This document shows positions 1-64,000 of a DNA stretch of 64,000 bases, piece after piece (the first letter of the stretch is position 1; the number at the start of each line of letters is the position of its first letter). The notes under the pieces are model-generated. The model saw only the letters and a program-made list of their open reading frames with translations. It did no database searches and was not told where the DNA came from. Source of the DNA: Janthinobacterium sp. UMAB-56 (GTDB lineage: Bacteria; Pseudomonadota; Gammaproteobacteria; Burkholderiales; Burkholderiaceae_D); the NCBI RefSeq assembly GCF_900095265.1, contig NZ_LT607656.1:18321-82320 (forward strand). Reading direction: 5' to 3'. Both the position numbers and the translations under genes were made by a program.

Positions 1-363
1 GCGCAGCTGCAGCGAGAACAATCCCGCCAGCGCATACAGCATCAGCGCCAGCCCCAGCGCGACGACGGCCCAGGTGCCGCTGTCTGTCGGCAGCACGGTG
101 CCGCCCGCCAGGGTGCCGGCCATGACGGCGGCCAGCATGGGCCACAAACGTTGCAGCAGGGCGTGCAAGCCGGGGCCGGCCACCAGCTGCCAGACGTTCG
201 TCACCATCGATGGCACGATCAGCAGGGCGGCCGCTTGCACGGGCGGCATGAGCAGGGTGAGCGTGCCCATGCCTACCGTCGGCAAGCCCAGTCCGACTAC
301 GCCCTTGACGAAGCCAGCGACGAGGAAGCTGGCGCCGATGGCCAGCAGAAATGACGTCTCCAT
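1..363 (-). CDS. TauE/SafE-family membrane permease, N-terminal part
   Basis: The minus strand from the ATG at 363 reads 121 codons without a stop to the window edge, so the C-terminal half is missing. The protein starts METSFLLAIGASFLVAGF and is strongly hydrophobic. It carries the glycine-rich GFVKGVVGLGLPTVG stretch that is typical of the first helix of TSUP (TauE/SafE, sulfite/organosulfonate exporter-like) permeases, followed by two or three more helices. The family moves small anions or sulfur compounds across the inner membrane; the substrate cannot be read here. It is divergent from the LysR gene at 489, a common regulator-target layout. Confidence 0.8.
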   Translation of the reverse strand, partial: METSFLLAIGASFLVAGFVKGVVGLGLPTVGMGTLTLLMPPVQAAALLIVPSMVTNVWQLVAGPGLHALLQRLWPMLAAVMAGTLAGGTVLPTDSGTWAVVALGLALMLYALAGLFSLQLR

Positions 364-436
364 CTTGTTATTCCACAGTGATTTTGTGTGAATTCTGCGC
401 TTGCCCGTGACTTTCGCCAAGATGGATTATGTTGAG

Positions 437-463
437 TCAGCCTAAGGCATAGACGAAGGCTGA
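437..463. promoter_or_regulatory. Inverted repeat, possible LysR operator
   Basis: A perfect 7-bp inverted repeat, TCAGCCT then 13 bases then AGGCTGA, lies in the gap between the divergent TauE/SafE and LysR genes, ending 25 bases before the LysR start. LysR regulators usually bind dyads in such gaps and repress themselves while activating the divergent gene. Operator function is inferred from position and symmetry only. Confidence 0.35.
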
Positions 464-488
464 TAAGATGGCGAAAAGGAGAGCTGCC

Positions 489-1382
489 ATGCGCTTTGAT
501 CTGGTCGATTTGCAGCTGTTTGTCAACGTGGTGGAAGCGGGTAGCCTGACGGCGGGCGCCGCGCGCAGCCACCTGGCGCTGGCGTCCAGCAGTGCGCGCG
601 TGCGCGGCATGGAAGAGATGCTGGGCATGCCCTTGCTGCTGCGCGGGCGGCGCGGCGTGGAGCCGACCCCCGTGGGCCAGACCTTGTTGCATCACGCGCG
701 CCTGGTGCTGCTGCAAATGGAGAAAATGCGCGGCGAACTCGGTGAATTTGCGCGTGGCTTGAAAGGGCAGTTGCGGCTGCTCTGCAATACGGCCGCGCTC
801 AGCGAATTTTTGCCCGAGGCGCTAGCCGCTTTTCTCGACCGCCATCCGAACCTGACCATCGACCTGGAAGAGCGCCTCAGTTACGATATCGTCAAGGCCG
901 TCTCGGAAGGGTTGGCCGACATGGGCATCGTCTCCGATTCGGTCGACATGCGCGGCTTGCAGACGTTTTTGTTTCGCCCCGACCGGCTGGTAGTCATCGC
1001 CGCAGCGGACGGCGTGCACCACCGTGCCCTGGGCCAGGATGGCGTCGTTGATTTTGCCAGCGTGCTGGCTCACGATTTCATCGGTCTGGCCGACGACAGC
1101 GCGATGCAGCAGTACCTGGGCATGCATGCGGCGCGCCTGGGGCGGCCGTTGAAAGTGCGCGTGCGCCTGCGCAGCTTCGATGCTGTCTGTCGCATGGTGT
1201 CCAGCGGCGTGGGCATCAGCGTGGTGCCGCTGGCCGCTGCCAGCCGCTGCCAGCAGACGATGGCGCTGCGCTGCCTGGAATTATCCGATCCCTGGTCGGT
1301 ACGCAATCTGACGATCTGCGTGCGCCAGTTCAGTGAATTACCCCTGTACGCGCGCCAGTTGATTGATCATCTGAAGGCGTGA
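489..1382 (+). CDS. LysR-family transcriptional regulator
   Basis: A 297-residue protein of usual LysR length. An N-terminal winged helix-turn-helix (MRFDLVDLQLFVNVVEAGS, then LTAGAARSHLALASSSARVR) is followed by a periplasmic-binding-like effector domain from about residue 90. The ATG at 489 is chosen over the in-frame ATG at 468 because an AAGGAGA ribosome site sits about 8 bases before it and the HTH begins at once. It probably controls the divergent TauE/SafE permease and perhaps the hydrolase 21 bases downstream. The inducer is unknown. Confidence 0.9.
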   Translation: MRFDLVDLQLFVNVVEAGSLTAGAARSHLALASSSARVRGMEEMLGMPLLLRGRRGVEPTPVGQTLLHHARLVLLQMEKMRGELGEFARGLKGQLRLLCNTAALSEFLPEALAAFLDRHPNLTIDLEERLSYDIVKAVSEGLADMGIVSDSVDMRGLQTFLFRPDRLVVIAAADGVHHRALGQDGVVDFASVLAHDFIGLADDSAMQQYLGMHAARLGRPLKVRVRLRSFDAVCRMVSSGVGISVVPLAAASRCQQTMALRCLELSDPWSVRNLTICVRQFSELPLYARQLIDHLKA

Positions 1383-1403
1383 CAGGGCAAGACAGGAGCA
1401 GCG

Positions 1404-2270
1404 ATGCGTTTTTCAGAAGACAAGATGGCCAGCCTGCTGTGCAGCGATCAGGTGGAGCGTCCCATCCACATCTGGCAGCCGGAGCATCCGCGCGCCGTGA
1501 TTTTGGCGATCCACGGCGGTATGGCCCATGCGGGCGATTACGTCACGCCGGCGCTGTATTTCCGCCAGCACGGCATCGCCACAGTCAGTTTCGACATGGT
1601 GGGCCACGATGGCAAGCGCAAGGTGGATATTCCCTCGTTCGAGGCTTTCCTCGACGACGAGGAACGGTTCCTCGCCTGGGTCAAGCAGACGTATCCGGGC
1701 TTGCCTATCTTTGTCATGGGCCATTCCATGGGCGGCCTGATCGCCACGCATTTGGGACTGCGGCGTTTTGCGGGCGACCCGGCCATCCGGGGCTTCATCA
1801 TCTCGTCGCCGTATTACGTGAATGCGATTCCCGTGCCGAAGGTGCTGCAGATGCTGTCCGGCTGGCTGGCGCAGCGCTACCCGACGATGAAGGTACCGCT
1901 GGGTAACCTGACCATGCTGCTGACGCACGATCAGACCATCACCGCGCGCCATTTCCAGGACGAGCGCGACGGCATCCGTGCCAGTGCGGCGTCGGTGCGC
2001 TTCGCCCATGCCTTGACGTCGGCGCAGAAGGAACTGGCGGGCGGCCTGTCGGATTGGCGCTTTCCCTTGTTCGCCGTGGTGGCGGGTGACGACAAGCTGG
2101 CCAACAGCGGCGCCACGGAAAGCCTGCTGCGCAGCGTGCCCGATGGCCTGCTCGACTACCATTTTTACCCGGCCAATTACCACGAGAATTTCAATGAAGT
2201 GAACCGCGACGTGATCTTCGCCGCCATCTTGGGCTGGATGGAGAAACTGCTGGCACCCGTACCAGTTTGA
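1404..2270 (+). CDS. Alpha/beta hydrolase (monoacylglycerol lipase/lysophospholipase-like)
   Basis: 288 residues with the alpha/beta hydrolase pattern: an early HGG oxyanion-type motif (AIHGGMAHAGDY), the nucleophile elbow GHSMGG with Ser108, a late Asp in VVAGDDKLA and a C-terminal His in NYHENFNE. This matches the serine aminopeptidase S33/lysophospholipase group that hydrolyses lipid or small esters. There is no signal peptide, so it is probably cytoplasmic. A CAGGAG ribosome site precedes the ATG and the gene begins 21 bases after the LysR stop, so the two are probably co-transcribed. The substrate is not deducible. Confidence 0.85.
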   Translation: MRFSEDKMASLLCSDQVERPIHIWQPEHPRAVILAIHGGMAHAGDYVTPALYFRQHGIATVSFDMVGHDGKRKVDIPSFEAFLDDEERFLAWVKQTYPGLPIFVMGHSMGGLIATHLGLRRFAGDPAIRGFIISSPYYVNAIPVPKVLQMLSGWLAQRYPTMKVPLGNLTMLLTHDQTITARHFQDERDGIRASAASVRFAHALTSAQKELAGGLSDWRFPLFAVVAGDDKLANSGATESLLRSVPDGLLDYHFYPANYHENFNEVNRDVIFAAILGWMEKLLAPVPV

Positions 2271-2284
2271 GGGCCAGGTATCGT

Positions 2285-2290
2285 TATAAT
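2285..2290 (+). promoter_or_regulatory. Possible -10 element for the small membrane protein
   Basis: A TATAAT hexamer lies 75 bases upstream of the 2366 start, just after the hydrolase stop. No convincing -35 hexamer is seen at 16-18 bases, so this is only a candidate. Confidence 0.3.
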
Positions 2291-2365
2291 CGCCTCAAGT
2301 GAATTTACCGTCGGCGCCTGCCGGCCCGGTCCCCGCGGCACAGGGGAATACATAAGGAACGAACG

Positions 2366-2557
2366 ATGCGCTTGCTGATTGCCCTGATATTCCCGTGGCT
2401 GACCTTTTTCACCATCGGCCGCCCCATTGCCGGCATCATTTGCCTGATCCTGCAAATCACCTTGATCGGCTGGCTGCCAGCGACGATCTGGGCCGTGTAT
2501 GCACTGAGCCAGTACAAGACGGACCAGAAGATCGCCGAGGCCATGCGCCGGCGCTGA
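2366..2557 (+). CDS. YqaE/Pmp3-family small membrane protein
   Basis: 63 residues, mostly two hydrophobic helices (about 3-22 and 27-48) with a charged tail ending in EAMRRR. The GRPIAGIICLILQITLIGW segment and the size fit the YqaE/Pmp3 (UPF0057) family, whose members sit in the cytoplasmic membrane and are linked to membrane potential and salt or cold stress. Classical members have a more strongly conserved second helix, so the family call is moderate. An AAGGA ribosome site lies 8 bases before the ATG. Confidence 0.65.
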   Translation: MRLLIALIFPWLTFFTIGRPIAGIICLILQITLIGWLPATIWAVYALSQYKTDQKIAEAMRRR

Positions 2558-2622
2558 TGTGGGGCTAAGCCCTGTTTAAGCTGCGCTTCCTATCTTGATT
2601 CAAGCAATATGAGGAGAGTGAG

Positions 2623-3087
2623 ATGGCATCAAACAGACGCGGTATCCCGGGCCTGGCGGCGCTCATGCTGGCCGCCGGGCTGTTGCTGGGAAGTGCGGCG
2701 CAGGCCCAAACCGACAGCGCCTTGCCGCCAGTGCAAAAGAGCGGGGCGGTGGAGTACCTGAGCGGCGGCATCGGCCTCGATGAGTCGACGGCCATCAAGG
2801 GCGCCAGCCGGCATTGGCCCTTGAGCCTCGTATTTTCCGTGCAGGCGGCGGGCAAGGCGGAATTTGCCTCCGACGTGAAGCTGGAGATACGCGACGCGAA
2901 GGACGCCGTGGTGCTGGAAACGACGGCCAGCGGACCGTTCCTGCTGGCGAAACTGGCGCCAGGCAGCTACAGCCTGCGCGCCACCCTGGCCGGCAAGACT
3001 CTGGATCGCAAGGTGCATGTCAAGGCGGGATCGTCCGCGCGCGTGGAGCTGGTCTGGCCGGCGGGAACGAACCAGGGCCGGCCTTGA
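2623..3087 (+). CDS. Exported protein with carboxypeptidase-regulatory-like fold
   Basis: 154 residues. A signal peptide of about 29 residues ends in GSAAQAQ. The mature part contains a beta-sandwich-like stretch (LEIRDAKDAVVLETTASGPF, later LAPGSYSLRATLAGKTLDRK) that resembles carboxypeptidase-regulatory or SpaA-type domains. It is probably periplasmic. A GAGGAG ribosome site precedes the ATG. The stop overlaps the start of the next gene (TGATG), suggesting translational coupling. The specific role is unknown. Confidence 0.65.
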   Translation: MASNRRGIPGLAALMLAAGLLLGSAAQAQTDSALPPVQKSGAVEYLSGGIGLDESTAIKGASRHWPLSLVFSVQAAGKAEFASDVKLEIRDAKDAVVLETTASGPFLLAKLAPGSYSLRATLAGKTLDRKVHVKAGSSARVELVWPAGTNQGRP

Positions 3088-3401
3088 TGCCGGGCGGCGG
3101 CAGGGCGCCCGAACGGGGTTTGTCGGCGCATATTCTGCCGACGTCGGCGACGATGGTCGGCGTGTGCATGACGGTGCTGTCGATCGGGCACCTGGCGCCG
3201 CGCGGCGAGATGCGCGTGGCCATCGACAAGCTGCTGGCCGTCGATGCCCTCGTCTTTCTCGTCAGCGCCGTGCTCTCCTTCATGTCGCTGCGCCCCGGCC
3301 AGTCGCGCTTGCGCCACGAATGGTGGGGTGAACTGCTGTTCATCTGCGGCCTGGCCCTGCTGGCGCTGGGCGCCGTGGTGCTGGCCTTTGTCATCAACTG
3401 A
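3087..3401 (+). CDS. Hypothetical three-helix membrane protein
   Basis: 104 residues starting at the ATG that overlaps the preceding stop. Hydrophobic segments are seen near residues 20-40, 48-64 and 80-102, the last ending at the C terminus (ALLALGAVVLAFVIN). The pattern suggests a small inner-membrane protein coupled to the exported protein before it. I do not recognise the family. The in-frame region upstream of 3087 lies inside the previous gene and is unlikely to be translated in this frame. Confidence 0.6.
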   Translation: MPGGGRAPERGLSAHILPTSATMVGVCMTVLSIGHLAPRGEMRVAIDKLLAVDALVFLVSAVLSFMSLRPGQSRLRHEWWGELLFICGLALLALGAVVLAFVIN

Positions 3402-3415
3402 CCTCGGTCAGTTGA
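3394..3415. terminator. Perfect 10-bp inverted repeat at a convergent gene end
   Basis: TCAACTGACC and GGTCAGTTGA are separated by two bases. The stem includes the stop codon of the plus-strand gene and ends 8 bases before the minus-strand oxidoreductase stop. There is no T-run, so it may stabilise 3' ends or act in a factor-dependent way. Confidence 0.45.
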
Positions 3416-3422
3416 CATCGAA

Positions 3423-4460
3423 TCAGCTGAGCGCGAGCACGCGACCTTCGGCGGCGCTTTGCAGCGCCACTTCGATCAGGCGTATCGTCGCCGCCGCATC
3501 TTCGGCTGCCACGGGCGCCGGTGCGCCGTGGCCGATGGCGTCGGCCATGCCCTGGTAAAAGTCCTGGTAGCGGCCCGCTTGCATCTCGAGGTGTTCAACA
3601 TGGCCGTCCGGCTGCGTACCCAGGTGCAGCGCGCCGCGCACGGGGTCAACGCCCCAGCCGGGTTGGCCCGGCCTGCCGCCCGCCTTCAGTGCATCTTCCT
3701 GCGGGTCGAGGCCAAACTTCACGAAACTGCCCTGATCCCCATGCACGGCGAAGCGCGCCGTCGGCGCTTTTACCAGGCAACCGGCCTGCAGTACCACGCG
3801 CAAGCGGTCGTAGTACAAAACGATGTGCATGTAGTCGACGGCTTGCGCGCCATCGCGCTGCAGGGCGATATCGGCGTACAGTTTTTCCGGCTGGCCGAAC
3901 AGCTGCATGGCCTGGTCCAGCATGTGCGGGCCCAGGTCGTACAGCAGGCCGCCACCGGGTGCGCCGGATTCGCGCCAGCGCTGGCGGATCTCGGGGCGGA
4001 AACGGTCGAAATGCGATTCGACGCTGGCGATGCGGCCCAGGGTGCCCTTTGCCAGCAGCGCTTTCAGGGTCAGGAAGTCGCCATCCCAGCGGCGGTTGTG
4101 ATACACGCTGAGTACCAGATTGTTCTTTTTTGCCAGCGCGATCAGGGTCTGCGCTTCAAAGCTGGAAATGGTGAAAGGCTTGTCGACCACCACATGTTTG
4201 CCCGCCAGCAGGGCCGCTTGCGCCAGGCTGAAATGCGCCTCGTTGGGCGCGGCAATGACGACCAGTTCGATCGAGGCATCGGCAAACAGCTGCGCTGCTT
4301 CCGCATACACGGTGGCGCGCGGCCAATCCTTGTGCACGAGCTCCGGCTTGCTGGAGGCGACGGCCGCCAGTTCCAGGGCATCGATGGTGGACAGCACGGG
4401 AGCGTGGAAGGTGGAGCCGGCAAAGCCGTAGCCGACCAGGCCGGTCTTGATCTTGTTCAT
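3423..4460 (-). CDS. Gfo/Idh/MocA-family NAD(P)-dependent oxidoreductase
   Basis: 345 residues. The N-terminal Rossmann motif GLVGYGFAGSTFHAP binds NAD(P); the conserved DKPFTISSFEAQTLI segment (the EKP-type catalytic region of the family, here DKP) follows near residue 95. A C-terminal alpha/beta domain contains GGGLLYDLGPHMLDQA, the usual metal-free sugar-binding helix with its His. These enzymes oxidise or reduce sugars and polyols. It resembles the E. coli YdgJ/YhhX group. The substrate is unknown. The gene stands alone and converges on the small membrane gene. Confidence 0.88.
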   Translation of the reverse strand: MNKIKTGLVGYGFAGSTFHAPVLSTIDALELAAVASSKPELVHKDWPRATVYAEAAQLFADASIELVVIAAPNEAHFSLAQAALLAGKHVVVDKPFTISSFEAQTLIALAKKNNLVLSVYHNRRWDGDFLTLKALLAKGTLGRIASVESHFDRFRPEIRQRWRESGAPGGGLLYDLGPHMLDQAMQLFGQPEKLYADIALQRDGAQAVDYMHIVLYYDRLRVVLQAGCLVKAPTARFAVHGDQGSFVKFGLDPQEDALKAGGRPGQPGWGVDPVRGALHLGTQPDGHVEHLEMQAGRYQDFYQGMADAIGHGAPAPVAAEDAAATIRLIEVALQSAAEGRVLALS

Positions 4461-4557
4461 GGCGGGTTCACAGGTGCGTGGAAGAATCCATGATCATACC
4501 CGCAAGCGGGCGGCGGCAGCGCTGCAGCGATGTTGCTACGATGCCGCCGCGCTTACA

Positions 4558-5805
4558 TTAGCGCAGGCTCCAGACGTATTGCAACTTGACGCTGGCGCTG
4601 ACGGGCTTGCCGCCAGCGAGGGCCGGCTTGAAGATGCACTTGGCAATGCCGCTGCGCGCCGCCTCGTCGAGGGCAGGATGGCCGCTGCTGTTGACCACGC
4701 TTGAGCCCGATACCTTGCCGGAGGCCTCGACGTCAAAGGACATGATCACCGTGCCTTCTTCCTTCGCCTGCAGCGATGCGGCCGGGTAGACCGGTTTGCC
4801 ACAGACGCCAAAGTCGATGACGGGGCGGCGCTCCAGCACGGGTGCGCTGTCGGCAGCGACGGCCTGGCCGTAGATGCCGAGGCAGGCGCCGGCCAGTGCC
4901 AGCAGCGGCACGGCCGCCTTCCAGTTCAGGGTTTGTGGTGCGGGGCGCAGCAATCGTGTGATACGTGACATAAGATCTCCTCCGTTGGCCGCCTGGGCCA
5001 GGTGGTGGGTTGAGAACTGGAGACGTTCCAGTTCCGAGAGTGCAAGAGCCAGACGCCGCGGTTCGCCCAGTTGTCTTGCTGCGAAATCATCTGCAATGTG
5101 TTCGCGTTCGAGGCGCACGCCGCGTGAAATCCACCAGACGGCAGGGTGGAAGAACAGCAGCGCCTCGATGGCGTTTTGCAGCAGGTTGACCAGATAGTCG
5201 TGGCGCCGGATGTGCGCCAGTTCGTGCGCCAGCAGCGCATCGAGCAGCTGCGGCGGCATGCCGGTGATCAGCGCTGCAGGCACCAGCACCATGGGGCGCC
5301 AGATGCCTGCCGTGAGCGGACTGGCGATGTTGTCGAGTACGCGCAGGCGCACGGGCCGCGCCACGCCGGCATCCTGCGCCATGTGCGACAGCCTTGTCTG
5401 CAGTTGTTCGTGTGTGGCGCCCGTCTTGCTGGCGCTGCGCTCTATCCACAGCATGCCCAGTGCCATGCGCATGGCCAGCACTGCAGCGCATAGGGCCCAC
5501 ACGCCGACGACGGCGCGTAGCAGCAGGTCCAGGTCCGGCAAGGTCGTGGGCATGAGCAGTGCGGCTGGCAGCAAGGTGCTGGAGAACATGGCACCCGTGG
5601 CATCGCCATCGGCCAGGCGCAGATACAAGCCCGTCGCCGGCCAGGCCAGGCAGGCCAGCAGGGCGCCGCAACCGACGCCATAGCGCGCTTGCGGCCGCGC
5701 ATTGCGCAGCACGGCCCAGGCCAGCGCCGTGGCGCAGCCGATCAGCAAGCCTTGCCACAGGAAGTGCAGCAGGGTCCAGCCCAGCGCTGGCACGAAGCCG
5801 CTCAT
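4558..5805 (-). CDS. BlaR1-type M56 metallopeptidase with C-terminal TonB domain
   Basis: 415 residues. Several N-terminal membrane helices precede a cytoplasmic M56 peptidase segment with HEXXH as HELAHIRRHDY (His194-His198), then a further helix near ALLALAGACLGIYG. The last about 85 residues form a TonB C-terminal domain (KPVYPAASLQAKEEG through VKLQYVWSLR). The family senses an envelope signal and activates proteolysis of a BlaI-type repressor. The ATG overlaps the stop of the BlaI gene (ATGA), so the pair is coupled. The TonB domain replaces the beta-lactam sensor, so the signal is probably not a beta-lactam. Confidence 0.85.
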   Translation of the reverse strand: MSGFVPALGWTLLHFLWQGLLIGCATALAWAVLRNARPQARYGVGCGALLACLAWPATGLYLRLADGDATGAMFSSTLLPAALLMPTTLPDLDLLLRAVVGVWALCAAVLAMRMALGMLWIERSASKTGATHEQLQTRLSHMAQDAGVARPVRLRVLDNIASPLTAGIWRPMVLVPAALITGMPPQLLDALLAHELAHIRRHDYLVNLLQNAIEALLFFHPAVWWISRGVRLEREHIADDFAARQLGEPRRLALALSELERLQFSTHHLAQAANGGDLMSRITRLLRPAPQTLNWKAAVPLLALAGACLGIYGQAVAADSAPVLERRPVIDFGVCGKPVYPAASLQAKEEGTVIMSFDVEASGKVSGSSVVNSSGHPALDEAARSGIAKCIFKPALAGGKPVSASVKLQYVWSLR

Positions 5806-6185
5806 GACTGATCGTCCTTGAGCATTTTTTCGATCTCTGCGCGTTCGGCGCGCGACACGCCCGTGCGTAACGCCGCCAGCACCAGCGCCTTGGCCGAACC
5901 GGCAAAGGCTTTTTGCATCAGTTCCTTGAGCAGGTTGGTCTGCAGGCTGTCCTGCGCCTGCGCCGGCGCATACACGTGCGAACGCTGGCTTGCGTCGCGA
6001 ATCAGCAAGCCCTTGCCGTGCATGATCTGCATCAGGCGCAGCACGGTGCCGTAGGTGATGGCCGGCTTGGTCAATGCCATCGCCTCGTGCACCTGCTTGG
6101 CCGTGGCGGCGCCCAGCGGCCACAGTGCTTGCAGCAGATCGAGTTCGGCTGCCGTCGGTTTCGGGATGTCGTGCGTCTTGGCCAT
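5802..6185 (-). CDS. BlaI/MecI/CopY-family transcriptional repressor
   Basis: 127 residues of typical BlaI length. It opens with the winged-helix DNA-binding domain (PTAAELDLLQALWPLG, then ATAKQVHEAMALTKPAITYGT); the C-terminal helices mediate dimerisation. The segment around NLLKELMQKAFAGSAKALV matches the usual BlaI linker and dimer region. It likely represses its own operon with the overlapping M56 gene and is inactivated when the M56 protein is triggered. Candidate operator half-sites lie upstream at 6231-6249. Confidence 0.9.
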   Translation of the reverse strand: MAKTHDIPKPTAAELDLLQALWPLGAATAKQVHEAMALTKPAITYGTVLRLMQIMHGKGLLIRDASQRSHVYAPAQAQDSLQTNLLKELMQKAFAGSAKALVLAALRTGVSRAERAEIEKMLKDDQS

Positions 6186-6230
6186 GCTGTTTTCCTCTTG
6201 GCGGAATTACAATATGGCTAGATTAATCGT

Positions 6231-6249
6231 TGTAGACAAAAATGTATAC
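6231..6249. promoter_or_regulatory. Candidate BlaI operator, paired TGTANAC sites
   Basis: Two near-identical heptamers, TGTAGAC (6231-6237) and TGTATAC (6243-6249), are spaced 12 bases apart in an AT-rich patch 46 bases upstream of the repressor start. BlaI/MecI/CopY proteins bind TACA/TGTA-type sites, so this is a sensible autoregulatory operator, but it is not the classic dyad. Confidence 0.4.
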
Positions 6250-6333
6250 TTAAATTTTCAGGGCACAATCAAGGCCATGTCCAGCATGGGGAAAGAACTA
6301 GACAAGCTTGTTTACGCATGGGGCGGCCAGGCG

Positions 6334-6362
6334 AAAAAAAAGACGCCGCAGCGTCTTTTTTT
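6334..6362 (-). terminator. Intrinsic terminator after gatB
   Basis: An A-run followed by GACGC, a CGCA loop, GCGTC and a T-run makes a bidirectional terminator. It starts 15 bases downstream of the gatB stop on the minus strand. Confidence 0.85.
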
Positions 6363-6376
6363 GGGGGCGTGCGGAA

Positions 6377-7837
6377 TTATCCCGCCAGCTTGGCCTTCAG
6401 CAGTTCCGTCAGCTGGGCCGGGTCGGCCTTGCCTTTGGATGCCTTCATGGCCTGGCCGATCAGCGCGTTGATGGCCGCTTCCTTGCCGGCGCGGTACTGC
6501 TCTACCGATTTGGCGTTGGCCGCCAGCACTGCGTCGACGATGGCTTCCAGGGCGCCCGAGTCCGAAATTTGTCTCAGATCCTTGGCATCGATGATGGTAT
6601 CGACCAGGTGCTCGTCGTTTGACTTCGCTTCCCACATGCCGGCGAAGACTTCTTTTGCCGCCTTGTTCGAGATCGTGCCGTCGGCGATGCGCTTGAGCAT
6701 GGCGGCCAGCTGCGCGGCGGAGACGGGCGCTTCGTCCAGGTCCACGCCTTCGCGGTTCAGGGTCGACGACACGTCGCCCATCAGCCAGTTGGCGGCGGCC
6801 TTGGCGTTTTCCTTGCCGGCCTTGTCGACGACGGCGACGAAATACGTGGCCATGGCTTTCGATTGCGTCAGCACTAGCGCATCGTATTCTGGCAGCGCGT
6901 ATTCGCTGATGAAGCGCGCGCGCATGGCGGCCGGCAGTTCCGGCATCGAGGCCTTGACCGTGGCTATCCACTCTGGCGAGATGACCAGCGGCGGCAAGTC
7001 AGGGTCCGGGAAATAGCGGTAATCCTGGGCGTCTTCCTTGCTGCGCATTTCGCGCGTTTCCTTGCGGTCCGGGTCGTACAAACGCGTCGCCTGCACGACC
7101 TTGCCACCTTCTTCAATCAATTCGATCTGGCGGCGCACTTCGACGTGCACGGCTTCTTCGATGAAGCGGAAGGAGTTCAGGTTCTTGATTTCGCAGCGGG
7201 TGCCGAATTCCTTCTGGCCGACGGGGCGCACGGAAACGTTGACGTCGCAGCGGAACGAGCCTTCCTGCATGTTGCCGTCGCACACGCCCAGCCACATGAC
7301 CAGCGAGTGCAGGGCCTTGGCGTAGGCCACGGCTTCGGCAGCGCTGCGGATTTCCGGTTCCGAGACGATTTCCAGCAGCGGCGTGCCGGCGCGGTTCAAG
7401 TCGATGCCGCTCATGCCCGCGTAGTCTTCATGCAGCGATTTGCCGGCGTCTTCTTCCAGGTGGGCACGTGTCAGGTTGACCGTCTTGGTGACGAATTCGC
7501 CATCCTTTTCATAGCCGAAGGTCAGCGCGCCGCCGATGACGACGGGGTCTTCGAACTGGCTGATCTGGTAGCCCTTGGGCGAATCCGGATAAAAATAGTT
7601 TTTGCGCGCGAAGACCGAGTGCGGCGCGACGGTGGCGCCCACGGCCAGGCCGAAGCGGATAGCGCGGTCGACGGCCTGCTTGTTCATCACCGGCAGCACG
7701 CCCGGCAGGGCCAGGTCGACGGGGCTGGCCTGCGTGTTGGCGTCGGCGCCGTACTTGATCGGCGAACCGCTGAAAATTTTGGATTCGGTCGTGAGCTGCA
7801 CGTGGTTCTCAAGACCGATGACGACTTCCCATTGCAT
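6377..7837 (-). CDS. gatB: Asp-tRNA(Asn)/Glu-tRNA(Gln) amidotransferase subunit B
   Basis: 486 residues, full GatB length. The protein opens [20 protein letters not shown] and contains the catalytic-domain signatures [16 protein letters not shown] and EEDAGKSLH, the ATP/Mg-binding core, then the C-terminal helical and YqeY-like tail ending in LKAKLAG that grips the tRNA. GatB activates the misacylated Glu or Asp with ATP and receives ammonia from GatA. It is the last gene of gatC-gatA-gatB, 51 bases after gatA, and a terminator follows. Confidence 0.98.
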
Positions 7838-7860
7838 AGTGTTCTCGCTTATTTTTGGTG

Positions 7861-7878
7861 GCGCCGCCTGGGCGGCGC
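7861..7878. other. GC-rich hairpin in the gatA-gatB spacer
   Basis: GCGCCGCC and GGCGGCGC are separated by two bases, about 10 bases after the gatA stop. A T-run lies on the plus-strand side only, so in the direction of gat transcription it lacks a U-tract. It may tune the gatA to gatB ratio or mRNA stability. Confidence 0.5.
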
Positions 7879-7888
7879 GAATTTTTTC

Positions 7889-9373
7889 TTAAATGCCGGC
7901 AGGGCTGCGCGTATGCCAGTCCGTCACTTGCTGGAACTGGTGGGCGATGTTCAGCAGTTTGGCTTCGCCAAAATAATTGCCGATGATTTGCAGGCCGACA
8001 GGGCGCTTGCCATTCTTGTCTCCCGCGCCGAAACCGCAAGGGATAGCCATGCCGGGCAGGCCGGCCAGGCTGGTTGACAGCGTGTAGATGTCGGCCAGGT
8101 AGTTCGCCACCGGGTCGTCCGTCTTGTCGCCCAGGTCCCAGGCGACAGTCGGCGCGACCGGTCCCATGATTACGTCGCAGACGGCGTTCGGGCCATTCAG
8201 CACGGCGTCGAAATCCTGTGCGATCAGGCGACGGATCTTTTGCGCCTTCAGGTAGTAGGCGTCGTAGTAGCCGTGGCACAGCACATAGGTGCCGACCATG
8301 ATGCGGCGCTGCACTTCCGGGCCGAAGCCCTGGGCGCGCGACTTCTTGTACATGTCCTGCAAGTCCTTGTACTCGGTGGCGCGGTGGCCGTAGCGCACGC
8401 CGTCGTAACGCGACAGGTTGGACGACGCTTCGGCCGGCGCGATCATGTAGTAGGCGGGAATCGACAGGGCGGTGTTCGGCAGCGAGATGTCGACCAGGGT
8501 GGCGCCCAGCTTTTCATATTGCGCCAGTGCGCCGCGCACGGCCGCTTCCACATCCTTGGCCAGGCCCTCGCCGAAATACTCGCGCGGCACGCCGATGCGC
8601 AAGCCTGTGAGGGGTTCATCCAGACTGCGTGAAAAATCTTCCGCCACGCCACCCTGTTCCGGCGACAGACTGGTCGAATCGCGTTCGTCGAAGCCGGCCA
8701 TGGCGGTCAGCAGCAGGGCGCAGTCTTCGGCCGAGCGGGCCATCGGGCCGCCCTGGTCCAGCGACGAGGCAAAGGCAATCATGCCGAAGCGCGAGACGCG
8801 GCCATACGTCGGCTTGATGCCGGTGATGCCGCAAAACGCAGCCGGCTGGCGGATCGAGCCGCCCGTGTCGGTGCCGGTGGCCGCCGGCGTCAGGCCGGCA
8901 GCAACGGCGGCGGCGGAGCCGCCGGACGAGCCGCCCGGCACGGCGTTGTTGTCCCACGGGTTCTGCACGGCGCCGAAGGCCGAGTTTTCGTTGCCGGAAC
9001 CCATGGCGAATTCATCGCAGTTGACCTTGCCCAGGGTGACCATGCCGGCCGCCTGGAATTTTTCCACCACGGTGGCGTCAAACGGGCTGGCGTAGTCGGC
9101 CAGCATTTTCGAACCGGCCGTCGTGCGCCAGCCTTTGGTGACGAACAAGTCCTTGTGCGCGATCGGCACGCCCGTCAATGGCGTTGCCGTGCCGGCGGCG
9201 ATGCGCGCATCGGCTTCGGCCGCTTGCGCCAGGGTCAGGGCACGGTCGACGTGCAGGAAGGCGTTCGAGTTGTCCGCTGCGATGCGGTCGAGGAAATGCG
9301 TCGCCAGCGCAACGGCGGAAATTTCCTTGTTCTGCAAAAGCGTGGACAGCTGTTTGATGGATTTTGTATGCAT
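7889..9373 (-). CDS. gatA: Asp-tRNA(Asn)/Glu-tRNA(Gln) amidotransferase subunit A
   Basis: 494 residues from the ATG at 9373. The amidase signature is complete: the catalytic Lys in IAHKDLFV, the Gly-Ser-rich [15 protein letters not shown], and [16 protein letters not shown] with the cis-Ser and nucleophile Ser. GatA hydrolyses glutamine and channels ammonia to GatB. The start at MHTKSIKQ is preferred to an upstream in-frame codon at 9418 because it matches the family N terminus. The gatC-gatA spacer is unusually long because a palindromic element (9428-9551) sits in it. Confidence 0.97.
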
Positions 9374-9427
9374 GGCGGTTCTATTTTTATATATTCGGCA
9401 AGGTTGGGATTCGTGCACTGCGCCGCT

Positions 9428-9551
9428 CTAGCGCCTGACAGAAGCGTAGCGAGCGGAAGTGAGTTGTGGCCGAGAAGCGGAGCTGTGCTTTAGCACAGTG
9501 AGCATCGGAGGCCGCAAATCGCGCCGCGCAGTAGCTTATGTCAGGTGCTAG
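9428..9551. repeat. Palindromic intergenic element, copy A
   Basis: A 124-bp structured repeat between gatC and gatA, starting one base after the gatC stop. The outer arms CTAGCGCCTGACAGAAGC (9428-9445) and GCTTATGTCAGGTGCTAG (9534-9551) pair over 16 of 18 positions, with one G-T wobble and one G-A mismatch. Inside, TTGTGGCC pairs with GGCCGCAA, and CTGTGC with GCACAG around a TTTA loop. The core (9446-9488 and 9497-9533) is almost identical to 29695-29737 and 29759-29796. I do not recognise a named family. Confidence 0.85.
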
Positions 9552-9854
9552 TTATTCGATCACTTTCGGCACCAGGTACAGGCCATCCTGGACTTTCGGC
9601 GCGACGGCCTGATAGGCGTCGCGGCGATTCGTTTCGGTGGCGATGTCCTCGCGCAGGCGCAGGGCGATATTGTCCATGTGGGCGGCCAGCGGGTGGCTCA
9701 GTGGGGCCACGCCATCGGTATTGACGGCTTGCATTTGTTCCGCCAGTGCAAAAATCTTGTTCAATTGGGCCAAAGAAGTGACGGCCTGAGCGTCGGCCAT
9801 TTCGAGTTGTGCCAGGTGGGCGATGCGTTTTACGTCAGATAGTGTCAGGGACAT
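9552..9854 (-). CDS. gatC: Asp-tRNA(Asn)/Glu-tRNA(Gln) amidotransferase subunit C
   Basis: 100 residues, the usual GatC size. The helix [13 protein letters not shown] is the family signature; the C-terminal belt segment ([20 protein letters not shown], then [11 protein letters not shown]) wraps GatA and GatB. The ATG at 9854 begins [10 protein letters not shown]; upstream in-frame codons back to 10001 have no family match. First gene of the gatCAB operon and divergent from mreB. Confidence 0.95.
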
Positions 9855-9993
9855 GGCGAATGGCGCGGAGTGCCGCGCATTAGTATTAAGTTGGCGTTTT
9901 GATAAAACGCGAGTATTTACTGCTTTTTTGCTCACAAAATCCGAGAAATGCCGCGTAACTCGCGGCTGCAAGAGTCGCACTTTTCCATGGTTT

Positions 9994-10020
9994 TTGAGCA
10001 AATCGCATTCAAATTATAAG
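9994..10020 (+). promoter_or_regulatory. Possible mreB promoter in the 351-base gatC-mreB gap
   Basis: TTGAGC (9994-9999) and TATAAG (10015-10020) are 15 bases apart; TAGAAT at 10022 is an alternative -10. Either would give an mreB leader of about 180 bases. The rest of the gap (9855-10205) holds divergent promoter DNA and no gene that I can support. Confidence 0.3.
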
Positions 10021-10037
10021 GTAGAATGGCGGGTTAA

Positions 10038-11249
<1,212 letters not shown>

Positions 11250-11260
11250 TCTGACAGAAG

Positions 11261-11288
11261 GGCCGGAAACCATCTCCGGCCTTTTTTT
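11261..11288 (+). terminator. Intrinsic terminator between mreB and mreC
   Basis: GGCCGGA, a short loop, TCCGGCC and seven T residues lie 11 bases after the mreB stop. It would limit read-through from mreB into mreCD-mrdA-rodA-rlpA, raising MreB relative to the others. Confidence 0.85.
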
Positions 11289-11358
11289 GGTTTTGGCGCC
11301 GGCGTCTGACCGGGGCCTGCACGTTGGCGCACTGCGCCTGGCCTGATTATTGGAAGTC

Positions 11359-12411
11359 ATGGAATACAGTCCTCCGCCACTTTTCAAACAAGGCGCCTCC
11401 GCCCGCGTCAAGATGATGGTGTTCGCCGGCATTTCTATCGCCCTGCTGCTGGTCGATTCGCGCATGCACGCGCTGACGGCCGTGCGCCAGGCAGTCGGCA
11501 CCGTGCTGTATCCGGTGCAGATGGCGGCCCTGGTGCCGCGCGATGTGGCACTCGGTGTCGGCAATTACTTTTCTTCGCTGTCCGCCCTGGAAAAACAGGT
11601 GCGCGACCTGAAGCACGAACAGATCGCCTCGGCGCAGATCATGCAACAGGCGCAGCTCAACATCGTTGAAAACAAGCACTTGCGCAAGTTGATGGAAGCG
11701 CGCGAGCGCGTTCCCGTCAAGACCATGATGGCCGAAGTGCTGTACGACACGCGCGATTCGGCCGCACGCAAGATCGTGCTGGACCGGGGCATTCAGCATG
11801 GCGTTGAACTGGGCCGCCCAGTCATCGACAACCTGGGCGTGGTGGGACAAGTCACGCGCGTGTTCCCGTTCACCTCCGAAGTGACCTTGCTGACGGATGA
11901 AGAACAAGCCATTCCCGTGCAGCTGCTGCGCAATGGCGTGCGCAGCGTGGCCATTGGCCGCGGCAAGTCCGGCACCATGGAATTGCGCTTCACGGCCCCC
12001 AGCGCGGACATCCAGATCGGCGATATCGTCATTACCTCTGGCCTTGACGGCCTGTACCCGGCCGGCCTGGCAGTGGCGCGCGTGACCCTGGTCGAGCGCA
12101 ATGCGCATGGCCCGTTCGGCCGCGTCGTGTGCCAGCCGCTGGCCGGTATCGAACGCAACACCCAGCTGCTCATTCTGATGACGTCACCCGAGTTTCCACC
12201 GCGCCCTCCGGCTGAAGATATCAAGACGGGCCGCAAGATCGCCGGCAAGATGGCGCCGATCAAGGACCCGGCCAAGGAGCCTGCCGCTGCGCCGGCCACC
12301 GCAACGACCGCACCGGCCGCAAAACCGCCTGCCAGCCCCGCGCCGAAGCCGGCGGCCCCTGCCGCCGCACCAGCACCTGCCGGCGTGCCACCGAAGGAGG
12401 CGACACGATGA
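11359..12411 (+). CDS. mreC: Rod-shape-determining protein MreC
   Basis: 350 residues. A short cytoplasmic N terminus (MEYSPPPLFKQG) and one membrane helix (about 20-36) are followed by a coiled coil (about 70-115, LEKQVRDLKHEQIASAQIM) and two periplasmic beta domains to about residue 280. An Ala/Pro/Lys-rich tail of about 60 residues looks disordered. MreC links PBP2 and MreD to MreB. The ATG at 11359 is preferred to an in-frame TTG at 11350, which has no ribosome site. The stop overlaps mreD (ATGA). Confidence 0.95.
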   Translation: MEYSPPPLFKQGASARVKMMVFAGISIALLLVDSRMHALTAVRQAVGTVLYPVQMAALVPRDVALGVGNYFSSLSALEKQVRDLKHEQIASAQIMQQAQLNIVENKHLRKLMEARERVPVKTMMAEVLYDTRDSAARKIVLDRGIQHGVELGRPVIDNLGVVGQVTRVFPFTSEVTLLTDEEQAIPVQLLRNGVRSVAIGRGKSGTMELRFTAPSADIQIGDIVITSGLDGLYPAGLAVARVTLVERNAHGPFGRVVCQPLAGIERNTQLLILMTSPEFPPRPPAEDIKTGRKIAGKMAPIKDPAKEPAAAPATATTAPAAKPPASPAPKPAAPAAAPAPAGVPPKEATR

Positions 12412-12920
12412 ACCGCCCGCATTACATCCTGCTGCCGGTCAGCCCCCTGTTCATCGGTTTTTCCCTGCTGTGCGCTTTTCTGCTGAATCTGCTGCCATGG
12501 GGGCAGTTTGTCGGCGTGCCCGATTTCGTCGCCCTGGTGCTGGTTTTCTGGGGCATTCATCAGCCGCGCAAGGTCGGCATCGGCGTGGCGTTCTTCATGG
12601 GCCTGATGATGGACGTGCACGACTCGACCCTGCTCGGCGAGAACGCGCTGGCGTATACCTTGTTGTCGTATTTCGCCATCATGATGCACCGCCGCGTGCT
12701 GTGGTTCCCCATCCTGACGCAGGCGCTGCACGTGCTGCCGCTGCTGCTGGTGACGCAGGCGCTGCAATTGCTGACGCGTTTGATCGTTTCCGGGCGTTTT
12801 CCCGGCTGGCTCTATTTTATCGAGAGCTTCGTCGCCGTCGCCCTGTGGCCCCTCGTCACGTGGATCTTGCTGGCACCGCAGCGCCGCGCCGTGGACCGCG
12901 ACCATAACCGGCCAATCTGA
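12408..12920 (+). CDS. mreD: Rod-shape-determining protein MreD
   Basis: 170 residues with about five membrane helices and the MreD-type segment GVAFFMGLMMDVHDSTLLGENALAY, quoted here only in outline: GLMMDV followed by LLGENALAY. It is an inner-membrane partner of MreC in the elongasome. Its ATG overlaps the mreC stop by four bases and mrdA starts 12 bases after its stop, so mreC-mreD-mrdA are one transcript. Confidence 0.95.
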   Translation: MNRPHYILLPVSPLFIGFSLLCAFLLNLLPWGQFVGVPDFVALVLVFWGIHQPRKVGIGVAFFMGLMMDVHDSTLLGENALAYTLLSYFAIMMHRRVLWFPILTQALHVLPLLLVTQALQLLTRLIVSGRFPGWLYFIESFVAVALWPLVTWILLAPQRRAVDRDHNRPI

Positions 12921-12932
12921 CGAGCGCCTGCC

Positions 12933-14900
12933 ATGACTGAACTTAAGAACACCGAGCGTGAACTGCATTTTTTCCGCATGCGCCTGACCATCCTGGGCGC
13001 GCTCGTCTTCGTCTGCTTTTCGCTGCTGCTGGCGCGCTTCATCTGGCTGCAGGTGATCAAGCACGAGGACTACGCGACCAAGGCCGAGGACAACCGCATC
13101 GCCGTGGTGCCCATCGTGCCCACGCGCGGCCTGATCCTCGACCGTAACGGCGTGATTTTGGCGCGTAATTACTCGGCCTATACCCTGGAAATCACGCCAT
13201 CGAAGCTCAGTGTCAGCCTCGATTCGGTGATCGACGACCTGTCGACGCTGGTGCAGATCGACATCAAGGACCGCCGCCGTTTCAAGAAGCTGCTGGAAGA
13301 GTCGAAGAACTTCGTCAGCGTGCCGCTGCGCACGCGCCTGACGGACGAGGAAGTGGCGCGCTTCACCGCGCAGCGCTTCCGCTTCCCTGGCGTCGAGGTG
13401 CAGGCGCGCTTGTTCCGCCAGTATCCGATGGGCGAGGTGGCATCGCACGTGGTGGGTTTCATCGGCCGCATCAACCGCAGTGAAGCCAAGGCGCTCGATG
13501 AGGGCGAGGACGCGGCCAACTACAACGGCACCGACCATATCGGCAAGGAAGGCCTGGAAAAAAGCTATGAAAAGCAGCTGCATGGCACCACCGGCTACGA
13601 AGAAGTGGAAGTGTCGGCCGGCGGGCGCGCCATGCGTACCCTGTCGCGCACGGCGCCCACCCCTGGCAATAACTTGATCCTGTCGATCGACATCGAACTG
13701 CAAAAAGTGGTCGAGGAGGCGTTCGGTGAATGGCGCGGCGCGGCCGTGGCGATCGACCCGGCCACGGGCGACATCCTCGCTTACGTGTCCAAACCCGGCT
13801 ACGACCCGAATCTGTTCGTCGACGGCATCGACCAGCAAAGCTGGAACGAGCTCAATACTTCGCTGGACCGGCCGATGGTCAACCGGCCGCTGTCCGGCAC
13901 CTACGCACCCGGCTCGACCTTCAAGCCCTTCATGGCGCTGGCCGCGCTGGAACTGGGCAAGCGCACGCCGAGCCAGGCGATTTCCGATCCCGGTTTCTTC
14001 ATCCTCGGTGGCCACACCTTCCGCGACGACAAGGTGGGCGGCCATGGCATGGTGGACATGCACAAGTCCATCGTCGTGTCGTGCAATACCTATTACTATC
14101 AACTGGGCCGCGACATGGGCATCGATGCCATTCACGACTTCATGAAGCCGTTCGGTTTCGGCCAGTTGACGGGCATCGACCTGAATAACGAAAAGACGGG
14201 CGTGCTGCCGTCGACGGAATGGAAGCGCAAGCGCTTCAAGACGCCGCAACAGAAAAAATGGGTGGGCGGCGACACTATTTCGGTGAGTAACGGCTCTGGC
14301 TACAATTCCTACACGCCGCTGCAGATCGCCCACGCGACAGCCAACCTGGCCAACAACGGCGTGGTGATGAAACCGCATCTGGTGAAGATCATCGAAGACG
14401 CCACCACGCGCGCGCGCACCCTGACGGTGCCCAAGGAAAGCTACCGCATCGCGCTCAAGCAGGAAAATATCGACACCATCAAGCGCGCCATGGTGGGCGT
14501 GACTAGCGAGCAGGGCGGCACGGCCGCGCGCATCTTCGCCGGCGTGCAGTACACGGTGGGTGGCAAGACGGGGACGGCGCAGGTGGTGGGCATCAAGAAA
14601 AACGAGAAGTACAATGCCAAGCTGCTGGCCGAACGCCTGCGCGACAACGCCTTGTTTACGGCCTTCGCGCCGGCCGACAAGCCGCGCATCGCGATTGCCA
14701 TCGTGGTGGAAAACGCGGGCTTTGGCGCCGGCGTGGCCGCGCCGATCGCGCGCAAGGCGCTCGACTACTACCTGCTGGGGAAACGCCCGAGCGACAAGGA
14801 AAAGGACACTACCAAGGTGCCCAAGGAAGATGTCGACGAAGTGCGCACCCTGGAAGAAATCACTGACGAGCAGGCTGCCCCGGCGGCACCTGCGAGGTAA
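12933..14900 (+). CDS. mrdA: Penicillin-binding protein 2, elongasome transpeptidase
   Basis: 655 residues, class B PBP. One membrane anchor (about 17-40) precedes the pedestal/dimerisation domain (RGLILDRNGVILARN near residue 65) and the transpeptidase domain. Active-site motifs are all present: STFK with nucleophile Ser328, SCN-type second motif in VVSCNTYYY, and KTGT in VGGKTGTAQVVG. It cross-links peptidoglycan during side-wall growth with RodA. The C-terminal tail after about 620 is charged. It is followed by a 73-base spacer carrying a partial duplication of the rodA start. Confidence 0.97.
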   Translation: MTELKNTERELHFFRMRLTILGALVFVCFSLLLARFIWLQVIKHEDYATKAEDNRIAVVPIVPTRGLILDRNGVILARNYSAYTLEITPSKLSVSLDSVIDDLSTLVQIDIKDRRRFKKLLEESKNFVSVPLRTRLTDEEVARFTAQRFRFPGVEVQARLFRQYPMGEVASHVVGFIGRINRSEAKALDEGEDAANYNGTDHIGKEGLEKSYEKQLHGTTGYEEVEVSAGGRAMRTLSRTAPTPGNNLILSIDIELQKVVEEAFGEWRGAAVAIDPATGDILAYVSKPGYDPNLFVDGIDQQSWNELNTSLDRPMVNRPLSGTYAPGSTFKPFMALAALELGKRTPSQAISDPGFFILGGHTFRDDKVGGHGMVDMHKSIVVSCNTYYYQLGRDMGIDAIHDFMKPFGFGQLTGIDLNNEKTGVLPSTEWKRKRFKTPQQKKWVGGDTISVSNGSGYNSYTPLQIAHATANLANNGVVMKPHLVKIIEDATTRARTLTVPKESYRIALKQENIDTIKRAMVGVTSEQGGTAARIFAGVQYTVGGKTGTAQVVGIKKNEKYNAKLLAERLRDNALFTAFAPADKPRIAIAIVVENAGFGAGVAAPIARKALDYYLLGKRPSDKEKDTTKVPKEDVDEVRTLEEITDEQAAPAAPAR

Positions 14901-14902
14901 AA

Positions 14903-14965
14903 ATGAAACGTTTCTCAGTACGAGAGGCGCTCGCTGTGGCGACGCGCCAGACCCCAAGGCAATAA
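14903..14965 (+). other. Short open frame in the mrdA-rodA spacer, probable duplication debris
   Basis: An ATG three bases after the mrdA stop opens 20 codons (MKRFSVREALAVATRQTPRQ) ending at a TAA next to the rodA ribosome site. Most of it overlies a 36-bp direct repeat of the rodA start, read in another frame. It could be a coupling leader peptide, but duplication debris is the simpler reading. Confidence 0.3.
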
Positions 14966-15019
14966 GGAAGCACATGCCCATTAACGAGAGGCGCTCGCTG
15001 TGGCGGCGCGCCAAACCCT
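14920..15019. repeat. Tandem 36-bp direct repeat spanning the rodA start
   Basis: Positions 14920-14955 and 14984-15019 match at 33 of 36 bases, with a 64-base period. The shared part encodes ERRSLWRRAKP in rodA and would encode ERRSLWRRARP in the upstream copy. The ribosome site and true ATG of rodA lie in the unit between the two copies. Confidence 0.85.
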
Positions 15020-16089
15020 ATCTGGCGGTGTTCGATCCGCCGCTGATGATCATCATCCTGATGCTGCTCAGTACCAGCCTGCTGACCCTGTATTCGGCCA
15101 GCATTGGCATCCCCGGCAAGATCGAGGACCATCTGCGCAACATCCTGCTGTGCTTTTTCGTCATGTGGGTGGCGGCCAATGTCACGCCGCAGATGATGAT
15201 GCGCATCGCCGTGCCCGCCTATACGGTGTCGGTGATCTTGCTGGTGGCCGTGGCGCTGTTCGGCACCATCAAGCTCGGTGCGCGGCGCTGGCTGCATATC
15301 GGCGTGATCGACATCCAGCCGTCCGAATTCCTGAAGATCGCCACGCCGCTGATGCTGGCCTGGTTCTTCCAGCACAATGCGGGCGCCCTGCGCTGGAAAT
15401 CGTTCCTGATGGCGGCCGTGCTGTTGCTGGCGCCCGTCTACCTGATCGCGCGCCAGCCCGATCTTGGCACGGCACTGCTGGTGGTGGCGGCCGGCTTTAC
15501 GGTCATCTTCCTGGCCGGCCTGTCGTGGAAGGTGCTGGCCGGCTTGCTGATCACCTTTGTTTCCTGCCTGCCGATCGCCTGGTCGCACTTGCATGATTAT
15601 CAGCGCGACCGCGTGATGATGCTGATCGATCCGACCAAGGACCCGCTGGGCAAGGGCTTCCACATCATCCAGTCCATCATCGCCATCGGTTCCGGCGGCA
15701 TGACGGGCAAGGGCTGGACACACGGCACGCAAGCCCACCTGGAGTTTGTTCCGGAACGCACGACCGATTTTATTTTTGCCGTGTATTCCGAAGAATTCGG
15801 CCTGGTCGGTAACCTGATCCTGATGCTGATGTATTTGCTGCTGGTGGGACGGGGGCTGATGATCGCCGCCAACGCCCCCAGTTTTTTCACTCGCCTGCTG
15901 GCAGGAGCGATTACTATGATTTTCTTTACTTACGCCTTCGTTAACATGGGCATGGTCAGCGGCATCGTGCCGGTGGTCGGTGTTCCCCTTCCATTCCTCA
16001 GCTATGGCGGCACCGCGCTGCTGACCCTGGGCGTGGCCACCGGTATCCTGATGAGCATTCAGCGCCACCGCAAGCTGGTGCAGACCTGA
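14974..16089 (+). CDS. rodA: Peptidoglycan glycosyltransferase RodA (SEDS family)
   Basis: 371 residues with about ten membrane helices. SEDS signatures are seen: GARRWLHIGVIDIQPSEFLK, RQPDLGTALLV, and the C-terminal GIVPVVGVPLPFLSYGGTA. RodA polymerises lipid II glycan strands in complex with PBP2. The ATG at 14974 follows an AAGGAAG ribosome site by about 5 bases; the open frame upstream of it lies in mrdA. The stop overlaps the rlpA start (TGATG). Confidence 0.97.
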   Translation: MPINERRSLWRRAKPYLAVFDPPLMIIILMLLSTSLLTLYSASIGIPGKIEDHLRNILLCFFVMWVAANVTPQMMMRIAVPAYTVSVILLVAVALFGTIKLGARRWLHIGVIDIQPSEFLKIATPLMLAWFFQHNAGALRWKSFLMAAVLLLAPVYLIARQPDLGTALLVVAAGFTVIFLAGLSWKVLAGLLITFVSCLPIAWSHLHDYQRDRVMMLIDPTKDPLGKGFHIIQSIIAIGSGGMTGKGWTHGTQAHLEFVPERTTDFIFAVYSEEFGLVGNLILMLMYLLLVGRGLMIAANAPSFFTRLLAGAITMIFFTYAFVNMGMVSGIVPVVGVPLPFLSYGGTALLTLGVATGILMSIQRHRKLVQT

Positions 16090-17123
16090 TGCGCGCGCCT
16101 TTCGATACCCTCGCGATGCGCGGGCTGAGCCTGGCGGTCTTGCTGACCCTGGCCGCCTGCGGTACCACGCCGCAAAAGTCCGCATCGACCAACGTGCCGC
16201 TGCCATCCGGCGGCAAGGTCAAGGTGCCCGTGCGCCAGGACCCTACCTTGCCGGCATTGCCGGCGGCCGGCTCAGGGCGCGGCGGCTACTACAAGGACGA
16301 CGGCCCGGGCGACAATCCGCCAGCCAACCTGCGCGACGTGCCCGACGCGGAAGTGCGCAACGAGCCGTATTCTACGCGCTCGAACCGCCCGTATGTCGTA
16401 TTCGGCAAAACGTATACGCCGATCACCGACAACGAACCATTCACGCAGAAGGGCACGGGCACCTGGTATGGCAAGAAATTCCATGGCCAGCGCACCTCGT
16501 CGGGTGAAATCTACGATATGTACAAGATGACGGCGGCCCATCCGACCTTGCCGATTCCATCGTATGCGCGTGTGACGAGCATCGATAGCGGCGAGCAGGT
16601 GATCGTGCGCATCAACGACCGCGGTCCGTTCCACGCCACGCGCGTGATCGACGTGTCCTACACGGCGGCGCTGAAACTGGGCTTCCTTCGCAAGGGCAGT
16701 CACCAGGTGGTCGTCGAGCGGCTGCTGCCGGCCGATATCGACGCCATCCTCGCAGCCAGGGCGGCACCGAAGCCGGTGCCGTCGGTGGTGGCCAGGTCTA
16801 TCGATACACCCGTGGAAACGGGCGCCGTGGTGCAGCCGGAAGTGACAGCCGTGGTTGACGCGACCGTCGCCGCGCCCGCGCCTGCCGCGCTGGCCCGCGG
16901 CTTTTATCTGCAACTTGGCGCCTATTCACGCGCCGACAATGCGGAGGCGGGCCGCGCGCAACTGGCGCCCTTTGCGCAGACGCTGGGCACGCTGGACGTG
17001 GTGCCAGCGGGTCCGTTGTTCCGTTTGTATGGCGGCCCTTTCACCAGCCGCGCCGATGCTGCGCGCGCGGCGGCCAGCTTGCCGGCGTCGGCTGGCGTCA
17101 AGCCCATCGTGATCGAACGATGA
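16089..17123 (+). CDS. rlpA: Septal ring lytic transglycosylase RlpA with SPOR domain
   Basis: 344 residues. The N terminus is a lipoprotein signal with lipobox LAAC. A double-psi beta-barrel domain (about 120-215) shows GTGTWYGKKFHGQRTSSGE, KMTAAHPTLP and the catalytic Asp in RINDRGPF. A low-complexity linker rich in Ala, Pro and Val follows, then a C-terminal SPOR domain (about 270-344, GFYLQLGAYSRADNAEAG) that binds denuded glycan. RlpA cleaves naked glycan strands at the septum or side wall. It is coupled to rodA by overlap and ends the rod cluster. Confidence 0.95.
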   Translation: MRAPFDTLAMRGLSLAVLLTLAACGTTPQKSASTNVPLPSGGKVKVPVRQDPTLPALPAAGSGRGGYYKDDGPGDNPPANLRDVPDAEVRNEPYSTRSNRPYVVFGKTYTPITDNEPFTQKGTGTWYGKKFHGQRTSSGEIYDMYKMTAAHPTLPIPSYARVTSIDSGEQVIVRINDRGPFHATRVIDVSYTAALKLGFLRKGSHQVVVERLLPADIDAILAARAAPKPVPSVVARSIDTPVETGAVVQPEVTAVVDATVAAPAPAALARGFYLQLGAYSRADNAEAGRAQLAPFAQTLGTLDVVPAGPLFRLYGGPFTSRADAARAAASLPASAGVKPIVIER

Positions 17124-17133
17124 GTTGCAGCTG

Positions 17134-17832
17134 TCATTTACAGCTGCGCAGTTCCTGTTCCTCGAACTGCGCGGCGATGCCTGCCAGGCGCGTGCGCGTA
17201 GCCGCGTCGAGGTTGCGGAACTGGTAAGCGAACTGCTTGCTGGCGCTGTAGCGCGGCGCGACGCGGGCGCTGTGCACGCCCTGTTTGTTGAGCGATGCCA
17301 GCTGGCTTTGCGCGCTGCTTTCCGACTTGAACACGCCCAGTGAAATGCCCCAGCGCAGCGGGCTGCTTTCGTTCATGATGAAGTAATTCGTCACGCCCAG
17401 CTGCTTCAATTCGCCGGCCTTGCGGTCGGCGCCTTCCTTGCTGCCCTGCGGCGGGATGTACACCATATAGCTGGAAATCTCCTGGCCTGCCACGTTGCGG
17501 CGCGACTGGCGGTCGCCCAGGTCCAGGGCCTCCACTTGTGCTTCGAAGCGGCGTCCGTCAGCCAGCAGGAAATTGCCTACTTCCGTGCAGGCATACGATG
17601 GCGCCGCCGCCGGTATGGCCGTCGCCGGCTTCGCGCCCTCTCCGGCAGCGGGCGCCAGGGCGGGCGCTGTGGCCTGCTCCTGCGTCAGCAAGGTGAGTTT
17701 GCCCGCCTGCAGCTGGTTTTTCATGCGCGCCGGTTCGCGCGTCTCGCTACGAAAGCTGCCCAGATAACCCTGGCCGATGGCCAGCACCAGCAGGTTGACG
17801 CCGGCCAGCAGCCAGAAGACGAATTTCAGCAT
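17134..17832 (-). CDS. SPOR-domain membrane protein
   Basis: 232 residues. An N-terminal anchor (MLKFVFWLLAGVNLLVLAIG) is followed by an Ala/Pro linker with a TEVGNF segment, then a C-terminal SPOR-like fold (YMVYIPPQGSKEGADRKAGE to SLNKQGVHSARVAP). It is probably anchored in the inner membrane with the SPOR domain in the periplasm, where such domains bind glycan lacking stem peptides. The start overlaps the end of coaX by 7 bases, making it the last gene of the minus-strand run that begins at argS, and it converges on rlpA. Confidence 0.8.
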   Translation of the reverse strand: MLKFVFWLLAGVNLLVLAIGQGYLGSFRSETREPARMKNQLQAGKLTLLTQEQATAPALAPAAGEGAKPATAIPAAAPSYACTEVGNFLLADGRRFEAQVEALDLGDRQSRRNVAGQEISSYMVYIPPQGSKEGADRKAGELKQLGVTNYFIMNESSPLRWGISLGVFKSESSAQSQLASLNKQGVHSARVAPRYSASKQFAYQFRNLDAATRTRLAGIAAQFEEQELRSCK

Positions 17833-18584
17833 ACGTGCTTTCCTTGTGTTCCTGTGGCCCCGGCGCGCGCGGCCGCCTGCAGGCCGATCATGACGATATT
17901 GTCCACCAGGTGCAGCGGCAGCGCCAGCGCCAGGGCCGGCGCGATGCGCGACGCGGCGCCGCCGGACAGCAGGCAGGCGCTGGCGCCGTGCATGCGCACG
18001 GCCCGTTCGATGGCGCCGGCCTGCGCCGCCAGGCAGCCGGAGAGGATGGCGTCGTCCGTGTTGTCGGCAAAGCCGGCAGGCAGCATGGCGTCGCTGGCGA
18101 TTTGCGGCAGCTGCGCCGTGTTGCGCGCCAGCGAGCTGGCCATCAATCCGAGTCCCGGCAAGATCATCCCGCCGAGGAAAACGCCATCGGCCGTGATGGC
18201 GTCGATGGTGGTGGCGGTACCGCAATTGGCGATGATGACGGGCAGGCCAGGGGCCAGCGCCTGCGCGCCGATGGCGGCGGCGAAACGGTCGCAACCCAGT
18301 TGCGACGGCACGCGGTAGCCGTTCGTCAGTCCTGCCAGTTGCGGCAGCGAGACAAAGTCATGGGGTGTTACTGGCAGCATGGCGCGCAGGCGCGTGCCGA
18401 TGACGCTGCCTGCCACGTTCGACAGCAGCGCCTGGTGGATGGCGAGTTTTGCCCACGGCGCGGCCAGGGTGTCGATCTGCGCATGCGTGACGGCGCCGCT
18501 GGCCAGCCAGCCGCCGGTGGGGCTGTCGGCGGCCACGAGTGCCCATTTGATGCGCGTGTTACCGGCGTCGATCAGCAGTAGCAT
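17826..18584 (-). CDS. coaX: Type III pantothenate kinase
   Basis: 252 residues. The first phosphate motif LLIDAGNTRIKWALV, the central GCDRFAAAIGA and the second phosphate motif IIANCGTATTIDAIT are the CoaX hallmarks of the ASKHA fold. It phosphorylates pantothenate with ATP in the first step of CoA synthesis. It is cytoplasmic. It starts four bases after birA, an arrangement common in betaproteobacteria. Confidence 0.95.
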   Translation of the reverse strand: MLLLIDAGNTRIKWALVAADSPTGGWLASGAVTHAQIDTLAAPWAKLAIHQALLSNVAGSVIGTRLRAMLPVTPHDFVSLPQLAGLTNGYRVPSQLGCDRFAAAIGAQALAPGLPVIIANCGTATTIDAITADGVFLGGMILPGLGLMASSLARNTAQLPQIASDAMLPAGFADNTDDAILSGCLAAQAGAIERAVRMHGASACLLSGGAASRIAPALALALPLHLVDNIVMIGLQAAARAGATGTQGKHVC

Positions 18585-18588
18585 GCGC

Positions 18589-19386
18589 TTACTCCCCGCT
18601 CAGGCGCAAGGACACGTCGCCGGACATGATTTCCTGCAAACCGTCATCGGTGCGCAGCAGCAGCCGGCCCAGTTGGTCCACGCCAGCCGCCACGCCTTGC
18701 TGCAGCAACTGGCCGTTGTCGAGAATCTTCACGTGCTGGTCCTGCCACGCGTGCAGCGCGTTCCAGCGCTGCGTAAATGGCGCAAAGCCCGTATCGTCGA
18801 ATTCGGCCAGCACGCCTGCCAGGCGGCTGAGCAGAGCCGCCACCAGGGTATTGCGCTCCATCTGCGCCAGCCAGGGTACGGCCGAGACGCTGCGGCCGAT
18901 CTGCCGTTCCAGCGCATCGGGCATCAGCAGATTGATGCCGCAGCCGATGACGGCCCACACGCCGTTGCCCTCGGGCGCCTGCTGTGTCTCGACCAGGATG
19001 CCGGCCAGTTTATGGCCATCCTTGAGCAGGTCGTTCGGCCACTTCAGTTGTACCGGCACGCCCAGCGCCGTCATGCTTTCGGCCAGCGCCACGCCGACGG
19101 CCAGCGGCAGGCCGACCAGCTGATGCAGCGGCCCCTTGAAGTGCCAGGCCAGAGAGAACATCAGGCTGGCGTCCGCCTGCGACACCCACGGCCGCCCGGC
19201 ACGTCCGCGTCCGGCCGTCTGCTGGCCGGCGATGCGCAGGGTGGGGCCGGCCAGGGTGGCGCAGCGCGCCAGCAGGTCGGCGTTGGTCGATCCCGTTTCG
19301 TCGACCACTTCGATGGCCACGTGGGAAGCGCCGGTGGCGCAATGGGCGGCAATGGCCGCGCTGTTCAGGTCGGAGTGCTTCGTCAT
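18589..19386 (-). CDS. birA: Biotin-[acetyl-CoA-carboxylase] ligase
   Basis: 265 residues. The biotin-protein ligase core shows STNADLLAR, the biotinyl-AMP loop QTAGRGRAGRPWVS and KWPNDLL, followed by a small C-terminal SH3-like domain (VKILDNGQLLQQGVAAGVDQ). It lacks the N-terminal DNA-binding domain of E. coli BirA, so it attaches biotin to carboxylases but should not repress biotin genes itself. It sits between the SDR gene (16 bases upstream) and coaX. Confidence 0.95.
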   Translation of the reverse strand: MTKHSDLNSAAIAAHCATGASHVAIEVVDETGSTNADLLARCATLAGPTLRIAGQQTAGRGRAGRPWVSQADASLMFSLAWHFKGPLHQLVGLPLAVGVALAESMTALGVPVQLKWPNDLLKDGHKLAGILVETQQAPEGNGVWAVIGCGINLLMPDALERQIGRSVSAVPWLAQMERNTLVAALLSRLAGVLAEFDDTGFAPFTQRWNALHAWQDQHVKILDNGQLLQQGVAAGVDQLGRLLLRTDDGLQEIMSGDVSLRLSGE

Positions 19387-19401
19387 GGGGTGAGTAAGTT
19401 T

Positions 19402-20184
19402 TTACTGGCTGTCGCCGGATGCCTTGCTGCGCGCCTTGTGCGGCGCGTTGGCGAAGGCCAGGTCGTAGACGGCATTGGGCAGCGCGCGCAGCAGCTTGGC
19501 GACGACGCCCATCTGCCACGGGATCACGCGATAGCTGTCGCCGTCGGCGATGGCGCGCGCGGCGCGCACGGCGAATTTTTCGGCCGGCATCAGGAAGGGC
19601 ATGCGGTAGGCGTTGTGGCGCGTCATCGGCGTGTCGATGTAGCCGGGCGTGATGGTGACGACCTTGACGCCTGCCGGTTTGAGCTCCAGGCGCAGCGATT
19701 CGCAGTAGCTGATGACGGCCGCCTTCGAGGCGCTGTAGGCTTCGGCGCCGGGCAGGCCACGGATGCCGGCCACGCTGCCAATGCCCACCAGACGTCCGTT
19801 GCCCTGGCTTTTCATGGCGGCGATGAAGGGGGCGAAGGTGGCGACGGTGGCCGTGACGTTGATGGCGATGAGGCGCGCGAAGGCGTCGAGATCTTCCGCG
19901 TGTTCGCTCAGGGTGCCGTAGGACACGCCGGCGCTGGCGATGACGACATCGATGCGCCCGGCCTGGGCGATAAAGTGATCTGCGGCGCTTTTCAGGGCGG
20001 CGTGGTCGCACACGTCGACGGCGTAGGCGCGGTGGCGTTCAGGGTGGGGCAGGGAGGCGATCAATTGCTGCAGGGTGTCGCCGCGGCGCGCCAGCAAGCC
20101 CAGTTGGGCACCCTGACGCGCGTACTGCAGCGCCAGGGCGGCACCCAGTCCGCTGGACGCGCCCGTGATGAAAACGCGTTGCAT
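19402..20184 (-). CDS. Short-chain dehydrogenase/reductase (SDR)
   Basis: 260 residues from MQRVFITGASS. The classical SDR signs are the nucleotide motif TGASSGLG near residue 8, an internal VIASAGVSYG, a catalytic Ser in GIGSVAGIRG and YxxxK as YSASK. The C-terminal RALPNAVYDLAFANAPHK suggests weak membrane association. The substrate is unknown. An in-frame ATG at 20202 would add six residues, but the core begins at 20184. It lies between dsbA and birA in the run. Confidence 0.88.
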   Translation of the reverse strand: MQRVFITGASSGLGAALALQYARQGAQLGLLARRGDTLQQLIASLPHPERHRAYAVDVCDHAALKSAADHFIAQAGRIDVVIASAGVSYGTLSEHAEDLDAFARLIAINVTATVATFAPFIAAMKSQGNGRLVGIGSVAGIRGLPGAEAYSASKAAVISYCESLRLELKPAGVKVVTITPGYIDTPMTRHNAYRMPFLMPAEKFAVRAARAIADGDSYRVIPWQMGVVAKLLRALPNAVYDLAFANAPHKARSKASGDSQ

Positions 20185-20221
20185 CAGGCGATGTCCGGGC
20201 ACGCCAGGGGAGTGGTCATGC

Positions 20222-20893
20222 TTATTTCTTTTCCGCTTTGGCTTTCGCGACCAGCACGTCCATCACGCTCAAAGCCTGGGCGTTCAGCTGTTCTTCGTTC
20301 TTGGCCGACTTGCTGCCTTGATCGGCCTGCGAAGGCGAGGTGATGTAGCGGCCATCGATGGCGATCATGGGCCAGAACGTTACTTTATAGTCCTGCATCA
20401 TGGCGTCCGCGCGGCGCACGCGGGCCGAGATGCCCATCGAACGGTAGGTGTCGATGAATTTCTGACGGTCCACGCCCTGCTTGGCGACGAAGTCGAAGAC
20501 GGCATCGTCGGTGTTCAGGCGCATGCGTTCCACGTGCATGGCGTGGAAGACGCTCGTGTGCAGCTTGTCGAGCAGGCCCATGGCTTGCAGCGTGAAGAAC
20601 AGCCGCTGCTGCGGCGCCACGCTGTCATCGCGCGATACGTGCACGCGCTTGAAGACGATGTTGTCGCCCTGTTTCTTGACCCAGGCCGCCAGTTGCGGTT
20701 CAAGCACGTTGCAATGCGGGCAGTAATAGGCGAAGAATTCCGTCACTTCGATTTTCTTGCCCGATTCCGTCGCCTGCGGCGTGGCCAGGGTTTCGTATTC
20801 GACGCCATTCTTCGGCTCGGCCGGCGAGGCCGATGCGCCCATGGCGAAGGTGCACAGTGCGGCGGCGAACAGGATTTTCTTCAGAAAACGCAT
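20222..20893 (-). CDS. dsbA: Thiol:disulfide interchange protein DsbA
   Basis: 223 residues. A signal peptide (MRFLKKILFAAALCTFAMGASA) precedes a thioredoxin-fold domain with active-site CPHC in FFAYYCPHCNVLEPQL and a helical insert. The cis-proline loop reads FWPMIAIDGRY. DsbA oxidises cysteine pairs in periplasmic proteins. It follows the SPOR gene by nine bases, so exported-protein folding and envelope functions share this transcript. A lysine-rich tail ends the protein. Confidence 0.93.
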   Translation of the reverse strand: MRFLKKILFAAALCTFAMGASASPAEPKNGVEYETLATPQATESGKKIEVTEFFAYYCPHCNVLEPQLAAWVKKQGDNIVFKRVHVSRDDSVAPQQRLFFTLQAMGLLDKLHTSVFHAMHVERMRLNTDDAVFDFVAKQGVDRQKFIDTYRSMGISARVRRADAMMQDYKVTFWPMIAIDGRYITSPSQADQGSKSAKNEEQLNAQALSVMDVLVAKAKAEKK

Positions 20894-20902
20894 GCTGATT
20901 CC

Positions 20903-21598
20903 TTATTTTTGGTTGCGGACGACGGCGACATCGATGCCGTTTTCAGACAGTTTGGTGCGCGCGCGGTTCATCGCTTCGAGCTGGTTGAACGGCCCGATGC
21001 GCACGCGGTGCAGCACGCCGGCGTCGGTGCTGCGGTCGCTGATGGCAGCTTCGAAGCCGAGCAGCGCCAGTTTGCCGCGCGTGCTTTCGGCGTCCGACAT
21101 GTCATGGAAGGCGCCGGCCTGCAGATAATAAATCCATTTGTCGCTGGCTGCATCGGCCTTGGCCTCTTTCACGTCGGCCTTGGCTTGCGGCGCGGGCGCG
21201 GCGGCCGGCGTTTTCGGCGCCGGCTTGTCCTTCAATGTACCGATCAATTCCTGCAGCGCATCCGGCGGCGGTGCCTTCGGCTGCTGCGCGGCTGGCTGCG
21301 CCGGCGTGACGATCTCGCGCGGCTCCTTGGAAAAGTCGCGCGCCGCTTCCTTGGCAGCTTCCTTGTTGCCGTACATCGGCTTGTTCGGGTCGGCGATCTG
21401 GCCGGCGGTCGGTTCGGCCGATTTGCCGGCCTTGCCCGATTTGTCGGTGAAGGGCGAAGCGCCCTTGGTGATCACCAGGGCGACCACCACGGCGATGCCC
21501 AGGCCGATGACCAGGCCGATGATGATGCCGACCAGGGTGTTGCCCTGCTGGCGCCGGGTCGAAGAGAAGCGGGAAGCGCGGGGGGAAGCGTGACTCAT
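20903..21598 (-). CDS. FtsN-like SPOR-domain protein
   Basis: 231 residues from the ATG at 21598 (an in-frame GTG at 21616 is possible). A basic cytoplasmic N terminus, one membrane helix (NTLVGIIIGLVIGLGIAVVV), a long Pro/Ala/Lys periplasmic linker and a C-terminal SPOR domain (KWIYYLQAGAFHDMSDAEST to RNRAR-like end) give the FtsN architecture. FtsN activates septal wall synthesis; whether this is the true FtsN cannot be told without the rest of the genome. It follows argS closely, a common betaproteobacterial order. Confidence 0.8.
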   Translation of the reverse strand: MSHASPRASRFSSTRRQQGNTLVGIIIGLVIGLGIAVVVALVITKGASPFTDKSGKAGKSAEPTAGQIADPNKPMYGNKEAAKEAARDFSKEPREIVTPAQPAAQQPKAPPPDALQELIGTLKDKPAPKTPAAAPAPQAKADVKEAKADAASDKWIYYLQAGAFHDMSDAESTRGKLALLGFEAAISDRSTDAGVLHRVRIGPFNQLEAMNRARTKLSENGIDVAVVRNQK

Positions 21599-21618
21599 TG
21601 ACGGTTTGACCTTCACGA

Positions 21619-23328
21619 TTACATTTTGTTTGGCGCGGACACGCCGATCAGTGCCAGGCCGTTGCGCAATACCTGGCGCGCGGCGATGACGAGGGCCAGG
21701 CGGGCCATCTTGACGGCTTCGTCCTCGACCAGCACTTTCTCGGCGAAGTAGAAGCTGTGCAGATTGGCGGCCAGGTCGCGCAGGTAGAAGGCGACTTGGT
21801 GCGGACCCAGTTCGGCTTGTGCGCGCGCCAGCATTTCCGGGTAGGCGGCCAGGGTCGCCAGCAGGGTCGCTTCGGTCGGTGCCGTCAGGGGAGACAAGTC
21901 AACGCCGGCGACCGCGCTTGCATCGCCACCCCAGTTTTCCAGGATGCGGCAGATGCGCGCATGCGCGTACTGCACGTAATAGACCGGGTTTTCATCGGTG
22001 GTTTTCAGCGCCACGTCGACGTCGAAGACGAATTCCGTGTCGGCCTTGCGCGAGATCAGGAAGAAGCGCACGGCGTCGCGGCCCTTGGCAATGTCGCCGC
22101 CGCCCGACCATTCGATCAGGTCGCGCACGGTCACGTAGGAGCCGGCGCGCTTCGAGATTTTCACTTCTTCGCCGTCCTTCATGACGGTGACCATCTTGTG
22201 CAGCACGTAGTCTGGGTAGCCTTGCGGGATGCCCATGTCGACCGCCTGCAGGCCGGCGCGCACGCGCGCGATGGTGCCGTGGTGGTCGCTGCCCTGGATA
22301 TTGATGGCCTGCACGAAGCCGCGCTGCCATTTCACGAGGTGATAGGCCACGTCCGGCACGAAATACGTGTAGCCGCCGTCGGTCTTGCGCATGACGCGGT
22401 CCTTGTCGTCGCCGAAGTCGGTGGTGCGCAGCCACAGCGCGCCATCCTGCTCGTAGGTGTGGCCCGCCTTGATCAAGGTTTCGACCGCGCTATTGACCTT
22501 GCCGTCTGCATACAGCGACGATTCCAGGTAGTAATTGTCGAACTTCACGCCGAAGGCCTGCAAGTCGATATCCTGCTCGTTGCGCAGGTAGGTGACGGCG
22601 AACGGGCGGATCGAATCGATGTCGTCGATGTTGCCATTGGCCGTCGCTGGCAAGCCGTCGCTGGCCGAGACGGTCTTGCCGGCCTTGAAGTCGTTGGCGA
22701 TATCGGCGATGTAGTCGCCGTTGTAAGCCGGTTCTGGCCATTCGGCGTCGCCCGGCTTGAAGCCGCGCGCGCGCGCCTGCACGGAATTGGCAAGGGTCTG
22801 GATCTGCACGCCTGCATCGTTATAGTAGAACTCGCGCGTCACTGCATAGCCTTGCGCGTCGAACAGCGAGGACAGGGCGTCACCCAGGGCCGCCTGGCGC
22901 CCGTGGCCCACGTGCAGCGGGCCGGTCGGGTTGGCGGAGACGAATTCCAGGATGACTTGCTTGCCTGCGCCAGCCGTGCTGCGGCCATAGCTGTCGGCCT
23001 CGCTCAGGATGGTTTTCACCACGGCTTGCTTGGCGGCGGCGGATACGCGCACGTTGATGAAGCCGGGTCCGGCGATTTCCACTGCCTCGACCAGGCCCTT
23101 GCCGGCAGGATTGGCCAGCACGGCTGTGACGATCGTTTGCGCCAGCTCGCGCGGATTTTGTTTCAGCTGCTTGGCCAGTTGCATGGCGATATTGCAGGCG
23201 ACGTCGCCATGCGATGCGTCGCGTGGTCGCTCGAGCACCACGGTAGGCTCAAGCGAAGTGCCGGCCAAGACGGGAGCGAGGGCGGCCTGGAACAGGGCGA
23301 TGATTTCTTGTTTCTGTTGGGCGAGCAT
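21619..23328 (-). CDS. argS: Arginyl-tRNA synthetase
   Basis: 569 residues. Class I synthetase signatures: [16 protein letters not shown] (HIGH region) near residue 133 and [17 protein letters not shown], with KISKR in place of the strict KMSKS as is usual in ArgS. The N-terminal Add1 domain and the C-terminal anticodon-binding DALR domain (ending [16 protein letters not shown]) are complete. It charges tRNA-Arg. First gene of the minus-strand run to 17134. Confidence 0.98.
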
Positions 23329-23421
23329 GAGCAGGATGGCGGTGGAACCGCGTTAAGAATGAATAGAATGAATCAAAAAGCAAAACGGACGGCAAGTACC
23401 CAAGCCGCCCAGACTGCGTTA

Positions 23422-23450
23422 ATTATACTGGTTTGCTGCCGGGAACAATA
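23422..23450 (-). promoter_or_regulatory. Candidate argS promoter
   Basis: On the minus strand TATAAT (23422-23427) lies 17 bases from TATTGT (23445-23450), or 15 from TTGTTC. A 7-bp inverted repeat, CTGCCGG and CCGGCAG (23436-23442 and 23457-23463), brackets the -35 region. The transcript would start about 80 bases before argS. Confidence 0.45.
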
Positions 23451-23463
23451 CGCTAGCCGGCAG

Positions 23464-23704
23464 TGTCCCCGTGCTGGCGCGTTTCGCGATATTATCAGGA
23501 CAGCATGTCCATGTTGGTGCACGAAAACATCAACCTGGCGCATTCTGCTTGTATATATGCAGTTTTTTTCCGCAATTTACATTTATCAGTGCAATCGCTT
23601 GGGCCAGAGGGCGCCACAAACGCTACAATCGACCCTTTATTGATGACGCGCGGCCCCGCCTTTGCCACCATGCAGCCCGCCGCGCGCAGCCACACCGGAT
23701 AATT
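23464..23704. other. Remaining argS-rsmB intergenic DNA
   Basis: Together with the argS promoter this is a 376-base gap between divergent genes. I see an AT-rich middle (23540-23600) and a possible -10 (TACAAT near 23623), but no RNA gene and no coding frame with family resemblance or a credible ribosome site. Confidence 0.5.
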
Positions 23705-25126
23705 ATGAACAAGCGCCCCACGCTGAAATTGAAAACCAAGCCGGCGCCAGGCCAGGCTCCTGCAGCACCGAAGTTGCGTCCCAGCTACCATCCCGACCTG
23801 AAACCGGTCTTGCAGCCAGGTTTCCAACCCGATTTGCGCGCCGATTCGCTGGCGTTTTGCCTGCTGGGCGCGGCCAATGCCGTAGCGCAAGTGCGTACGG
23901 GCACGGCCCTGCCGCAGGCGCTGGCCAAGGTGTTTACGCAATCAAACGCCAGTGCGCAGGCGCGCGGCGCCATCCAGGATATTTCTTACCGCACCATGCG
24001 CCAGCTGGGCCGCAGCGAAACCCTGGTCGGCCTGATGACGTCGAAGGCGCCCGAGCCGCCGATGCTCGCAGCGTTGCTGTGTTGTGCGCTGTCCTTGATG
24101 TCCGCCGAGCCGGGCGAGCAGCCGTACGAAGAATTCACGGTGGTCGACCAGGCCGTCACGGTCGCGACATCGCACCCTGACCTGGCGCACGCCAAGGGCA
24201 TGGTGAATGCCGTCTTGCGGCGTTTCTTGCGCGAGCGCAAGTCCTTGCTGGAGGCGGCCCTGCAGCAGCCTTTGGCACAATGGAATTATCCGCAGTGGTG
24301 GATCGACTCGCTGCGCCTGGCTTATCCCCGCGACTGGCAAGCCATTCTGACGGCCGGCAATGCCGTGCCGCCATTGACCTTGCGCGTGAATCGCCGCAAG
24401 AGCACGGTCGAAGCCTACCTGGCCGTGCTGGCCGAGGCGGGCATTGCCGCGCGCCAGGTGGGACCGTTCGCCGTGCGTCTGGACAAGCCGATCGGCGTGG
24501 CGCTGATCCCCGGCTTCGAACAGGGCGTCGTCTCCGTGCAAGATGCTGGCGCGCAATTGGCCGCGCCTCTGCTCGATTTGCAGGATGGCATGCGCGTGCT
24601 GGATGCCTGTGCGGCGCCCGGCGGCAAGACTTGCCACATCCTCGAGCTGGCCGACGTGCAAGTGACGGCCATCGATGCGGACGCCAAGCGCCTGCCGCGC
24701 ATCGCGGAAAACCTCGAGCGCCTGGGCCTGGACGCCACGCTGAAGGCGCAGGATGCGCAATCGAGCGCCTGGTGGGACGGCCAGCAGTACGACCGCATCC
24801 TGGCCGACGTGCCGTGCACGGCCTCGGGCATCGTGCGCCGCCATCCCGACATCCGCTGGTTGCGCCGCAAGGGCGATGCGTTCCAACTTGCAACACTTTC
24901 GTCCAAAATTCTGGACAACCTGTGGCAGATGCTGCGCCCCGATGGTAAATTGCTGTTCGTGACCTGTTCATTGTGGCCGCAAGAGTCCGAGGCACAGGCG
25001 GCGGCATTTGCGGTGCGTAATAATGCGACCCGATTGACAGCGCCTGGCCAGCTGTTGCCGACTGGCAGCGTGGAGCAGGACCACGACGGTTTGTTCTATG
25101 CGCTATTCCAAAAAAATGCGGCTTGA
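23705..25126 (+). CDS. rsmB: RsmB-type 16S rRNA m5C methyltransferase
   Basis: 473 residues. An N-terminal NusB-like helical domain leads into a Rossmann methyltransferase: SAM motif DACAAPGGKTCHILEL, motif IV DVPCTASGIVRRHPDIRWLR with its Cys, and motif VI VTCSLWPQESEAQ with the catalytic Cys. This is the RsmB/NOP2 family that makes 5-methylcytosine in rRNA (C967 in E. coli). A basic, Pro-rich extension of about 40 residues precedes the helical domain. The DUF4390 and kinase genes follow closely, a usual betaproteobacterial order. Confidence 0.92.
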   Translation: MNKRPTLKLKTKPAPGQAPAAPKLRPSYHPDLKPVLQPGFQPDLRADSLAFCLLGAANAVAQVRTGTALPQALAKVFTQSNASAQARGAIQDISYRTMRQLGRSETLVGLMTSKAPEPPMLAALLCCALSLMSAEPGEQPYEEFTVVDQAVTVATSHPDLAHAKGMVNAVLRRFLRERKSLLEAALQQPLAQWNYPQWWIDSLRLAYPRDWQAILTAGNAVPPLTLRVNRRKSTVEAYLAVLAEAGIAARQVGPFAVRLDKPIGVALIPGFEQGVVSVQDAGAQLAAPLLDLQDGMRVLDACAAPGGKTCHILELADVQVTAIDADAKRLPRIAENLERLGLDATLKAQDAQSSAWWDGQQYDRILADVPCTASGIVRRHPDIRWLRRKGDAFQLATLSSKILDNLWQMLRPDGKLLFVTCSLWPQESEAQAAAFAVRNNATRLTAPGQLLPTGSVEQDHDGLFYALFQKNAA

Positions 25127-25169
25127 GCGATTCGTCGAACCTTTTCCTACGGACACTACTGGCACACTT

Positions 25170-25733
25170 GTGACAACACGACTCTTCCGACTCCTGGCCC
25201 TGCTGCTGATGCTGGCATGTACCATGCCACGCGCGCATGCCGCCGATATCGTCGAGATCACCCGTGCCTACATCGAGTCGAACGAAGAAGGCTACAAGCT
25301 GGCCGCCAGTTATTCGTTTGATCTTAATCATGACCTGGACGATGCCGTGCAGCATGGCGTGCCGCTGTATTTCACGACGGAGATCGAACTGACCCGGCCA
25401 CGCTGGTACTGGTTCGATGAAAAAGCCATCGTGGCGCGCCAGACCAGCCGTTTGTATTACAACGTGCTGACGCGGCAATACCATGTATCCGTTGGCGGCA
25501 GCGTGCAGCAAAGTTTCCCCACGCTCGACGATGCGCTGTTCCTGATCCGGCGGCCCAGCCGCTGGCTGGTGGCGCCGCGCGGCGCGCTGAAAGTGGGGCA
25601 GACGTATAACGTGACCTTGCGCATGGGCATGGACCGCGACTACCTGCCCAAGCCGATACAGGTCAATGCCTTCAATAACAGCGACTGGCGCCTGGCTTCG
25701 AATAAAAAAACCTTCTTGTATACGGCGGAGTAG
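25170..25733 (+). CDS. DUF4390-type exported protein
   Basis: 187 residues from the GTG at 25170, which places a clean signal peptide (LFRLLALLLMLACTMPRAHA) at the N terminus. In-frame ATGs at 25098 and 25116 would add an implausible extension overlapping rsmB, though 25098 cannot be excluded. The mature part (VEITRAYIESNEEGYKLAAS, YYNVLTRQYHVSVGG) fits DUF4390, a periplasmic family found beside NtrY-like kinases. Its function is unknown; a sensing partner of the kinase is an inference from linkage. The stop overlaps the kinase GTG. Confidence 0.78.
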   Translation: MTTRLFRLLALLLMLACTMPRAHAADIVEITRAYIESNEEGYKLAASYSFDLNHDLDDAVQHGVPLYFTTEIELTRPRWYWFDEKAIVARQTSRLYYNVLTRQYHVSVGGSVQQSFPTLDDALFLIRRPSRWLVAPRGALKVGQTYNVTLRMGMDRDYLPKPIQVNAFNNSDWRLASNKKTFLYTAE

Positions 25734-28030
25734 TGAGTCAAGCATTGCGCTATCTGCTGGTGGTGGGCGGCGGCATTGTCAGTATCCTGCTGTTCCTGCT
25801 GGCGTCGGCTTCCGACAATTCCGGTTTTTTCGACCGCTATTACACCTGGCTGCTGGGCCTGAACGCTGCCGTGGCCGTGGCCCTGCTGGCGCTGGTGGGC
25901 ATTTCCCTCGGGCGCCTGTACGCGCGCTACAAGAGCGGCAAGTTCGGCTCCAAGCTGATGACACGTTTGGTGATGCTGTTCGCCGCCGTCGGCATCCTGC
26001 CTGGGCTGGTGATTTTCCTTGTCTCTGTGCAATTCGTTTCCCACTCCATCGAATCGTGGTTCAACGTCAAGATCGAAGCGGCGCTGGAATCGGGCATTGA
26101 GCTTGGCCGTGCCGGCCTCGACGCGGCCCTGGTCGAACTGGACCACCGGGGTCACAAGGCCGTCGATGAGCTGGGCGCCGACCCGGTGGCCGGTCCGGCC
26201 GTGCTGACGAGTTTGCTACGCGTGGAGGGCATGCAAAATGTCATGCTCGTCAGCGGCGACGGCGTGTTGCTGGCCGGCGCCGGGCCGCACAGCGTGGCCG
26301 ACTTGCCGACGCCGGCCATGCTGGTGAAGGCCGCCACGCCGGACGGCTATGCCTCCGCCGAAGGGGGCCAGGAGTTGCACGACGAGGGCACGGAGTCGGG
26401 TGGCGGCGGCTTCCGCGCCGGCACGCCGGCATCGCCGGAAACGGCGCCCAGCCTGCGCCTGCGGGTGCTGGTGGCCGTGCCGGGTCCCTCCGTCTCGCCC
26501 CGCTACCTGCAATTGCTGCAAGCGGTGCCGCCCAAGCTGGCGACGAATGGCGAGGTGCTGCGCGCCGCCTACAGCGAATACAAGGAGCGTTTCGTCGCGC
26601 GCGTGGGATTGCGCAAGATGTATATGGAAATCCTCACCTTGACCTTGCTGCTGGCCATTTTCGGCGCCATCGGCAGCGCTTTCCTGATCGCGGGCAATCT
26701 GGCCCAGCCCTTGCTGCTGCTGGCCGAAGGCACGCGCGCCGTGGCCGAGGGCGACCTGTCGCCGCGCCCCATCGTCGCCACCAAGGATGAGCTGGGTACT
26801 TTGACGCAGTCGTTCAACATCATGACGCGCCAGTTGCTCGATGCGCGCACGGCCGTCGAAAGCAACCGCGCCGCGCTGCAAAACGCCAAGGCCCACCTGG
26901 AATCGGTGCTGGCGAACATGTCGGCCGGCGTGATGGTGCTCGACGGTGATTTCAAGCTGGTGACCTGCAATGAATCGGTCGAGCGCATCTTGCAGCATTC
27001 GGGCATGAGCATGGTCGGCCAGCCGCTGGCAAATATTGCCGGGATGGAGGAATTCGGCGGCGCCATCATCAGCGCCTTCACGGCGCAAAGCGCGCAGTCG
27101 GCGTCGGGCCGCAACCAGCAGCGCCTGCACTGGCAGCGCCAGATCGAGATTCCGCGCCGCCTGGGCAGCAGTGCTGACGAGCATGACATCACCTTGCTGG
27201 CGCGCGGTTCGCGTCTGCCGCTGGAGTCCGGCAGCGGCTACATCGTCGTGTTCGATGATATTTCCGACGTCATTTCCGCGCAGCGCTCGATCGCCTGGGG
27301 CGAGGTGGCGCGCCGCCTGGCGCATGAAATCAAGAACCCGCTCACGCCCATCCAGCTGTCGGCCGAGCGCCTGCAGATGAAGCTTGAAGGCAAGCTGGAG
27401 CAACCCGATGCCGACCTGCTCAGCCGCGCCACCACCACCATCGTCAAGCAGGTCGATGCGATGAAGCGCATGGTCGATGACTTCCGCGACTACGCGCGCA
27501 CGCCGCCGGCCGTGCTCACGCCACTGCGCTTGAACGAGCTGATCGAAGAGATCCTGAACCTGTACCTGCGCGGCGATGACGGCGACATCATCCACCCGCA
27601 GCTGGCACCGAATCTGCCGATGGTGATGGGCGATCCGACGCAGTTGCGCCAGGTCATACATAACTTATTGCAGAACGCGCAGGACGCCATGGCGGACTTG
27701 CCGCCGGAATCGCCGCATCCGCGGATTGACGTAAGGACGGAAGCAATTCATTATCGCAGTGCGGACGGCGGCGTGAATATCGCCGTGCGGCTGGCCATCA
27801 GCGACAATGGCCCCGGTTTCGCGCCAAAAATCCTGGCGCGCGCCTTTGAACCCTACGTCACGTCGAAGGCGCGCGGCACGGGCCTGGGCCTGGCGATGGT
27901 CAAGAAAATTATCGATGAACACGGCGGACGCATCGATATCGAGAACCGGGTCGACGGCAATGGCGCTTCGGTTGTCATTTTGCTGTTAAAGTTAGCTCCC
28001 GACGCTCCGTCCCAGGAATTCCTGGCGTGA
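25733..28030 (+). CDS. NtrY-like sensor histidine kinase
   Basis: 765 residues from a GTG overlapping the previous stop. Three N-terminal helices (to about 105), a large extracytoplasmic domain (about 110-295), a fourth helix (about 300-322), HAMP (to about 375), PAS (about 390-500), HisKA with phospho-His531 in RRLAHEIKNPLTPIQLS, and an HATPase domain with NLLQNAQDAM and TGLGLAMVKKI. It should phosphorylate the regulator at 28129. NtrY kinases respond to nitrogen or redox state, but the betaproteobacterial signal is not clear. Confidence 0.92.
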   Translation: MSQALRYLLVVGGGIVSILLFLLASASDNSGFFDRYYTWLLGLNAAVAVALLALVGISLGRLYARYKSGKFGSKLMTRLVMLFAAVGILPGLVIFLVSVQFVSHSIESWFNVKIEAALESGIELGRAGLDAALVELDHRGHKAVDELGADPVAGPAVLTSLLRVEGMQNVMLVSGDGVLLAGAGPHSVADLPTPAMLVKAATPDGYASAEGGQELHDEGTESGGGGFRAGTPASPETAPSLRLRVLVAVPGPSVSPRYLQLLQAVPPKLATNGEVLRAAYSEYKERFVARVGLRKMYMEILTLTLLLAIFGAIGSAFLIAGNLAQPLLLLAEGTRAVAEGDLSPRPIVATKDELGTLTQSFNIMTRQLLDARTAVESNRAALQNAKAHLESVLANMSAGVMVLDGDFKLVTCNESVERILQHSGMSMVGQPLANIAGMEEFGGAIISAFTAQSAQSASGRNQQRLHWQRQIEIPRRLGSSADEHDITLLARGSRLPLESGSGYIVVFDDISDVISAQRSIAWGEVARRLAHEIKNPLTPIQLSAERLQMKLEGKLEQPDADLLSRATTTIVKQVDAMKRMVDDFRDYARTPPAVLTPLRLNELIEEILNLYLRGDDGDIIHPQLAPNLPMVMGDPTQLRQVIHNLLQNAQDAMADLPPESPHPRIDVRTEAIHYRSADGGVNIAVRLAISDNGPGFAPKILARAFEPYVTSKARGTGLGLAMVKKIIDEHGGRIDIENRVDGNGASVVILLLKLAPDAPSQEFLA

Positions 28031-28128
28031 GGGTCTGGTTTAGTATTTAAAACACTAATAAAATCATAGCTGTCCGCCGTGTGCATCTTGTGCGCGACGG
28101 CCGGCGAAATGAGGAAGGCAAGACACGA

Positions 28129-28848
28129 ATGGCAAACATACTCGTAGTGGATGATGAAATGGGTATCCGTGAGTTGCTCTCGGAAATTCTGGGCGACGAA
28201 GGACATGCTATCCAGCTGGCCGAAAATGCGCAGCAGGCGCGTGAAGCGCGTGCCGCCGGTGCGCCGGATCTGGTATTGCTGGATATCTGGATGCCCGACA
28301 CAGATGGCGTTACCTTGCTCAAGGAATGGCAGCGCGACGGCTTGCTGACCATGCCGGTGATCATGATGTCTGGCCACGCCACCATCGATACGGCGGTCGA
28401 GGCGACGCGTATCGGAGCCATGAACTTCCTGGAAAAGCCGATTGCCCTGCAAAAACTGCTGAAGGCGGTACAGCAAGGCTTGACGCGGGCACAGGAAACC
28501 GTGCGCGCGACTAGTGTGGCGCCGCGTCCCGTGGCACCCGTGGTGGCCGAGGAAAGCAGCCATCCCGTCCCCAGCTTTAGCGGCAGCGCACCGCAACAGT
28601 TGATGGTACGCCCAGGCATCGCCGTACCGGCGGTGGCCGAAGGCCATGGCTACAACCTGTCGTTCGACTTGCCCCTGCGTGAAGCGCGCGACGCGTTCGA
28701 GCGCATGTATTTCGAACACCACCTGGGACGCGAAGGCGGCAGCATGACCCGTGTGGCGGAAAAAACGGGCCTCGAGCGCACCCATTTGTACCGCAAGCTG
28801 AAACAGCTGGGCGTCGAACCGGGCAAGCTGGCCAAGAAAAACCTGTGA
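28129..28848 (+). CDS. Response regulator, receiver plus Fis-type HTH, no AAA+ domain
   Basis: 239 residues. The receiver domain (about 1-120) has the acidic pair in VVDDE, phospho-Asp52 in LLDIWMPD, the switch Ser and the Lys in FLEKPIAL. A linker leads to a C-terminal Fis-like helix-turn-helix (TRVAEKTGLERTHLYRKLKQ). It resembles NtrX but lacks the central sigma-54-activating AAA+ domain, so it should bind DNA without remodelling sigma-54 polymerase. The ATG at 28129 starts MANILVVDDE. Likely partner of the kinase just upstream. Confidence 0.9.
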   Translation: MANILVVDDEMGIRELLSEILGDEGHAIQLAENAQQAREARAAGAPDLVLLDIWMPDTDGVTLLKEWQRDGLLTMPVIMMSGHATIDTAVEATRIGAMNFLEKPIALQKLLKAVQQGLTRAQETVRATSVAPRPVAPVVAEESSHPVPSFSGSAPQQLMVRPGIAVPAVAEGHGYNLSFDLPLREARDAFERMYFEHHLGREGGSMTRVAEKTGLERTHLYRKLKQLGVEPGKLAKKNL

Positions 28849-29246
28849 CGGCAGCCGTGCGGCGTCCGACGCCGCTGACCCTGGTCAGCGGTGGACGCGC
28901 CGCCGAGCGCGAGGCGGCCATCGCGCAAGCCTTGCCGCCTGGTCAGTTGGCCGCCGTGATTCTCGAGGGCCTTGCTGACGGCAATGCCATCCTGGCCGAC
29001 CTGGCCGAGCAAGTTTCCCCTTCTCCACCATTTCCATTGCAACTGTTGCGCATCGCGCCCGGTTGCCTGTGCTGCAGCGGCAATCTCGTATTGCGTGTAA
29101 CATTGAATCGTCTGCTGCGCCATCCACCCGCACACTTGTTCATCAGCCTGGCCGACGCCTCGCACATCGAACAATTGCGCACCTGGCTCACCGCCAGTCC
29201 CTATGATGCCCTGCTGGCGCTGCAAGCAGACATAGTGGTTGCCTGA
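28845..29246 (+). CDS. Degenerate CobW/P47K-like protein
   Basis: 133 residues from a GTG overlapping the regulator stop. The protein keeps the CobW metal-site hallmark in IAPGCLCCSGNLVLRVTLNR and a Rossmann-like start (PLTLVSGGRAAEREAAIAQA), but the Walker A lysine motif (GxxGxGKT) is replaced and the protein stops soon after the first domain. CobW GTPases deliver zinc or cobalt to metalloproteins; this one probably cannot hydrolyse GTP. It may be a metal-binding relic or a small partner protein. Its translation is coupled to the response regulator. Confidence 0.65.
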   Translation: MTAAVRRPTPLTLVSGGRAAEREAAIAQALPPGQLAAVILEGLADGNAILADLAEQVSPSPPFPLQLLRIAPGCLCCSGNLVLRVTLNRLLRHPPAHLFISLADASHIEQLRTWLTASPYDALLALQADIVVA

Positions 29247-29413
29247 ACTTGGTTTCCTGAGTCTTTTTCTGAGTCTATTACGCAGTCGCAGTTTGCATCT
29301 CGTTACAACTCTGTTGCCCGCAGGGTGGCATGGCCGCTTGAAATGGCGCCGTGTGAACCCCACCTCTGTTCTGACACCGCAGGAGCTTCTCCTGCTTGAG
29401 CGAAGGATGCAAA

Positions 29414-29671
29414 ATGAACCTGATCTATAACAGCGAACAATACAGCGTCGTGGAATTCGGCGTCGACGTCGACCTGGAAGCCCTGCGCTTTGGCGGCTAT
29501 GAGATCGTCGACAAGGGCGGCAAGCGCGAGACGTTCATTGCCGGAGTCCTTGCCCAGCATTTCCGCCGCGACGTCACGGAACTGATCGCCAGCGAACCCA
29601 GCATGGAAGAGATCGATGAATTTTTGGGCAGCTACGATTCCCTCATGAGCCATCCAGTCCTGTTGCACTAA
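29414..29671 (+). CDS. DUF3567 family protein
   Basis: 85 residues starting MNLIYNSEQYSVVEFG, with the acidic pattern GVDVDLEALRFGGYEIVDK and EEIDEFLGSYDSLM. This is the small DUF3567 family of betaproteobacteria; function is unknown and it is predicted cytoplasmic. The ATG at 29414 is chosen over an in-frame 29396 because an AAGGA site lies about 8 bases before it. Copy B of the palindromic element begins six bases after its stop. Confidence 0.85.
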   Translation: MNLIYNSEQYSVVEFGVDVDLEALRFGGYEIVDKGGKRETFIAGVLAQHFRRDVTELIASEPSMEEIDEFLGSYDSLMSHPVLLH

Positions 29672-29677
29672 TTAGAA

Positions 29678-29815
29678 AGAACCTTAACAGAACCGTAGCG
29701 AGCGGCAGTGAGTTGCGGCCGAGAAGCGGAGCTGTGCGAATGCACGGGGCCGCCGAGGCAGTGAGCATCGGAGGCTGCAAATCGCGCCGCGCAGTAGGTT
29801 ATGTTAGGGTTCTAG
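29678..29815. repeat. Palindromic intergenic element, copy B
   Basis: A 138-bp relative of 9428-9551, lying between the DUF3567 gene and the amidotransferase. The outer arms AGAACCTTAACAGAACC (29678-29694) and its partner at 29797-29813 pair at 15 of 17 positions, with one wobble and the same G-A mismatch as copy A. TTGCGGCC pairs with GGCTGCAA. The central hairpin is GTGC-GAAT-GCAC followed by about 14 extra bases absent from copy A. The conserved core matches copy A closely while the arms have changed together. Confidence 0.85.
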
Positions 29816-29855
29816 GTATGGTATGGTGGCCGGCTTACCCCGCTGCAAACAGATC

Positions 29856-30635
29856 ATGTGCCAACTTCTCGGAATGAATTGCAATGTCCCTACGGACATT
29901 GTCTTTAGTTTTACCGGCTTCGCCATGCGCGGCGGCCATACCGATACCCACCATGACGGCTGGGGCATCGCCTTTTTCGAGGGCGCAGGCGTGCGCCATT
30001 TCGTCGACCACCAGGCGGCCATCGCCTCGCCCGTGGCCGAGTTGATCAAACGCTACCCCATCAAGTCGCGCAATGTCATCGCGCATATCCGCAAGGCTAC
30101 GCAAGGCCAGGTGGCGCTGGAAAACTGCCACCCCTTCGTGCGCGAACTGTGGGGCCGCTACTGGGTCTTTGCCCACAATGGCGATTTGAAGGAATTCCAC
30201 CCCGTGCTGACGGGCAGTTACCGCCCCGTTGGCTGCACCGACAGTGAGCTGGCGTTCTGCTACTTGCTGCAGGAATTGCACGCGCGCTTTGGCGATGCGC
30301 CGCCGGCGTTGCCGCAACTGCATGCCGCCCTGGCGCAGTTGTTGCCCGGCATCGCGGCCCACGGCACTTTCAACATGATGCTGTCGAGCGGCGAGGCGCT
30401 GTTTGCCCATTGCTCGACCAGCTTGCACTATCTGGTGCGACAACATCCGTTTCCAACTGCTAAACTCTCCGATGAAGACCTGAGCGTGGACTTTTCCCAG
30501 GTGACGACGCCCCAGGACCGCGTGGCCGTGATCGTTACCCAGCCGCTGACGACGAATGAGCAATGGACGGCGTTTGCGCCGGGTGAATTGAAATTATTTG
30601 TCGACGGGATGGTGCAAGACACGCCATTGGCCTAA
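29856..30635 (+). CDS. Class II glutamine amidotransferase (YafJ type)
   Basis: 259 residues starting MCQLLGMNCN, so the catalytic nucleophile is Cys2 after removal of Met. The NTN-hydrolase fold motifs include HHDGWGIAFF, NVIAHIRKATQG and ENCHPFVRELWGRYWVFAHN with the GDL that follows. There is no synthase domain, so like E. coli YafJ it would hydrolyse glutamine or a related gamma-glutamyl compound. The downstream partner is unknown. An in-frame GTG or ATG upstream (29823) is rejected because it would bury Cys2. Confidence 0.88.
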   Translation: MCQLLGMNCNVPTDIVFSFTGFAMRGGHTDTHHDGWGIAFFEGAGVRHFVDHQAAIASPVAELIKRYPIKSRNVIAHIRKATQGQVALENCHPFVRELWGRYWVFAHNGDLKEFHPVLTGSYRPVGCTDSELAFCYLLQELHARFGDAPPALPQLHAALAQLLPGIAAHGTFNMMLSSGEALFAHCSTSLHYLVRQHPFPTAKLSDEDLSVDFSQVTTPQDRVAVIVTQPLTTNEQWTAFAPGELKLFVDGMVQDTPLA

Positions 30636-30772
30636 TTTGTTGACGACAATACGCTGGATTGCTGCCAAAATATCCACAGCGCGGGCGGATTTCAGCTAAA
30701 GTATTGTCAATAGTGAACCTTGATGCGGGCGCGGCGCGGCCGGCGTCACTCGACGTGATTGATGAAGAGTTA

Positions 30773-32053
30773 ATGATCGATATTTCCAGCAACGACATCA
30801 CCCCGAAACCCTTGCGCGTGCGCGAGTTCTATCTGGGGCGACAGCCTATTCTTGACCGTAATCAAGCCCTGTTTGGCTATGAGTTGCTATTCCGCAACGC
30901 CCCGGTCGGCCCCGCCAACATTACCAGCGACCTGTCCGCCACGGCGTCCGTCATCGCCCACGCGTCCCAACTGGGCATGGAAAAGGTCATCGGTGACGCG
31001 CTCGGTTTCGTCAACGTCGATGCCGACGTGATCATGAGCGATATATTCGTGTTCCTGCCGCGCGAAAAAGTCGTGCTGGAAATCGTCGAATCGATGCCTG
31101 TCACGCCGGAAGTGCGCGCGCGCATTAGCGAGCTGGTGGGCCATGGCTTCACCTTCGCGCTGGAAAACGTCGTGTCCGACACGGCGCAAGTACAGGCGCT
31201 GCTGCCGCTGGTGGAATACGTCAAGATGGACATGAGCACGGTCGACCCGAAAGTGCTGGCGGCTCTGGCGCCCCGTTTCAAGCAGGAAAACAAGAAACTG
31301 GTGGCGGAAAAAGTCGAGACGCGCGAAGAATTCAAGTCGGGCCTGGACCTGGGCTTCGATTACTTCCAGGGTTATTATTTTGCCAAGCCGGCCATCATGA
31401 CGGGCAAGAAGCTGTCGCCGTCGCAACTGGCCGTCATGGAACTGATGACACTGGTGACGTCCGACGCCGACAATATGGATATCGAGCGCGCCATCAAGCG
31501 CGACGTGTCGCTGGCCCTGAATTTGCTGCGCCTGGTCAATACGCCTGCCGTGGGCGCGCGCCAGCGCATCGATTCGCTGAGCCAGGCCGTGACCGTGCTG
31601 GGCCGCCGCCAGTTGCAGCGCTGGCTGCAAATCATGCTGTATGCGGAGCCAAGCAAACGCGGCCATAGCATGACGCCCTTGCTGATGCTGGCCACCACGC
31701 GCGGCCGCCTGCTGGAGCTGCTGGCGCATAAACTGCGTCCGAACCATGCCCATTCGGCCGATATCGCCTTTACGGTCGGCATCATGTCGCTGATGGATAC
31801 CCTGTTCGGCGTGCCGATGTCGGAAATCCTCAGCCAGATCGAAGTGATCGATGAAGTGGCCGAAGCGCTGTTGTCGCGCGAGGGTTTCTACGGCGACCTG
31901 CTGCGCCTGGCCGAATGCATCGAGCGCATCGAAGACATGGAAGGCGAGATCGTGCCAACCTTGCGCGACCTGGCCATGTCGCCGGACGACCTGGTGGAGC
32001 TGGAAATGGCCGCGTATGAATGGAGTGATAACGTTGTAAGGTATGCGCTGTAG
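30773..32053 (+). CDS. EAL-HDOD signalling protein
   Basis: 426 residues from the ATG at 30773. The first half is an EAL-like domain (REFYLGRQPILDRNQALFGY, then ELLFRN, where active enzymes have EAL) and the second half an HDOD domain (about 215-410, LSPSQLAVMELMTLVTSD, LALNLLRLVNTPAVGARQRI). The ELLFR form is typical of YuxH-type degenerate EAL domains that do not cleave cyclic di-GMP. Such proteins act as signalling adaptors in motility and biofilm control. In-frame GTG codons at 30713 and 30755 are possible alternative starts. Confidence 0.88.
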   Translation: MIDISSNDITPKPLRVREFYLGRQPILDRNQALFGYELLFRNAPVGPANITSDLSATASVIAHASQLGMEKVIGDALGFVNVDADVIMSDIFVFLPREKVVLEIVESMPVTPEVRARISELVGHGFTFALENVVSDTAQVQALLPLVEYVKMDMSTVDPKVLAALAPRFKQENKKLVAEKVETREEFKSGLDLGFDYFQGYYFAKPAIMTGKKLSPSQLAVMELMTLVTSDADNMDIERAIKRDVSLALNLLRLVNTPAVGARQRIDSLSQAVTVLGRRQLQRWLQIMLYAEPSKRGHSMTPLLMLATTRGRLLELLAHKLRPNHAHSADIAFTVGIMSLMDTLFGVPMSEILSQIEVIDEVAEALLSREGFYGDLLRLAECIERIEDMEGEIVPTLRDLAMSPDDLVELEMAAYEWSDNVVRYAL

Positions 32054-32093
32054 GTCGGATTAGCGCGGCCGTCAGGCCACGCGTAAGCCGACA
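32053..32093. repeat. REP-like imperfect palindrome
   Basis: GTCGG-A-TTA on the left pairs with TAA-G-CCGAC on the right around GGCC-GTCA-GGCC. It starts at the stop codon of the EAL-HDOD gene. The GTCGGATTA ... TAANCCGAC form is typical of dispersed intergenic REP hairpins in proteobacteria. Confidence 0.6.
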
Positions 32094-32113
32094 ACATTGT
32101 TGCCGCGTTCTTC

Positions 32114-32151
32114 AAAAACCCTGCACGGCGCCGCCGCGGCAGGGTTTTTTT
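32114..32151 (+). terminator. Intrinsic terminator after the EAL-HDOD gene
   Basis: AAAACCCTGC and GCAGGGTTTT arms around a GC-rich loop, followed by a T-run. It is bidirectional by sequence and also lies just past the stop of the convergent SPW gene. Confidence 0.85.
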
Positions 32152-32165
32152 ACGCCGCTACGCCG

Positions 32166-32537
32166 CTACGCCGCGACGCCGAGCCAGTGCCTGTGCAGCT
32201 CGGGATCGGTGCGCAATTCCCACAGGGCCAGCACGACGACGGCGATGCCGACGAGCAGCTCGTTCCACATGGCGATGCGCTGTTCGGCCAGGCGCAGTAC
32301 CCACGGCGCGGCGGCAACCCAGACGCCCACCAGCAGGTTGACGGCGACGGCCCAGAAATACGTCTTGTACAGGTCGAAGGCGGCCAGGATGGCGATCACC
32401 AGGCCCGAGACAAAGGCATTGAGCCTCTGTGGCGAGCCTGCGGGATAGGAAAGCGCCCAAGGCGAGACGAGCAGCCACAGGCCCAGCAACAGGATCACTT
32501 GATCTTGCCAGCGTTTCAGTTTGAAATTGCTTGCCAT
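32166..32537 (-). CDS. SPW-repeat membrane protein
   Basis: 123 residues with four membrane helices and two SPW-type motifs (LVSPWALSYPAG and AAAPWVLRLAEQ, the second degenerate). SPW proteins are small integral membrane proteins of unknown function. A short tandem TACGCCGC repeat overlaps its stop. It is monocistronic, lying between a terminator and the end of metH; a GC-rich palindrome lies about 50 bases upstream. Confidence 0.8.
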   Translation of the reverse strand: MASNFKLKRWQDQVILLLGLWLLVSPWALSYPAGSPQRLNAFVSGLVIAILAAFDLYKTYFWAVAVNLLVGVWVAAAPWVLRLAEQRIAMWNELLVGIAVVVLALWELRTDPELHRHWLGVAA

Positions 32538-32584
32538 ATATCCTCCTTAGCCAGTTAGGGAACGGGCCGGAGCGGGCATGCAGC

Positions 32585-32598
32585 ATGCCGGCCGGCAT
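32585..32598. promoter_or_regulatory. Perfect 14-bp palindrome upstream of the SPW gene
   Basis: ATGCCGGCCGGCAT sits 48 bases before the SPW start and downstream of metH. It could be an operator or part of a metH 3' structure. Only symmetry and position support it. Confidence 0.3.
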
Positions 32599-32616
32599 AC
32601 TGCGTTAGTGTGCTGC

Positions 32617-32645
32617 GGCGCGCGAAAAGTTCCGCGCGCCTTTTT
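32617..32645 (+). terminator. GC-rich hairpin after metH with T-run on the plus strand
   Basis: GGCGCGCG, eight bases, CGCGCGCC, then five T. The T-run is on the plus strand, whereas metH is read on the minus strand, so as a metH terminator it has no U-tract. It may still protect the metH 3' end or block antisense transcription into metH. Confidence 0.5.
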
Positions 32646-32651
32646 ACTCTG

Positions 32652-35600
32652 CTATGACAGGTTGGGAGACAGCCAGCGTTCCACGTCCTCGATGTTGGCG
32701 CCACGGCGCTTGGCCATGTCTTCCACCTGGTCCATGCCGACCTTGCCGACGACGAAGTATTTCGACGCCGGGTGGGCAAAATAGAAGCCGGACACGGCCG
32801 CGCCGGGGAACATGGCATACGATTCCGTCAGCTGCATGCCGATTTCCTCGGCCTGCATGACTTCGAACATCTCTTTCTTGACGGTATGCTCGGGGCAGGC
32901 GGGGTAGCCGGGCGCGGGGCGGATGCCCACGTATTTTTCGCCGATCATGTCGTCATTGCTCAAGTGCTCTTCCGGCACATAGCCCCACAAATCCTTGCGC
33001 ACGCGTTCGTGCAAGTACTCGGCGAAGGCCTCGGCCAGGCGGTCCGCCAGGGATTTCAACATGATGGACGAGTAATCGTCGTGTGCATCTTCGAAGCGCT
33101 TTTCGTACTTTTCGATGCCCAGGCCGGACGTGACGGCAAACATGCCGATGTAATCCTTTACGCCCGATGCCTTCGGCGCAATGAAGTCGGCCAGGCACTG
33201 GTTCGGGCGCTGCACGCCGTCGACCACGGGTTTGACACCTTGCTGGCGCATGCCGTAGTAGGTGAACGCCACGGTGCTGCGCGTATCGTCCGTGTACACC
33301 TCGATATCGTCGTCATTGACGCTGTTGGCCGGCAGCAAGGATACGACGCCATTGGCCGTCAGCCAGCGCCCGTCGATGAGTTTTTTCAGCAAGGCCTGGC
33401 CTTCTGCGTAAACCTTGGTGGCCGCATCACCCACCACTTCATCTGTCAAAATGGCGGGGAAGGGGCCAGCCAGGTCCCAGGTCTGGAAGAACGGGCCCCA
33501 GTCGATATAGTTGGCCAGGGTCGCCAGGTCGACATTCTTGAATACGCGGCGGCCGATGAACTTCGGTTTCACGGGCGTGCAGGGGCCGTCGAAGGGCACG
33601 ATCATCCGGTTGGCGCGCGCTTGCGCCAGCGGCAGGATGGGCAGGGCCTTCTTGTTGGCATGCTGCTCGCGGATGCGGGCGTAATCAAGTTCGATGTCTT
33701 CCACGTACTTGTCGCGCTGTTCCGGCGTCAGCAACGATTGCGCCACCGAGACGGAACGCGAAGCGTCCGGCACATAGATCACGGGGCCGTCGTAATTGTG
33801 GGCGATTTTCACCGCCGTGTGGGCTCGGCTGGTGGTGGCGCCGCCGATCAGGAGGGGAATCTTGAGCATGCGGAAGTGCTCGTCGCGCTGCATTTCCTTG
33901 GCGACATACGCCATTTCTTCCAGCGACGGCGTGATCAGGCCCGACAGGCCGATGATATCCGCGTTTTCCACCTTGGCGCGCGCGAGGATTTCCGAGCATG
34001 GCACCATCACGCCCATGTTCACGACTTCGAAGTTATTGCATTGCAGCACCACCGTGACGATATTCTTGCCGATGTCATGCACGTCGCCTTTCACTGTCGC
34101 CATGATGATCTTGCCCTTCGGCTTGGCGACGATGCCCGTGCGTTTTTCTTCCAGCAGCTTTTCTTCTTCGATATACGGAATCAAATGGGCCACGGCTTGC
34201 TTCATCACGCGCGCCGATTTCACCACTTGCGGCAGGAACATCTTGCCTTGGCCAAACAGGTCGCCAACCACATCCATGCCGGCCATCAACGGGCCCTCGA
34301 TCACGTGGATGGGACGTCCGCCATTGTGCAGCAGTTCCTGGCGCGCTTCTTCCGTGTCTTCCACGATGAATTGCGTGATGCCGTGCACCAGCGCGTGCGA
34401 CAGACGCGCTTGTACGGTACCTTCGCGCCAGGCGAGGGTTTGCGCCTCGGCCTTGCCGCCCGCCTTCAGGGTGCCGGCAAATTCGATCATGCGCTCGGTC
34501 GAGTCTTCGCGGCGGTTCAGCACCACGTCTTCCACGCGCTCGCGCAATTCCGGGTCCAGGTTGTCGTACACGCCGACCATGCCGGCGTTGACGATGCCCA
34601 TGGTCATGCCGGCTTTGATGGCGTGGTACAGGAAGACGGTATGGATGGCTTCGCGGGCGGGATCGTTGCCGCGGAAACTGAAGGACACATTCGACACGCC
34701 GCCCGAAATCTTCGCGTACGGCAAGTTTTCCTTGATCCAGCGCGTGGCATTGATGAAGTCGACGGCGTAATTGTTGTGCTCTTCGATGCCGGTGGCGACG
34801 GCAAAGATGTTCGGATCGAAAATGATGTCTTCCGGCGGGAAGTCCAGCGCATCGATCAACAGGTGATACGCGCGCGCGCAGATCTCGATCTTGCGCTCGA
34901 AGGTGTCGGCCTGGCCTTTTTCATCGAAAGCCATGACGATCACGGCAGCGCCATAGCGGCGGCACAGTTTCGCCTGGCGCAGGAATTCTTCCTCGCCTTC
35001 CTTCATGGAAATCGAGTTGACGATAGCCTTGCCCTGCACACATTTCAGGCCCGCTTCGATGACCGACCATTTCGACGAGTCGACCATGATGGGCACGCGC
35101 GAAATATCGGGTTCCGAGGCGATCAGGTTTAAAAAGCGCGTCATGGCGGCCAGCGAATCGAGCATCGCTTCATCCATGTTGATGTCGATCACTTGCGCGC
35201 CGTTTTCCACTTGCTGGCGGGCCACTGACAGCGCCTCGTCGTATTGCTCGTTGAGAATCATGCGCGCGAACGCCTTCGAGCCCGTGACGTTGGTACGCTC
35301 GCCCACGTTGACGAACAGCGATTCGTCGTTGACGACGAACGGTTCCAGGCCCGCCAGGCGCAGGTCGTGCGATGGGGCCGGCACGGTGCGCGGCGTGTTC
35401 TTCGACAGCAATTCGCCAATGGCGGCGATGTGCTCGGGCGTGGTGCCACAGCAGCCGCCGGCCATGTTCAAAAAGCCCGCGTCGGCAAATTCGCGCAGCA
35501 GGGCGGACGTGTCGGCTGGCAACTCGTCGAAACCCGTGTCGCTCATGGGATTGGGCAAGCCCGCGTTCGGGTAGATACACACGTAGGTGTCGGCGATCTT

Positions 35601-36446
35601 GGCCAGCTCTTCCGCGTACGGGCGCATCAGGGCGGCGCCCAGCGCGCAGTTCAGGCCGATGGTCAGCGGTTTCGCATGGCGCACGGAATTCCAGAAGGCG
35701 GGCACGGTCTGGCCCGACAAAATGCGTCCCGAGGCGTCCGTGACGGTGCCGGAAATCATCAAGGGCAGGCGCACGACGTCAGGATTTTGTTCGTAGAACA
35801 GGTCGATGGCGTACAGGGCCGCCTTGCAGTTCAAGGTATCGAAAATGGTTTCCACCAGCAGCACGTCGGCGCCGCCTTCCACCAGGCCCTGCGTCTGCTG
35901 CAGGTAGGCTGCCACCAGTTGGTCAAAGGTGACGTTGCGCGCGGCCGGGTCGTTGACGTCGGGCGAGATCGATGCCGTCTTCGGCGTGGGACCCAGGGCG
36001 CCGGCAACGAAGCGCGGCTTGTCCGGGGTGGAATACTTGTCGCAGGCGGCGCGCGCCAGCTTGGCCGCCTGGACGTTCATTTCATAGGCCAGGTGGGCCA
36101 TGTGGTAATCGTCCTGCGCGATCGTCGTGGCGCCGAAGGTATTCGTCTCGATCAGATCGGCACCCGCCGCCAGGTAGCGTTCGTGGATTTCCTGGATGAT
36201 GTGCGGCTGCGTCAGGGTCAGCAGCTCATTGTTGCCCTTGACGAACAGTTCACGCGCGCCGCTGTCGGCCGGTGCAGCGAAATCGATGAAGCGGCCGGCC
36301 GGACCGCCACGGTACGCTACTTCGTCGAGCTTGTATTGCTGGATGATCGTGCCCATGGCGCCGTCGAGGATCATGATCCGCTGCGCCAGAATGGCGCGCA
36401 AGGTGGCTTCGGTCGGGGACATGGCGGGGATCACGGTATCGTTCAT
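32652..36446 (-). CDS. metH: Cobalamin-dependent methionine synthase
   Basis: 1264 residues, the full four-module enzyme: a homocysteine domain with zinc cysteines in GLNCALGA and [10 protein letters not shown] (about 1-330); a methyltetrahydrofolate domain (about 360-620); the cap and B12 domain with the cobalt-ligand His in [13 protein letters not shown] and [11 protein letters not shown] (about 660-900); and the AdoMet reactivation domain with [12 protein letters not shown] (about 930-1260). It methylates homocysteine to methionine. In-frame continuity is complete. I see no SAH or B12 riboswitch in the short leader. Confidence 0.98.
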
Positions 36447-36591
36447 TTCATGCTTTCAATAGGCAAACGGGCGGCGGCGCGGTGACAGGACTTGACGAGG
36501 CGGTTGCGGGTCAGCCTGATCAGCGGACGGAGCGTGCCGGCCGGGTAAGGCAGGCAGAAGGTGGCAATCGCCTGATTTCACCGGGTCTAAA

Positions 36592-36597
36592 ATTATA
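36592..36597 (-). promoter_or_regulatory. Candidate -10 element for metH
   Basis: A TATAAT hexamer on the minus strand, about 145 bases upstream of the metH start. No clear -35 is seen at 16-18 bases. It implies a leader of about 140 bases. Confidence 0.4.
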
Positions 36598-37086
36598 CGG
36601 CATCAGGCTGCTTTGGTTTTAAGCAAAAGCGGTCGTTCACCCCACGGCAGGCCTACTTGCAACACATCGCCTTCCGCCACGCCGGCTTTTAAAAATGACA
36701 TTCCTGAAAATCTTACTCAAAACGTTAATTCTTCCGCCAAAGTTGGCAGGAAATTACGGTGTCTAGGCTGTGGAAAAATTTCCACATTATTTTTACCTTG
36801 TCAGCCTATTTTTAATGAATTGAATGGCAATGGCTGCAAAGGAAAATAAATTTGATTTTAGTCGATGCAGAGTGAGGGAAATAATGCTCAAAATAAACTT
36901 TGCCAAGCAGATATTTTAACTATTATCAAAACCAATTGAATCAAAAGCATTAATAGTTGTCTTTGGGAATCGAATTAACTCATAATGTTGGTTCTCCGAA
37001 ATTAAATTCTCACTAAAAGTCACCAATATGTCACATCTCTCTCGTGCACTCTGCGGCACAGCGCTGCATCAAGAAGGTAGCCAGCC
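36598..37086. other. AT-rich gap between metH and the metzincin lipoprotein
   Basis: Together with the metH leader this is a 640-base gap. From about 36690 to 37030 it is strikingly AT-rich beside GC-rich neighbours. It contains a candidate promoter (36957-36986) for the plus-strand gene. The 78-codon frame at 36613-36849 has no ribosome site or recognisable motif and is not called. Confidence 0.6.
36957..36986 (+). promoter_or_regulatory. Candidate promoter for the metzincin lipoprotein
   Basis: TTGTCT (36957-36962), 18 bases, then CATAAT (36981-36986), about 100 bases before the gene start. The fit to a sigma-70 promoter is moderate. Confidence 0.35.
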
Positions 37087-39561
37087 ATGAAAAACCATCT
37101 GCTTGTAGCATTGTTTCTCATGCTGGGCCTGTCCGCCTGTGGCGGCGGTGGCGGTGGTGCTGGCGACACCGTGGTGGCGACCACTTCGGGTACGCCCGTG
37201 CTGATTCCTGCCGTGACGGCCGTCTCGGCAGCGAATGTTGCAGTGGGTGGCAGCCTGGTGCTGACGGGCACGAATCTGAGCCGCGTGACCGCCTACCAGG
37301 TGGCAGGCGTGACGGTTGCCAGCAGCGCGGCCAGCGACACCAGCGTGACCCTGGCCATGCCTGGCGTGCCCGTCACGGGTGCCTTGAGCCTGGTCAGCGC
37401 CAGCGGCACGGCGGCCACCAGCTATAACGTCAATGTCTATCTGCCATTGAGCGTGGGCAGCGTCGCGCCGGCGACGGGCGGTGTCGGTTCCAGCGTGACG
37501 ATTACGGGCGGCGGCATGGGCGCCGTGACGGCGGTGCAGTTTGGCAATGGTGCGGCGGCAACGCCACAAAGCCAGACAAGCAGCAGCGTGACGGTAGTAG
37601 TGCCTGCGGGCGCGGCGACCGGTGCGCTGACGGTGCGCGGCCCCTACAACGATGTGCTCAGCAGCGACACGTACACGGTCTTGGCGAGCGTGGCGGTGAC
37701 GTCGATCACCTCGGCCGTCAGCGGCGCGACCTTGTCGGTGACGGTGCAGGGCAGCAATCTCGATCAGGTCAGCTCGGCTTCGGTAGGCAATACCCCTGCG
37801 ACCATCGTCAGCGCCAGTGCCAGCCAGTTGCTGCTGTCCGCGCCGGCCTCGGCGACGGGCAACGTGATGCTGTCGGCCGCTTCGCGCATCGCCGTGAATG
37901 CGGGCACGGTGTCGGCTTTTACGCTGGGCAGCATTGATTTCGCGCAAGTACTGAACTTGAATGCCAGCGACGCGGCCTTGCGCCTGACGCGCGGCAAGCC
38001 GGCCGCCGTGCGCGTGTCCGTACTGGCCACGCAGGCGGGCCAGGCCAGCCCTGCCGTGACCTTGCTGGCGACCGCCGCCAATGGCAGCAACCTGGGCAGT
38101 ATCGCCATGAGCGGCCCATCGGTCTTGCCGACGACGAAGAGCGATTACAGCTTCAGCGGCAATTTCAATGCCGTCCTGCCGTCCAGCTGGATCTTGCCCG
38201 GCGTGCGCGTGCGCGTGACGGCCGTGGGCAATGACGGCGTGCAAGTGAGCCAGGAAGCGGCGCCCGTGGTGGCCAGTCTGGCCAGAATTCGTTTGGTGCT
38301 CGTGCCCTTGAGTACCGATGATGGCGTGGCGCAATTGCCTGACGCTGAGCTGATCCGTGCTGCGCTGCTGCGCGTGTATCCGTATGCGACGGAAAACATC
38401 AGCATCAGCACGCGCGCGGCACTGAGCATGCCAGGCAGCAGCACGGCCGACAGCTGGTGGAGCGATACCCTGGGCAAGCTGGAAAGCAAGCGCGCCATGG
38501 AAGACAGCGGCGCCTATTATTATGGTTTCGTGCCGAAAATGTCCTCCACCCGCGCTGCCGGCCTGGCCTATATCAACCAGCGCAGCAGCGGCAACGACTT
38601 TACCTCGGCCATCGGCCTGGACGCCAGGTTCAACAGCATCGCATCGGTCGATCCATTCGGCAATGGCTGGCCTGAGTGGTTGACCACGCTTGTGCATGAG
38701 CTGGGTCACAACCATTCCTTGCAGCACGTTGCCTGCGGCGGCCCGTCTGGCGCGGCCACCGACTACCCGTATGCGGATGGCAATCTGGGCCCGCAGCCCC
38801 TGTATAACAGCGACTATGCAGGCAACATCGGCCAGTTGAGCAAGGCAGTCTATGGCAGCACGCCGATGAAGGACGTGATGAGCTATTGCAGCGGCGCCTG
38901 GTTCTCCGACTACAGCTATGCGCGGGTGCAGCAATTCCTGGAAAAACGCAGCACGCAGGTGACGGGCAGCAATGTGCTGGCCGCCAGCCTGTCCGTGGCC
39001 GAGAACGGCTATCTGACCATTTCCGGTCGCATCACGCCAAACGGCGTGGCCTTGCGCCCGGCTGTTGCCTCGTCCACACGCGTGGGCGCAGCGGCCAGCG
39101 GCAGCGGCCAGGCTTACACCCTGCGGGTCCTGACGGCGTCGGGAGCTACTATCGACTTGCCCTTTGATGCCGTGTCCGTGGCCGACCATGGCGGCAGCGC
39201 CATGAGTCACTTCCGCGTCAGCTTCGCCAACCCGGGCGATATCAGCGACGTGGTCGTATTGTCAAATGGTAAGCCATTGAGCAAGCTGGAGCGCTCGGCG
39301 CGCCGCAGCAAGGCCGCCAACGATGGCAGCTTTGAGGTGACGCAGAGCGGCGGCAAGCTGGCGCTGGTCTGGGATGGGCAGGCGGAGCCATATGCGGCCG
39401 TGCTGCACGTGGCCGCCGATGGCCGCAAGACGCTGGTCGCCAGCGGCTTGACGGGTGGAAATGCCAGCCTCGACGTGAGCGCCTTGCCGGCCGGCGGCCG
39501 CTTTGAGGTCAGCCTGTCGTCCTCCATGGGCGCGCGCCTGATGAAGGTGCAGCGCCGCTAG
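37087..39561 (+). CDS. Metzincin-like zinc metalloprotease lipoprotein with TIG domains
   Basis: 824 residues. A lipoprotein signal with lipobox LSAC (Cys18) is followed by a glycine run, then about three IPT/TIG immunoglobulin-like domains (about 40-280, for example VGSVAPATGGVGSSVTITGG). A central protease domain has the zinc motif HELGHNHSLQH at 537-547 and a Met-turn DVMSYC at about 596-601, the metzincin pair. A C-terminal beta domain follows (about 640-824). The pattern recalls M66/StcE-type or reprolysin-like enzymes that cut glycoproteins. It is presumably surface-exposed or periplasmic. Target unknown. Confidence 0.82.
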   Translation: MKNHLLVALFLMLGLSACGGGGGGAGDTVVATTSGTPVLIPAVTAVSAANVAVGGSLVLTGTNLSRVTAYQVAGVTVASSAASDTSVTLAMPGVPVTGALSLVSASGTAATSYNVNVYLPLSVGSVAPATGGVGSSVTITGGGMGAVTAVQFGNGAAATPQSQTSSSVTVVVPAGAATGALTVRGPYNDVLSSDTYTVLASVAVTSITSAVSGATLSVTVQGSNLDQVSSASVGNTPATIVSASASQLLLSAPASATGNVMLSAASRIAVNAGTVSAFTLGSIDFAQVLNLNASDAALRLTRGKPAAVRVSVLATQAGQASPAVTLLATAANGSNLGSIAMSGPSVLPTTKSDYSFSGNFNAVLPSSWILPGVRVRVTAVGNDGVQVSQEAAPVVASLARIRLVLVPLSTDDGVAQLPDAELIRAALLRVYPYATENISISTRAALSMPGSSTADSWWSDTLGKLESKRAMEDSGAYYYGFVPKMSSTRAAGLAYINQRSSGNDFTSAIGLDARFNSIASVDPFGNGWPEWLTTLVHELGHNHSLQHVACGGPSGAATDYPYADGNLGPQPLYNSDYAGNIGQLSKAVYGSTPMKDVMSYCSGAWFSDYSYARVQQFLEKRSTQVTGSNVLAASLSVAENGYLTISGRITPNGVALRPAVASSTRVGAAASGSGQAYTLRVLTASGATIDLPFDAVSVADHGGSAMSHFRVSFANPGDISDVVVLSNGKPLSKLERSARRSKAANDGSFEVTQSGGKLALVWDGQAEPYAAVLHVAADGRKTLVASGLTGGNASLDVSALPAGGRFEVSLSSSMGARLMKVQRR

Positions 39562-39578
39562 GCAAGGGTTTCGGATGC

Positions 39579-39609
39579 AAAAAGGGCTTGCCGCGGCAAG
39601 CCCTTTTTT
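39579..39609 (+). terminator. Intrinsic terminator after the metzincin gene
   Basis: A perfect AAAAGGGCTTGCC and GGCAAGCCCTTTT hairpin with a two-base loop and flanking A- and T-runs lies 18 bases after the stop. Confidence 0.9.
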
Positions 39610-39719
39610 ATGTGCGCAGGCATTGGTGCAGAAACTGCACAGATCCTGTGTCGGGCGGGGGCTGCTATTGTCACCGTCGCCTGCCTGGAATGGGACTCTA
39701 TCCACTTGCGTAGCATCCC

Positions 39720-39836
39720 ATGCCCATCCTGAACCTGCGTTTGTCCACCGCGCCCGATGCGCGCCAGGTGGCCTGGGACTATGGCGGCTTGACGCAGCGG
39801 TTCCGCGCCGTGCGCAAGGCGCTGCAGCAGCCGTGA
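39720..39836 (+). pseudogene. Truncated tautomerase-like gene
   Basis: 38 codons starting MPILNLRLSTAPDARQVA, which is the N-terminal strand of 4-oxalocrotonate/malonate-semialdehyde tautomerases with catalytic Pro1 after Met removal. The rest of the domain is missing and the frame ends with an unrelated-looking GGLTQRFRAVRKALQQP. It reads as a deletion remnant abutting the LysR remnant tail-to-tail; the two stop codons are adjacent. Confidence 0.6.
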
Positions 39837-40310
39837 TCAGTCCCAGCGGCAATTCTCGTAGCGCCGGACGGCAAAATCGGCGAAGGCCCTGACCTTGGGC
39901 GACAGCTGGCGAATCAATTGTGCTGCGCCAGTTCTTGCGACGTGGCCGGATGGCCATGGCGGGCCAGGCAGGCGGGCGAGGCGCAGTGCCACGCCGAAGC
40001 CATCGTCGATCAGACCGACGACGCGGTCGTTGCAGACGAGGTTGATGTGGATGTGCGGGTAGAGGCGGCTGAAGTCGTGCAGCCAGGAGGCCAGTTCCAG
40101 GGTGCCAAAGGCCATCGGCGCATTGATGCGCAGCTTGCCGGACGGCTGCGCCTGGTGCCTGGCGACGGCGCGGTCGGCCGCATCGAGCGCGTCGGGAATG
40201 TCGCGGCTGGCCAGATAGTATTCCTGGCCGGCGGCCGTCAGGGCGAAGCGGCGCGTCGTGCGATGGAGCAACTGGGCGCCCAGCTGGTCCAGGGGGCGCT
40301 TGCTGCCGGG
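39837..40310 (-). pseudogene. LysR-family regulator remnant, N-terminal and internal deletions
   Basis: The minus-strand frame from just inside an in-frame TAG at 40311-40313 begins in the late HTH (LDQLGAQLLHRTTRRFALTA), so roughly 45 N-terminal residues are lost. It runs through the first part of the effector domain (KLRINAPMAFGTLELASWLH, GFGVALRLARLP) then jumps to a typical LysR C-terminal end (LSPKVRAFADFAVRRYENC), so about 130 residues are missing. Without the HTH it cannot act as a regulator. Confidence 0.75.
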
Positions 40311-40326
40311 CTAGTGGGAGTGAGAA

Positions 40327-41283
40327 TTAAACGAAGCGCTTGCCTTCAAGGGGGAATCCCTTGATGAATTCGGCTGCAGGAAGGCGCTTGCCGCCCGGTT
40401 TTTGCAGTTCCGTCAGGCGCAGGGAACCATCGCCGCAGGCCACCACGATGCCGTGCTGGGCGTCGGCCGCCAGCACCTGGCCCGGCGCTTCCTTGCTGTC
40501 CGCTTCGAGTACCTCGGCGGCCCAGATCTTGATGGTGGTGCCATCAACCTGGCCACAGGCGCCGGGAAACGGATTGAAGGCGCGGATTTTGAGGCCCAGT
40601 TCCAGCGCCGGCAGGCTGAAATCGAGCGCCGCTTCTTCCTTGGCGATCTTTGCCGCGTAGCTGACGCCCGCTTCCGGCTGAGGCACGGCTTCGAGCGGCT
40701 GCTGCTGCATCTTGCGTAGTGTCTCGACGATCATCTTGCCACCCAGGGTGGCCAGCTTGTCGTGCAGGGTGGCGGTGGAATCGCCCGCTTCGATGGGCGT
40801 GCGCTCGATGGCCAGCATGGGGCCCGTATCGAGGCCTTCTTCCATCTGCATGATGGTCACGCCTGTTTCATCGTCACCGGCTTCGATGGCGCGGTGGATG
40901 GGCGCTGCGCCACGCCAGCGCGGCAGCAATGAACCGTGGATATTGATGCAGGGTTTGAGGTCGAGCGTGCTGCGCGGCAAAATCAAGCCGTAGGCCGCCA
41001 CCACCATCACGTCGTAGTCCGTTGCCAGCAGGCGTTCGTGGGCCGCTGTTGCCTCGGCGGCGCGCTGCGGGTCCTTGCTGTCCATGCGCAGCGACAAGGG
41101 CTGCAGCACCTCGATGCCGTGCTGCAGTGCATATTGCTTGACGGCCGAGGCGTGCATCTGCATGCCGCGTCCGGCCGGGCGGTCGGGCTGGGTCAGTACC
41201 AGCGCAATCTCGAAGCCCGCTTCGTGCAAGTCTTTCAGGGCCGTGGCGGCGAATTCAGGCGTGCCTGCGAAGATCACTTTCAT
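40327..41283 (-). CDS. fmt: Methionyl-tRNA formyltransferase
   Basis: 318 residues from [16 protein letters not shown]. The formyltransferase core has the folate-binding loop region [20 protein letters not shown] with the catalytic Asn-His, and the Asp in [18 protein letters not shown]. The C-terminal OB-like domain that grips initiator tRNA is complete. It formylates Met-tRNA for initiation. It lies downstream of def on the same strand, a classic pairing, since deformylase removes the same formyl group. Confidence 0.97.
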
Positions 41284-41389
41284 ATGCTTCCTTGACGTGA
41301 GGTGCGCAGGCCTGCGCCGGAGGCGCCAGGCTGGCATGGTGTGACGGTCAGTCTATCAGCAGTTTTGAAAAGCAGCTGATATGGTGTGC

Positions 41390-41932
41390 TTAGAAACGGC
41401 GATTTTGCGCGCGCAAGCTCGCTTCGCGCTCGAGACCACGGACTTCCTTGATCATCTTGGTCTTGATACGGTTGCGTTTGAGTGGCGACAGGTATTCGAC
41501 GAATACCTTGCCCAGCAGATGATCCATCTCATGCTGGATGCAGACGGCCAGCAAGCCATCGGCTTCCAGCTCGAACTGCTTGCCATGGCGGTCCAGGGAG
41601 CGCACCTTGATGCGGGCCGGACGCTCGACGCCATCGTAGACGCCAGGCACGGACAAGCAGCCTTCATCGTAGACCTGCTTTTCTTCGCTGGCCCAGGTGA
41701 TTTCCGGGTTGATGAACACTTGCAGCTGGTTTTTCTCTTCGGTGGTGTCGATCACCATCATCTGGATATGCTCGTCCACTTGCGACGCGGCCAGGCCGAC
41801 GCCTGGGGCCTCGTACATGGTTTCGGCCATGTCGTCGATCAGGGTTTGCAGGCGCGCGTCAAATTCGGTGACAGGCTTGGCGATCGTGTGCAGGCGCGGA
41901 TCGGGGTAACGCAGGATATTTAATATGGACAT
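41390..41932 (-). CDS. def: Peptide deformylase
   Basis: 180 residues with the three deformylase motifs: [20 protein letters not shown] with the metal-binding Cys, and [12 protein letters not shown] with HEXXH. It removes the formyl group from nascent proteins. It precedes fmt by 106 bases on the minus strand; that spacer has a weak hairpin (TATCAGC and GCTGATA, 41354-41381). Confidence 0.97.
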
Positions 41933-42239
41933 ACGGATTCGACTGGTTAAGGTGGGCGCCGGTGCGCCTGATTATTCATGCCTGGGCCATGCGGACGATG
42001 GCAGGGCTATTTTATGTTGGGTACGCTACGCTTGGGCACCTATGGCGCAACGGCGCGGCAGATGCGTTTGCCAGTGCGTCGATTAGTCTGATGCAAAGGG
42101 AAATTTTATCACAGACGCCCATGTTCCTGTGCGTGACGGGCCGTTTTGCACGGCCATTGCATGCTTCCTTGCGCGCGTCGGTATCGCCTGCGCGCCATCG
42201 CGCCTAACATGGGATGGCACAGTACACAGTGAGGTTGTC
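41933..42239. other. def-dprA divergent intergenic gap
   Basis: 307 bases between divergent genes. It presumably holds both promoters, but I cannot pick a confident -35/-10 pair, and I see no RNA gene or repeat. Confidence 0.5.
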
Positions 42240-43343
42240 ATGCATGCAATTACCACGACGGCAGACACGGCGACGGAACTGGCAGGCTGGCTGCGCCTGC
42301 AGCATTTGCCCGGCGTAGGGCCGGTGGCGGCGCGCGCCTTGCTGGCCCGCTTCGGCTTGCCGCCGCACATTTTCGCCACGCCGTTCGAGGCCTTGCGCGA
42401 AGTGGTGTCGGCCAGCGTGGCGCGCGCCATTATGCAGCCGCCCAAGCCGCTGGCCAACAGCCAGCTGGACCTTACCCTGCAGTGGCTGCAGCGGCCCGGC
42501 AATGCCGTGCTGACCCTGGCCGATGCCGCATATCCGCCCCTGCTACTGGAAATCGCCGATCCGCCGCTCTTGTTATATGTGCGGGGGCGGGCGGAACTGC
42601 TGTCGCGTCCCGGCCTGGCCATCATCGGCAGCCGCAATGCCAGTGCGCAAGGCATGCAGAATGCGGCCGCTTTCGCACAAGCGCTCAGCATGGCGGGCTT
42701 GAGCATCATTTCCGGGCTGGCGCTGGGCATCGACACGCACGCGCACGAGGGCGGCTTGCGCGGCGCGGGCGCCACCATCGCCGTGATCGGCACGGGCGCC
42801 GATCTGGTGTATCCACGCCGCAACCTTGCGCTGGCGCAAAGAATCGCCGAGCAAGGCTGCATCGTCAGCGAGTATGCGCTGGGCTTGCCGGCCATGCCCG
42901 GTAACTTTCCACGTCGCAACCGCTTGATCAGCGGCCTGGCGCGCGGCGTGCTGGTGATCGAGGCGGCCGCGCAATCGGGTTCCCTGATCACGGCGCGCCT
43001 GGCCGGCGAGCAGGGGCGCGACGTGTATGCCTTGCCCGGCTCCATCCATTCGACCTTGGCCAAGGGTTGCCATGCGCTCATCAAGCAGGGCGCCAAGCTG
43101 GTCGAGTCGGCCGACGACGTGCTGCAGGAGCTGCAATGGCTGGGTGGCGCGCCCATGCTGCCGCCCGTGGTGGAAGACGAGACGCCGCTGCTGGCCGCGC
43201 TGGGCCACGATCCTCTCGATGCCGATACCCTGGCCGCGCGCAGCGGCCTGGCCATGGGCACGCTGATGGGCGAATTGCTGGCGCTGGAGCTGGCGGGCCG
43301 GGTGGGGCGCTTGCCGGGAGGACTGTTTCAACGCTGCAAATGA
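42240..43343 (+). CDS. dprA: DNA-processing protein DprA
   Basis: 367 residues from MHAITTTADT. A N-terminal SAM/HhH-like part (LQHLPGVGPVAARALLARFG) precedes the Rossmann DprA core with IIGSRNASAQGMQNA, ISGLALGIDTHAHEGGL and GTGADLVYPRRN, then a C-terminal winged helix (LAARSGLAMGTLMGELLALE). DprA loads RecA on incoming single strands during transformation. An upstream in-frame ATG at 42129 would add 37 unrelated residues. It is followed by smg and topB. Confidence 0.95.
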   Translation: MHAITTTADTATELAGWLRLQHLPGVGPVAARALLARFGLPPHIFATPFEALREVVSASVARAIMQPPKPLANSQLDLTLQWLQRPGNAVLTLADAAYPPLLLEIADPPLLLYVRGRAELLSRPGLAIIGSRNASAQGMQNAAAFAQALSMAGLSIISGLALGIDTHAHEGGLRGAGATIAVIGTGADLVYPRRNLALAQRIAEQGCIVSEYALGLPAMPGNFPRRNRLISGLARGVLVIEAAAQSGSLITARLAGEQGRDVYALPGSIHSTLAKGCHALIKQGAKLVESADDVLQELQWLGGAPMLPPVVEDETPLLAALGHDPLDADTLAARSGLAMGTLMGELLALELAGRVGRLPGGLFQRCK

Positions 43344-43437
43344 CAGCTTGTCACTTGTGTGGCGGCCTTGCCGCACGGGGGCGCTTTGTCCGTGCACACC
43401 CTTGTGTCGCAGCGAACTTAGCTGATAGAGTAGAGCC

Positions 43438-43902
43438 ATGTTCGATATCCTGGTGTACCTCTACGAGACTTACTATCGCCCCGATGCCTGCCCCGAGCCG
43501 GCAGTCCTGGCGCGCAAACTGTCGGCCGTCGGTTTCGACGACGTGGAGATTTCCGAAGCGCTCGTCTGGCTGACGGATTTGAACGCCATGGCCGGCGTCG
43601 AGCAAATTCTGACGGCCAGTTCCACGGGCACGCGCTTCTACGTGCAGCAGGAAAGCGAGGTGCTGGGCGCGGCCGCCATCGGTTTCATCCAGTTCCTGGA
43701 AAGCGCCAAGGTGCTCTCGCCGCTGCAGCGCGAAATCGTCATCGAACGGGCGCTGGCGCTCGACGAGGCCCCCGTTTCGCTGGGCAAGCTGAAAGTCATC
43801 GTGCTGATGCTGCTGTGGAGCCAGGGCAAGGAACCGGATGCCCTGATGTTCGACGACTTATTTGTCGACGATGAAGACCTGCCTCCCCGCCTGCTACACT
43901 AA
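43438..43902 (+). CDS. smg: Smg family protein (DUF494)
   Basis: 154 residues, starting [19 protein letters not shown] and rich in acidic residues, with [19 protein letters not shown] and a C-terminal [15 protein letters not shown]. This is the Smg/DUF494 family, conserved next to dprA in beta- and gammaproteobacteria. The biochemical role is unsettled. The acidic nature and position between dprA and a topoisomerase suggest a nucleic-acid-linked job, but that is inference. Confidence 0.92.
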
Positions 43903-44195
43903 TATAGAGCGCTGGCTGGCTGCCACTGCAGCCGTTGGCCCGATCCTGGCGCCGCTGCCGCGCCATCCCCTTTAATATGTACTGCACCCGCGCGCACGCT
44001 AGCCCAATGTGTTTGCGCCTGCGCATTCTTGCTTGCAGATAACTTGCCGAATTCTTCAATAGGCGCTTATCATTGGCCGCTTGACAAGACCACAAGTCAC
44101 CAGGCCTTGCGCAGACAAAAGCGTCGGCGCCTGGCAATGCACTGTATGATGCGCATGCTGAAACTATCCTAGAGCATTTTTCGAGACTAAAAAAT

Positions 44196-46874
44196 ATGAC
44201 AAAAACCCTCATCATCGCCGAGAAGCCTTCTGTCGCGAACGATATCGCGAAGACGCTTGGCGGCTTCACCAAGCACGATGAGTACTTTGAATCGGATGAA
44301 TACGTCCTGTCGTCGGCGGTTGGCCACTTGCTGGAGATTGCCGTACCGGAAGAATTCGACGTGAAGCGCGGCAAATGGAGTTTCGCGCACTTGCCGATGA
44401 TTCCACCGTATTTCGCGCTGAACCCGATCGCCAAGACGGAAGCGCGCCTCAAAGTATTAAACAAGCTGATCAAACGTAAAGATGTAAGCACCCTCATTAA
44501 CGCATGCGATGCGGGGCGCGAAGGCGAGCTGATTTTCCGCCTCATCGCGCAAAACGCGAAAGCCAAGCAACCGGTCAAGCGCCTGTGGCTGCAGTCGATG
44601 ACGCCGGGCGCCATCCGCGACGGTTTCTCGCACCTGCGCAGCGACGAAGAAATGCTGCCGCTGGCGGATGCGGCCCGCTGCCGCTCGGAAGCCGATTGGT
44701 TGATCGGTATCAATGGCACGCGTGCCATGACGGCCTTTAATTCGAAAGAGGGCGGTTTTTATTTGACCACCGTCGGCCGCGTGCAAACGCCAACTTTGTC
44801 CATCGTGGTCGAACGCGAAGACAAGATCAAGAAATTCGTGCCGCGCGACTTCTGGGAAGTGCGCGCCGAATTCGTCTGCGCGGCCGGTATCTATGAAGGC
44901 CGCTGGCTCGACACGAAGTTCAAGAAGGACGAGAACGATCCCGAGAAGCGCGCCGAGCGCCTGTGGAGCAAGACGGCTGCCGACTCGATCGCCACCGCCT
45001 GCCGCGGCCGTCAAGGCATCGTCACGGAAGAATCGAAGCCGACCACCTCGATGGCGCCTGGCCTGTTCGACCTGACCAGCTTGCAGCGCGAAGCAAACTC
45101 GCGTTTCGGCTTCTCGGCCAAGAACACCCTGGGCCTGGCCCAGGCGCTGTACGAAAAGCACAAGGTGCTGACGTATCCGCGTACCGATTCGCGCCACTTG
45201 CCGGAAGACTACATGCCGACCGTGCTGCAGGCGCTGGAAACGGTCAAGGACAACAGCAACTACCACCAGTTTGCCAAGCAGATCATCGACAAGGGCTGGG
45301 TCAAGCCGAACAAGCGCATCTTCGACAATACCAAGATCTCGGATCACTTCGCGATCATCCCGACGACGATCGCGCCGAAAAACCTGTCCGAGCCGGAACA
45401 GAAGTTGTACGACCTCGTCACGCGCCGCTTCATGGCCGTGTTCTTCCCGCCTGCGGAATTCCAGGTCACCACGCGCTACACGGAAGTGTCCGGCCATCAG
45501 TTCAAGACTGAAGGCAAGGTCATGACCAATCCGGGCTGGCTGGCCATCTACGGCAAGGAAGCGTCGACGGACGCCGACAAGGAAAGCAATGGCAACGGCA
45601 ACCTGGTGCCAGTCGCCAAGGGCGAGAACGTGCAGACGGAAAGCGTCAACGCCAACGGCCTGGTCACCAAGCCGCCTGCGCGCTTCACGGAGGCGACCTT
45701 GCTGTCGGCCATGGAAGGCGCTGGCAAGCTGATCGACGACGACGAGCTGCGCGATGCGATGGCCGGCAAGGGCCTCGGCACGCCAGCCACACGCGCGGCC
45801 ACCATCGAGGGCTTGCTGACGGAGCGCTATTTGATCCGCGAAGGCCGCGAATTGATTCCGACGGCCAAGGCGTCGCAGCTGATGACTTTGCTCAAGGGCC
45901 TGGGCGTCAATGAATTGACGGCGCCAGAGTTGACGGGCGAGTGGGAATACAAGCTGTCGCAGATGGAAAAAGGCAAGATTTCGCGCGAAGAATTCATGCG
46001 TGAAATTGCGCAGATGACGCAAATCATCGTCAAGCGCGCCAAGGAATACGACAACGACACGATTCCCGGCGACTACGCCACCCTGGCAACGCCATGCCCG
46101 AATTGTGGCGGCGTGGTGAAGGAAAACTATCGCCGTTTCGCCTGCACCAAGTGCGAATTCTCGATGAGCAAGACGCCGGGTTCGCGCCAGTTCGAAATCG
46201 CCGAAGTGGAGCAATTGCTGAAGGAGCGCACCATCGGCCCGCTGCAAGGCTTCCGCTCGAAGATGGGGCGTCCGTTCGCCGCCATCTTGCGCATCGTGCG
46301 CGATGAAGAGATCAAGAATTCCAAGCTGGAATTCGATTTCGGCCAGAACGACGAGAGCGAAGATGGCGAAGGCGTCGACTTCACGGGCCAGACGCCCGTC
46401 GGCCCTTGCCCCAAGTGCAACGCCGGCGTGTATGAAATGGGCCTGGCCTATGTGTGCGAGCACAGCGTGGCCAAGCCGAAGACCTGCGATTTCCGCAGCG
46501 GACGCATCATCTTGCAGCAGGAAATCTTGCCGGAACAAATGGCGAAACTGCTCAACGATGGCAAGACGGACTTGTTGCCGGGCTTTGTTTCGCAGCGTAC
46601 CCGTCGCCCGTTCAAGGCCTTCCTCGTGCGCGGCAAGGATGGCAAGGTGAGCTTCGAGTTTGAAGAGCGCAAGGCCAAGCCGGGCGCCAAGACGGTAGCC
46701 AAGACGAAGGCGGCAGCGACCGAGGTCGAAGGAGAAGAGGGCGCGGCGCCGGCGAAGAAAACGGCCGTCAAGAAAGCGGCAGCCGTCAAAAAGGCGCCGG
46801 TCAAGAAGGCGACGGCCGTGAAAAAGCCGGCCGCCAAGAAGGCGCCGGCGAAGAAAGCGGCAGCGGCGGAGTAG
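44196..46874 (+). CDS. topB: DNA topoisomerase III
   Basis: 892 residues, type IA topoisomerase. The Toprim domain opens TKTLIIAEKPSVANDIA and has NACDAGREGELIFR. The active-site Tyr lies in VLTYPRTDSRHLPED near residue 330. Two C-terminal Cys-type zinc motifs follow (CPNCGGVVKENY with CTKCEF, and CPKCNAGVYEMG). The last about 65 residues are Lys/Ala/Val repeats like a histone H1 tail. TopB decatenates DNA. Its 293-base upstream gap shows a TTGACA near 44083 but no good -10. Confidence 0.95.
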   Translation: MTKTLIIAEKPSVANDIAKTLGGFTKHDEYFESDEYVLSSAVGHLLEIAVPEEFDVKRGKWSFAHLPMIPPYFALNPIAKTEARLKVLNKLIKRKDVSTLINACDAGREGELIFRLIAQNAKAKQPVKRLWLQSMTPGAIRDGFSHLRSDEEMLPLADAARCRSEADWLIGINGTRAMTAFNSKEGGFYLTTVGRVQTPTLSIVVEREDKIKKFVPRDFWEVRAEFVCAAGIYEGRWLDTKFKKDENDPEKRAERLWSKTAADSIATACRGRQGIVTEESKPTTSMAPGLFDLTSLQREANSRFGFSAKNTLGLAQALYEKHKVLTYPRTDSRHLPEDYMPTVLQALETVKDNSNYHQFAKQIIDKGWVKPNKRIFDNTKISDHFAIIPTTIAPKNLSEPEQKLYDLVTRRFMAVFFPPAEFQVTTRYTEVSGHQFKTEGKVMTNPGWLAIYGKEASTDADKESNGNGNLVPVAKGENVQTESVNANGLVTKPPARFTEATLLSAMEGAGKLIDDDELRDAMAGKGLGTPATRAATIEGLLTERYLIREGRELIPTAKASQLMTLLKGLGVNELTAPELTGEWEYKLSQMEKGKISREEFMREIAQMTQIIVKRAKEYDNDTIPGDYATLATPCPNCGGVVKENYRRFACTKCEFSMSKTPGSRQFEIAEVEQLLKERTIGPLQGFRSKMGRPFAAILRIVRDEEIKNSKLEFDFGQNDESEDGEGVDFTGQTPVGPCPKCNAGVYEMGLAYVCEHSVAKPKTCDFRSGRIILQQEILPEQMAKLLNDGKTDLLPGFVSQRTRRPFKAFLVRGKDGKVSFEFEERKAKPGAKTVAKTKAAATEVEGEEGAAPAKKTAVKKAAAVKKAPVKKATAVKKPAAKKAPAKKAAAAE

Positions 46875-46889
46875 TCCGGCGCCAAGCAG

Positions 46890-46921
46890 AAAAAAGCCAG
46901 GGATCGCTCCCTGGCTTTTTT
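46890..46921. terminator. Intrinsic terminator between topB and the His-rich gene
   Basis: AAAAAAGCCAGGGA, a TCGC loop and TCCCTGGCTTTTTT form a perfect bidirectional terminator for the convergent genes. Confidence 0.92.
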
Positions 46922-46953
46922 ACATCCGATGTGACCGGGTGCTAGCCTGGTGC

Positions 46954-47691
46954 TTAGTCCAGGTAGTCGGAATACTCGCGCTGTGCGTAGTTCTGCAGGT
47001 TGGCCCACGGTTGCGCCTTGCTGACGCTCGGCTGCAGCTTGACGTCGACCCGGCGATAGAAGGTATTGGCGCGGTCGCCGCTTTCGATAATCAAGGGAAT
47101 CTGCTTTTGCTCATCCCACAAGATGCGCTGGAACACGCCCTTCTTTTCCACTTCGCGCCAGCGTGCGCCCGTCACGTTCGATGCCTGTTTCGATAAAGGC
47201 ATGGCGGCCACCAGCTTCGGGTCCAGCAGATAAAAACTGTTTTCCCAGGAACCGTCGAAATTGACGTTTTCGTACTCGGCCTTGGGAATCGACACGACGA
47301 TCTTGTCATGTGCGTCGATGTATTCCACGCGCACGGTATTTTTTTCCAGCGTCACATGGCGGGGAATCAGCACGGGATTGAAGTGTTTGTGTTCATGCTG
47401 CGTGGCCGCTGTCGAGGTTTTCAACGCGACCTTCTTGTTCTCGCCATGGCTGTGGCCAGCATGCGCGTCCGTCGATGGCGCCAGCACGCGCTCGACCCAC
47501 ACGTGGCCGGGGCGGCGCAGCATCTTTTCTTCGTAGCGGCTCTCGCGCGTCACGCCTTCCGGCGTCAGCACGCGGCTGTAATAGGTGATGCCCAGGTCCA
47601 GGTCGACGGGCGCGGGAGGCGTGGCAGGAGCGGCCTGGGCGCTGGCGGCAAAGCCGGCGGCCAGGAGGATGGCGATCAGGGACGATTTCAT
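46954..47691 (-). CDS. Exported protein with histidine-rich segment
   Basis: 245 residues. A signal peptide ends near SAQAAPA. A His-rich stretch (HAGHSHGENKK, then TQHEHKHFNPV) near residues 77-105 suggests zinc or other metal binding. The remainder (ITYYSRVLTPEGVTRESRYE, NTFYRRVDVKLQPS) looks like an outer-membrane or periplasmic beta protein. I do not recognise the family. It is last in a minus-strand run after two alkaline phosphatases, 73 bases downstream of the second. Supplying or sensing metal for those zinc enzymes is a plausible inference. Confidence 0.7.
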   Translation of the reverse strand: MKSSLIAILLAAGFAASAQAAPATPPAPVDLDLGITYYSRVLTPEGVTRESRYEEKMLRRPGHVWVERVLAPSTDAHAGHSHGENKKVALKTSTAATQHEHKHFNPVLIPRHVTLEKNTVRVEYIDAHDKIVVSIPKAEYENVNFDGSWENSFYLLDPKLVAAMPLSKQASNVTGARWREVEKKGVFQRILWDEQKQIPLIIESGDRANTFYRRVDVKLQPSVSKAQPWANLQNYAQREYSDYLD

Positions 47692-47764
47692 GGTGTTGCC
47701 TTTACGTGCAGAGGGGCGGAGGGCATTGCCGTCCGCCCCGGTGGGGTTACCGCGTTGATGTGGA

Positions 47765-49189
47765 TCAGAAGCCGAAGGCCGCCTTCAGCAAGTCAAACAC
47801 CTTGGTGTTGTCCAGGGTGCCCTTGAAGGTCTTGGCGCCGGCGCCCGTGGCCAGCAGCTTGACGTCGCCGCCGCCGTGGGTTTCACTGGCCAGGCGCACG
47901 CCTGTTTCTTGCAGGTAGTTGTCTTTCAGGGCCGTGGCACTGTCGACGTTGCTGCGCAGGTCAGGGCGATTCGGGCCATTGCCGAACACCAGGGTGGTGT
48001 AGGTATTGCCATCGGCATCCTTGCTTGGCTGGTTATCCTTGTAGCCGCGATTGATGTCGAGGATAGGATTGCCACGCTTGCCATAACCGTTGAAGGCCAG
48101 CGTGTGGTCATGGTCGGCCGTGACGACGATCAGGGTATTTTCCAGCTTCGGATCGGTTTCCTTGATCTTGCCGATGGCAGCCTTGATGGCGTCGTCGAAA
48201 GCGATGGTATCGGTCAGCGCGCGCTTGGCGTTGATACCGTGCAAGGCGTGGTCGATGCGGCCGCCTTCGACCATCAGGAAGTAGCCGTTCGCATTTTTCG
48301 ACAGCAAGTCGATGGCTTTCAGCGTCATTTCCGACAGGCTAGGCTGGGTCGCGCCTTCGCCCAGTGGCGGCGTGGCCGTGCGGTCCAGTTCATATTGCAG
48401 GTGGCTGCGGGTGCTGTACAGGCCGATGAACTTCTTGCCGCTCGGCGCTGCCGCCATTTCATCTTTCGTCGCGGCCACGGTGTAGCCCTTGGCGGCAAAT
48501 TCCGTCAGCAGGTTGCGGCCATCGGCGCGGCCATACTTGTTGCTTGCCGACCAAGGCGTGAAGTGGTTGCGGCCGCCACCCATCAGCACGTCGACGCCAT
48601 CGCCCAGGGCCGCGTTGTAGCCCGCGCCGCCTGGCGCCGTTTGCGCGGCGATCGCGTATTGCGCATTGCGGTTGCAGATGTGCGAGAAAGTCGTCGCCGG
48701 CGTGGCGTGGGTCAGTTCCGTGGTGGTGATGGCACCCACGGCCTTGCCCTTGGCTTTCGCCAGTTCCAGGATGGTCGGCACGCTCTTGCCGCCGGCCGGG
48801 CAGTTGTCCACGCCCAGGTTGCCGTTGGCGTCGCGGCCCGGTTCCGTGGCGACGGTGTCCTGCGCCATCGAGATGACTTCATTGTTCATCTTGACGCCGG
48901 TCATGTAGGCAGCCATCGATGGTGCGCTGTCCGTCGTTTGCGCATCGTTCGAGAACGTCTTGATGCGCGCCGTGCGCTCCAGCGTGTCCATGGTCAGGCT
49001 GCCATCTTCCTTGTACTGGTAGATGCGCGCCGCCGTCACGACGGAGGGGCCCATGCCGTCGCCGAGGAAGAAGATGACGTTCTTGGCGTCGGCGGCGTAG
49101 GCGCTGGCAACGCTGGCGGCCACGAGCGTGGTCAGCAAGGAGAGTTTCAGGGCCGATTTCAGTGCGGCGGGTTTCGATGCAAGTTTCAT
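47765..49189 (-). CDS. phoA: Alkaline phosphatase (PhoA type), periplasmic
   Basis: 474 residues. A Sec signal peptide ends near ASVASAYA. Metal and catalytic motifs of the family are seen: NVIFFLGDGMGPSVVTAARI, the phospho-Ser in TTDSAPSMAAYMTG, VEGGRIDHALHGINAKRAL, VTADHDHTLAFNG and a C-terminal THGGGDVKLLATG with the zinc His. It hydrolyses phosphomonoesters in the periplasm. It begins 29 bases after the upstream paralogue, so the two are co-transcribed and probably expressed under phosphate limitation. Confidence 0.93.
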   Translation of the reverse strand: MKLASKPAALKSALKLSLLTTLVAASVASAYAADAKNVIFFLGDGMGPSVVTAARIYQYKEDGSLTMDTLERTARIKTFSNDAQTTDSAPSMAAYMTGVKMNNEVISMAQDTVATEPGRDANGNLGVDNCPAGGKSVPTILELAKAKGKAVGAITTTELTHATPATTFSHICNRNAQYAIAAQTAPGGAGYNAALGDGVDVLMGGGRNHFTPWSASNKYGRADGRNLLTEFAAKGYTVAATKDEMAAAPSGKKFIGLYSTRSHLQYELDRTATPPLGEGATQPSLSEMTLKAIDLLSKNANGYFLMVEGGRIDHALHGINAKRALTDTIAFDDAIKAAIGKIKETDPKLENTLIVVTADHDHTLAFNGYGKRGNPILDINRGYKDNQPSKDADGNTYTTLVFGNGPNRPDLRSNVDSATALKDNYLQETGVRLASETHGGGDVKLLATGAGAKTFKGTLDNTKVFDLLKAAFGF

Positions 49190-49218
49190 GTGCTTGTCCA
49201 GTTCTTGTCTCTTGTGGA

Positions 49219-50679
49219 TTACAGACCGCCGGCGGTCTTGACCAGGCCGAATACTTTGGTGTTGTCGATGGTGCCCAGGAAGGTTTCCGAACCCTTGCCG
49301 ATGGCGCCCAGGAAGACGTCGGTGCCGCCATGGGTTTCATTGCCGGCCGTGGTGCGGATTACCGCTTCCTGGTGGTAGGTGTTGGCGCTGGTGACGGTTT
49401 CATCGAGGCTGGCCATGGCAGCGCGACTCGATTGGGTACGGTTTTCGCCATTGCCGAAGCCGATGATCGAATACGGTGCGCCGTCCAGGTCTTTCTCGAC
49501 CGCGCCGGTGACGTAGTTCTTCACCACGCCCAGCACGCCAGGGTTGCCTGCAGCCGTCTTGCCCGTGCGCTTGGCGTAGCCGTTCAGCACCAGGGTGTGG
49601 TCATGGTCGGCCGTGACGACGATCAGGGTATTGGCCAGGGTCGGATCGGTCAGCTTGGCTTTCTCGATGGCGGCCTTGATGGCGTTATCGAACGCGACGG
49701 TATCTTGCAGCGCTTTCTTGGCCGTGGTTTCGTGCAGTGCATGGTCGATGCGACCGCCTTCGACCATCAGGAAATAACCCTTCTTGTTCTTGGCCAGGAC
49801 GTCCATGGCCTTGGTGGTCATTTCCGCCAGGCTAGGTTCCTTGGCTGCATCGCGGTCCAGGTCATAGCTCATGTGGCTGGAAGTGAACACGCCGAACAGG
49901 CGGTCCGTCTTGGCCGCATCGACGGCCTTGAAGTCGGCGCCCGTGTTGGCCACCGTGTAGCTCTTCGCTTTCAGTTCGGCCAGCAGGTCGCGGCCGTCGG
50001 AACGCTTGCCGCCATCCTTGAACGGTTTGAAGAATTGCGCGCCGCCACCGAGGACCACGTCCAGGCCGGTGGTGCCCAGCGCGCTGTTGTAACCCGTGCC
50101 GCCTGGTACCAGGGCCGCAGCGATATCGTTTTCCAGGTCGCGGTGGCAGATGTGCGCATAGGTCGTGGCCGGCGTGGCGTGCGTCACGCGCGCCGTGCTG
50201 ACGACGCCAGCGGCAAAGCCCTTGGCCTTGGCCAGTTCCAGCAAGGTGGTGGCGGGCGTGCCGTTGCCGGTGCCGCATTTGTTGACCAGTTTGTTGCCGT
50301 TCGCATCCGTGCCCGGATCGATGGCGACCGTGTTGGCCGACATCGAGATGACTTCATTGTTCATCTTCACGCCGGTCATGTAGGCGGCCATCGATGGCGC
50401 GCTGTCCGTCACTTGCGCGTCGTTCGAGAACGTTTTGACGAAGGCCGTTTCCGGCAGCGTGTCCATGGTCAGCGCACCCTCTTCGCCCACCGAGTAGATG
50501 CGTGCGGCCGTCATGGTGGTCAGGCCCATGCCATCGCCGAGGAAGAAGATGACGTTTTTCGGTGGTGCTTCGGGCGCCACGTCTTCTTTTTTGGCGTCGC
50601 TGCCGCAGGCGGCCAGCATCAGGGTGATGGCGACGCTGCAGCCAGCGACGGAAATTTTTCTGCGTGTCATGTGGTTCAT
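49219..50679 (-). CDS. Alkaline phosphatase, lipoprotein form
   Basis: 486 residues from the ATG at 50679 (50670 is an equal alternative). The N terminus is a lipoprotein signal with lipobox LAAC (LMLAACGSDAKKED). The rest parallels the next gene: NVIFFLGDGMGLTTMTAARI, VTDSAPSMAAYMTG, VEGGRIDHALHETTAKKALQ, VTADHDHTLVLNGY and NETHGGTDVFLGAIG. It is presumably tethered to a membrane, so one transcript makes a tethered and a soluble phosphatase. A candidate Pho box lies 38 bases upstream. Confidence 0.92.
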   Translation of the reverse strand: MNHMTRRKISVAGCSVAITLMLAACGSDAKKEDVAPEAPPKNVIFFLGDGMGLTTMTAARIYSVGEEGALTMDTLPETAFVKTFSNDAQVTDSAPSMAAYMTGVKMNNEVISMSANTVAIDPGTDANGNKLVNKCGTGNGTPATTLLELAKAKGFAAGVVSTARVTHATPATTYAHICHRDLENDIAAALVPGGTGYNSALGTTGLDVVLGGGAQFFKPFKDGGKRSDGRDLLAELKAKSYTVANTGADFKAVDAAKTDRLFGVFTSSHMSYDLDRDAAKEPSLAEMTTKAMDVLAKNKKGYFLMVEGGRIDHALHETTAKKALQDTVAFDNAIKAAIEKAKLTDPTLANTLIVVTADHDHTLVLNGYAKRTGKTAAGNPGVLGVVKNYVTGAVEKDLDGAPYSIIGFGNGENRTQSSRAAMASLDETVTSANTYHQEAVIRTTAGNETHGGTDVFLGAIGKGSETFLGTIDNTKVFGLVKTAGGL

Positions 50680-50716
50680 CCGGCTAGGTTTGAAAGAGCT
50701 AGCAAGATAACAATCC

Positions 50717-50744
50717 AATGTGACACCCTCATGACGCTGTGACA
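50717..50744 (-). promoter_or_regulatory. Candidate Pho box
   Basis: On the minus strand GTCAT and GTCAC occur 11 bases apart in CGTCATGAGGGTGTCACA, with another TGTCACAG just upstream. This fits the 11-bp spaced TGTCA repeats bound by PhoB. It lies 38-65 bases before the first alkaline phosphatase. Confidence 0.6.
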
Positions 50745-50887
50745 TGTTTTGCGACGGCGCCATGCCTTTGCCGGTGGTGTGGCTTTCGCGCACGTCCTCG
50801 CTGGAAAAATACACCGTGGCGTGCTTGCCGGCGTTTGATGGCAGCGATGATTCCATCAAGGATTGCATCGAATCAAGCAACAAACTA

Positions 50888-50923
50888 TTGCGCTTTATCG
50901 GGTTTTTCTACCGAATAAAGCAA
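50888..50923. promoter_or_regulatory. Imperfect inverted repeat before the MBL gene
   Basis: TTGC-GC-TTTAT-CGG on the left mirrors CCG-AATAAAGCAA on the right around an 8-base T-rich centre. It lies 42 bases before the MBL start in the 285-base gap between divergent genes. It could be an operator or a leader hairpin. Confidence 0.4.
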
Positions 50924-50964
50924 CGTAAGATGCAGTCATTCCAATCATTTTGTGAAGGCACATC

Positions 50965-51834
50965 ATGTTCTCCAAATCTATCAGCAGCGTTCTTGTCTCC
51001 ACCCTGTTTGCCGCCGGCGCCGCCTCGGCCGCCGCCAGCGCCCCCTTGACCCTGGAAGTATTCAATCCGGGCGAAGCGGCTATTTTCCCGGTCGCTTCCG
51101 TGCTGGTCGCTGGCAAGCATGACGCCGTGCTGATCGATGCGCAGTTTTCGCGCGCGGAAGCGCAAAAGCTGGTGGAGAAGATCCGCGCCAGCGGCAAGAA
51201 ACTGACGACCGTCTATATCAGCCACAGCGATCCCGATTTTTACTTTGGCCTCGACGTGATCAAGGCTGCTTTCCCGCAGGCGAAAATCGTCGCCACTTCG
51301 GCAACCGTCGCGGAAATCCGCCGCAAGGCTGACGCCAAGGTCGCCTACTGGGGCCCGATCCTGAAAGATAATGCGCCGCACAGCATCGTCATTCCCGAAG
51401 CGTTGAAGGGCAAGCGCATCACCCTGGAAGGCCAGTCGCTGGACATCGCCGGCCCGACGCCAGCGCGCACCTATGTGTGGATTCCGTCGATCAAGGCCGT
51501 CGTCGGCGGCGTGGTGCTGTTTGGCAACTTGCACGTCTGGACGGCCGATACGCAAAGCCTGCAATCGCGCCAGGACTGGCTCAAGACACTGGACGGCATC
51601 GCCGCCCTGAAACCTGTCACTGTCGTGCCCGGCCACTTCAAGGTCGGTTCCAGCATGACGCCGGACAGCATCGCTTTTACGCGCGACTATCTGGTGACGT
51701 TTGAAGCGGAGACGGCCAAGGCCGCCAATTCAGCGGCCCTGATCGAAGCCATGAAAACGCGCTATCCGAAGCTGGGCCTCGATGGCGCCCTGGAGACGAG
51801 CGCCAAGGTGGCCAAAGGTGAAATGCAATGGTAA
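50965..51834 (+). CDS. MBL-fold exported protein with altered metal motif
   Basis: 289 residues. A signal peptide ends near SAAASAP. The MBL fold is suggested by DAVLIDAQFSRAEAQKLVEK, the loop YISHSDPDFYFGLDVI and late VVPGHFKVG. Where active MBL hydrolases have HxHxDH, this protein has His-Ser-Asp-Pro-Asp-Phe, so two zinc ligands are changed; the later GH is kept. It may bind one metal, or have lost hydrolase activity. It is periplasmic by prediction. The thiol oxidoreductase gene follows at once. A GAAGG ribosome site precedes the ATG. Confidence 0.8.
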   Translation: MFSKSISSVLVSTLFAAGAASAAASAPLTLEVFNPGEAAIFPVASVLVAGKHDAVLIDAQFSRAEAQKLVEKIRASGKKLTTVYISHSDPDFYFGLDVIKAAFPQAKIVATSATVAEIRRKADAKVAYWGPILKDNAPHSIVIPEALKGKRITLEGQSLDIAGPTPARTYVWIPSIKAVVGGVVLFGNLHVWTADTQSLQSRQDWLKTLDGIAALKPVTVVPGHFKVGSSMTPDSIAFTRDYLVTFEAETAKAANSAALIEAMKTRYPKLGLDGALETSAKVAKGEMQW

Positions 51835-51854
51835 GCGGCAACAGGCAGGTCGCC

Positions 51855-52511
51855 ATGCCCACACTGCACTACATTTTCGACCCGCTGTGCGGCTGGTGCT
51901 ACGGCGCCGCGCCGCTGGTCGAGGCGGCGCGCGCCGTGCCCGGCCTGGCGGTGGCGTTTCACGGCGGCGGCATGATGACGGGCAGCAATCGCCGCCAGAT
52001 CACGCCTGAATGGCGCGGCTATGTGCTGCCGCATGACCGGCGCATCGAGCAATTGTCCGGCCAGCCCTTCGGCGACGCCTACGTGAATGGCTTGCTGAAC
52101 GATACCACGGCCATGATGGATTCCGAACCGCCGATCACGGCCATCCTGGCCGCGCAAGCATTGGCTGGCAAGGGCCTGGACATGCTGCAGCGCGTGCAGC
52201 GCGCCCATTACGTGGACGGCTTGCGCATTGCCGACCTGCCCGTGCTGCTGGCGCTGGCGCAAGAACTGGACATGGATGGGGCGGCATTCCAGGCCGGGTA
52301 TGCGCGGCAGGCGGGCGTTGCGACGCAGCAGCACATCGATGCCAGCCGTGCCTTGCTGGCGCAGGTGGGCGGGCAGGGCTTTCCCACGTTCGTGCTCGAC
52401 GATGGCAACGGCAAGCTGTCCGTGATCGATATCGGCGGCTTCCTGGGCCAGCCGGCGAAGTTGCAGGCACAGCTGGGTGGCGTGTGCGATGCCCGTGGTT
52501 GCGCATTGTAA
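51855..52511 (+). CDS. DsbA/FrnE-like thioredoxin-fold oxidoreductase
   Basis: 218 residues from MPTLHYIFDPLCGWCYG; no signal peptide, so probably cytoplasmic. The CGWC active site sits at about residues 12-15, a helical insert follows, and the cis-Pro loop reads GGQGFPTFVLDDG. It resembles FrnE-like DsbA-family proteins that handle oxidative stress. An in-frame ATG at 51828 overlaps the MBL gene end and is less likely. Catalase follows 93 bases downstream. Confidence 0.82.
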   Translation: MPTLHYIFDPLCGWCYGAAPLVEAARAVPGLAVAFHGGGMMTGSNRRQITPEWRGYVLPHDRRIEQLSGQPFGDAYVNGLLNDTTAMMDSEPPITAILAAQALAGKGLDMLQRVQRAHYVDGLRIADLPVLLALAQELDMDGAAFQAGYARQAGVATQQHIDASRALLAQVGGQGFPTFVLDDGNGKLSVIDIGGFLGQPAKLQAQLGGVCDARGCAL

Positions 52512-52516
52512 ATATC

Positions 52517-52529
52517 TATCGACTCGATA
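52517..52529. promoter_or_regulatory. 13-bp palindrome upstream of catalase
   Basis: TATCGACTCGATA is a perfect odd palindrome six bases after the DsbA-like stop and 75 bases before the catalase ATG. It is not an OxyR consensus site, but position suggests a possible regulator site. Confidence 0.3.
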
Positions 52530-52540
52530 AAATCAATTGT

Positions 52541-52599
52541 CTTTTCCTTTGTTGTTGACCTCGTTACACTAGTACCATCAGTCAACAACGAAGGAAAAG
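52541..52599 (+). promoter_or_regulatory. Long hairpin enclosing the catalase ribosome site
   Basis: The arms CTTTTCCTTTGTTGTTGAC (52541-52559) and GTCAACAACGAAGGAAAAG (52581-52599) pair at 18 of 19 positions with one U-G wobble, around a 21-base loop. The right arm contains the Shine-Dalgarno AAGGA (52591-52595), and the ATG is at 52605. If transcribed, the stem would hide the ribosome site. No confident promoter for catalase is seen, so whether the left arm is in the transcript is unproven. Confidence 0.75.
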
Positions 52600-52604
52600 C
52601 AGCC

Positions 52605-54068
52605 ATGAGCCAACAGCCGCCACTCAGTACCGCTTCGGGCATTCCCGTCGCCGACAACCAGAATTCCATCAGCGCCGGCCCCCGTGGCCCCTTGCTGTTG
52701 CAAGACTTTCACCTGATCGAAAAACTCCAGCATTTCAATCGCGAGCGTATCCCTGAGCGCGTGGTGCACGCAAAAGGCTCTGGCGCCTATGGCACTTTTA
52801 CCGTCACGCACGACATCTCGCCTTACACCAAGGCCAGGCTGTTCAGTGAAGTGGGCAAGCAGACGGCGACCTTCGCCCGTTTCTCCACCGTGGGGGGCGA
52901 ACGCGGCAGTGCCGATACTGAACGCGACCCGCGCGGCTTCGCCGTGCGCTTCTATACGGAAGAAGGCAATTGGGATTTGGTCGGCAACAATACGCCGATG
53001 TTCTTCATCAAGGACCCGATCAAGTTTCCCGATTTTATCCACACGCAAAAACGCGATCCGCAAAGCAATCTGAAATCGGCCGAAATGATGTTCGACTTCT
53101 GGAGCCATGCGCCAGAAAGCCTGCACCAGGTCACCATGCTGTTCTCGGACCGCGGCACGCCGGATGGCTACCGCCACATGGATGGCTTCGGCAGCCATAC
53201 GTATAGCTTGATCAATGCCGATGGCCAGCGCGTGTACGTGAAATGGCATTTCAAGACACGCCAGGGCATCAAGAATTTGCCTGCCGCAGAAGCGGGCCGC
53301 CTGGCCGGTGCCGATCCCGACTACGCCCAGCGCGACCTGTTCGGCGCGATCGAACGCGGCGATTTCCCGCAGTGGGAAGTCAAGCTGCAGGTGGCGACGC
53401 AGGAGCAATTGGATGCATGGGAACAGCGCACGGGCTGGAACCCGTTCGACCTGACGAAAGTGTGGCCGCATGCCGACTTCCCGCTGCTGCCTGTGGGTAT
53501 TTTTGAGCTGAACCGCAACCCCGACAATTACCACGCGGAAGTCGAACAGGCGGCGTTTTCGCCGGCCAACGCCGTGCCGGGCATGGGCTATTCGCCGGAC
53601 AAGATGCTGCAAGGCCGCTTGTTCGCCTACCACGACGCCCAACTGTACCGGGTCGGCACCAACCACCAGCACTTGCCCGTGAATGCGGCCCGCTGTCCCT
53701 TCCATCACCAGCAGCGCGACGGTGGCATGGCCATCAACAATGGCGGTGCGGCGCCCAACTATGCGAACGTGTCGGCGGCAGGCAGCGCGCCGCAGGGGCT
53801 GGGCCACGGCGAGGGCGCACTGGCGCTCGATGGCGGCGCGGCGCGCTACGACGGGCGCGGCATGGAAGATGACTTTACGCAGGCCGGCAATCTGTTCCGC
53901 CTGATGTCCGACCAGGCGAAGCAGAACCTGTTCGACAACCTGGCGGGTCCCTTGAGCCAGGTGCGGCCGGAAACCCTGCAGCGTCAGCTGAGCCACTTCG
54001 ACCGGGCCGATGCCGCGTATGGCGCCGGTGTGAGGGCCGCCCTGCAGGCGCGTGGCGTGACCCTGTAA
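52605..54068 (+). CDS. kat: Monofunctional heme catalase
   Basis: 487 residues, small-subunit (clade 3) catalase. Hallmarks are RERIPERVVHAKGSGAYGTF with the distal His, the Asn in DLVGNNTPMFFIKDP, the NADPH-site region and the proximal heme Tyr in GRLFAYHDAQLYRVGTNHQH. The C-terminal part (MEDDFTQAGNLFRLMSDQAK) is complete. It destroys hydrogen peroxide. The ATG follows AAGGAAAAG, which is buried in a 19-bp stem. A DsbA-like gene precedes it. A clade-level gene symbol is not assigned beyond kat. Confidence 0.95.
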   Translation: MSQQPPLSTASGIPVADNQNSISAGPRGPLLLQDFHLIEKLQHFNRERIPERVVHAKGSGAYGTFTVTHDISPYTKARLFSEVGKQTATFARFSTVGGERGSADTERDPRGFAVRFYTEEGNWDLVGNNTPMFFIKDPIKFPDFIHTQKRDPQSNLKSAEMMFDFWSHAPESLHQVTMLFSDRGTPDGYRHMDGFGSHTYSLINADGQRVYVKWHFKTRQGIKNLPAAEAGRLAGADPDYAQRDLFGAIERGDFPQWEVKLQVATQEQLDAWEQRTGWNPFDLTKVWPHADFPLLPVGIFELNRNPDNYHAEVEQAAFSPANAVPGMGYSPDKMLQGRLFAYHDAQLYRVGTNHQHLPVNAARCPFHHQQRDGGMAINNGGAAPNYANVSAAGSAPQGLGHGEGALALDGGAARYDGRGMEDDFTQAGNLFRLMSDQAKQNLFDNLAGPLSQVRPETLQRQLSHFDRADAAYGAGVRAALQARGVTL

Positions 54069-54079
54069 GCGTGTATCGC

Positions 54080-54103
54080 AGGCGGAACAGCCTAGTTCCG
54101 CCT
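54080..54103 (+). terminator. Hairpin after catalase
   Basis: AGGCGGAAC, six bases, GTTCCGCCT, 11 bases past the catalase stop. It lacks a T-run (GTTGTTG follows), so it is a weak or factor-dependent terminator. Confidence 0.5.
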
Positions 54104-54238
54104 GTTGTTGATACAGCACAAATTAGAGCTTGATACTAAATATTGCCGTATGGACATATTTGCCGCCCATGCGTAGACTTGTCGGTCTGATGATCGCGCC
54201 GTCGTCCTGACGGCGTCCTGACTAGAAAGTCTTGCAAT

Positions 54239-54634
54239 ATGAATATGGCGAAGCTGTCGGTGCATGGGGACGACCCCACGCTCAAATCCATCCTCGAAGT
54301 CTTGCCCACCGATCCGGAACGGCAATGGCGCAAGGGCGAGGCGAAGGGCGCGAGTCGCGTGCATCTCGACTCCGGCTTCGAAGTGCTGATCGCGCAGGCA
54401 GCCAAATCGCAAGTGTTGCCCTCGCGCATACGCAGCTACCTGGCTGAATGCCGCTCGCGCGGCGTCACGTTCAGCATGCCGCGCATCGTGGCCGAACTGC
54501 AACTGGAATTGAATGGCGACGATACGCTCGATGCGCCGCTCGACCTCTCCCTGGCTGACATGCAGCACTTGACGGAAATGGGCATCAGCCTGAGCTTGGT
54601 GACGCGTTCCGCCGTGGCGCTGATGAGCGCCTGA
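54239..54634 (+). CDS. Hypothetical protein, 131 residues
   Basis: 131 residues (or 129 from the ATG at 54245), no signal peptide or membrane helix. The first part (KLSVHGDDPTLKSILEVLPT) faintly resembles DUF4279-like domains; the second part is helical, with LPSRIRSYLAECRSRGV. The ATG at 54239 has only a weak GAAAG site. It is flanked by a hairpin and a strong terminator, so it is its own transcript. The leader carries a doubled GTCCTGAC. Function unknown. Confidence 0.55.
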   Translation: MNMAKLSVHGDDPTLKSILEVLPTDPERQWRKGEAKGASRVHLDSGFEVLIAQAAKSQVLPSRIRSYLAECRSRGVTFSMPRIVAELQLELNGDDTLDAPLDLSLADMQHLTEMGISLSLVTRSAVALMSA

Positions 54635-54640
54635 CACCTA

Positions 54641-54670
54641 TGGCCACCTGCCCGGGGTGGCCATTTTTTT
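54641..54670 (+). terminator. Intrinsic terminator after the unknown gene
   Basis: TGGCCACC, a short loop, GGTGGCCA and seven T, 6 bases after the stop. It is also the boundary with the convergent M1 fusion gene. Confidence 0.9.
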
Positions 54671-54671
54671 G

Positions 54672-57600
54672 TCATGGTTCGGCGATATCGACGGTGACCA
54701 TATTGTCGTCAGGCTTGCGGTCGATCAGCTTGTTGTCGGGATCGATGCCCGCCTTGCCGGGCCGGCTGCTGACGATGACGGTATAGCTCGCTTCGCGCGC
54801 CGTCATGCGCAGGCGTTCGCGCAGCAGCGGATGGCCATTCGCGTCGTCGACGCCGATCTCTATCCAATCGTGCAGGGGCGCGTCGTGTTCCTCGCCCTGT
54901 TCGCCGGCCGTCAATTTGCTCGCCTGTACCTTGAGGCTGACGGCGTATTTTCCATCGCTGCGTTTCGTGGCCGTGGCCGACAGGGCGCGGTTGTCGAACA
55001 GCACGATTTTCTCGAACAAGTCGTCGATCAGGTAAGCCTGCTCGGGCGGCGTGACCAGGCGCAAGCCCTGGACCAGGGCCGTCACGCTGGCATACGGCGG
55101 GCCTTTCTGGCCATGAGTCTTGAGCAGCTCGCGCAGCACGCCGTTGACCTTGTCTTCACCGATGATGTCTTGCAGCAAGTACATGGCCAGGCTGCCCTTG
55201 TGGTAGTGGATGTAGGCCTGGTTTTCATTCTCGGCCAGCGGCAATTCCTTCTTGCGCTCTTCGCTGCGTCCCATCAGGTATTGATTCAGGTCATAGCGCA
55301 GGAAGCGGCGCATCTTCGCCGGTCCTGCGGTTTTTTTCATCACCATCAGGGCCGAATATTCGGCCAGGGTTTCGCTGAGCACGGTCGCGCCGCGCGTGTT
55401 GCCGCCCACCAATTGATGCGCCCACCACTGGTGCGCCACTTCATGCGCCGTGACGTAGAACGGATAATCGATGTCCTTTGGATTCTTGTCGTCCACCCTG
55501 GCGATGAAGCCCAGCCCTTCCGAGTATGGAATCGTGTTCGGGAATGCTTGCGCAAACGTGGCGTAGCGGGGGAACTCGACGATGCGCAGCACCTTGTGCT
55601 GGTAGGGGCCGAAGTTCTTCGTGTAGTAATCGAGCGCTTCCTTGCTGCCGCGCACGAAACGCTCAAGGTTGTATTCATGGCCAGGATGGTAATACACGTC
55701 GATGGCCACGTCTTGCCAGCGTTCGTGCCTGACGGCGTAGCGGGCCGACTGGAACGCATAAAAATTCAGGATCGGCTGCTCCATCGTGTAATGGAAGTAA
55801 TGGCGGCCCTTGGCGATCCAGTCGTTGTCCAGCATGCCCGGCGCGATGGCCGTCTGGCCATCGATGGTGCTGACGGTGGCGTCAAAGTTGATGCGGTCGG
55901 CGTCGTTGCTGACGTAATTGTCGGCCAGTCCCCGTGCATCGTCGCGCGGCAAGGCCCGTTCGCGCGCAGGCAAGCCGTGTTTCTTGCGGTCGCGCGGGTC
56001 CGTCAATTCCTGGCGTGGCTGGTAGCCGATGTGCGGCAGCACGCTATTCGTGAAGAAGGTGCCGTTGGCGACCACGGGCGTGTCCTGGCCCAGGCCGAAG
56101 ATGCCGCGCGGCGCATAGCGGACGTCGAAATCGAGGCCCAGGGTGGCGCCCGGCGCCAGCGGCGCGGCCAGGCGGTAGCTGTAAAAACCCAGCTTGCCGT
56201 CATCGAGGCCGGGATGCACGCGCGCATCAAAACGCAGCCGCATGGTGGAAGTGGGGTCTTGCTGCACAAAAATGTGGCTGATCGGCAGGCTGGTCTTGTT
56301 TTGCAGCAGATAGCGGCCCGTGATGGTGACGCTGCGCTGCGCCGGGTAGATGGCCACGTCGAGTTTCACGTCGGTGATTCTCGGCTGCGGCGTGGCGGCA
56401 AACTTGCGGTACTGGCGCTCGACACTGGCGCGGTCTGCATCGCGGGCAAATTCGGACTTGTAATCGTTGGCCACATGAAAGACGTAGAACAGCACGGCGC
56501 CGGCACCGAGGAAAATCAGGGCGCCGCCGGCAAAGCTGGCCAGTACGCCTTGCGTCAGGCCGTGTCGCGCCAGGCGCAGGCGGATGCGCCAGCTGTCCTG
56601 CGCGCCGCGCGGCCAGAACAGCAGCGACAGCACCGTCAGCATGACGGCCGCGCCGCTCCAGTACAGCAAGTACCAGCGCTCGCGCAACAGATAGTGGCCG
56701 GCGCCGTTCATGGCCGAATACACGAAGTCCGGCGTGTTGCCGTACAGCAGCAGCGGGTCGCCCAGGCCCAGCGAGGAAAAGCTGATGCTGGCGATGTGGT
56801 ACAGAATCATGGCGAAATACGCCAGGTACTTGTGATTGATCAACACCTGCAAAAAGATGGCGAGTACGGCGACCAGCGCATAGGAAGGCAGGTGCGACAG
56901 GAACAGCGATTCCACGTACAGACCGGGGTCCAGGCGGTAATAGCCCTTGAAGACCTGGATCGACATGCCGCACAGCATGATGACCAGGCTCAGCAAGGCT
57001 TGCAGGCCGACCAGCGCAAACAGCTTCGACAGCAAGGGCAGCCAGTTCGGCACGGGCAGGGCGTCGAGCATCAGATGGGTGCCTGCCTCGCGTTCGCGCC
57101 ACACCAGCTCGCCCGCATAAAAGGTGGTAATGATCAGCATGAACAGGGCGAACGAGGCGCTGACCATGTCCAGCACTTTTTCCGTCACCGGATAGGTATT
57201 CGTGCCATAGAGGGAGCCCATGTCCAGCGCGCCCGCATACATGGTCAGCACGCCGGCCAGCACGATGACGACAAAATAGATGTTCTTGATGGTTTCGCGC
57301 AAGTTCAGCCAGCTCATCTTGACGAGCAGGGCGGCCAGGTTGCGCTGCGCGAAGTCCGGTGTTTCCTGCGTGGACAGCGAGGCGTTCGACAGGCGTAGCG
57401 GGACGTCGCCCTCGCTGCGGCGCTTGCTGGTGCCCGCGTCCGTGGTGGCGTGAAACTGGAAGCGCCAGTAGCCGAGCAGCAAGGCCACCAGGGCGAAGCC
57501 GGACCAGATGGCCCGGTTCAGCAGGTACACGCCTTCCAAAGTCACCAGGCGCGTGTTGCGCTCGGCATTCGGCCAGTATTCCGTCAGGCGTATCAGCGCC

Positions 57601-58250
57601 GTGGTACCGAAGGGGTCGATCAGGGCGGCCAGGGTCTTGTAGTCGAGGTCGCGCGCCAGCGACGGGGCCACCAGGTAGCCGATCAGCATGACCACCGAGC
57701 TGATGTACACAGGCAGCATGCGCCGCGTCAGGGCCGCGATGACGAAGAAAATGGCGCCGAAGATGAACAGGTTCGGCAGCAGGGTAAACACATACGGCAT
57801 CAGGTAGGCCAGCGCGCGTTGCGGTCCCAGCCGTTCCGGATCGATGCCGGGCAGCCAGGCGCCCAGCCAGGCACCGATCACGATGCTGGAAAACACCACG
57901 GCCAGCACCAGATAGGCGCCGAGGAAGCGGCCAAATACATACTGGTATTTTTTGATCGGCGCGCTGAAGAAGAAATGCTGCATGCCGTATTCGAAATCCT
58001 GCTGCACCGAGCGGCCCATCATGGCGGCCACCACCACGGCGCCGAAGCAGCCCAGCAGGCTGCACGTAAAGGCCAGCGAGCGCGGTGCGTTGATCAGGAA
58101 CTTGCCGCCGAAACTGATGCTCGCTTCCTTGAAGACGCCGCCGGCGGCAGCCATCCACAGCATGGCCAGCGCCAAAAACATGGCGAAATACACCCAGGTG
58201 GACAGCAGCTTGAGCCGCTGTCGCGCTTCAAAGCGGGCGATGGCAAACAT
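54672..58250 (-). CDS. ABC-2 type permease fused to M1 aminopeptidase
   Basis: 1192 residues from [16 protein letters not shown]. The first half (about 1-590) carries two sets of ABC-2 permease helices ([20 protein letters not shown] in one, [20 protein letters not shown] in the other). The second half is an M1-type zinc aminopeptidase with HEVAH at 936-940 and a Glu about 20 residues later (SETLAEY). The peptidase lies outside the membrane by topology. The ATP-binding subunit is the next gene upstream, ending 11 bases before this start. The family is known as a fusion; the substrate is not. Confidence 0.88.
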
Positions 58251-58260
58251 GGCCGTCCCC

Positions 58261-59154
58261 TCAGTCGCACTGCGGGGCGACGCGGTGGCGCCCCGCAATG
58301 GTGGCGAAATACAGGTCTTCCAGGTCGCCGATGGCTTCCTCGAAGCCATCGCCCGGGTCGTCGTCGCTGTAGACGTGGATCAGGGTGCGGCCTGACAGCA
58401 GGCGCGTGGAAATGACGGCGTGGCGCTGCTGGAAGCTGGCCAGTTCCTTCTTCTCGACAAAGCGCGCCCAGATCTTGCAGCTGACCTCGTCGATGAGTTC
58501 CTGGGTCTTGCCGCACAGCAGCAAATGGCCCTTGTTGATGATGGCCATGTTGGCGCACAGGTCGGCCACGTCGGAGACGATGTGGGTCGACAGGATTACC
58601 GTCTTGTCTTCGCCTATGTCGGACAGCAGATTATGGAAGCGCACGCGCTCCTGCGGGTCGAGGCCGGCCGTCGGCTCGTCGACGATGATCAGTTTCGGGT
58701 CGCCCAGCAGGGCTTGCGCGATGCCGAAGCGCTGGCGCATGCCGCCGGAAAAACCGCCCAGGCGCTGGTGGCGCACGTCGAACAGATTGGTTTGCTGCAA
58801 CAGGCCATCGACGACCTCGCGCCGGCGCGCCCGCTGCGACAGTCCTTTCAAGGTGGCGAAGTGGTCAAGCAGCTCGTAGGCAGTCACTTTCGGGTACAGG
58901 CCGAAGTCTTGCGGCAGGTAGCCCAGCATGCGCCGGATCTCGTCCTTGTCGTCGAGCACGTCGTAGTCGCCGAAGAAGATGGAGCCGGAATCGCATTCCT
59001 GCAAGGTGGCCAGGGTGCGCATCAGGGTCGACTTGCCGGCGCCATTCGGGCCCAGCAAGCCAAACATCCCGGGCGGTATTGTCAGCGATACCTTATCCAG
59101 CGCCACCACGCCATTCGCGTAGGTTTTCGACAATTTGCGGATCTGCAATTCCAT
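58261..59154 (-). CDS. ABC transporter ATP-binding protein, partner of the M1 fusion
   Basis: 297 residues. Walker [15 protein letters not shown], a Q-loop in [11 protein letters not shown], signature [15 protein letters not shown], Walker [14 protein letters not shown] and the switch His in [14 protein letters not shown] are all present. The C-terminal extension after about 215 is an accessory region. It drives the permease-M1 fusion next to it. The 203-base gap before it (59155-59357) holds no gene. Confidence 0.9.
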
Positions 59155-59357
59155 ACAACTCCTAACTCATGCGTTGCCGCCCGATGCTACAGGGCTACTC
59201 TATGCTGGCATTGTATTGAATTTAAGACGTACTGGGCAGCTGCATGCGATACACGGCATTTTCGCGTGGCCAGAGTGCAGATGGGCGGGGTGGGCGGCGC
59301 GCCCGTATTGGTCTTCTGTGGGGGCTTGTTTTGCCCCGCTGGCGCGCCGCATGACAA

Positions 59358-60554
59358 TCAATTACGGAACAGGACCGATTCCCGGTTAAACCACCAGCGG
59401 CACAGCATCAGCAGGGCGCCGGCGATCACCGTGGTCGAGGCCAGGATGACGCCGAACATGCGGTAATCCATGGTGCCCTTGACCAGTTCCTTCATGGCCA
59501 GCGAAACGTTGGTCAGCGGCACCATGGCCCAGATCCAGTTCAGTTCGACGCCGGGCAGCATGGCCGCCACCGTGGGCAGGATGACGAACAGCATCAATGG
59601 CGTGATCATGCCGGCCGCTTCCTTGTAGCTTTTCGCATAGATCGAGATCGACAGCAGCAGCGAGGCAAAGATGGCGGCCGTCGGCACCAGCATCAGGGTC
59701 ACCATGGCCAGGTCGGGCAAGCCAATGCTGCGCACCATGACGGCCATATTGCCCTCGAGCGAGCTGCCGAAGATGGCCAGCAGGGCGCCCATGCTGCCCA
59801 CCATCAGCACGGCCGAGGTCATGCCGACGGTAAACAGCACGAGGAATTTGGCCAGCACGATGGCGCTGCGCGGCACGGGCGCCAGCAGCAGGGTTTCCAG
59901 GGTGCCCCGCTCCTTTTCGCCCGCGCCCAGGTCGATGGCCGGATACATGGCCGCCGTCAGGCACACCATCAGCAGCAAATAGGGCAGCATGCCGCCGACG
60001 ATGGCGCCCATTTGCTCGCGCTCGTTGGCCGTCGACTGCTTGTCGAGCACGATGGGGTGCAGGGCAAAGGCCAGTTGGGCCGGGCTCAGGTTCAGGGCCG
60101 ACAGCGCCCCTTCGCGCAAGCTGGCGTTATACGCCTCGACAATCTCGCGCACCCGCTGCTGGGTCACGTCGACTGTGCTGGCGCTGTTGTAATGCAAGGT
60201 GACCTTGGCTTGCTGTTGTTGTTTCAGCGCCTCTTCAAACTGGGGCGGAATGACGACGGCGAACTTGATGGTGTCGTCGCCGATGGCGCGGCGGATGTCG
60301 GCCTCGCTGGCAAGCGCTACTTCGCGCAGGTTGTGCTGCTGGGCAAAAAGCACGCTCAAGCCCGGCGAATGGTCCTTGCCAAACAGCGCGTAGCGCATTT
60401 CCGCCGTCTTGGCATTCTTGAACATATTGTTCGAGACGTAGGCGAAGCCGCCAAAGATCAGCGGCATGGCAAAGATGGGGATGAGGATGGTGAAGATCAG
60501 CGTCTTGCGGTCGCGCGTGAGTTCCAGCAACTCTTTCAAATAAATGGTCCACAT
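59358..60554 (-). CDS. NatB-like ABC-2 permease
   Basis: 398 residues, six-helix ABC-2 permease of the NatB/CcmB-like exporter group: an N-terminal helix, a large extracytoplasmic domain (about 50-190, with IVEAYNASLREGALSALN), then five helices (LPYLLLMVCLTAAMYPAIDL onwards). E. coli-type homologues export sodium or drugs; the substrate here is unknown. It follows its ATP-binding partner by three bases, forming a complete transporter separate from the fusion pair. Confidence 0.85.
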   Translation of the reverse strand: MWTIYLKELLELTRDRKTLIFTILIPIFAMPLIFGGFAYVSNNMFKNAKTAEMRYALFGKDHSPGLSVLFAQQHNLREVALASEADIRRAIGDDTIKFAVVIPPQFEEALKQQQQAKVTLHYNSASTVDVTQQRVREIVEAYNASLREGALSALNLSPAQLAFALHPIVLDKQSTANEREQMGAIVGGMLPYLLLMVCLTAAMYPAIDLGAGEKERGTLETLLLAPVPRSAIVLAKFLVLFTVGMTSAVLMVGSMGALLAIFGSSLEGNMAVMVRSIGLPDLAMVTLMLVPTAAIFASLLLSISIYAKSYKEAAGMITPLMLFVILPTVAAMLPGVELNWIWAMVPLTNVSLAMKELVKGTMDYRMFGVILASTTVIAGALLMLCRWWFNRESVLFRN

Positions 60555-60557
60555 GGT

Positions 60558-61346
60558 TCAAGCTCCCTGGTTGATGACGCTGACAAAGGCATCGTACAAG
60601 TCCGCGCTACCGCCCAGGTGGCGCAGTTCCTGGACCGTACCATGGAAGGCGGTGGTGCCGCGGTTGATGATGCAGACGCGGTCGCACAGCTTTTCCACCT
60701 CGTGCAGGTGGTGCGTGGAAAAGATCAGCGGCACGCGCAGCGCCTTGTAGCTGGCGATGAAGTCGAGCAGGATCTTGGCCGACATCACGTCCAGGCCCGT
60801 CGTCGGCTCGTCGAGGATCACCACTTGCGGCTCGTGCACGACGGTGCGGGCGATCGCGCACTTCTGTTTCATGCCCGTCGACAACTGATCGGCCCGCTTG
60901 CCGCCGTACTCCTCCATTTGCAGCAGGGAAAACAGCTCGTCGCAGCGGCGTTTCAGCTTGTCAGCCGGCATGCCATGCAGGCGGCCAAAGTATTCCACGT
61001 TCTCGCGCGCCGTCAGGCGGCCGTACAGCCCCGTCGAGCCGGACAGGAAGCCGATGCTCTGGCGCGCCGCCAAAGGCTGGCGCAGTACATCGACGCCGTT
61101 GACGAGGGCGCTGCCAGCGTCCGCTTGCAAGGCCGTCGACAGCAGGCGCAGGGTGGTGGTCTTGCCGGCGCCATTCGGACCCAGCAAGCCCAGCACCTCA
61201 CCGGGGGCGCAGCTGAAACTGACGTCGCGCACGGCGTGGAACCAGCCCGCGTGTTCGCGCGGATCGCTGACGTGCACGACCTTGCCCTTGTGGGGCGGCA
61301 TGCGGAAACGTTTTGCCAGGTGTTTGACCTCTATCATGTGTTTCAT
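60558..61346 (-). CDS. NatA-like ABC transporter ATP-binding protein
   Basis: 262 residues from [14 protein letters not shown] (61337 is an alternative start). Walker [19 protein letters not shown], signature [16 protein letters not shown], Walker [14 protein letters not shown] and the His in [14 protein letters not shown] are seen. It pairs with the NatB-like permease. Upstream the next gene is divergent, so this starts the minus-strand ABC block. Confidence 0.9.
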
Positions 61347-61485
61347 CCATTCAACGGTGAAGAACGAGAGTAGCATGCAAAAAATGTAACTTGCAACATG
61401 GAAATATCGTTTGGTCTATTGAAAAAAACAGCATCTTCATGCAAGCTGGCCTGGTGGGCGCCGGCGGACGGCGCGGGAGAGTGCA

Positions 61486-61917
61486 ATGCAAACGATCGAT
61501 CAGGCGATGCAGGACAAGGTACTGGCCGTGGCCCGTGCCGGCATGACCAGTGCCGAAGCCATCGGTTTCTTCCGCGTCAGCCTGGGGCTGTACTACCTGG
61601 CCGGTCTGATGACGGAGGAAACGCTCGATTTCAAGCAGATCGACGCGCAGTACAACCGTTTTATTTATCACTCGATAGGTGGCGGGCACAGCATTGCCAG
61701 CCTGCTGCAATTCATGAGCGGCGAGAAAGTCTTGCGCGTATTGCAATCCGAGCGTTTTCTCGCCGCGTTTGCCCAGCATTGCCCGGACATCCCCGTCGAC
61801 AGCATCTCTTTCCTGGTTTCACTCAACCTGGGCGTGGCGAAAAGCCTGTCCGGCCTGGACGCCGTTGGGCCCGTGGTGGACTGGATCGAGCAGGAAAAAG
61901 CGCGCACAAGTCAATAA
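61486..61917 (+). CDS. Hypothetical protein, 143 residues
   Basis: 143 residues, mostly helical, no signal peptide. Segments such as IGFFRVSLGLYYLAGLMTEE and DSISFLVSLNLGVAKSLSGL are mildly hydrophobic. A GGGAGA ribosome site precedes the ATG. I do not recognise it. It lies alone upstream of coq7, divergent from the ABC genes. Confidence 0.6.
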   Translation: MQTIDQAMQDKVLAVARAGMTSAEAIGFFRVSLGLYYLAGLMTEETLDFKQIDAQYNRFIYHSIGGGHSIASLLQFMSGEKVLRVLQSERFLAAFAQHCPDIPVDSISFLVSLNLGVAKSLSGLDAVGPVVDWIEQEKARTSQ

Positions 61918-62002
61918 AGCCCCGTTCACCTTGCGCGCTGCGTGGGGACGGCTGGCCCTGATCGTCCTATAATTCATGTTTTCCCTTACATGAATAGCCA
62001 CG

Positions 62003-62647
62003 ATGACCGCGAACCGCCATTTTGACCCCCTGGATCGTTTGATTGTTGGCGCCGACAAGGCCCTGCGTGTCATCGCGGGCGTTGCTGCGGCCTCGCGCCC
62101 CACGCCGGCCGCGCATGCGCCCGATGCGAAACTGAGCCCGGCCGAGCAGCGCCATAGCGCCGGCTTGATGCGCGTCAACCATGTGGGCGAAGTGTGCGCG
62201 CAAGCCCTGTACAACTCGCAGGCGCGCTATGCGCACAGCCCGGCCATCCGCGCCCAGTTTGACGAAGCAGGACGCGAAGAGGAAGATCATCTGGCCTGGA
62301 CGGCGCAGCGCCTGACGGAGCTGGGCTCGCGTCTGAGTCTGCTCAATCCCCTGTGGTATGCGGGCTCCTTTGCGCTCGGCACCATCGCCGCGCGCATGGG
62401 CGACGGCCGCAGCCTGGGGTTTGTCGTGGAAACGGAGCGCCAGGTGGAAGCGCACCTGGCCAGCCACTTGCAGGAATTGCCGCAGCAGGACGCCAAGTCG
62501 CGCGCCATCGTCAAGCAGATGGCCATCGATGAAGTGGAGCATGGCGCCGCCGCCCAGCGCCTGGGCGCCATCGATACCCCGGCACCCGTGAAGGCGCTGA
62601 TGGGGTTGATGGGTAAAGTGATGACAAAAACGGCTTACTATATTTAG
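62003..62647 (+). CDS. coq7: COQ7-type ubiquinone hydroxylase
   Basis: 214 residues. The di-iron carboxylate motifs are present: [38 protein letters not shown] and [11 protein letters not shown]. It hydroxylates 2-polyprenyl-3-methyl-6-methoxy-1,4-benzoquinone in ubiquinone synthesis at the inner membrane. A strong hairpin follows. Confidence 0.95.
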
Positions 62648-62649
62648 AC

Positions 62650-62685
62650 GCAGAAAAGAGCTGGGGTCAGACCCCAGTTTTCTGC
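62650..62685. terminator. Long hairpin between coq7 and the OsmC gene
   Basis: GCAGAAAA, CTGGGGTC and its mirror GACCCCAG, TTTTCTGC form a stem with one small asymmetric bulge. The CTGGGGTCAGACCCCAG core is common as a terminator-like hairpin in this group. It serves both convergent genes. Confidence 0.85.
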
Positions 62686-62708
62686 TGCATCCAAGCAAAT
62701 TGTGCCGA

Positions 62709-63131
62709 TTATTCCTCGATGATCTCGAAGGAATGCGTGATTTCCGCGGTTTTCGCCAGCATGATCGACGCCGAGCAATATTTGTCATGCGACAAGGCCA
62801 CGGCTCGTTCCACGGCCGTCGGTTTCAGGGCTTTGCCCCGCACCGTGAAGTGGAAGTGGATCTTGGTAAATACTTTCGGATCGGTGTCGGCGCGCTCGGC
62901 CTTCAGGGTCACCTCGCAGCCTTTGACGTCTTCGCGTCCCCGCTTCAGGATCAGCACCACGTCATAGGCGGTGCAGCCGCCCGTGCCCAGCAAGACCATT
63001 TCCATGGGGCGTGGCGCCAGGTTGTGGCCGCCGCCATCGGGCGCGCCATCCATGCTCACCAGGTGGCCGGAACCGGTTTCTGCCCGAAAACTCATGCCCG
63101 ACGGGCCATTCCAGCTGACTTTGCATTCCAT
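62709..63131 (-). CDS. OsmC-like protein (YhfA type)
   Basis: 140 residues from MECKVSWNG. The OsmC fold is seen in MSFRAETGSGHLVSMDGAPD, the central-helix GTGGCTAYDVVLILKRGRED with a Cys, and HDKYCSASIMLAKTAEITHS with a second Cys near the active-site position. OsmC-family proteins reduce organic hydroperoxides or bind small thiols; the YhfA subgroup function is unclear. The in-frame region upstream to 63242 is not coding by family length. Confidence 0.88.
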   Translation of the reverse strand: MECKVSWNGPSGMSFRAETGSGHLVSMDGAPDGGGHNLAPRPMEMVLLGTGGCTAYDVVLILKRGREDVKGCEVTLKAERADTDPKVFTKIHFHFTVRGKALKPTAVERAVALSHDKYCSASIMLAKTAEITHSFEIIEE

Positions 63132-63225
63132 CGTACTCTCCGAAAATTGTAAGCGTTTTGTATTGTAATAGAGGAATGCCTGTCCATGTGCCGCCCGCCG
63201 GCCCGCAGCCGGTCTGCATCGTGGC

Positions 63226-63255
63226 TTGACGCGGCAAGGCAAAGCCGCTTATACT
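63226..63255 (+). promoter_or_regulatory. rplM: Strong promoter for rplM-rpsI
   Basis: TTGACG (63226-63231), 18 bases, TATACT (63250-63255). The predicted start is near 63262, giving a leader of about 95 bases that contains a TTTCC/GGAAA hairpin and a TCCGC/GCGGA pair. These could be autoregulatory ribosomal-protein leader structures. Confidence 0.7.
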
Positions 63256-63356
63256 TGTCGGCTTTCCGTTCGCTCAGGAAAAGTAAATAAGGCAGAGTCC
63301 GCACAGCAATATCCGCGGAACCACCATTTGAGCGTGTAATCTATTAGGAAGTCAAC

Positions 63357-63785
63357 ATGAAAACATTTTCCGCTAAAGGACATGAAGTCCAGCGCGATTG
63401 GTTCGTGGTTGACGCGACGGACAAAGTCCTCGGACGTGTTGCCAGCGAAGTGGCACTCCGACTGCGCGGCAAACACAAACCAGAATTTACTCCTCACGTC
63501 GATACCGGCGACTTTATCGTCGTCATCAACGCAGGCAAACTGCGTGTGACCGGTACCAAAGCTACTGAGAAAATTTACTACCGTCACTCTGGCTATCCAG
63601 GCGGCATCTACGAAACCAACTTCCAGAAAATGCAACAGCGTTTTCCAGGTCGCGCGCTTGAGAAAGCGGTCAAGGGCATGTTGCCTAAAGGCCCACTCGG
63701 CTACGCAATGATCAAGAAGCTGAAAGTGTACGCGGAAGGTTCCCATCCGCACGCTGCTCAGCAACCTAAAGCACTTGTTCTCTAA
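63357..63785 (+). CDS. rplM: 50S ribosomal protein L13
   Basis: 142 residues, exactly the usual L13 size. It starts [20 protein letters not shown] and carries the L13 signature ([20 protein letters not shown] and [19 protein letters not shown]). An AGGAAG ribosome site precedes the ATG. It assembles early in the 50S subunit. Its base use is less GC-biased than neighbours, as expected for a highly expressed gene. It is followed by rpsI after nine bases. Confidence 0.98.
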
Positions 63786-63794
63786 GGAACTGAC

Positions 63795-64000
63795 ATGATC
63801 GGTAATTACAATTATGGAACCGGCCGTCGCAAAAGTGCAGTGGCTCGGGTTTTTATCAAAGTTGGCACAGGCTTGATCGTTGTTAACGGCAAACCAGCAA
63901 ACGAATACTTTTCGCGCGAAACTGGTCTGATGGTCATCCGTCAACCACTGGAACTGACCGGCAATGTCGAGCGTTTCGACATCAAAGTCAACGTCCATGG
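63795..64000 (+). CDS. rpsI: 30S ribosomal protein S9, N-terminal part
   Basis: The window ends after 68 codons and two bases, so the C-terminal half is missing. The start [20 protein letters not shown] matches S9, whose C-terminal tail later reaches the P-site tRNA. A TAAGGA ribosome site precedes the ATG. L13 and S9 are a universally paired operon. Confidence 0.97.

Follow-up and report, generated by a model that had tools for sequence, protein, structure and literature searches.

The spacer between the essential genes gatC and gatA in Janthinobacterium sp. UMAB-56 contains a palindrome whose arms differ from those of a second copy nearby and still pair with each other, which raises the question of whether it is kept for a folded shape, carried by a transposable element, or both. 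We addressed this for the window, meaning the whole 64,000-nucleotide stretch of DNA that was analyzed, whose own positions are used throughout. It is likely, in our assessment, that the palindrome is an IS5-kind MITE carrying a conserved core folded on one strand, with a putative role as a hairpin placed after stop codons. It is probably mobile and, at the same time, conserved in its folded shape.

As RNA, the gatC-gatA copy (Table 1) takes the shape of a single long imperfect hairpin with a free energy of -72.2 kcal/mol, compared with -43.7 +/- 3.3 kcal/mol for shuffled sequences (z -8.6; 0 of 200 shuffles this low), bearing out the original prediction of a palindrome in this spacer. Covariance model R1 scores it at 135.3 bits (E 7.5e-33), a value that includes the advantage of the copy belonging to the alignment of the model. 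The gatC stop codon occupies 9552-9554 and the element ends directly beside it at 9551; it had been placed one base from the stop, and there is in fact no gap. The arm sequences agree with those first described, with AAGC/GCTT here and AACC/GGTT in the second window copy, and likewise CTGACA/TGTCAG and TTAACA/TGTTA. A search of positions 9300-9700 against Rfam returned no family, the one match (11.9 bits) falling below its 55.2-bit threshold. The second copy belongs to a subfamily with a longer apical part (+13-15 nt, GCACGGGGCCGCCGAGGC in most), along with L015, L022, L029, L031 and L037 of the same genome. A weak model match at 1939-2047 (18 bits, E 0.029) is possibly a decayed copy or a chance match.

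Table 1. Features of the gatC-gatA element and related loci, in window positions
Feature	Position	Strand	Remarks
Whole element	9428..9551	+	124 bases; given strand is the strand with the conserved fold
Left arm, read as terminal inverted repeat	9428..9445	+	18 nt; helix 1 of the consensus
Conserved core box GTAGCGAGC	9446..9454	+	250/256 copies (third base A or C, <=1 mismatch)
Conserved core box GAGAAGCG	9472..9479	+	233/256 copies (<=1 mismatch)
Apical stem-loop GCTGTGC-TTTA-GCACAGT	9482..9499	+	helix 5
Conserved core box GAGCATCG	9500..9507	+	239/256 copies (<=1 mismatch)
Conserved core box GCGCAGTA	9526..9533	+	251/256 copies (T or C, <=1 mismatch)
Right arm, read as terminal inverted repeat	9534..9551	+	outer end adjoins the gatC stop
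gatC	9552..9854	-	NCBIfam TIGR00135, 86.8 bits, cut-off 47.1; start picked by the author
gatA, downstream of the element	7889..9373	-	NCBIfam TIGR00132, 567.4 bits, cut-off 481.1; start picked by the author
Second window copy ("copy B")	29677..29814	+	138 nt, apical part longer; R1 115.2 bits, E 1.3e-27

Within its own genome, BLAST gave 40 matches at E <= 10, and the covariance model, built from 30 of the 34 own-genome copies fetched, gave 41 at E <= 1, with 38 of them at E <= 1.2e-9. Copies mostly span 122-147 bp, with no room for a transposase gene, and the element is short, non-coding, multi-copy and dispersed, which are the features by which MITEs are recognized. The further copies expected in related genomes are many: at E <= 0.001 the model matched 79 of 145 family genomes, representing 32 of 44 genera, and BLAST matched 23 of 25 genus genomes and none of 16 genomes from other families of the order. 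At E <= 1e-5 the model matched 53 of 300 genomes of the order and 16 of 369 of the class, and these distant counts are lower bounds, as the model was trained on the window's genus and the filters were tighter for searches covering more than 40 genomes. Scanning named genomes with a pattern gave at least 118 stretches, with Massilia, Herbaspirillum, Ralstonia, Zoogloea, Rubrivivax, Glaciimonas and Solimonas, a gammaproteobacterium, among the matches listed. No plasmid or phage copies were found by blastn with the window copy at E <= 0.001. In another family of the order, loci L154 and L155 (G323, G359) carry model matches in tandem, four in the first and two in the second, with several of the matches degenerate. 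The comparisons below use a set of 256 copies, from which two reverse-strand duplicates and eight repeats had been removed; L038, L039, L040 and L042 were left out of alignments A1-A3 and of the docking set, and L073, which resembles L070, was left out before alignment A4.

That the arms change and stay complementary, as first seen from two copies, holds across the family and extends to the inner helices. The consensus has 42 pairs, of which 32 vary on both sides in a chosen set of 44 copies representing 12 genera (the window's genus with 23, and 11 other genera with 21), and 95.6% of cells are paired, as against 76.1% in shuffles, none of 500 of which reached the observed level. Sliding the partner by one to three columns lowered pairing to 30-42%, in a control that favors the structure because it was drawn from the same alignment. 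Variation on both sides involves 15 of 15 pairs in the terminal-repeat helix, 12 of 14 in helix 3, and 4 of 7 in helix 5. The two arms match at 0.80 within a copy and at 0.44 between copies (n=255), and for Janthinobacterium-type copies (n=106) at 0.80 and 0.58, respectively. With one fixed pair excluded, G.T exceeds A.C by 67 to 6 in the inner helices and by 25 to 11 in the arms. Folded as RNA, the plus strand is more stable than its complement in 240 of 256 copies (mean -66.6 kcal/mol for the folded strand); one strand is therefore the folded one. The core of about 88 nt is common to many families, the arms differ, and all four core boxes are present together in 217 of 256 copies. Conserved internal loops, read by eye as GA opposite GCA, argue against simple arm-to-arm correction as the sole cause of the covariation. 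By eye, two unpaired core positions, columns 58 and 101 of alignment A1, share one base, either both C or both G, in 25 of 30 copies, an identity that does not amount to base pairing.

Evidence for mobility comes from a related genus, g102 (genomes G243, G360 and G390), whose element arms read GGGARCTTCTAAAAACC. Among 33 distinct copies chosen by these arms (L352-L381 plus L180-L191), 20 are bounded by an exact 4-bp target duplication, and the 15-base pattern of the arms, allowing one mismatch, has 115 matches in G243 against 2 for the reversed control. Over 250 copies the flanking 4-mers are equal in 20, where 1.5 would be expected, and this is one of the two top-scoring among 840 length and offset windows. 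In Janthinobacterium the duplication is visible in few copies, and none was readable from empty sites at gatC-gatA or at the peptidyl-prolyl isomerase-like gene described below. By eye, the g102 copies at these loci fall into size classes of approximately 122, 134 and 146 bp assembled from interchangeable left and right halves. The halves look as if they recombine at the apical stem, and such half-chimeras with target duplications (by eye) suggest that inner pairing may be dispensable for movement.

In genome G390, a 1307-bp insertion sequence (IS; locus L384) has the ends GGGAACTTCTCGAAACC and GGGAACTTCTAAAAACC, both of which are present as arms of local copies, with 17 of 17 bases identical to g102 arms at each end; this correspondence, which includes the left-arm position, lies outside the window's genus. 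By NCBIfam NF033581 (176.8 bits, cut-off 140) and Pfam PF01609, its transposase is of the IS5 family. The IS begins at a contig edge, leaving its own duplication unreadable, and the N-terminal part of the transposase is in another frame, through either mutation or frameshifting. A 1117-bp relative in G360 (L383) is shorter and has one diverged end, and five G243 copies of the L384-type transposase gene have no right end within 5 mismatches. G243 has 51 DDE_Tnp_1 matches in all. Inside the ends of L383 and L384 the sequence differs by eye from the element core; the ends alone are shared, and a derivation of the core from the IS ends was rejected on this ground. Similar termini occur on plasmids, where six of seven IS5 relatives examined from 204 records carry a terminal repeat similar to the arms, and that of Thauera has none. 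Their left ends read GGGCACCTCGAAAAACC in Pandoraea and P. fluorescens, GGGCACCTCTCAAAACC in one Comamonas and GGGAACCTCTCAAAACC in Diaphorobacter, and equal flanking 4-mers were found at two of the six, namely TTGC in the Comamonas element and TCAC in the Diaphorobacter element. In Massilia mucilaginosa an IS5 fragment ends in GGGCACCTCGAAAAACC, and the element arms in 3 of 5 loci are GGGGGCCTCGAAAAACC, an agreement of 15 of 17 bases.

Given the shared IS5 ends and the target duplications, the best reading takes the outer arms for terminal inverted repeats and the element for a MITE, so that outer arms which change and still match can partly reflect terminal repeats following their transposase. 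Counting against the MITE reading is that each Janthinobacterium copy has its own arms, which would not be expected from a fixed transposase site. No IS with the Janthinobacterium arms (GAACGCCTGACAAAACC-like ends) was found among the collected loci, in which the sole one of 112 arm-like matches lying outside an element is not IS-like. A candidate autonomous element, formed by inverted copies about 1.2 kb apart (L152, L153; G161, G004), was rejected, as it encloses a riboflavin-synthesis-like gene by eye. The original prediction had preferred selection on a folded RNA or DNA shape on the grounds that a classical transposon would keep identical ends. That argument fails in view of the 20 exact duplications among 33 copies and of an IS5-family IS with the same 17-mers in a related genus. 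The covarying shape itself was rightly recognized, and the error lay in taking it as a case against a transposon.

Individual sites record both presence and absence of the element across the genus. A full-length match at gatC-gatA occurs in 6 of 40 genus genomes, and of 30 genus loci 6 have the element, 23 are empty, and one retains the arms but has lost the middle. The deleted form (L082, genome G187) keeps both arms, and its two matching pieces overlap by 6 bases as a hairpin deletion scar. In a spacer read by eye as pyrH-frr, the element is present in 12 of 30 genus loci, with two helix variants at this one locus. After a gene that by eye resembles a peptidyl-prolyl isomerase (PPIase-like), 11 of 16 genomes have a copy (one degenerate) and 5 are empty; the copies there have different arms and all lie at the same spot right after the stop, and G045 has two in tandem. 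Among the six genomes with the gatC-gatA element, mean pairwise identity falls from 98.1% in each arm to 94.8% in the core, 91.6% in the remaining spacer and 80.5% at third positions of gatC. For the twelve pyrH-frr genomes the mean is 88.4% for the core, 91-93% for the arms, 87.7% for frr third positions and 78.8% for about 20 nt of spacer, such that the core is hardly above the third positions and the contrast is weaker than at gatC-gatA. Gene conversion between copies could contribute to this conservation. At pyrH-frr (L117-L135), 17 of the 18 loci without the element carry a different palindromic element (GGAGCACCGAGAAACCGTCCATGGCTGCG...), also right after the stop by eye, and the eighteenth carries a shorter palindrome. 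The ends of the GGAGCACCGAGAAACCGTCCATGGCTGCG... palindrome look IS5-like too, both palindromic elements are present at this site in G186 and G004, and its fuzzy motif has a match in 18 of the collected loci.

These observations bear on an explanation of the covariation as mutational, in which the terminal repeats are replaced along with the transposase, and the palindrome is maintained by template switching or gene conversion, without selection on the fold. Variation on both sides of all 15 terminal-repeat pairs would follow from it, the halves recombined in g102 (by eye) are the kind of exchange it calls for, and gene conversion is possible given the two helix variants at pyrH-frr. Arm-to-arm correction should, however, erase loop mismatches, yet the loop boxes are kept in 233-251 of 256 copies, and the inner-helix wobble is biased 67 to 6 toward one strand. 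We regard this explanation as unlikely.

The placement of copies relative to genes is one-sided. The 3' end of the element lies on a stop codon in 114 of 239 evaluable copies and the 5' end in 23 of 245, where docking means that a stop on the opposite strand, closing an open frame of 100 codons or more, falls within -4 to +1 nt of the 3' end of the element, with gene ends taken from the author's ORF scorer or from open frames of at least 100 codons rather than from annotation. When the 3' boundary was moved outward by 12-60 nt, 2-6 of 239 copies were docked; moved inward by 20-90 nt, 0-3 of 241-242 were docked, and by 12 nt, 29 of 241, which we read as stops inside the arm. Shifting the 5' boundary by 12-20 nt gave 8 to 22 of 245-246, and the unshifted 5' count is judged no higher. 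The Fisher value for the docking bias is 9e-22 and is descriptive, the copies being related. By arm type, assigned loosely with up to 6 mismatches, docking at the 3' and 5' ends is 56/102 and 8/104 for Janthinobacterium-type arms, 36/72 and 3/72 for unclassified arms, and weakly biased at 9/42 and 5/43 for Massilia-type arms; no more than 9 evaluable copies fall in any of the four remaining types. An excess of T lies two bases beyond both element ends, consistent with TNA-like targets, among which TAA and TGA are stops. The docking pattern should distinguish a transposase preference for TAA- or TGA-like targets from selection on gene ends. Among 72 copies docked at neither end, TCA outnumbers TGA by 6 to 3, which is too few to decide whether docking is one-sided through target choice or through selection. 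Where a copy is docked, the sense RNA is less stable than the opposite strand, and around 60 copies the genes on either side, taken relative to the folded strand, are oriented -- in 19, +- in 15, ++ in 12 and -+ in 11, with 3 incomplete.

Copies after stop codons and within operons would also suit a structured host RNA element, namely a regulator or processing site in 3'-UTRs or between cistrons that spread by descent with some copying, as would the covarying inner helices, the strand-biased wobble and the lesser change relative to third codon positions at gatC-gatA. It is difficult to reconcile with the target duplications and matching IS5 ends of the related genus, with the empty sites at gatC-gatA (23 of 30 genus loci) and after the PPIase-like gene (5 of 16), with a sense strand that varies over the 60 copies, or with the lack of an Rfam family, and we consider it distinctly improbable. 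A REP/BIME-like element that travels in single-stranded form through the action of a RAYT (TnpA-REP) HUH transposase would account for GTAG within the core, the stem mismatches and the strand-biased fold, and the genome has three Y1 transposase genes, but with no model match up to E 10 at any of these three loci, and related-genus ends common to a DDE-type IS plus target duplications, such a partner is not supported and deserves almost no credence.

We thus return to an IS5-kind MITE with a conserved core folded on one strand. The ends of 15-18 nt would serve as terminal inverted repeats on which a resident IS5-family DDE transposase acts in trans, cutting and joining them and leaving a short target duplication. 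Movement in trans is inferred, and the same mechanism may be extended to the window's genus, whose copies look old and mostly have no visible duplication. A duplicated TAA- or TGA-like target would re-create the stop, which could make insertion there harmless, and the core may then work, in either the transcript or its antisense, as a hairpin behind the stop that potentially buffers termination, decay or coupling with the gene that follows. The usual view of MITEs is that they are what is left when one IS with fixed ends decays. In this family it is the ends that differ from lineage to lineage and the middle that is conserved, and the middle is therefore probably the part that the element or the host retains. 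Copies lie within operons such as gatC-gatA. We offer more tentatively, as a possibility that we hold to be rather less than even, that an ancient folded core spread through betaproteobacteria and some gammaproteobacteria, repeatedly exchanging its terminal repeats for ones that suited successive IS5-family transposases, with resident copies adopted as orientation-specific stop-codon hairpins under host selection.

Known repeats resemble parts of this element. The ERIC sequences, or intergenic repeat units, of enterobacteria are intergenic, palindromic, MITE-like repeats of about 127 bp; by description they are alike in size (RU-1 is 127 bp) and differ in host group. We found no description of the present repeat family in open-licence PMC literature, an absence that carries little weight, and six core 12-13-mers searched as text matched seven papers, all unrelated by title. 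REP, BIME and REPIN sequences are described as extragenic palindromes, mostly downstream of genes and some with conserved stem mismatches (PMC3733652, PMC8266576). Their units are much shorter and are attributed to HUH enzymes (PMC3733652, PMC8266576), whereas no REP-type partner was seen for the present element. By description, the nearest published cases are MITEPsy1 and MITEAba12 (PMC3189936, PMC6382973). MITEAba12 of Acinetobacter is a short MITE for which a resident IS is proposed as parent, and one copy ends a gene with the stop inside the element; its predicted structure is weak, at -24 to -27 kcal/mol (PMC6382973), compared with the mean of -66.6 kcal/mol here. MITEPsy1 of Pseudomonas syringae is a 100-nt non-coding element with 18-nt terminal repeats and a 4-nt duplication at CTAG or YTAA, assigned by its ends to the IS5-family ISPsy2, with six copies in the genome, a restricted distribution and transposition reported in vivo (PMC3189936). 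The present element is likened to it, on that description, in being short and non-coding and in having terminal repeats of about 18 nt, a 4-nt duplication and IS5-family ends. It differs from MITEPsy1 as described in the excerpted text (PMC3189936) in its conserved folded core and its stop-codon docking, and a conserved, strand-specifically folded core together with one-ended docking on stop codons is unusual for an IS5-kind MITE.
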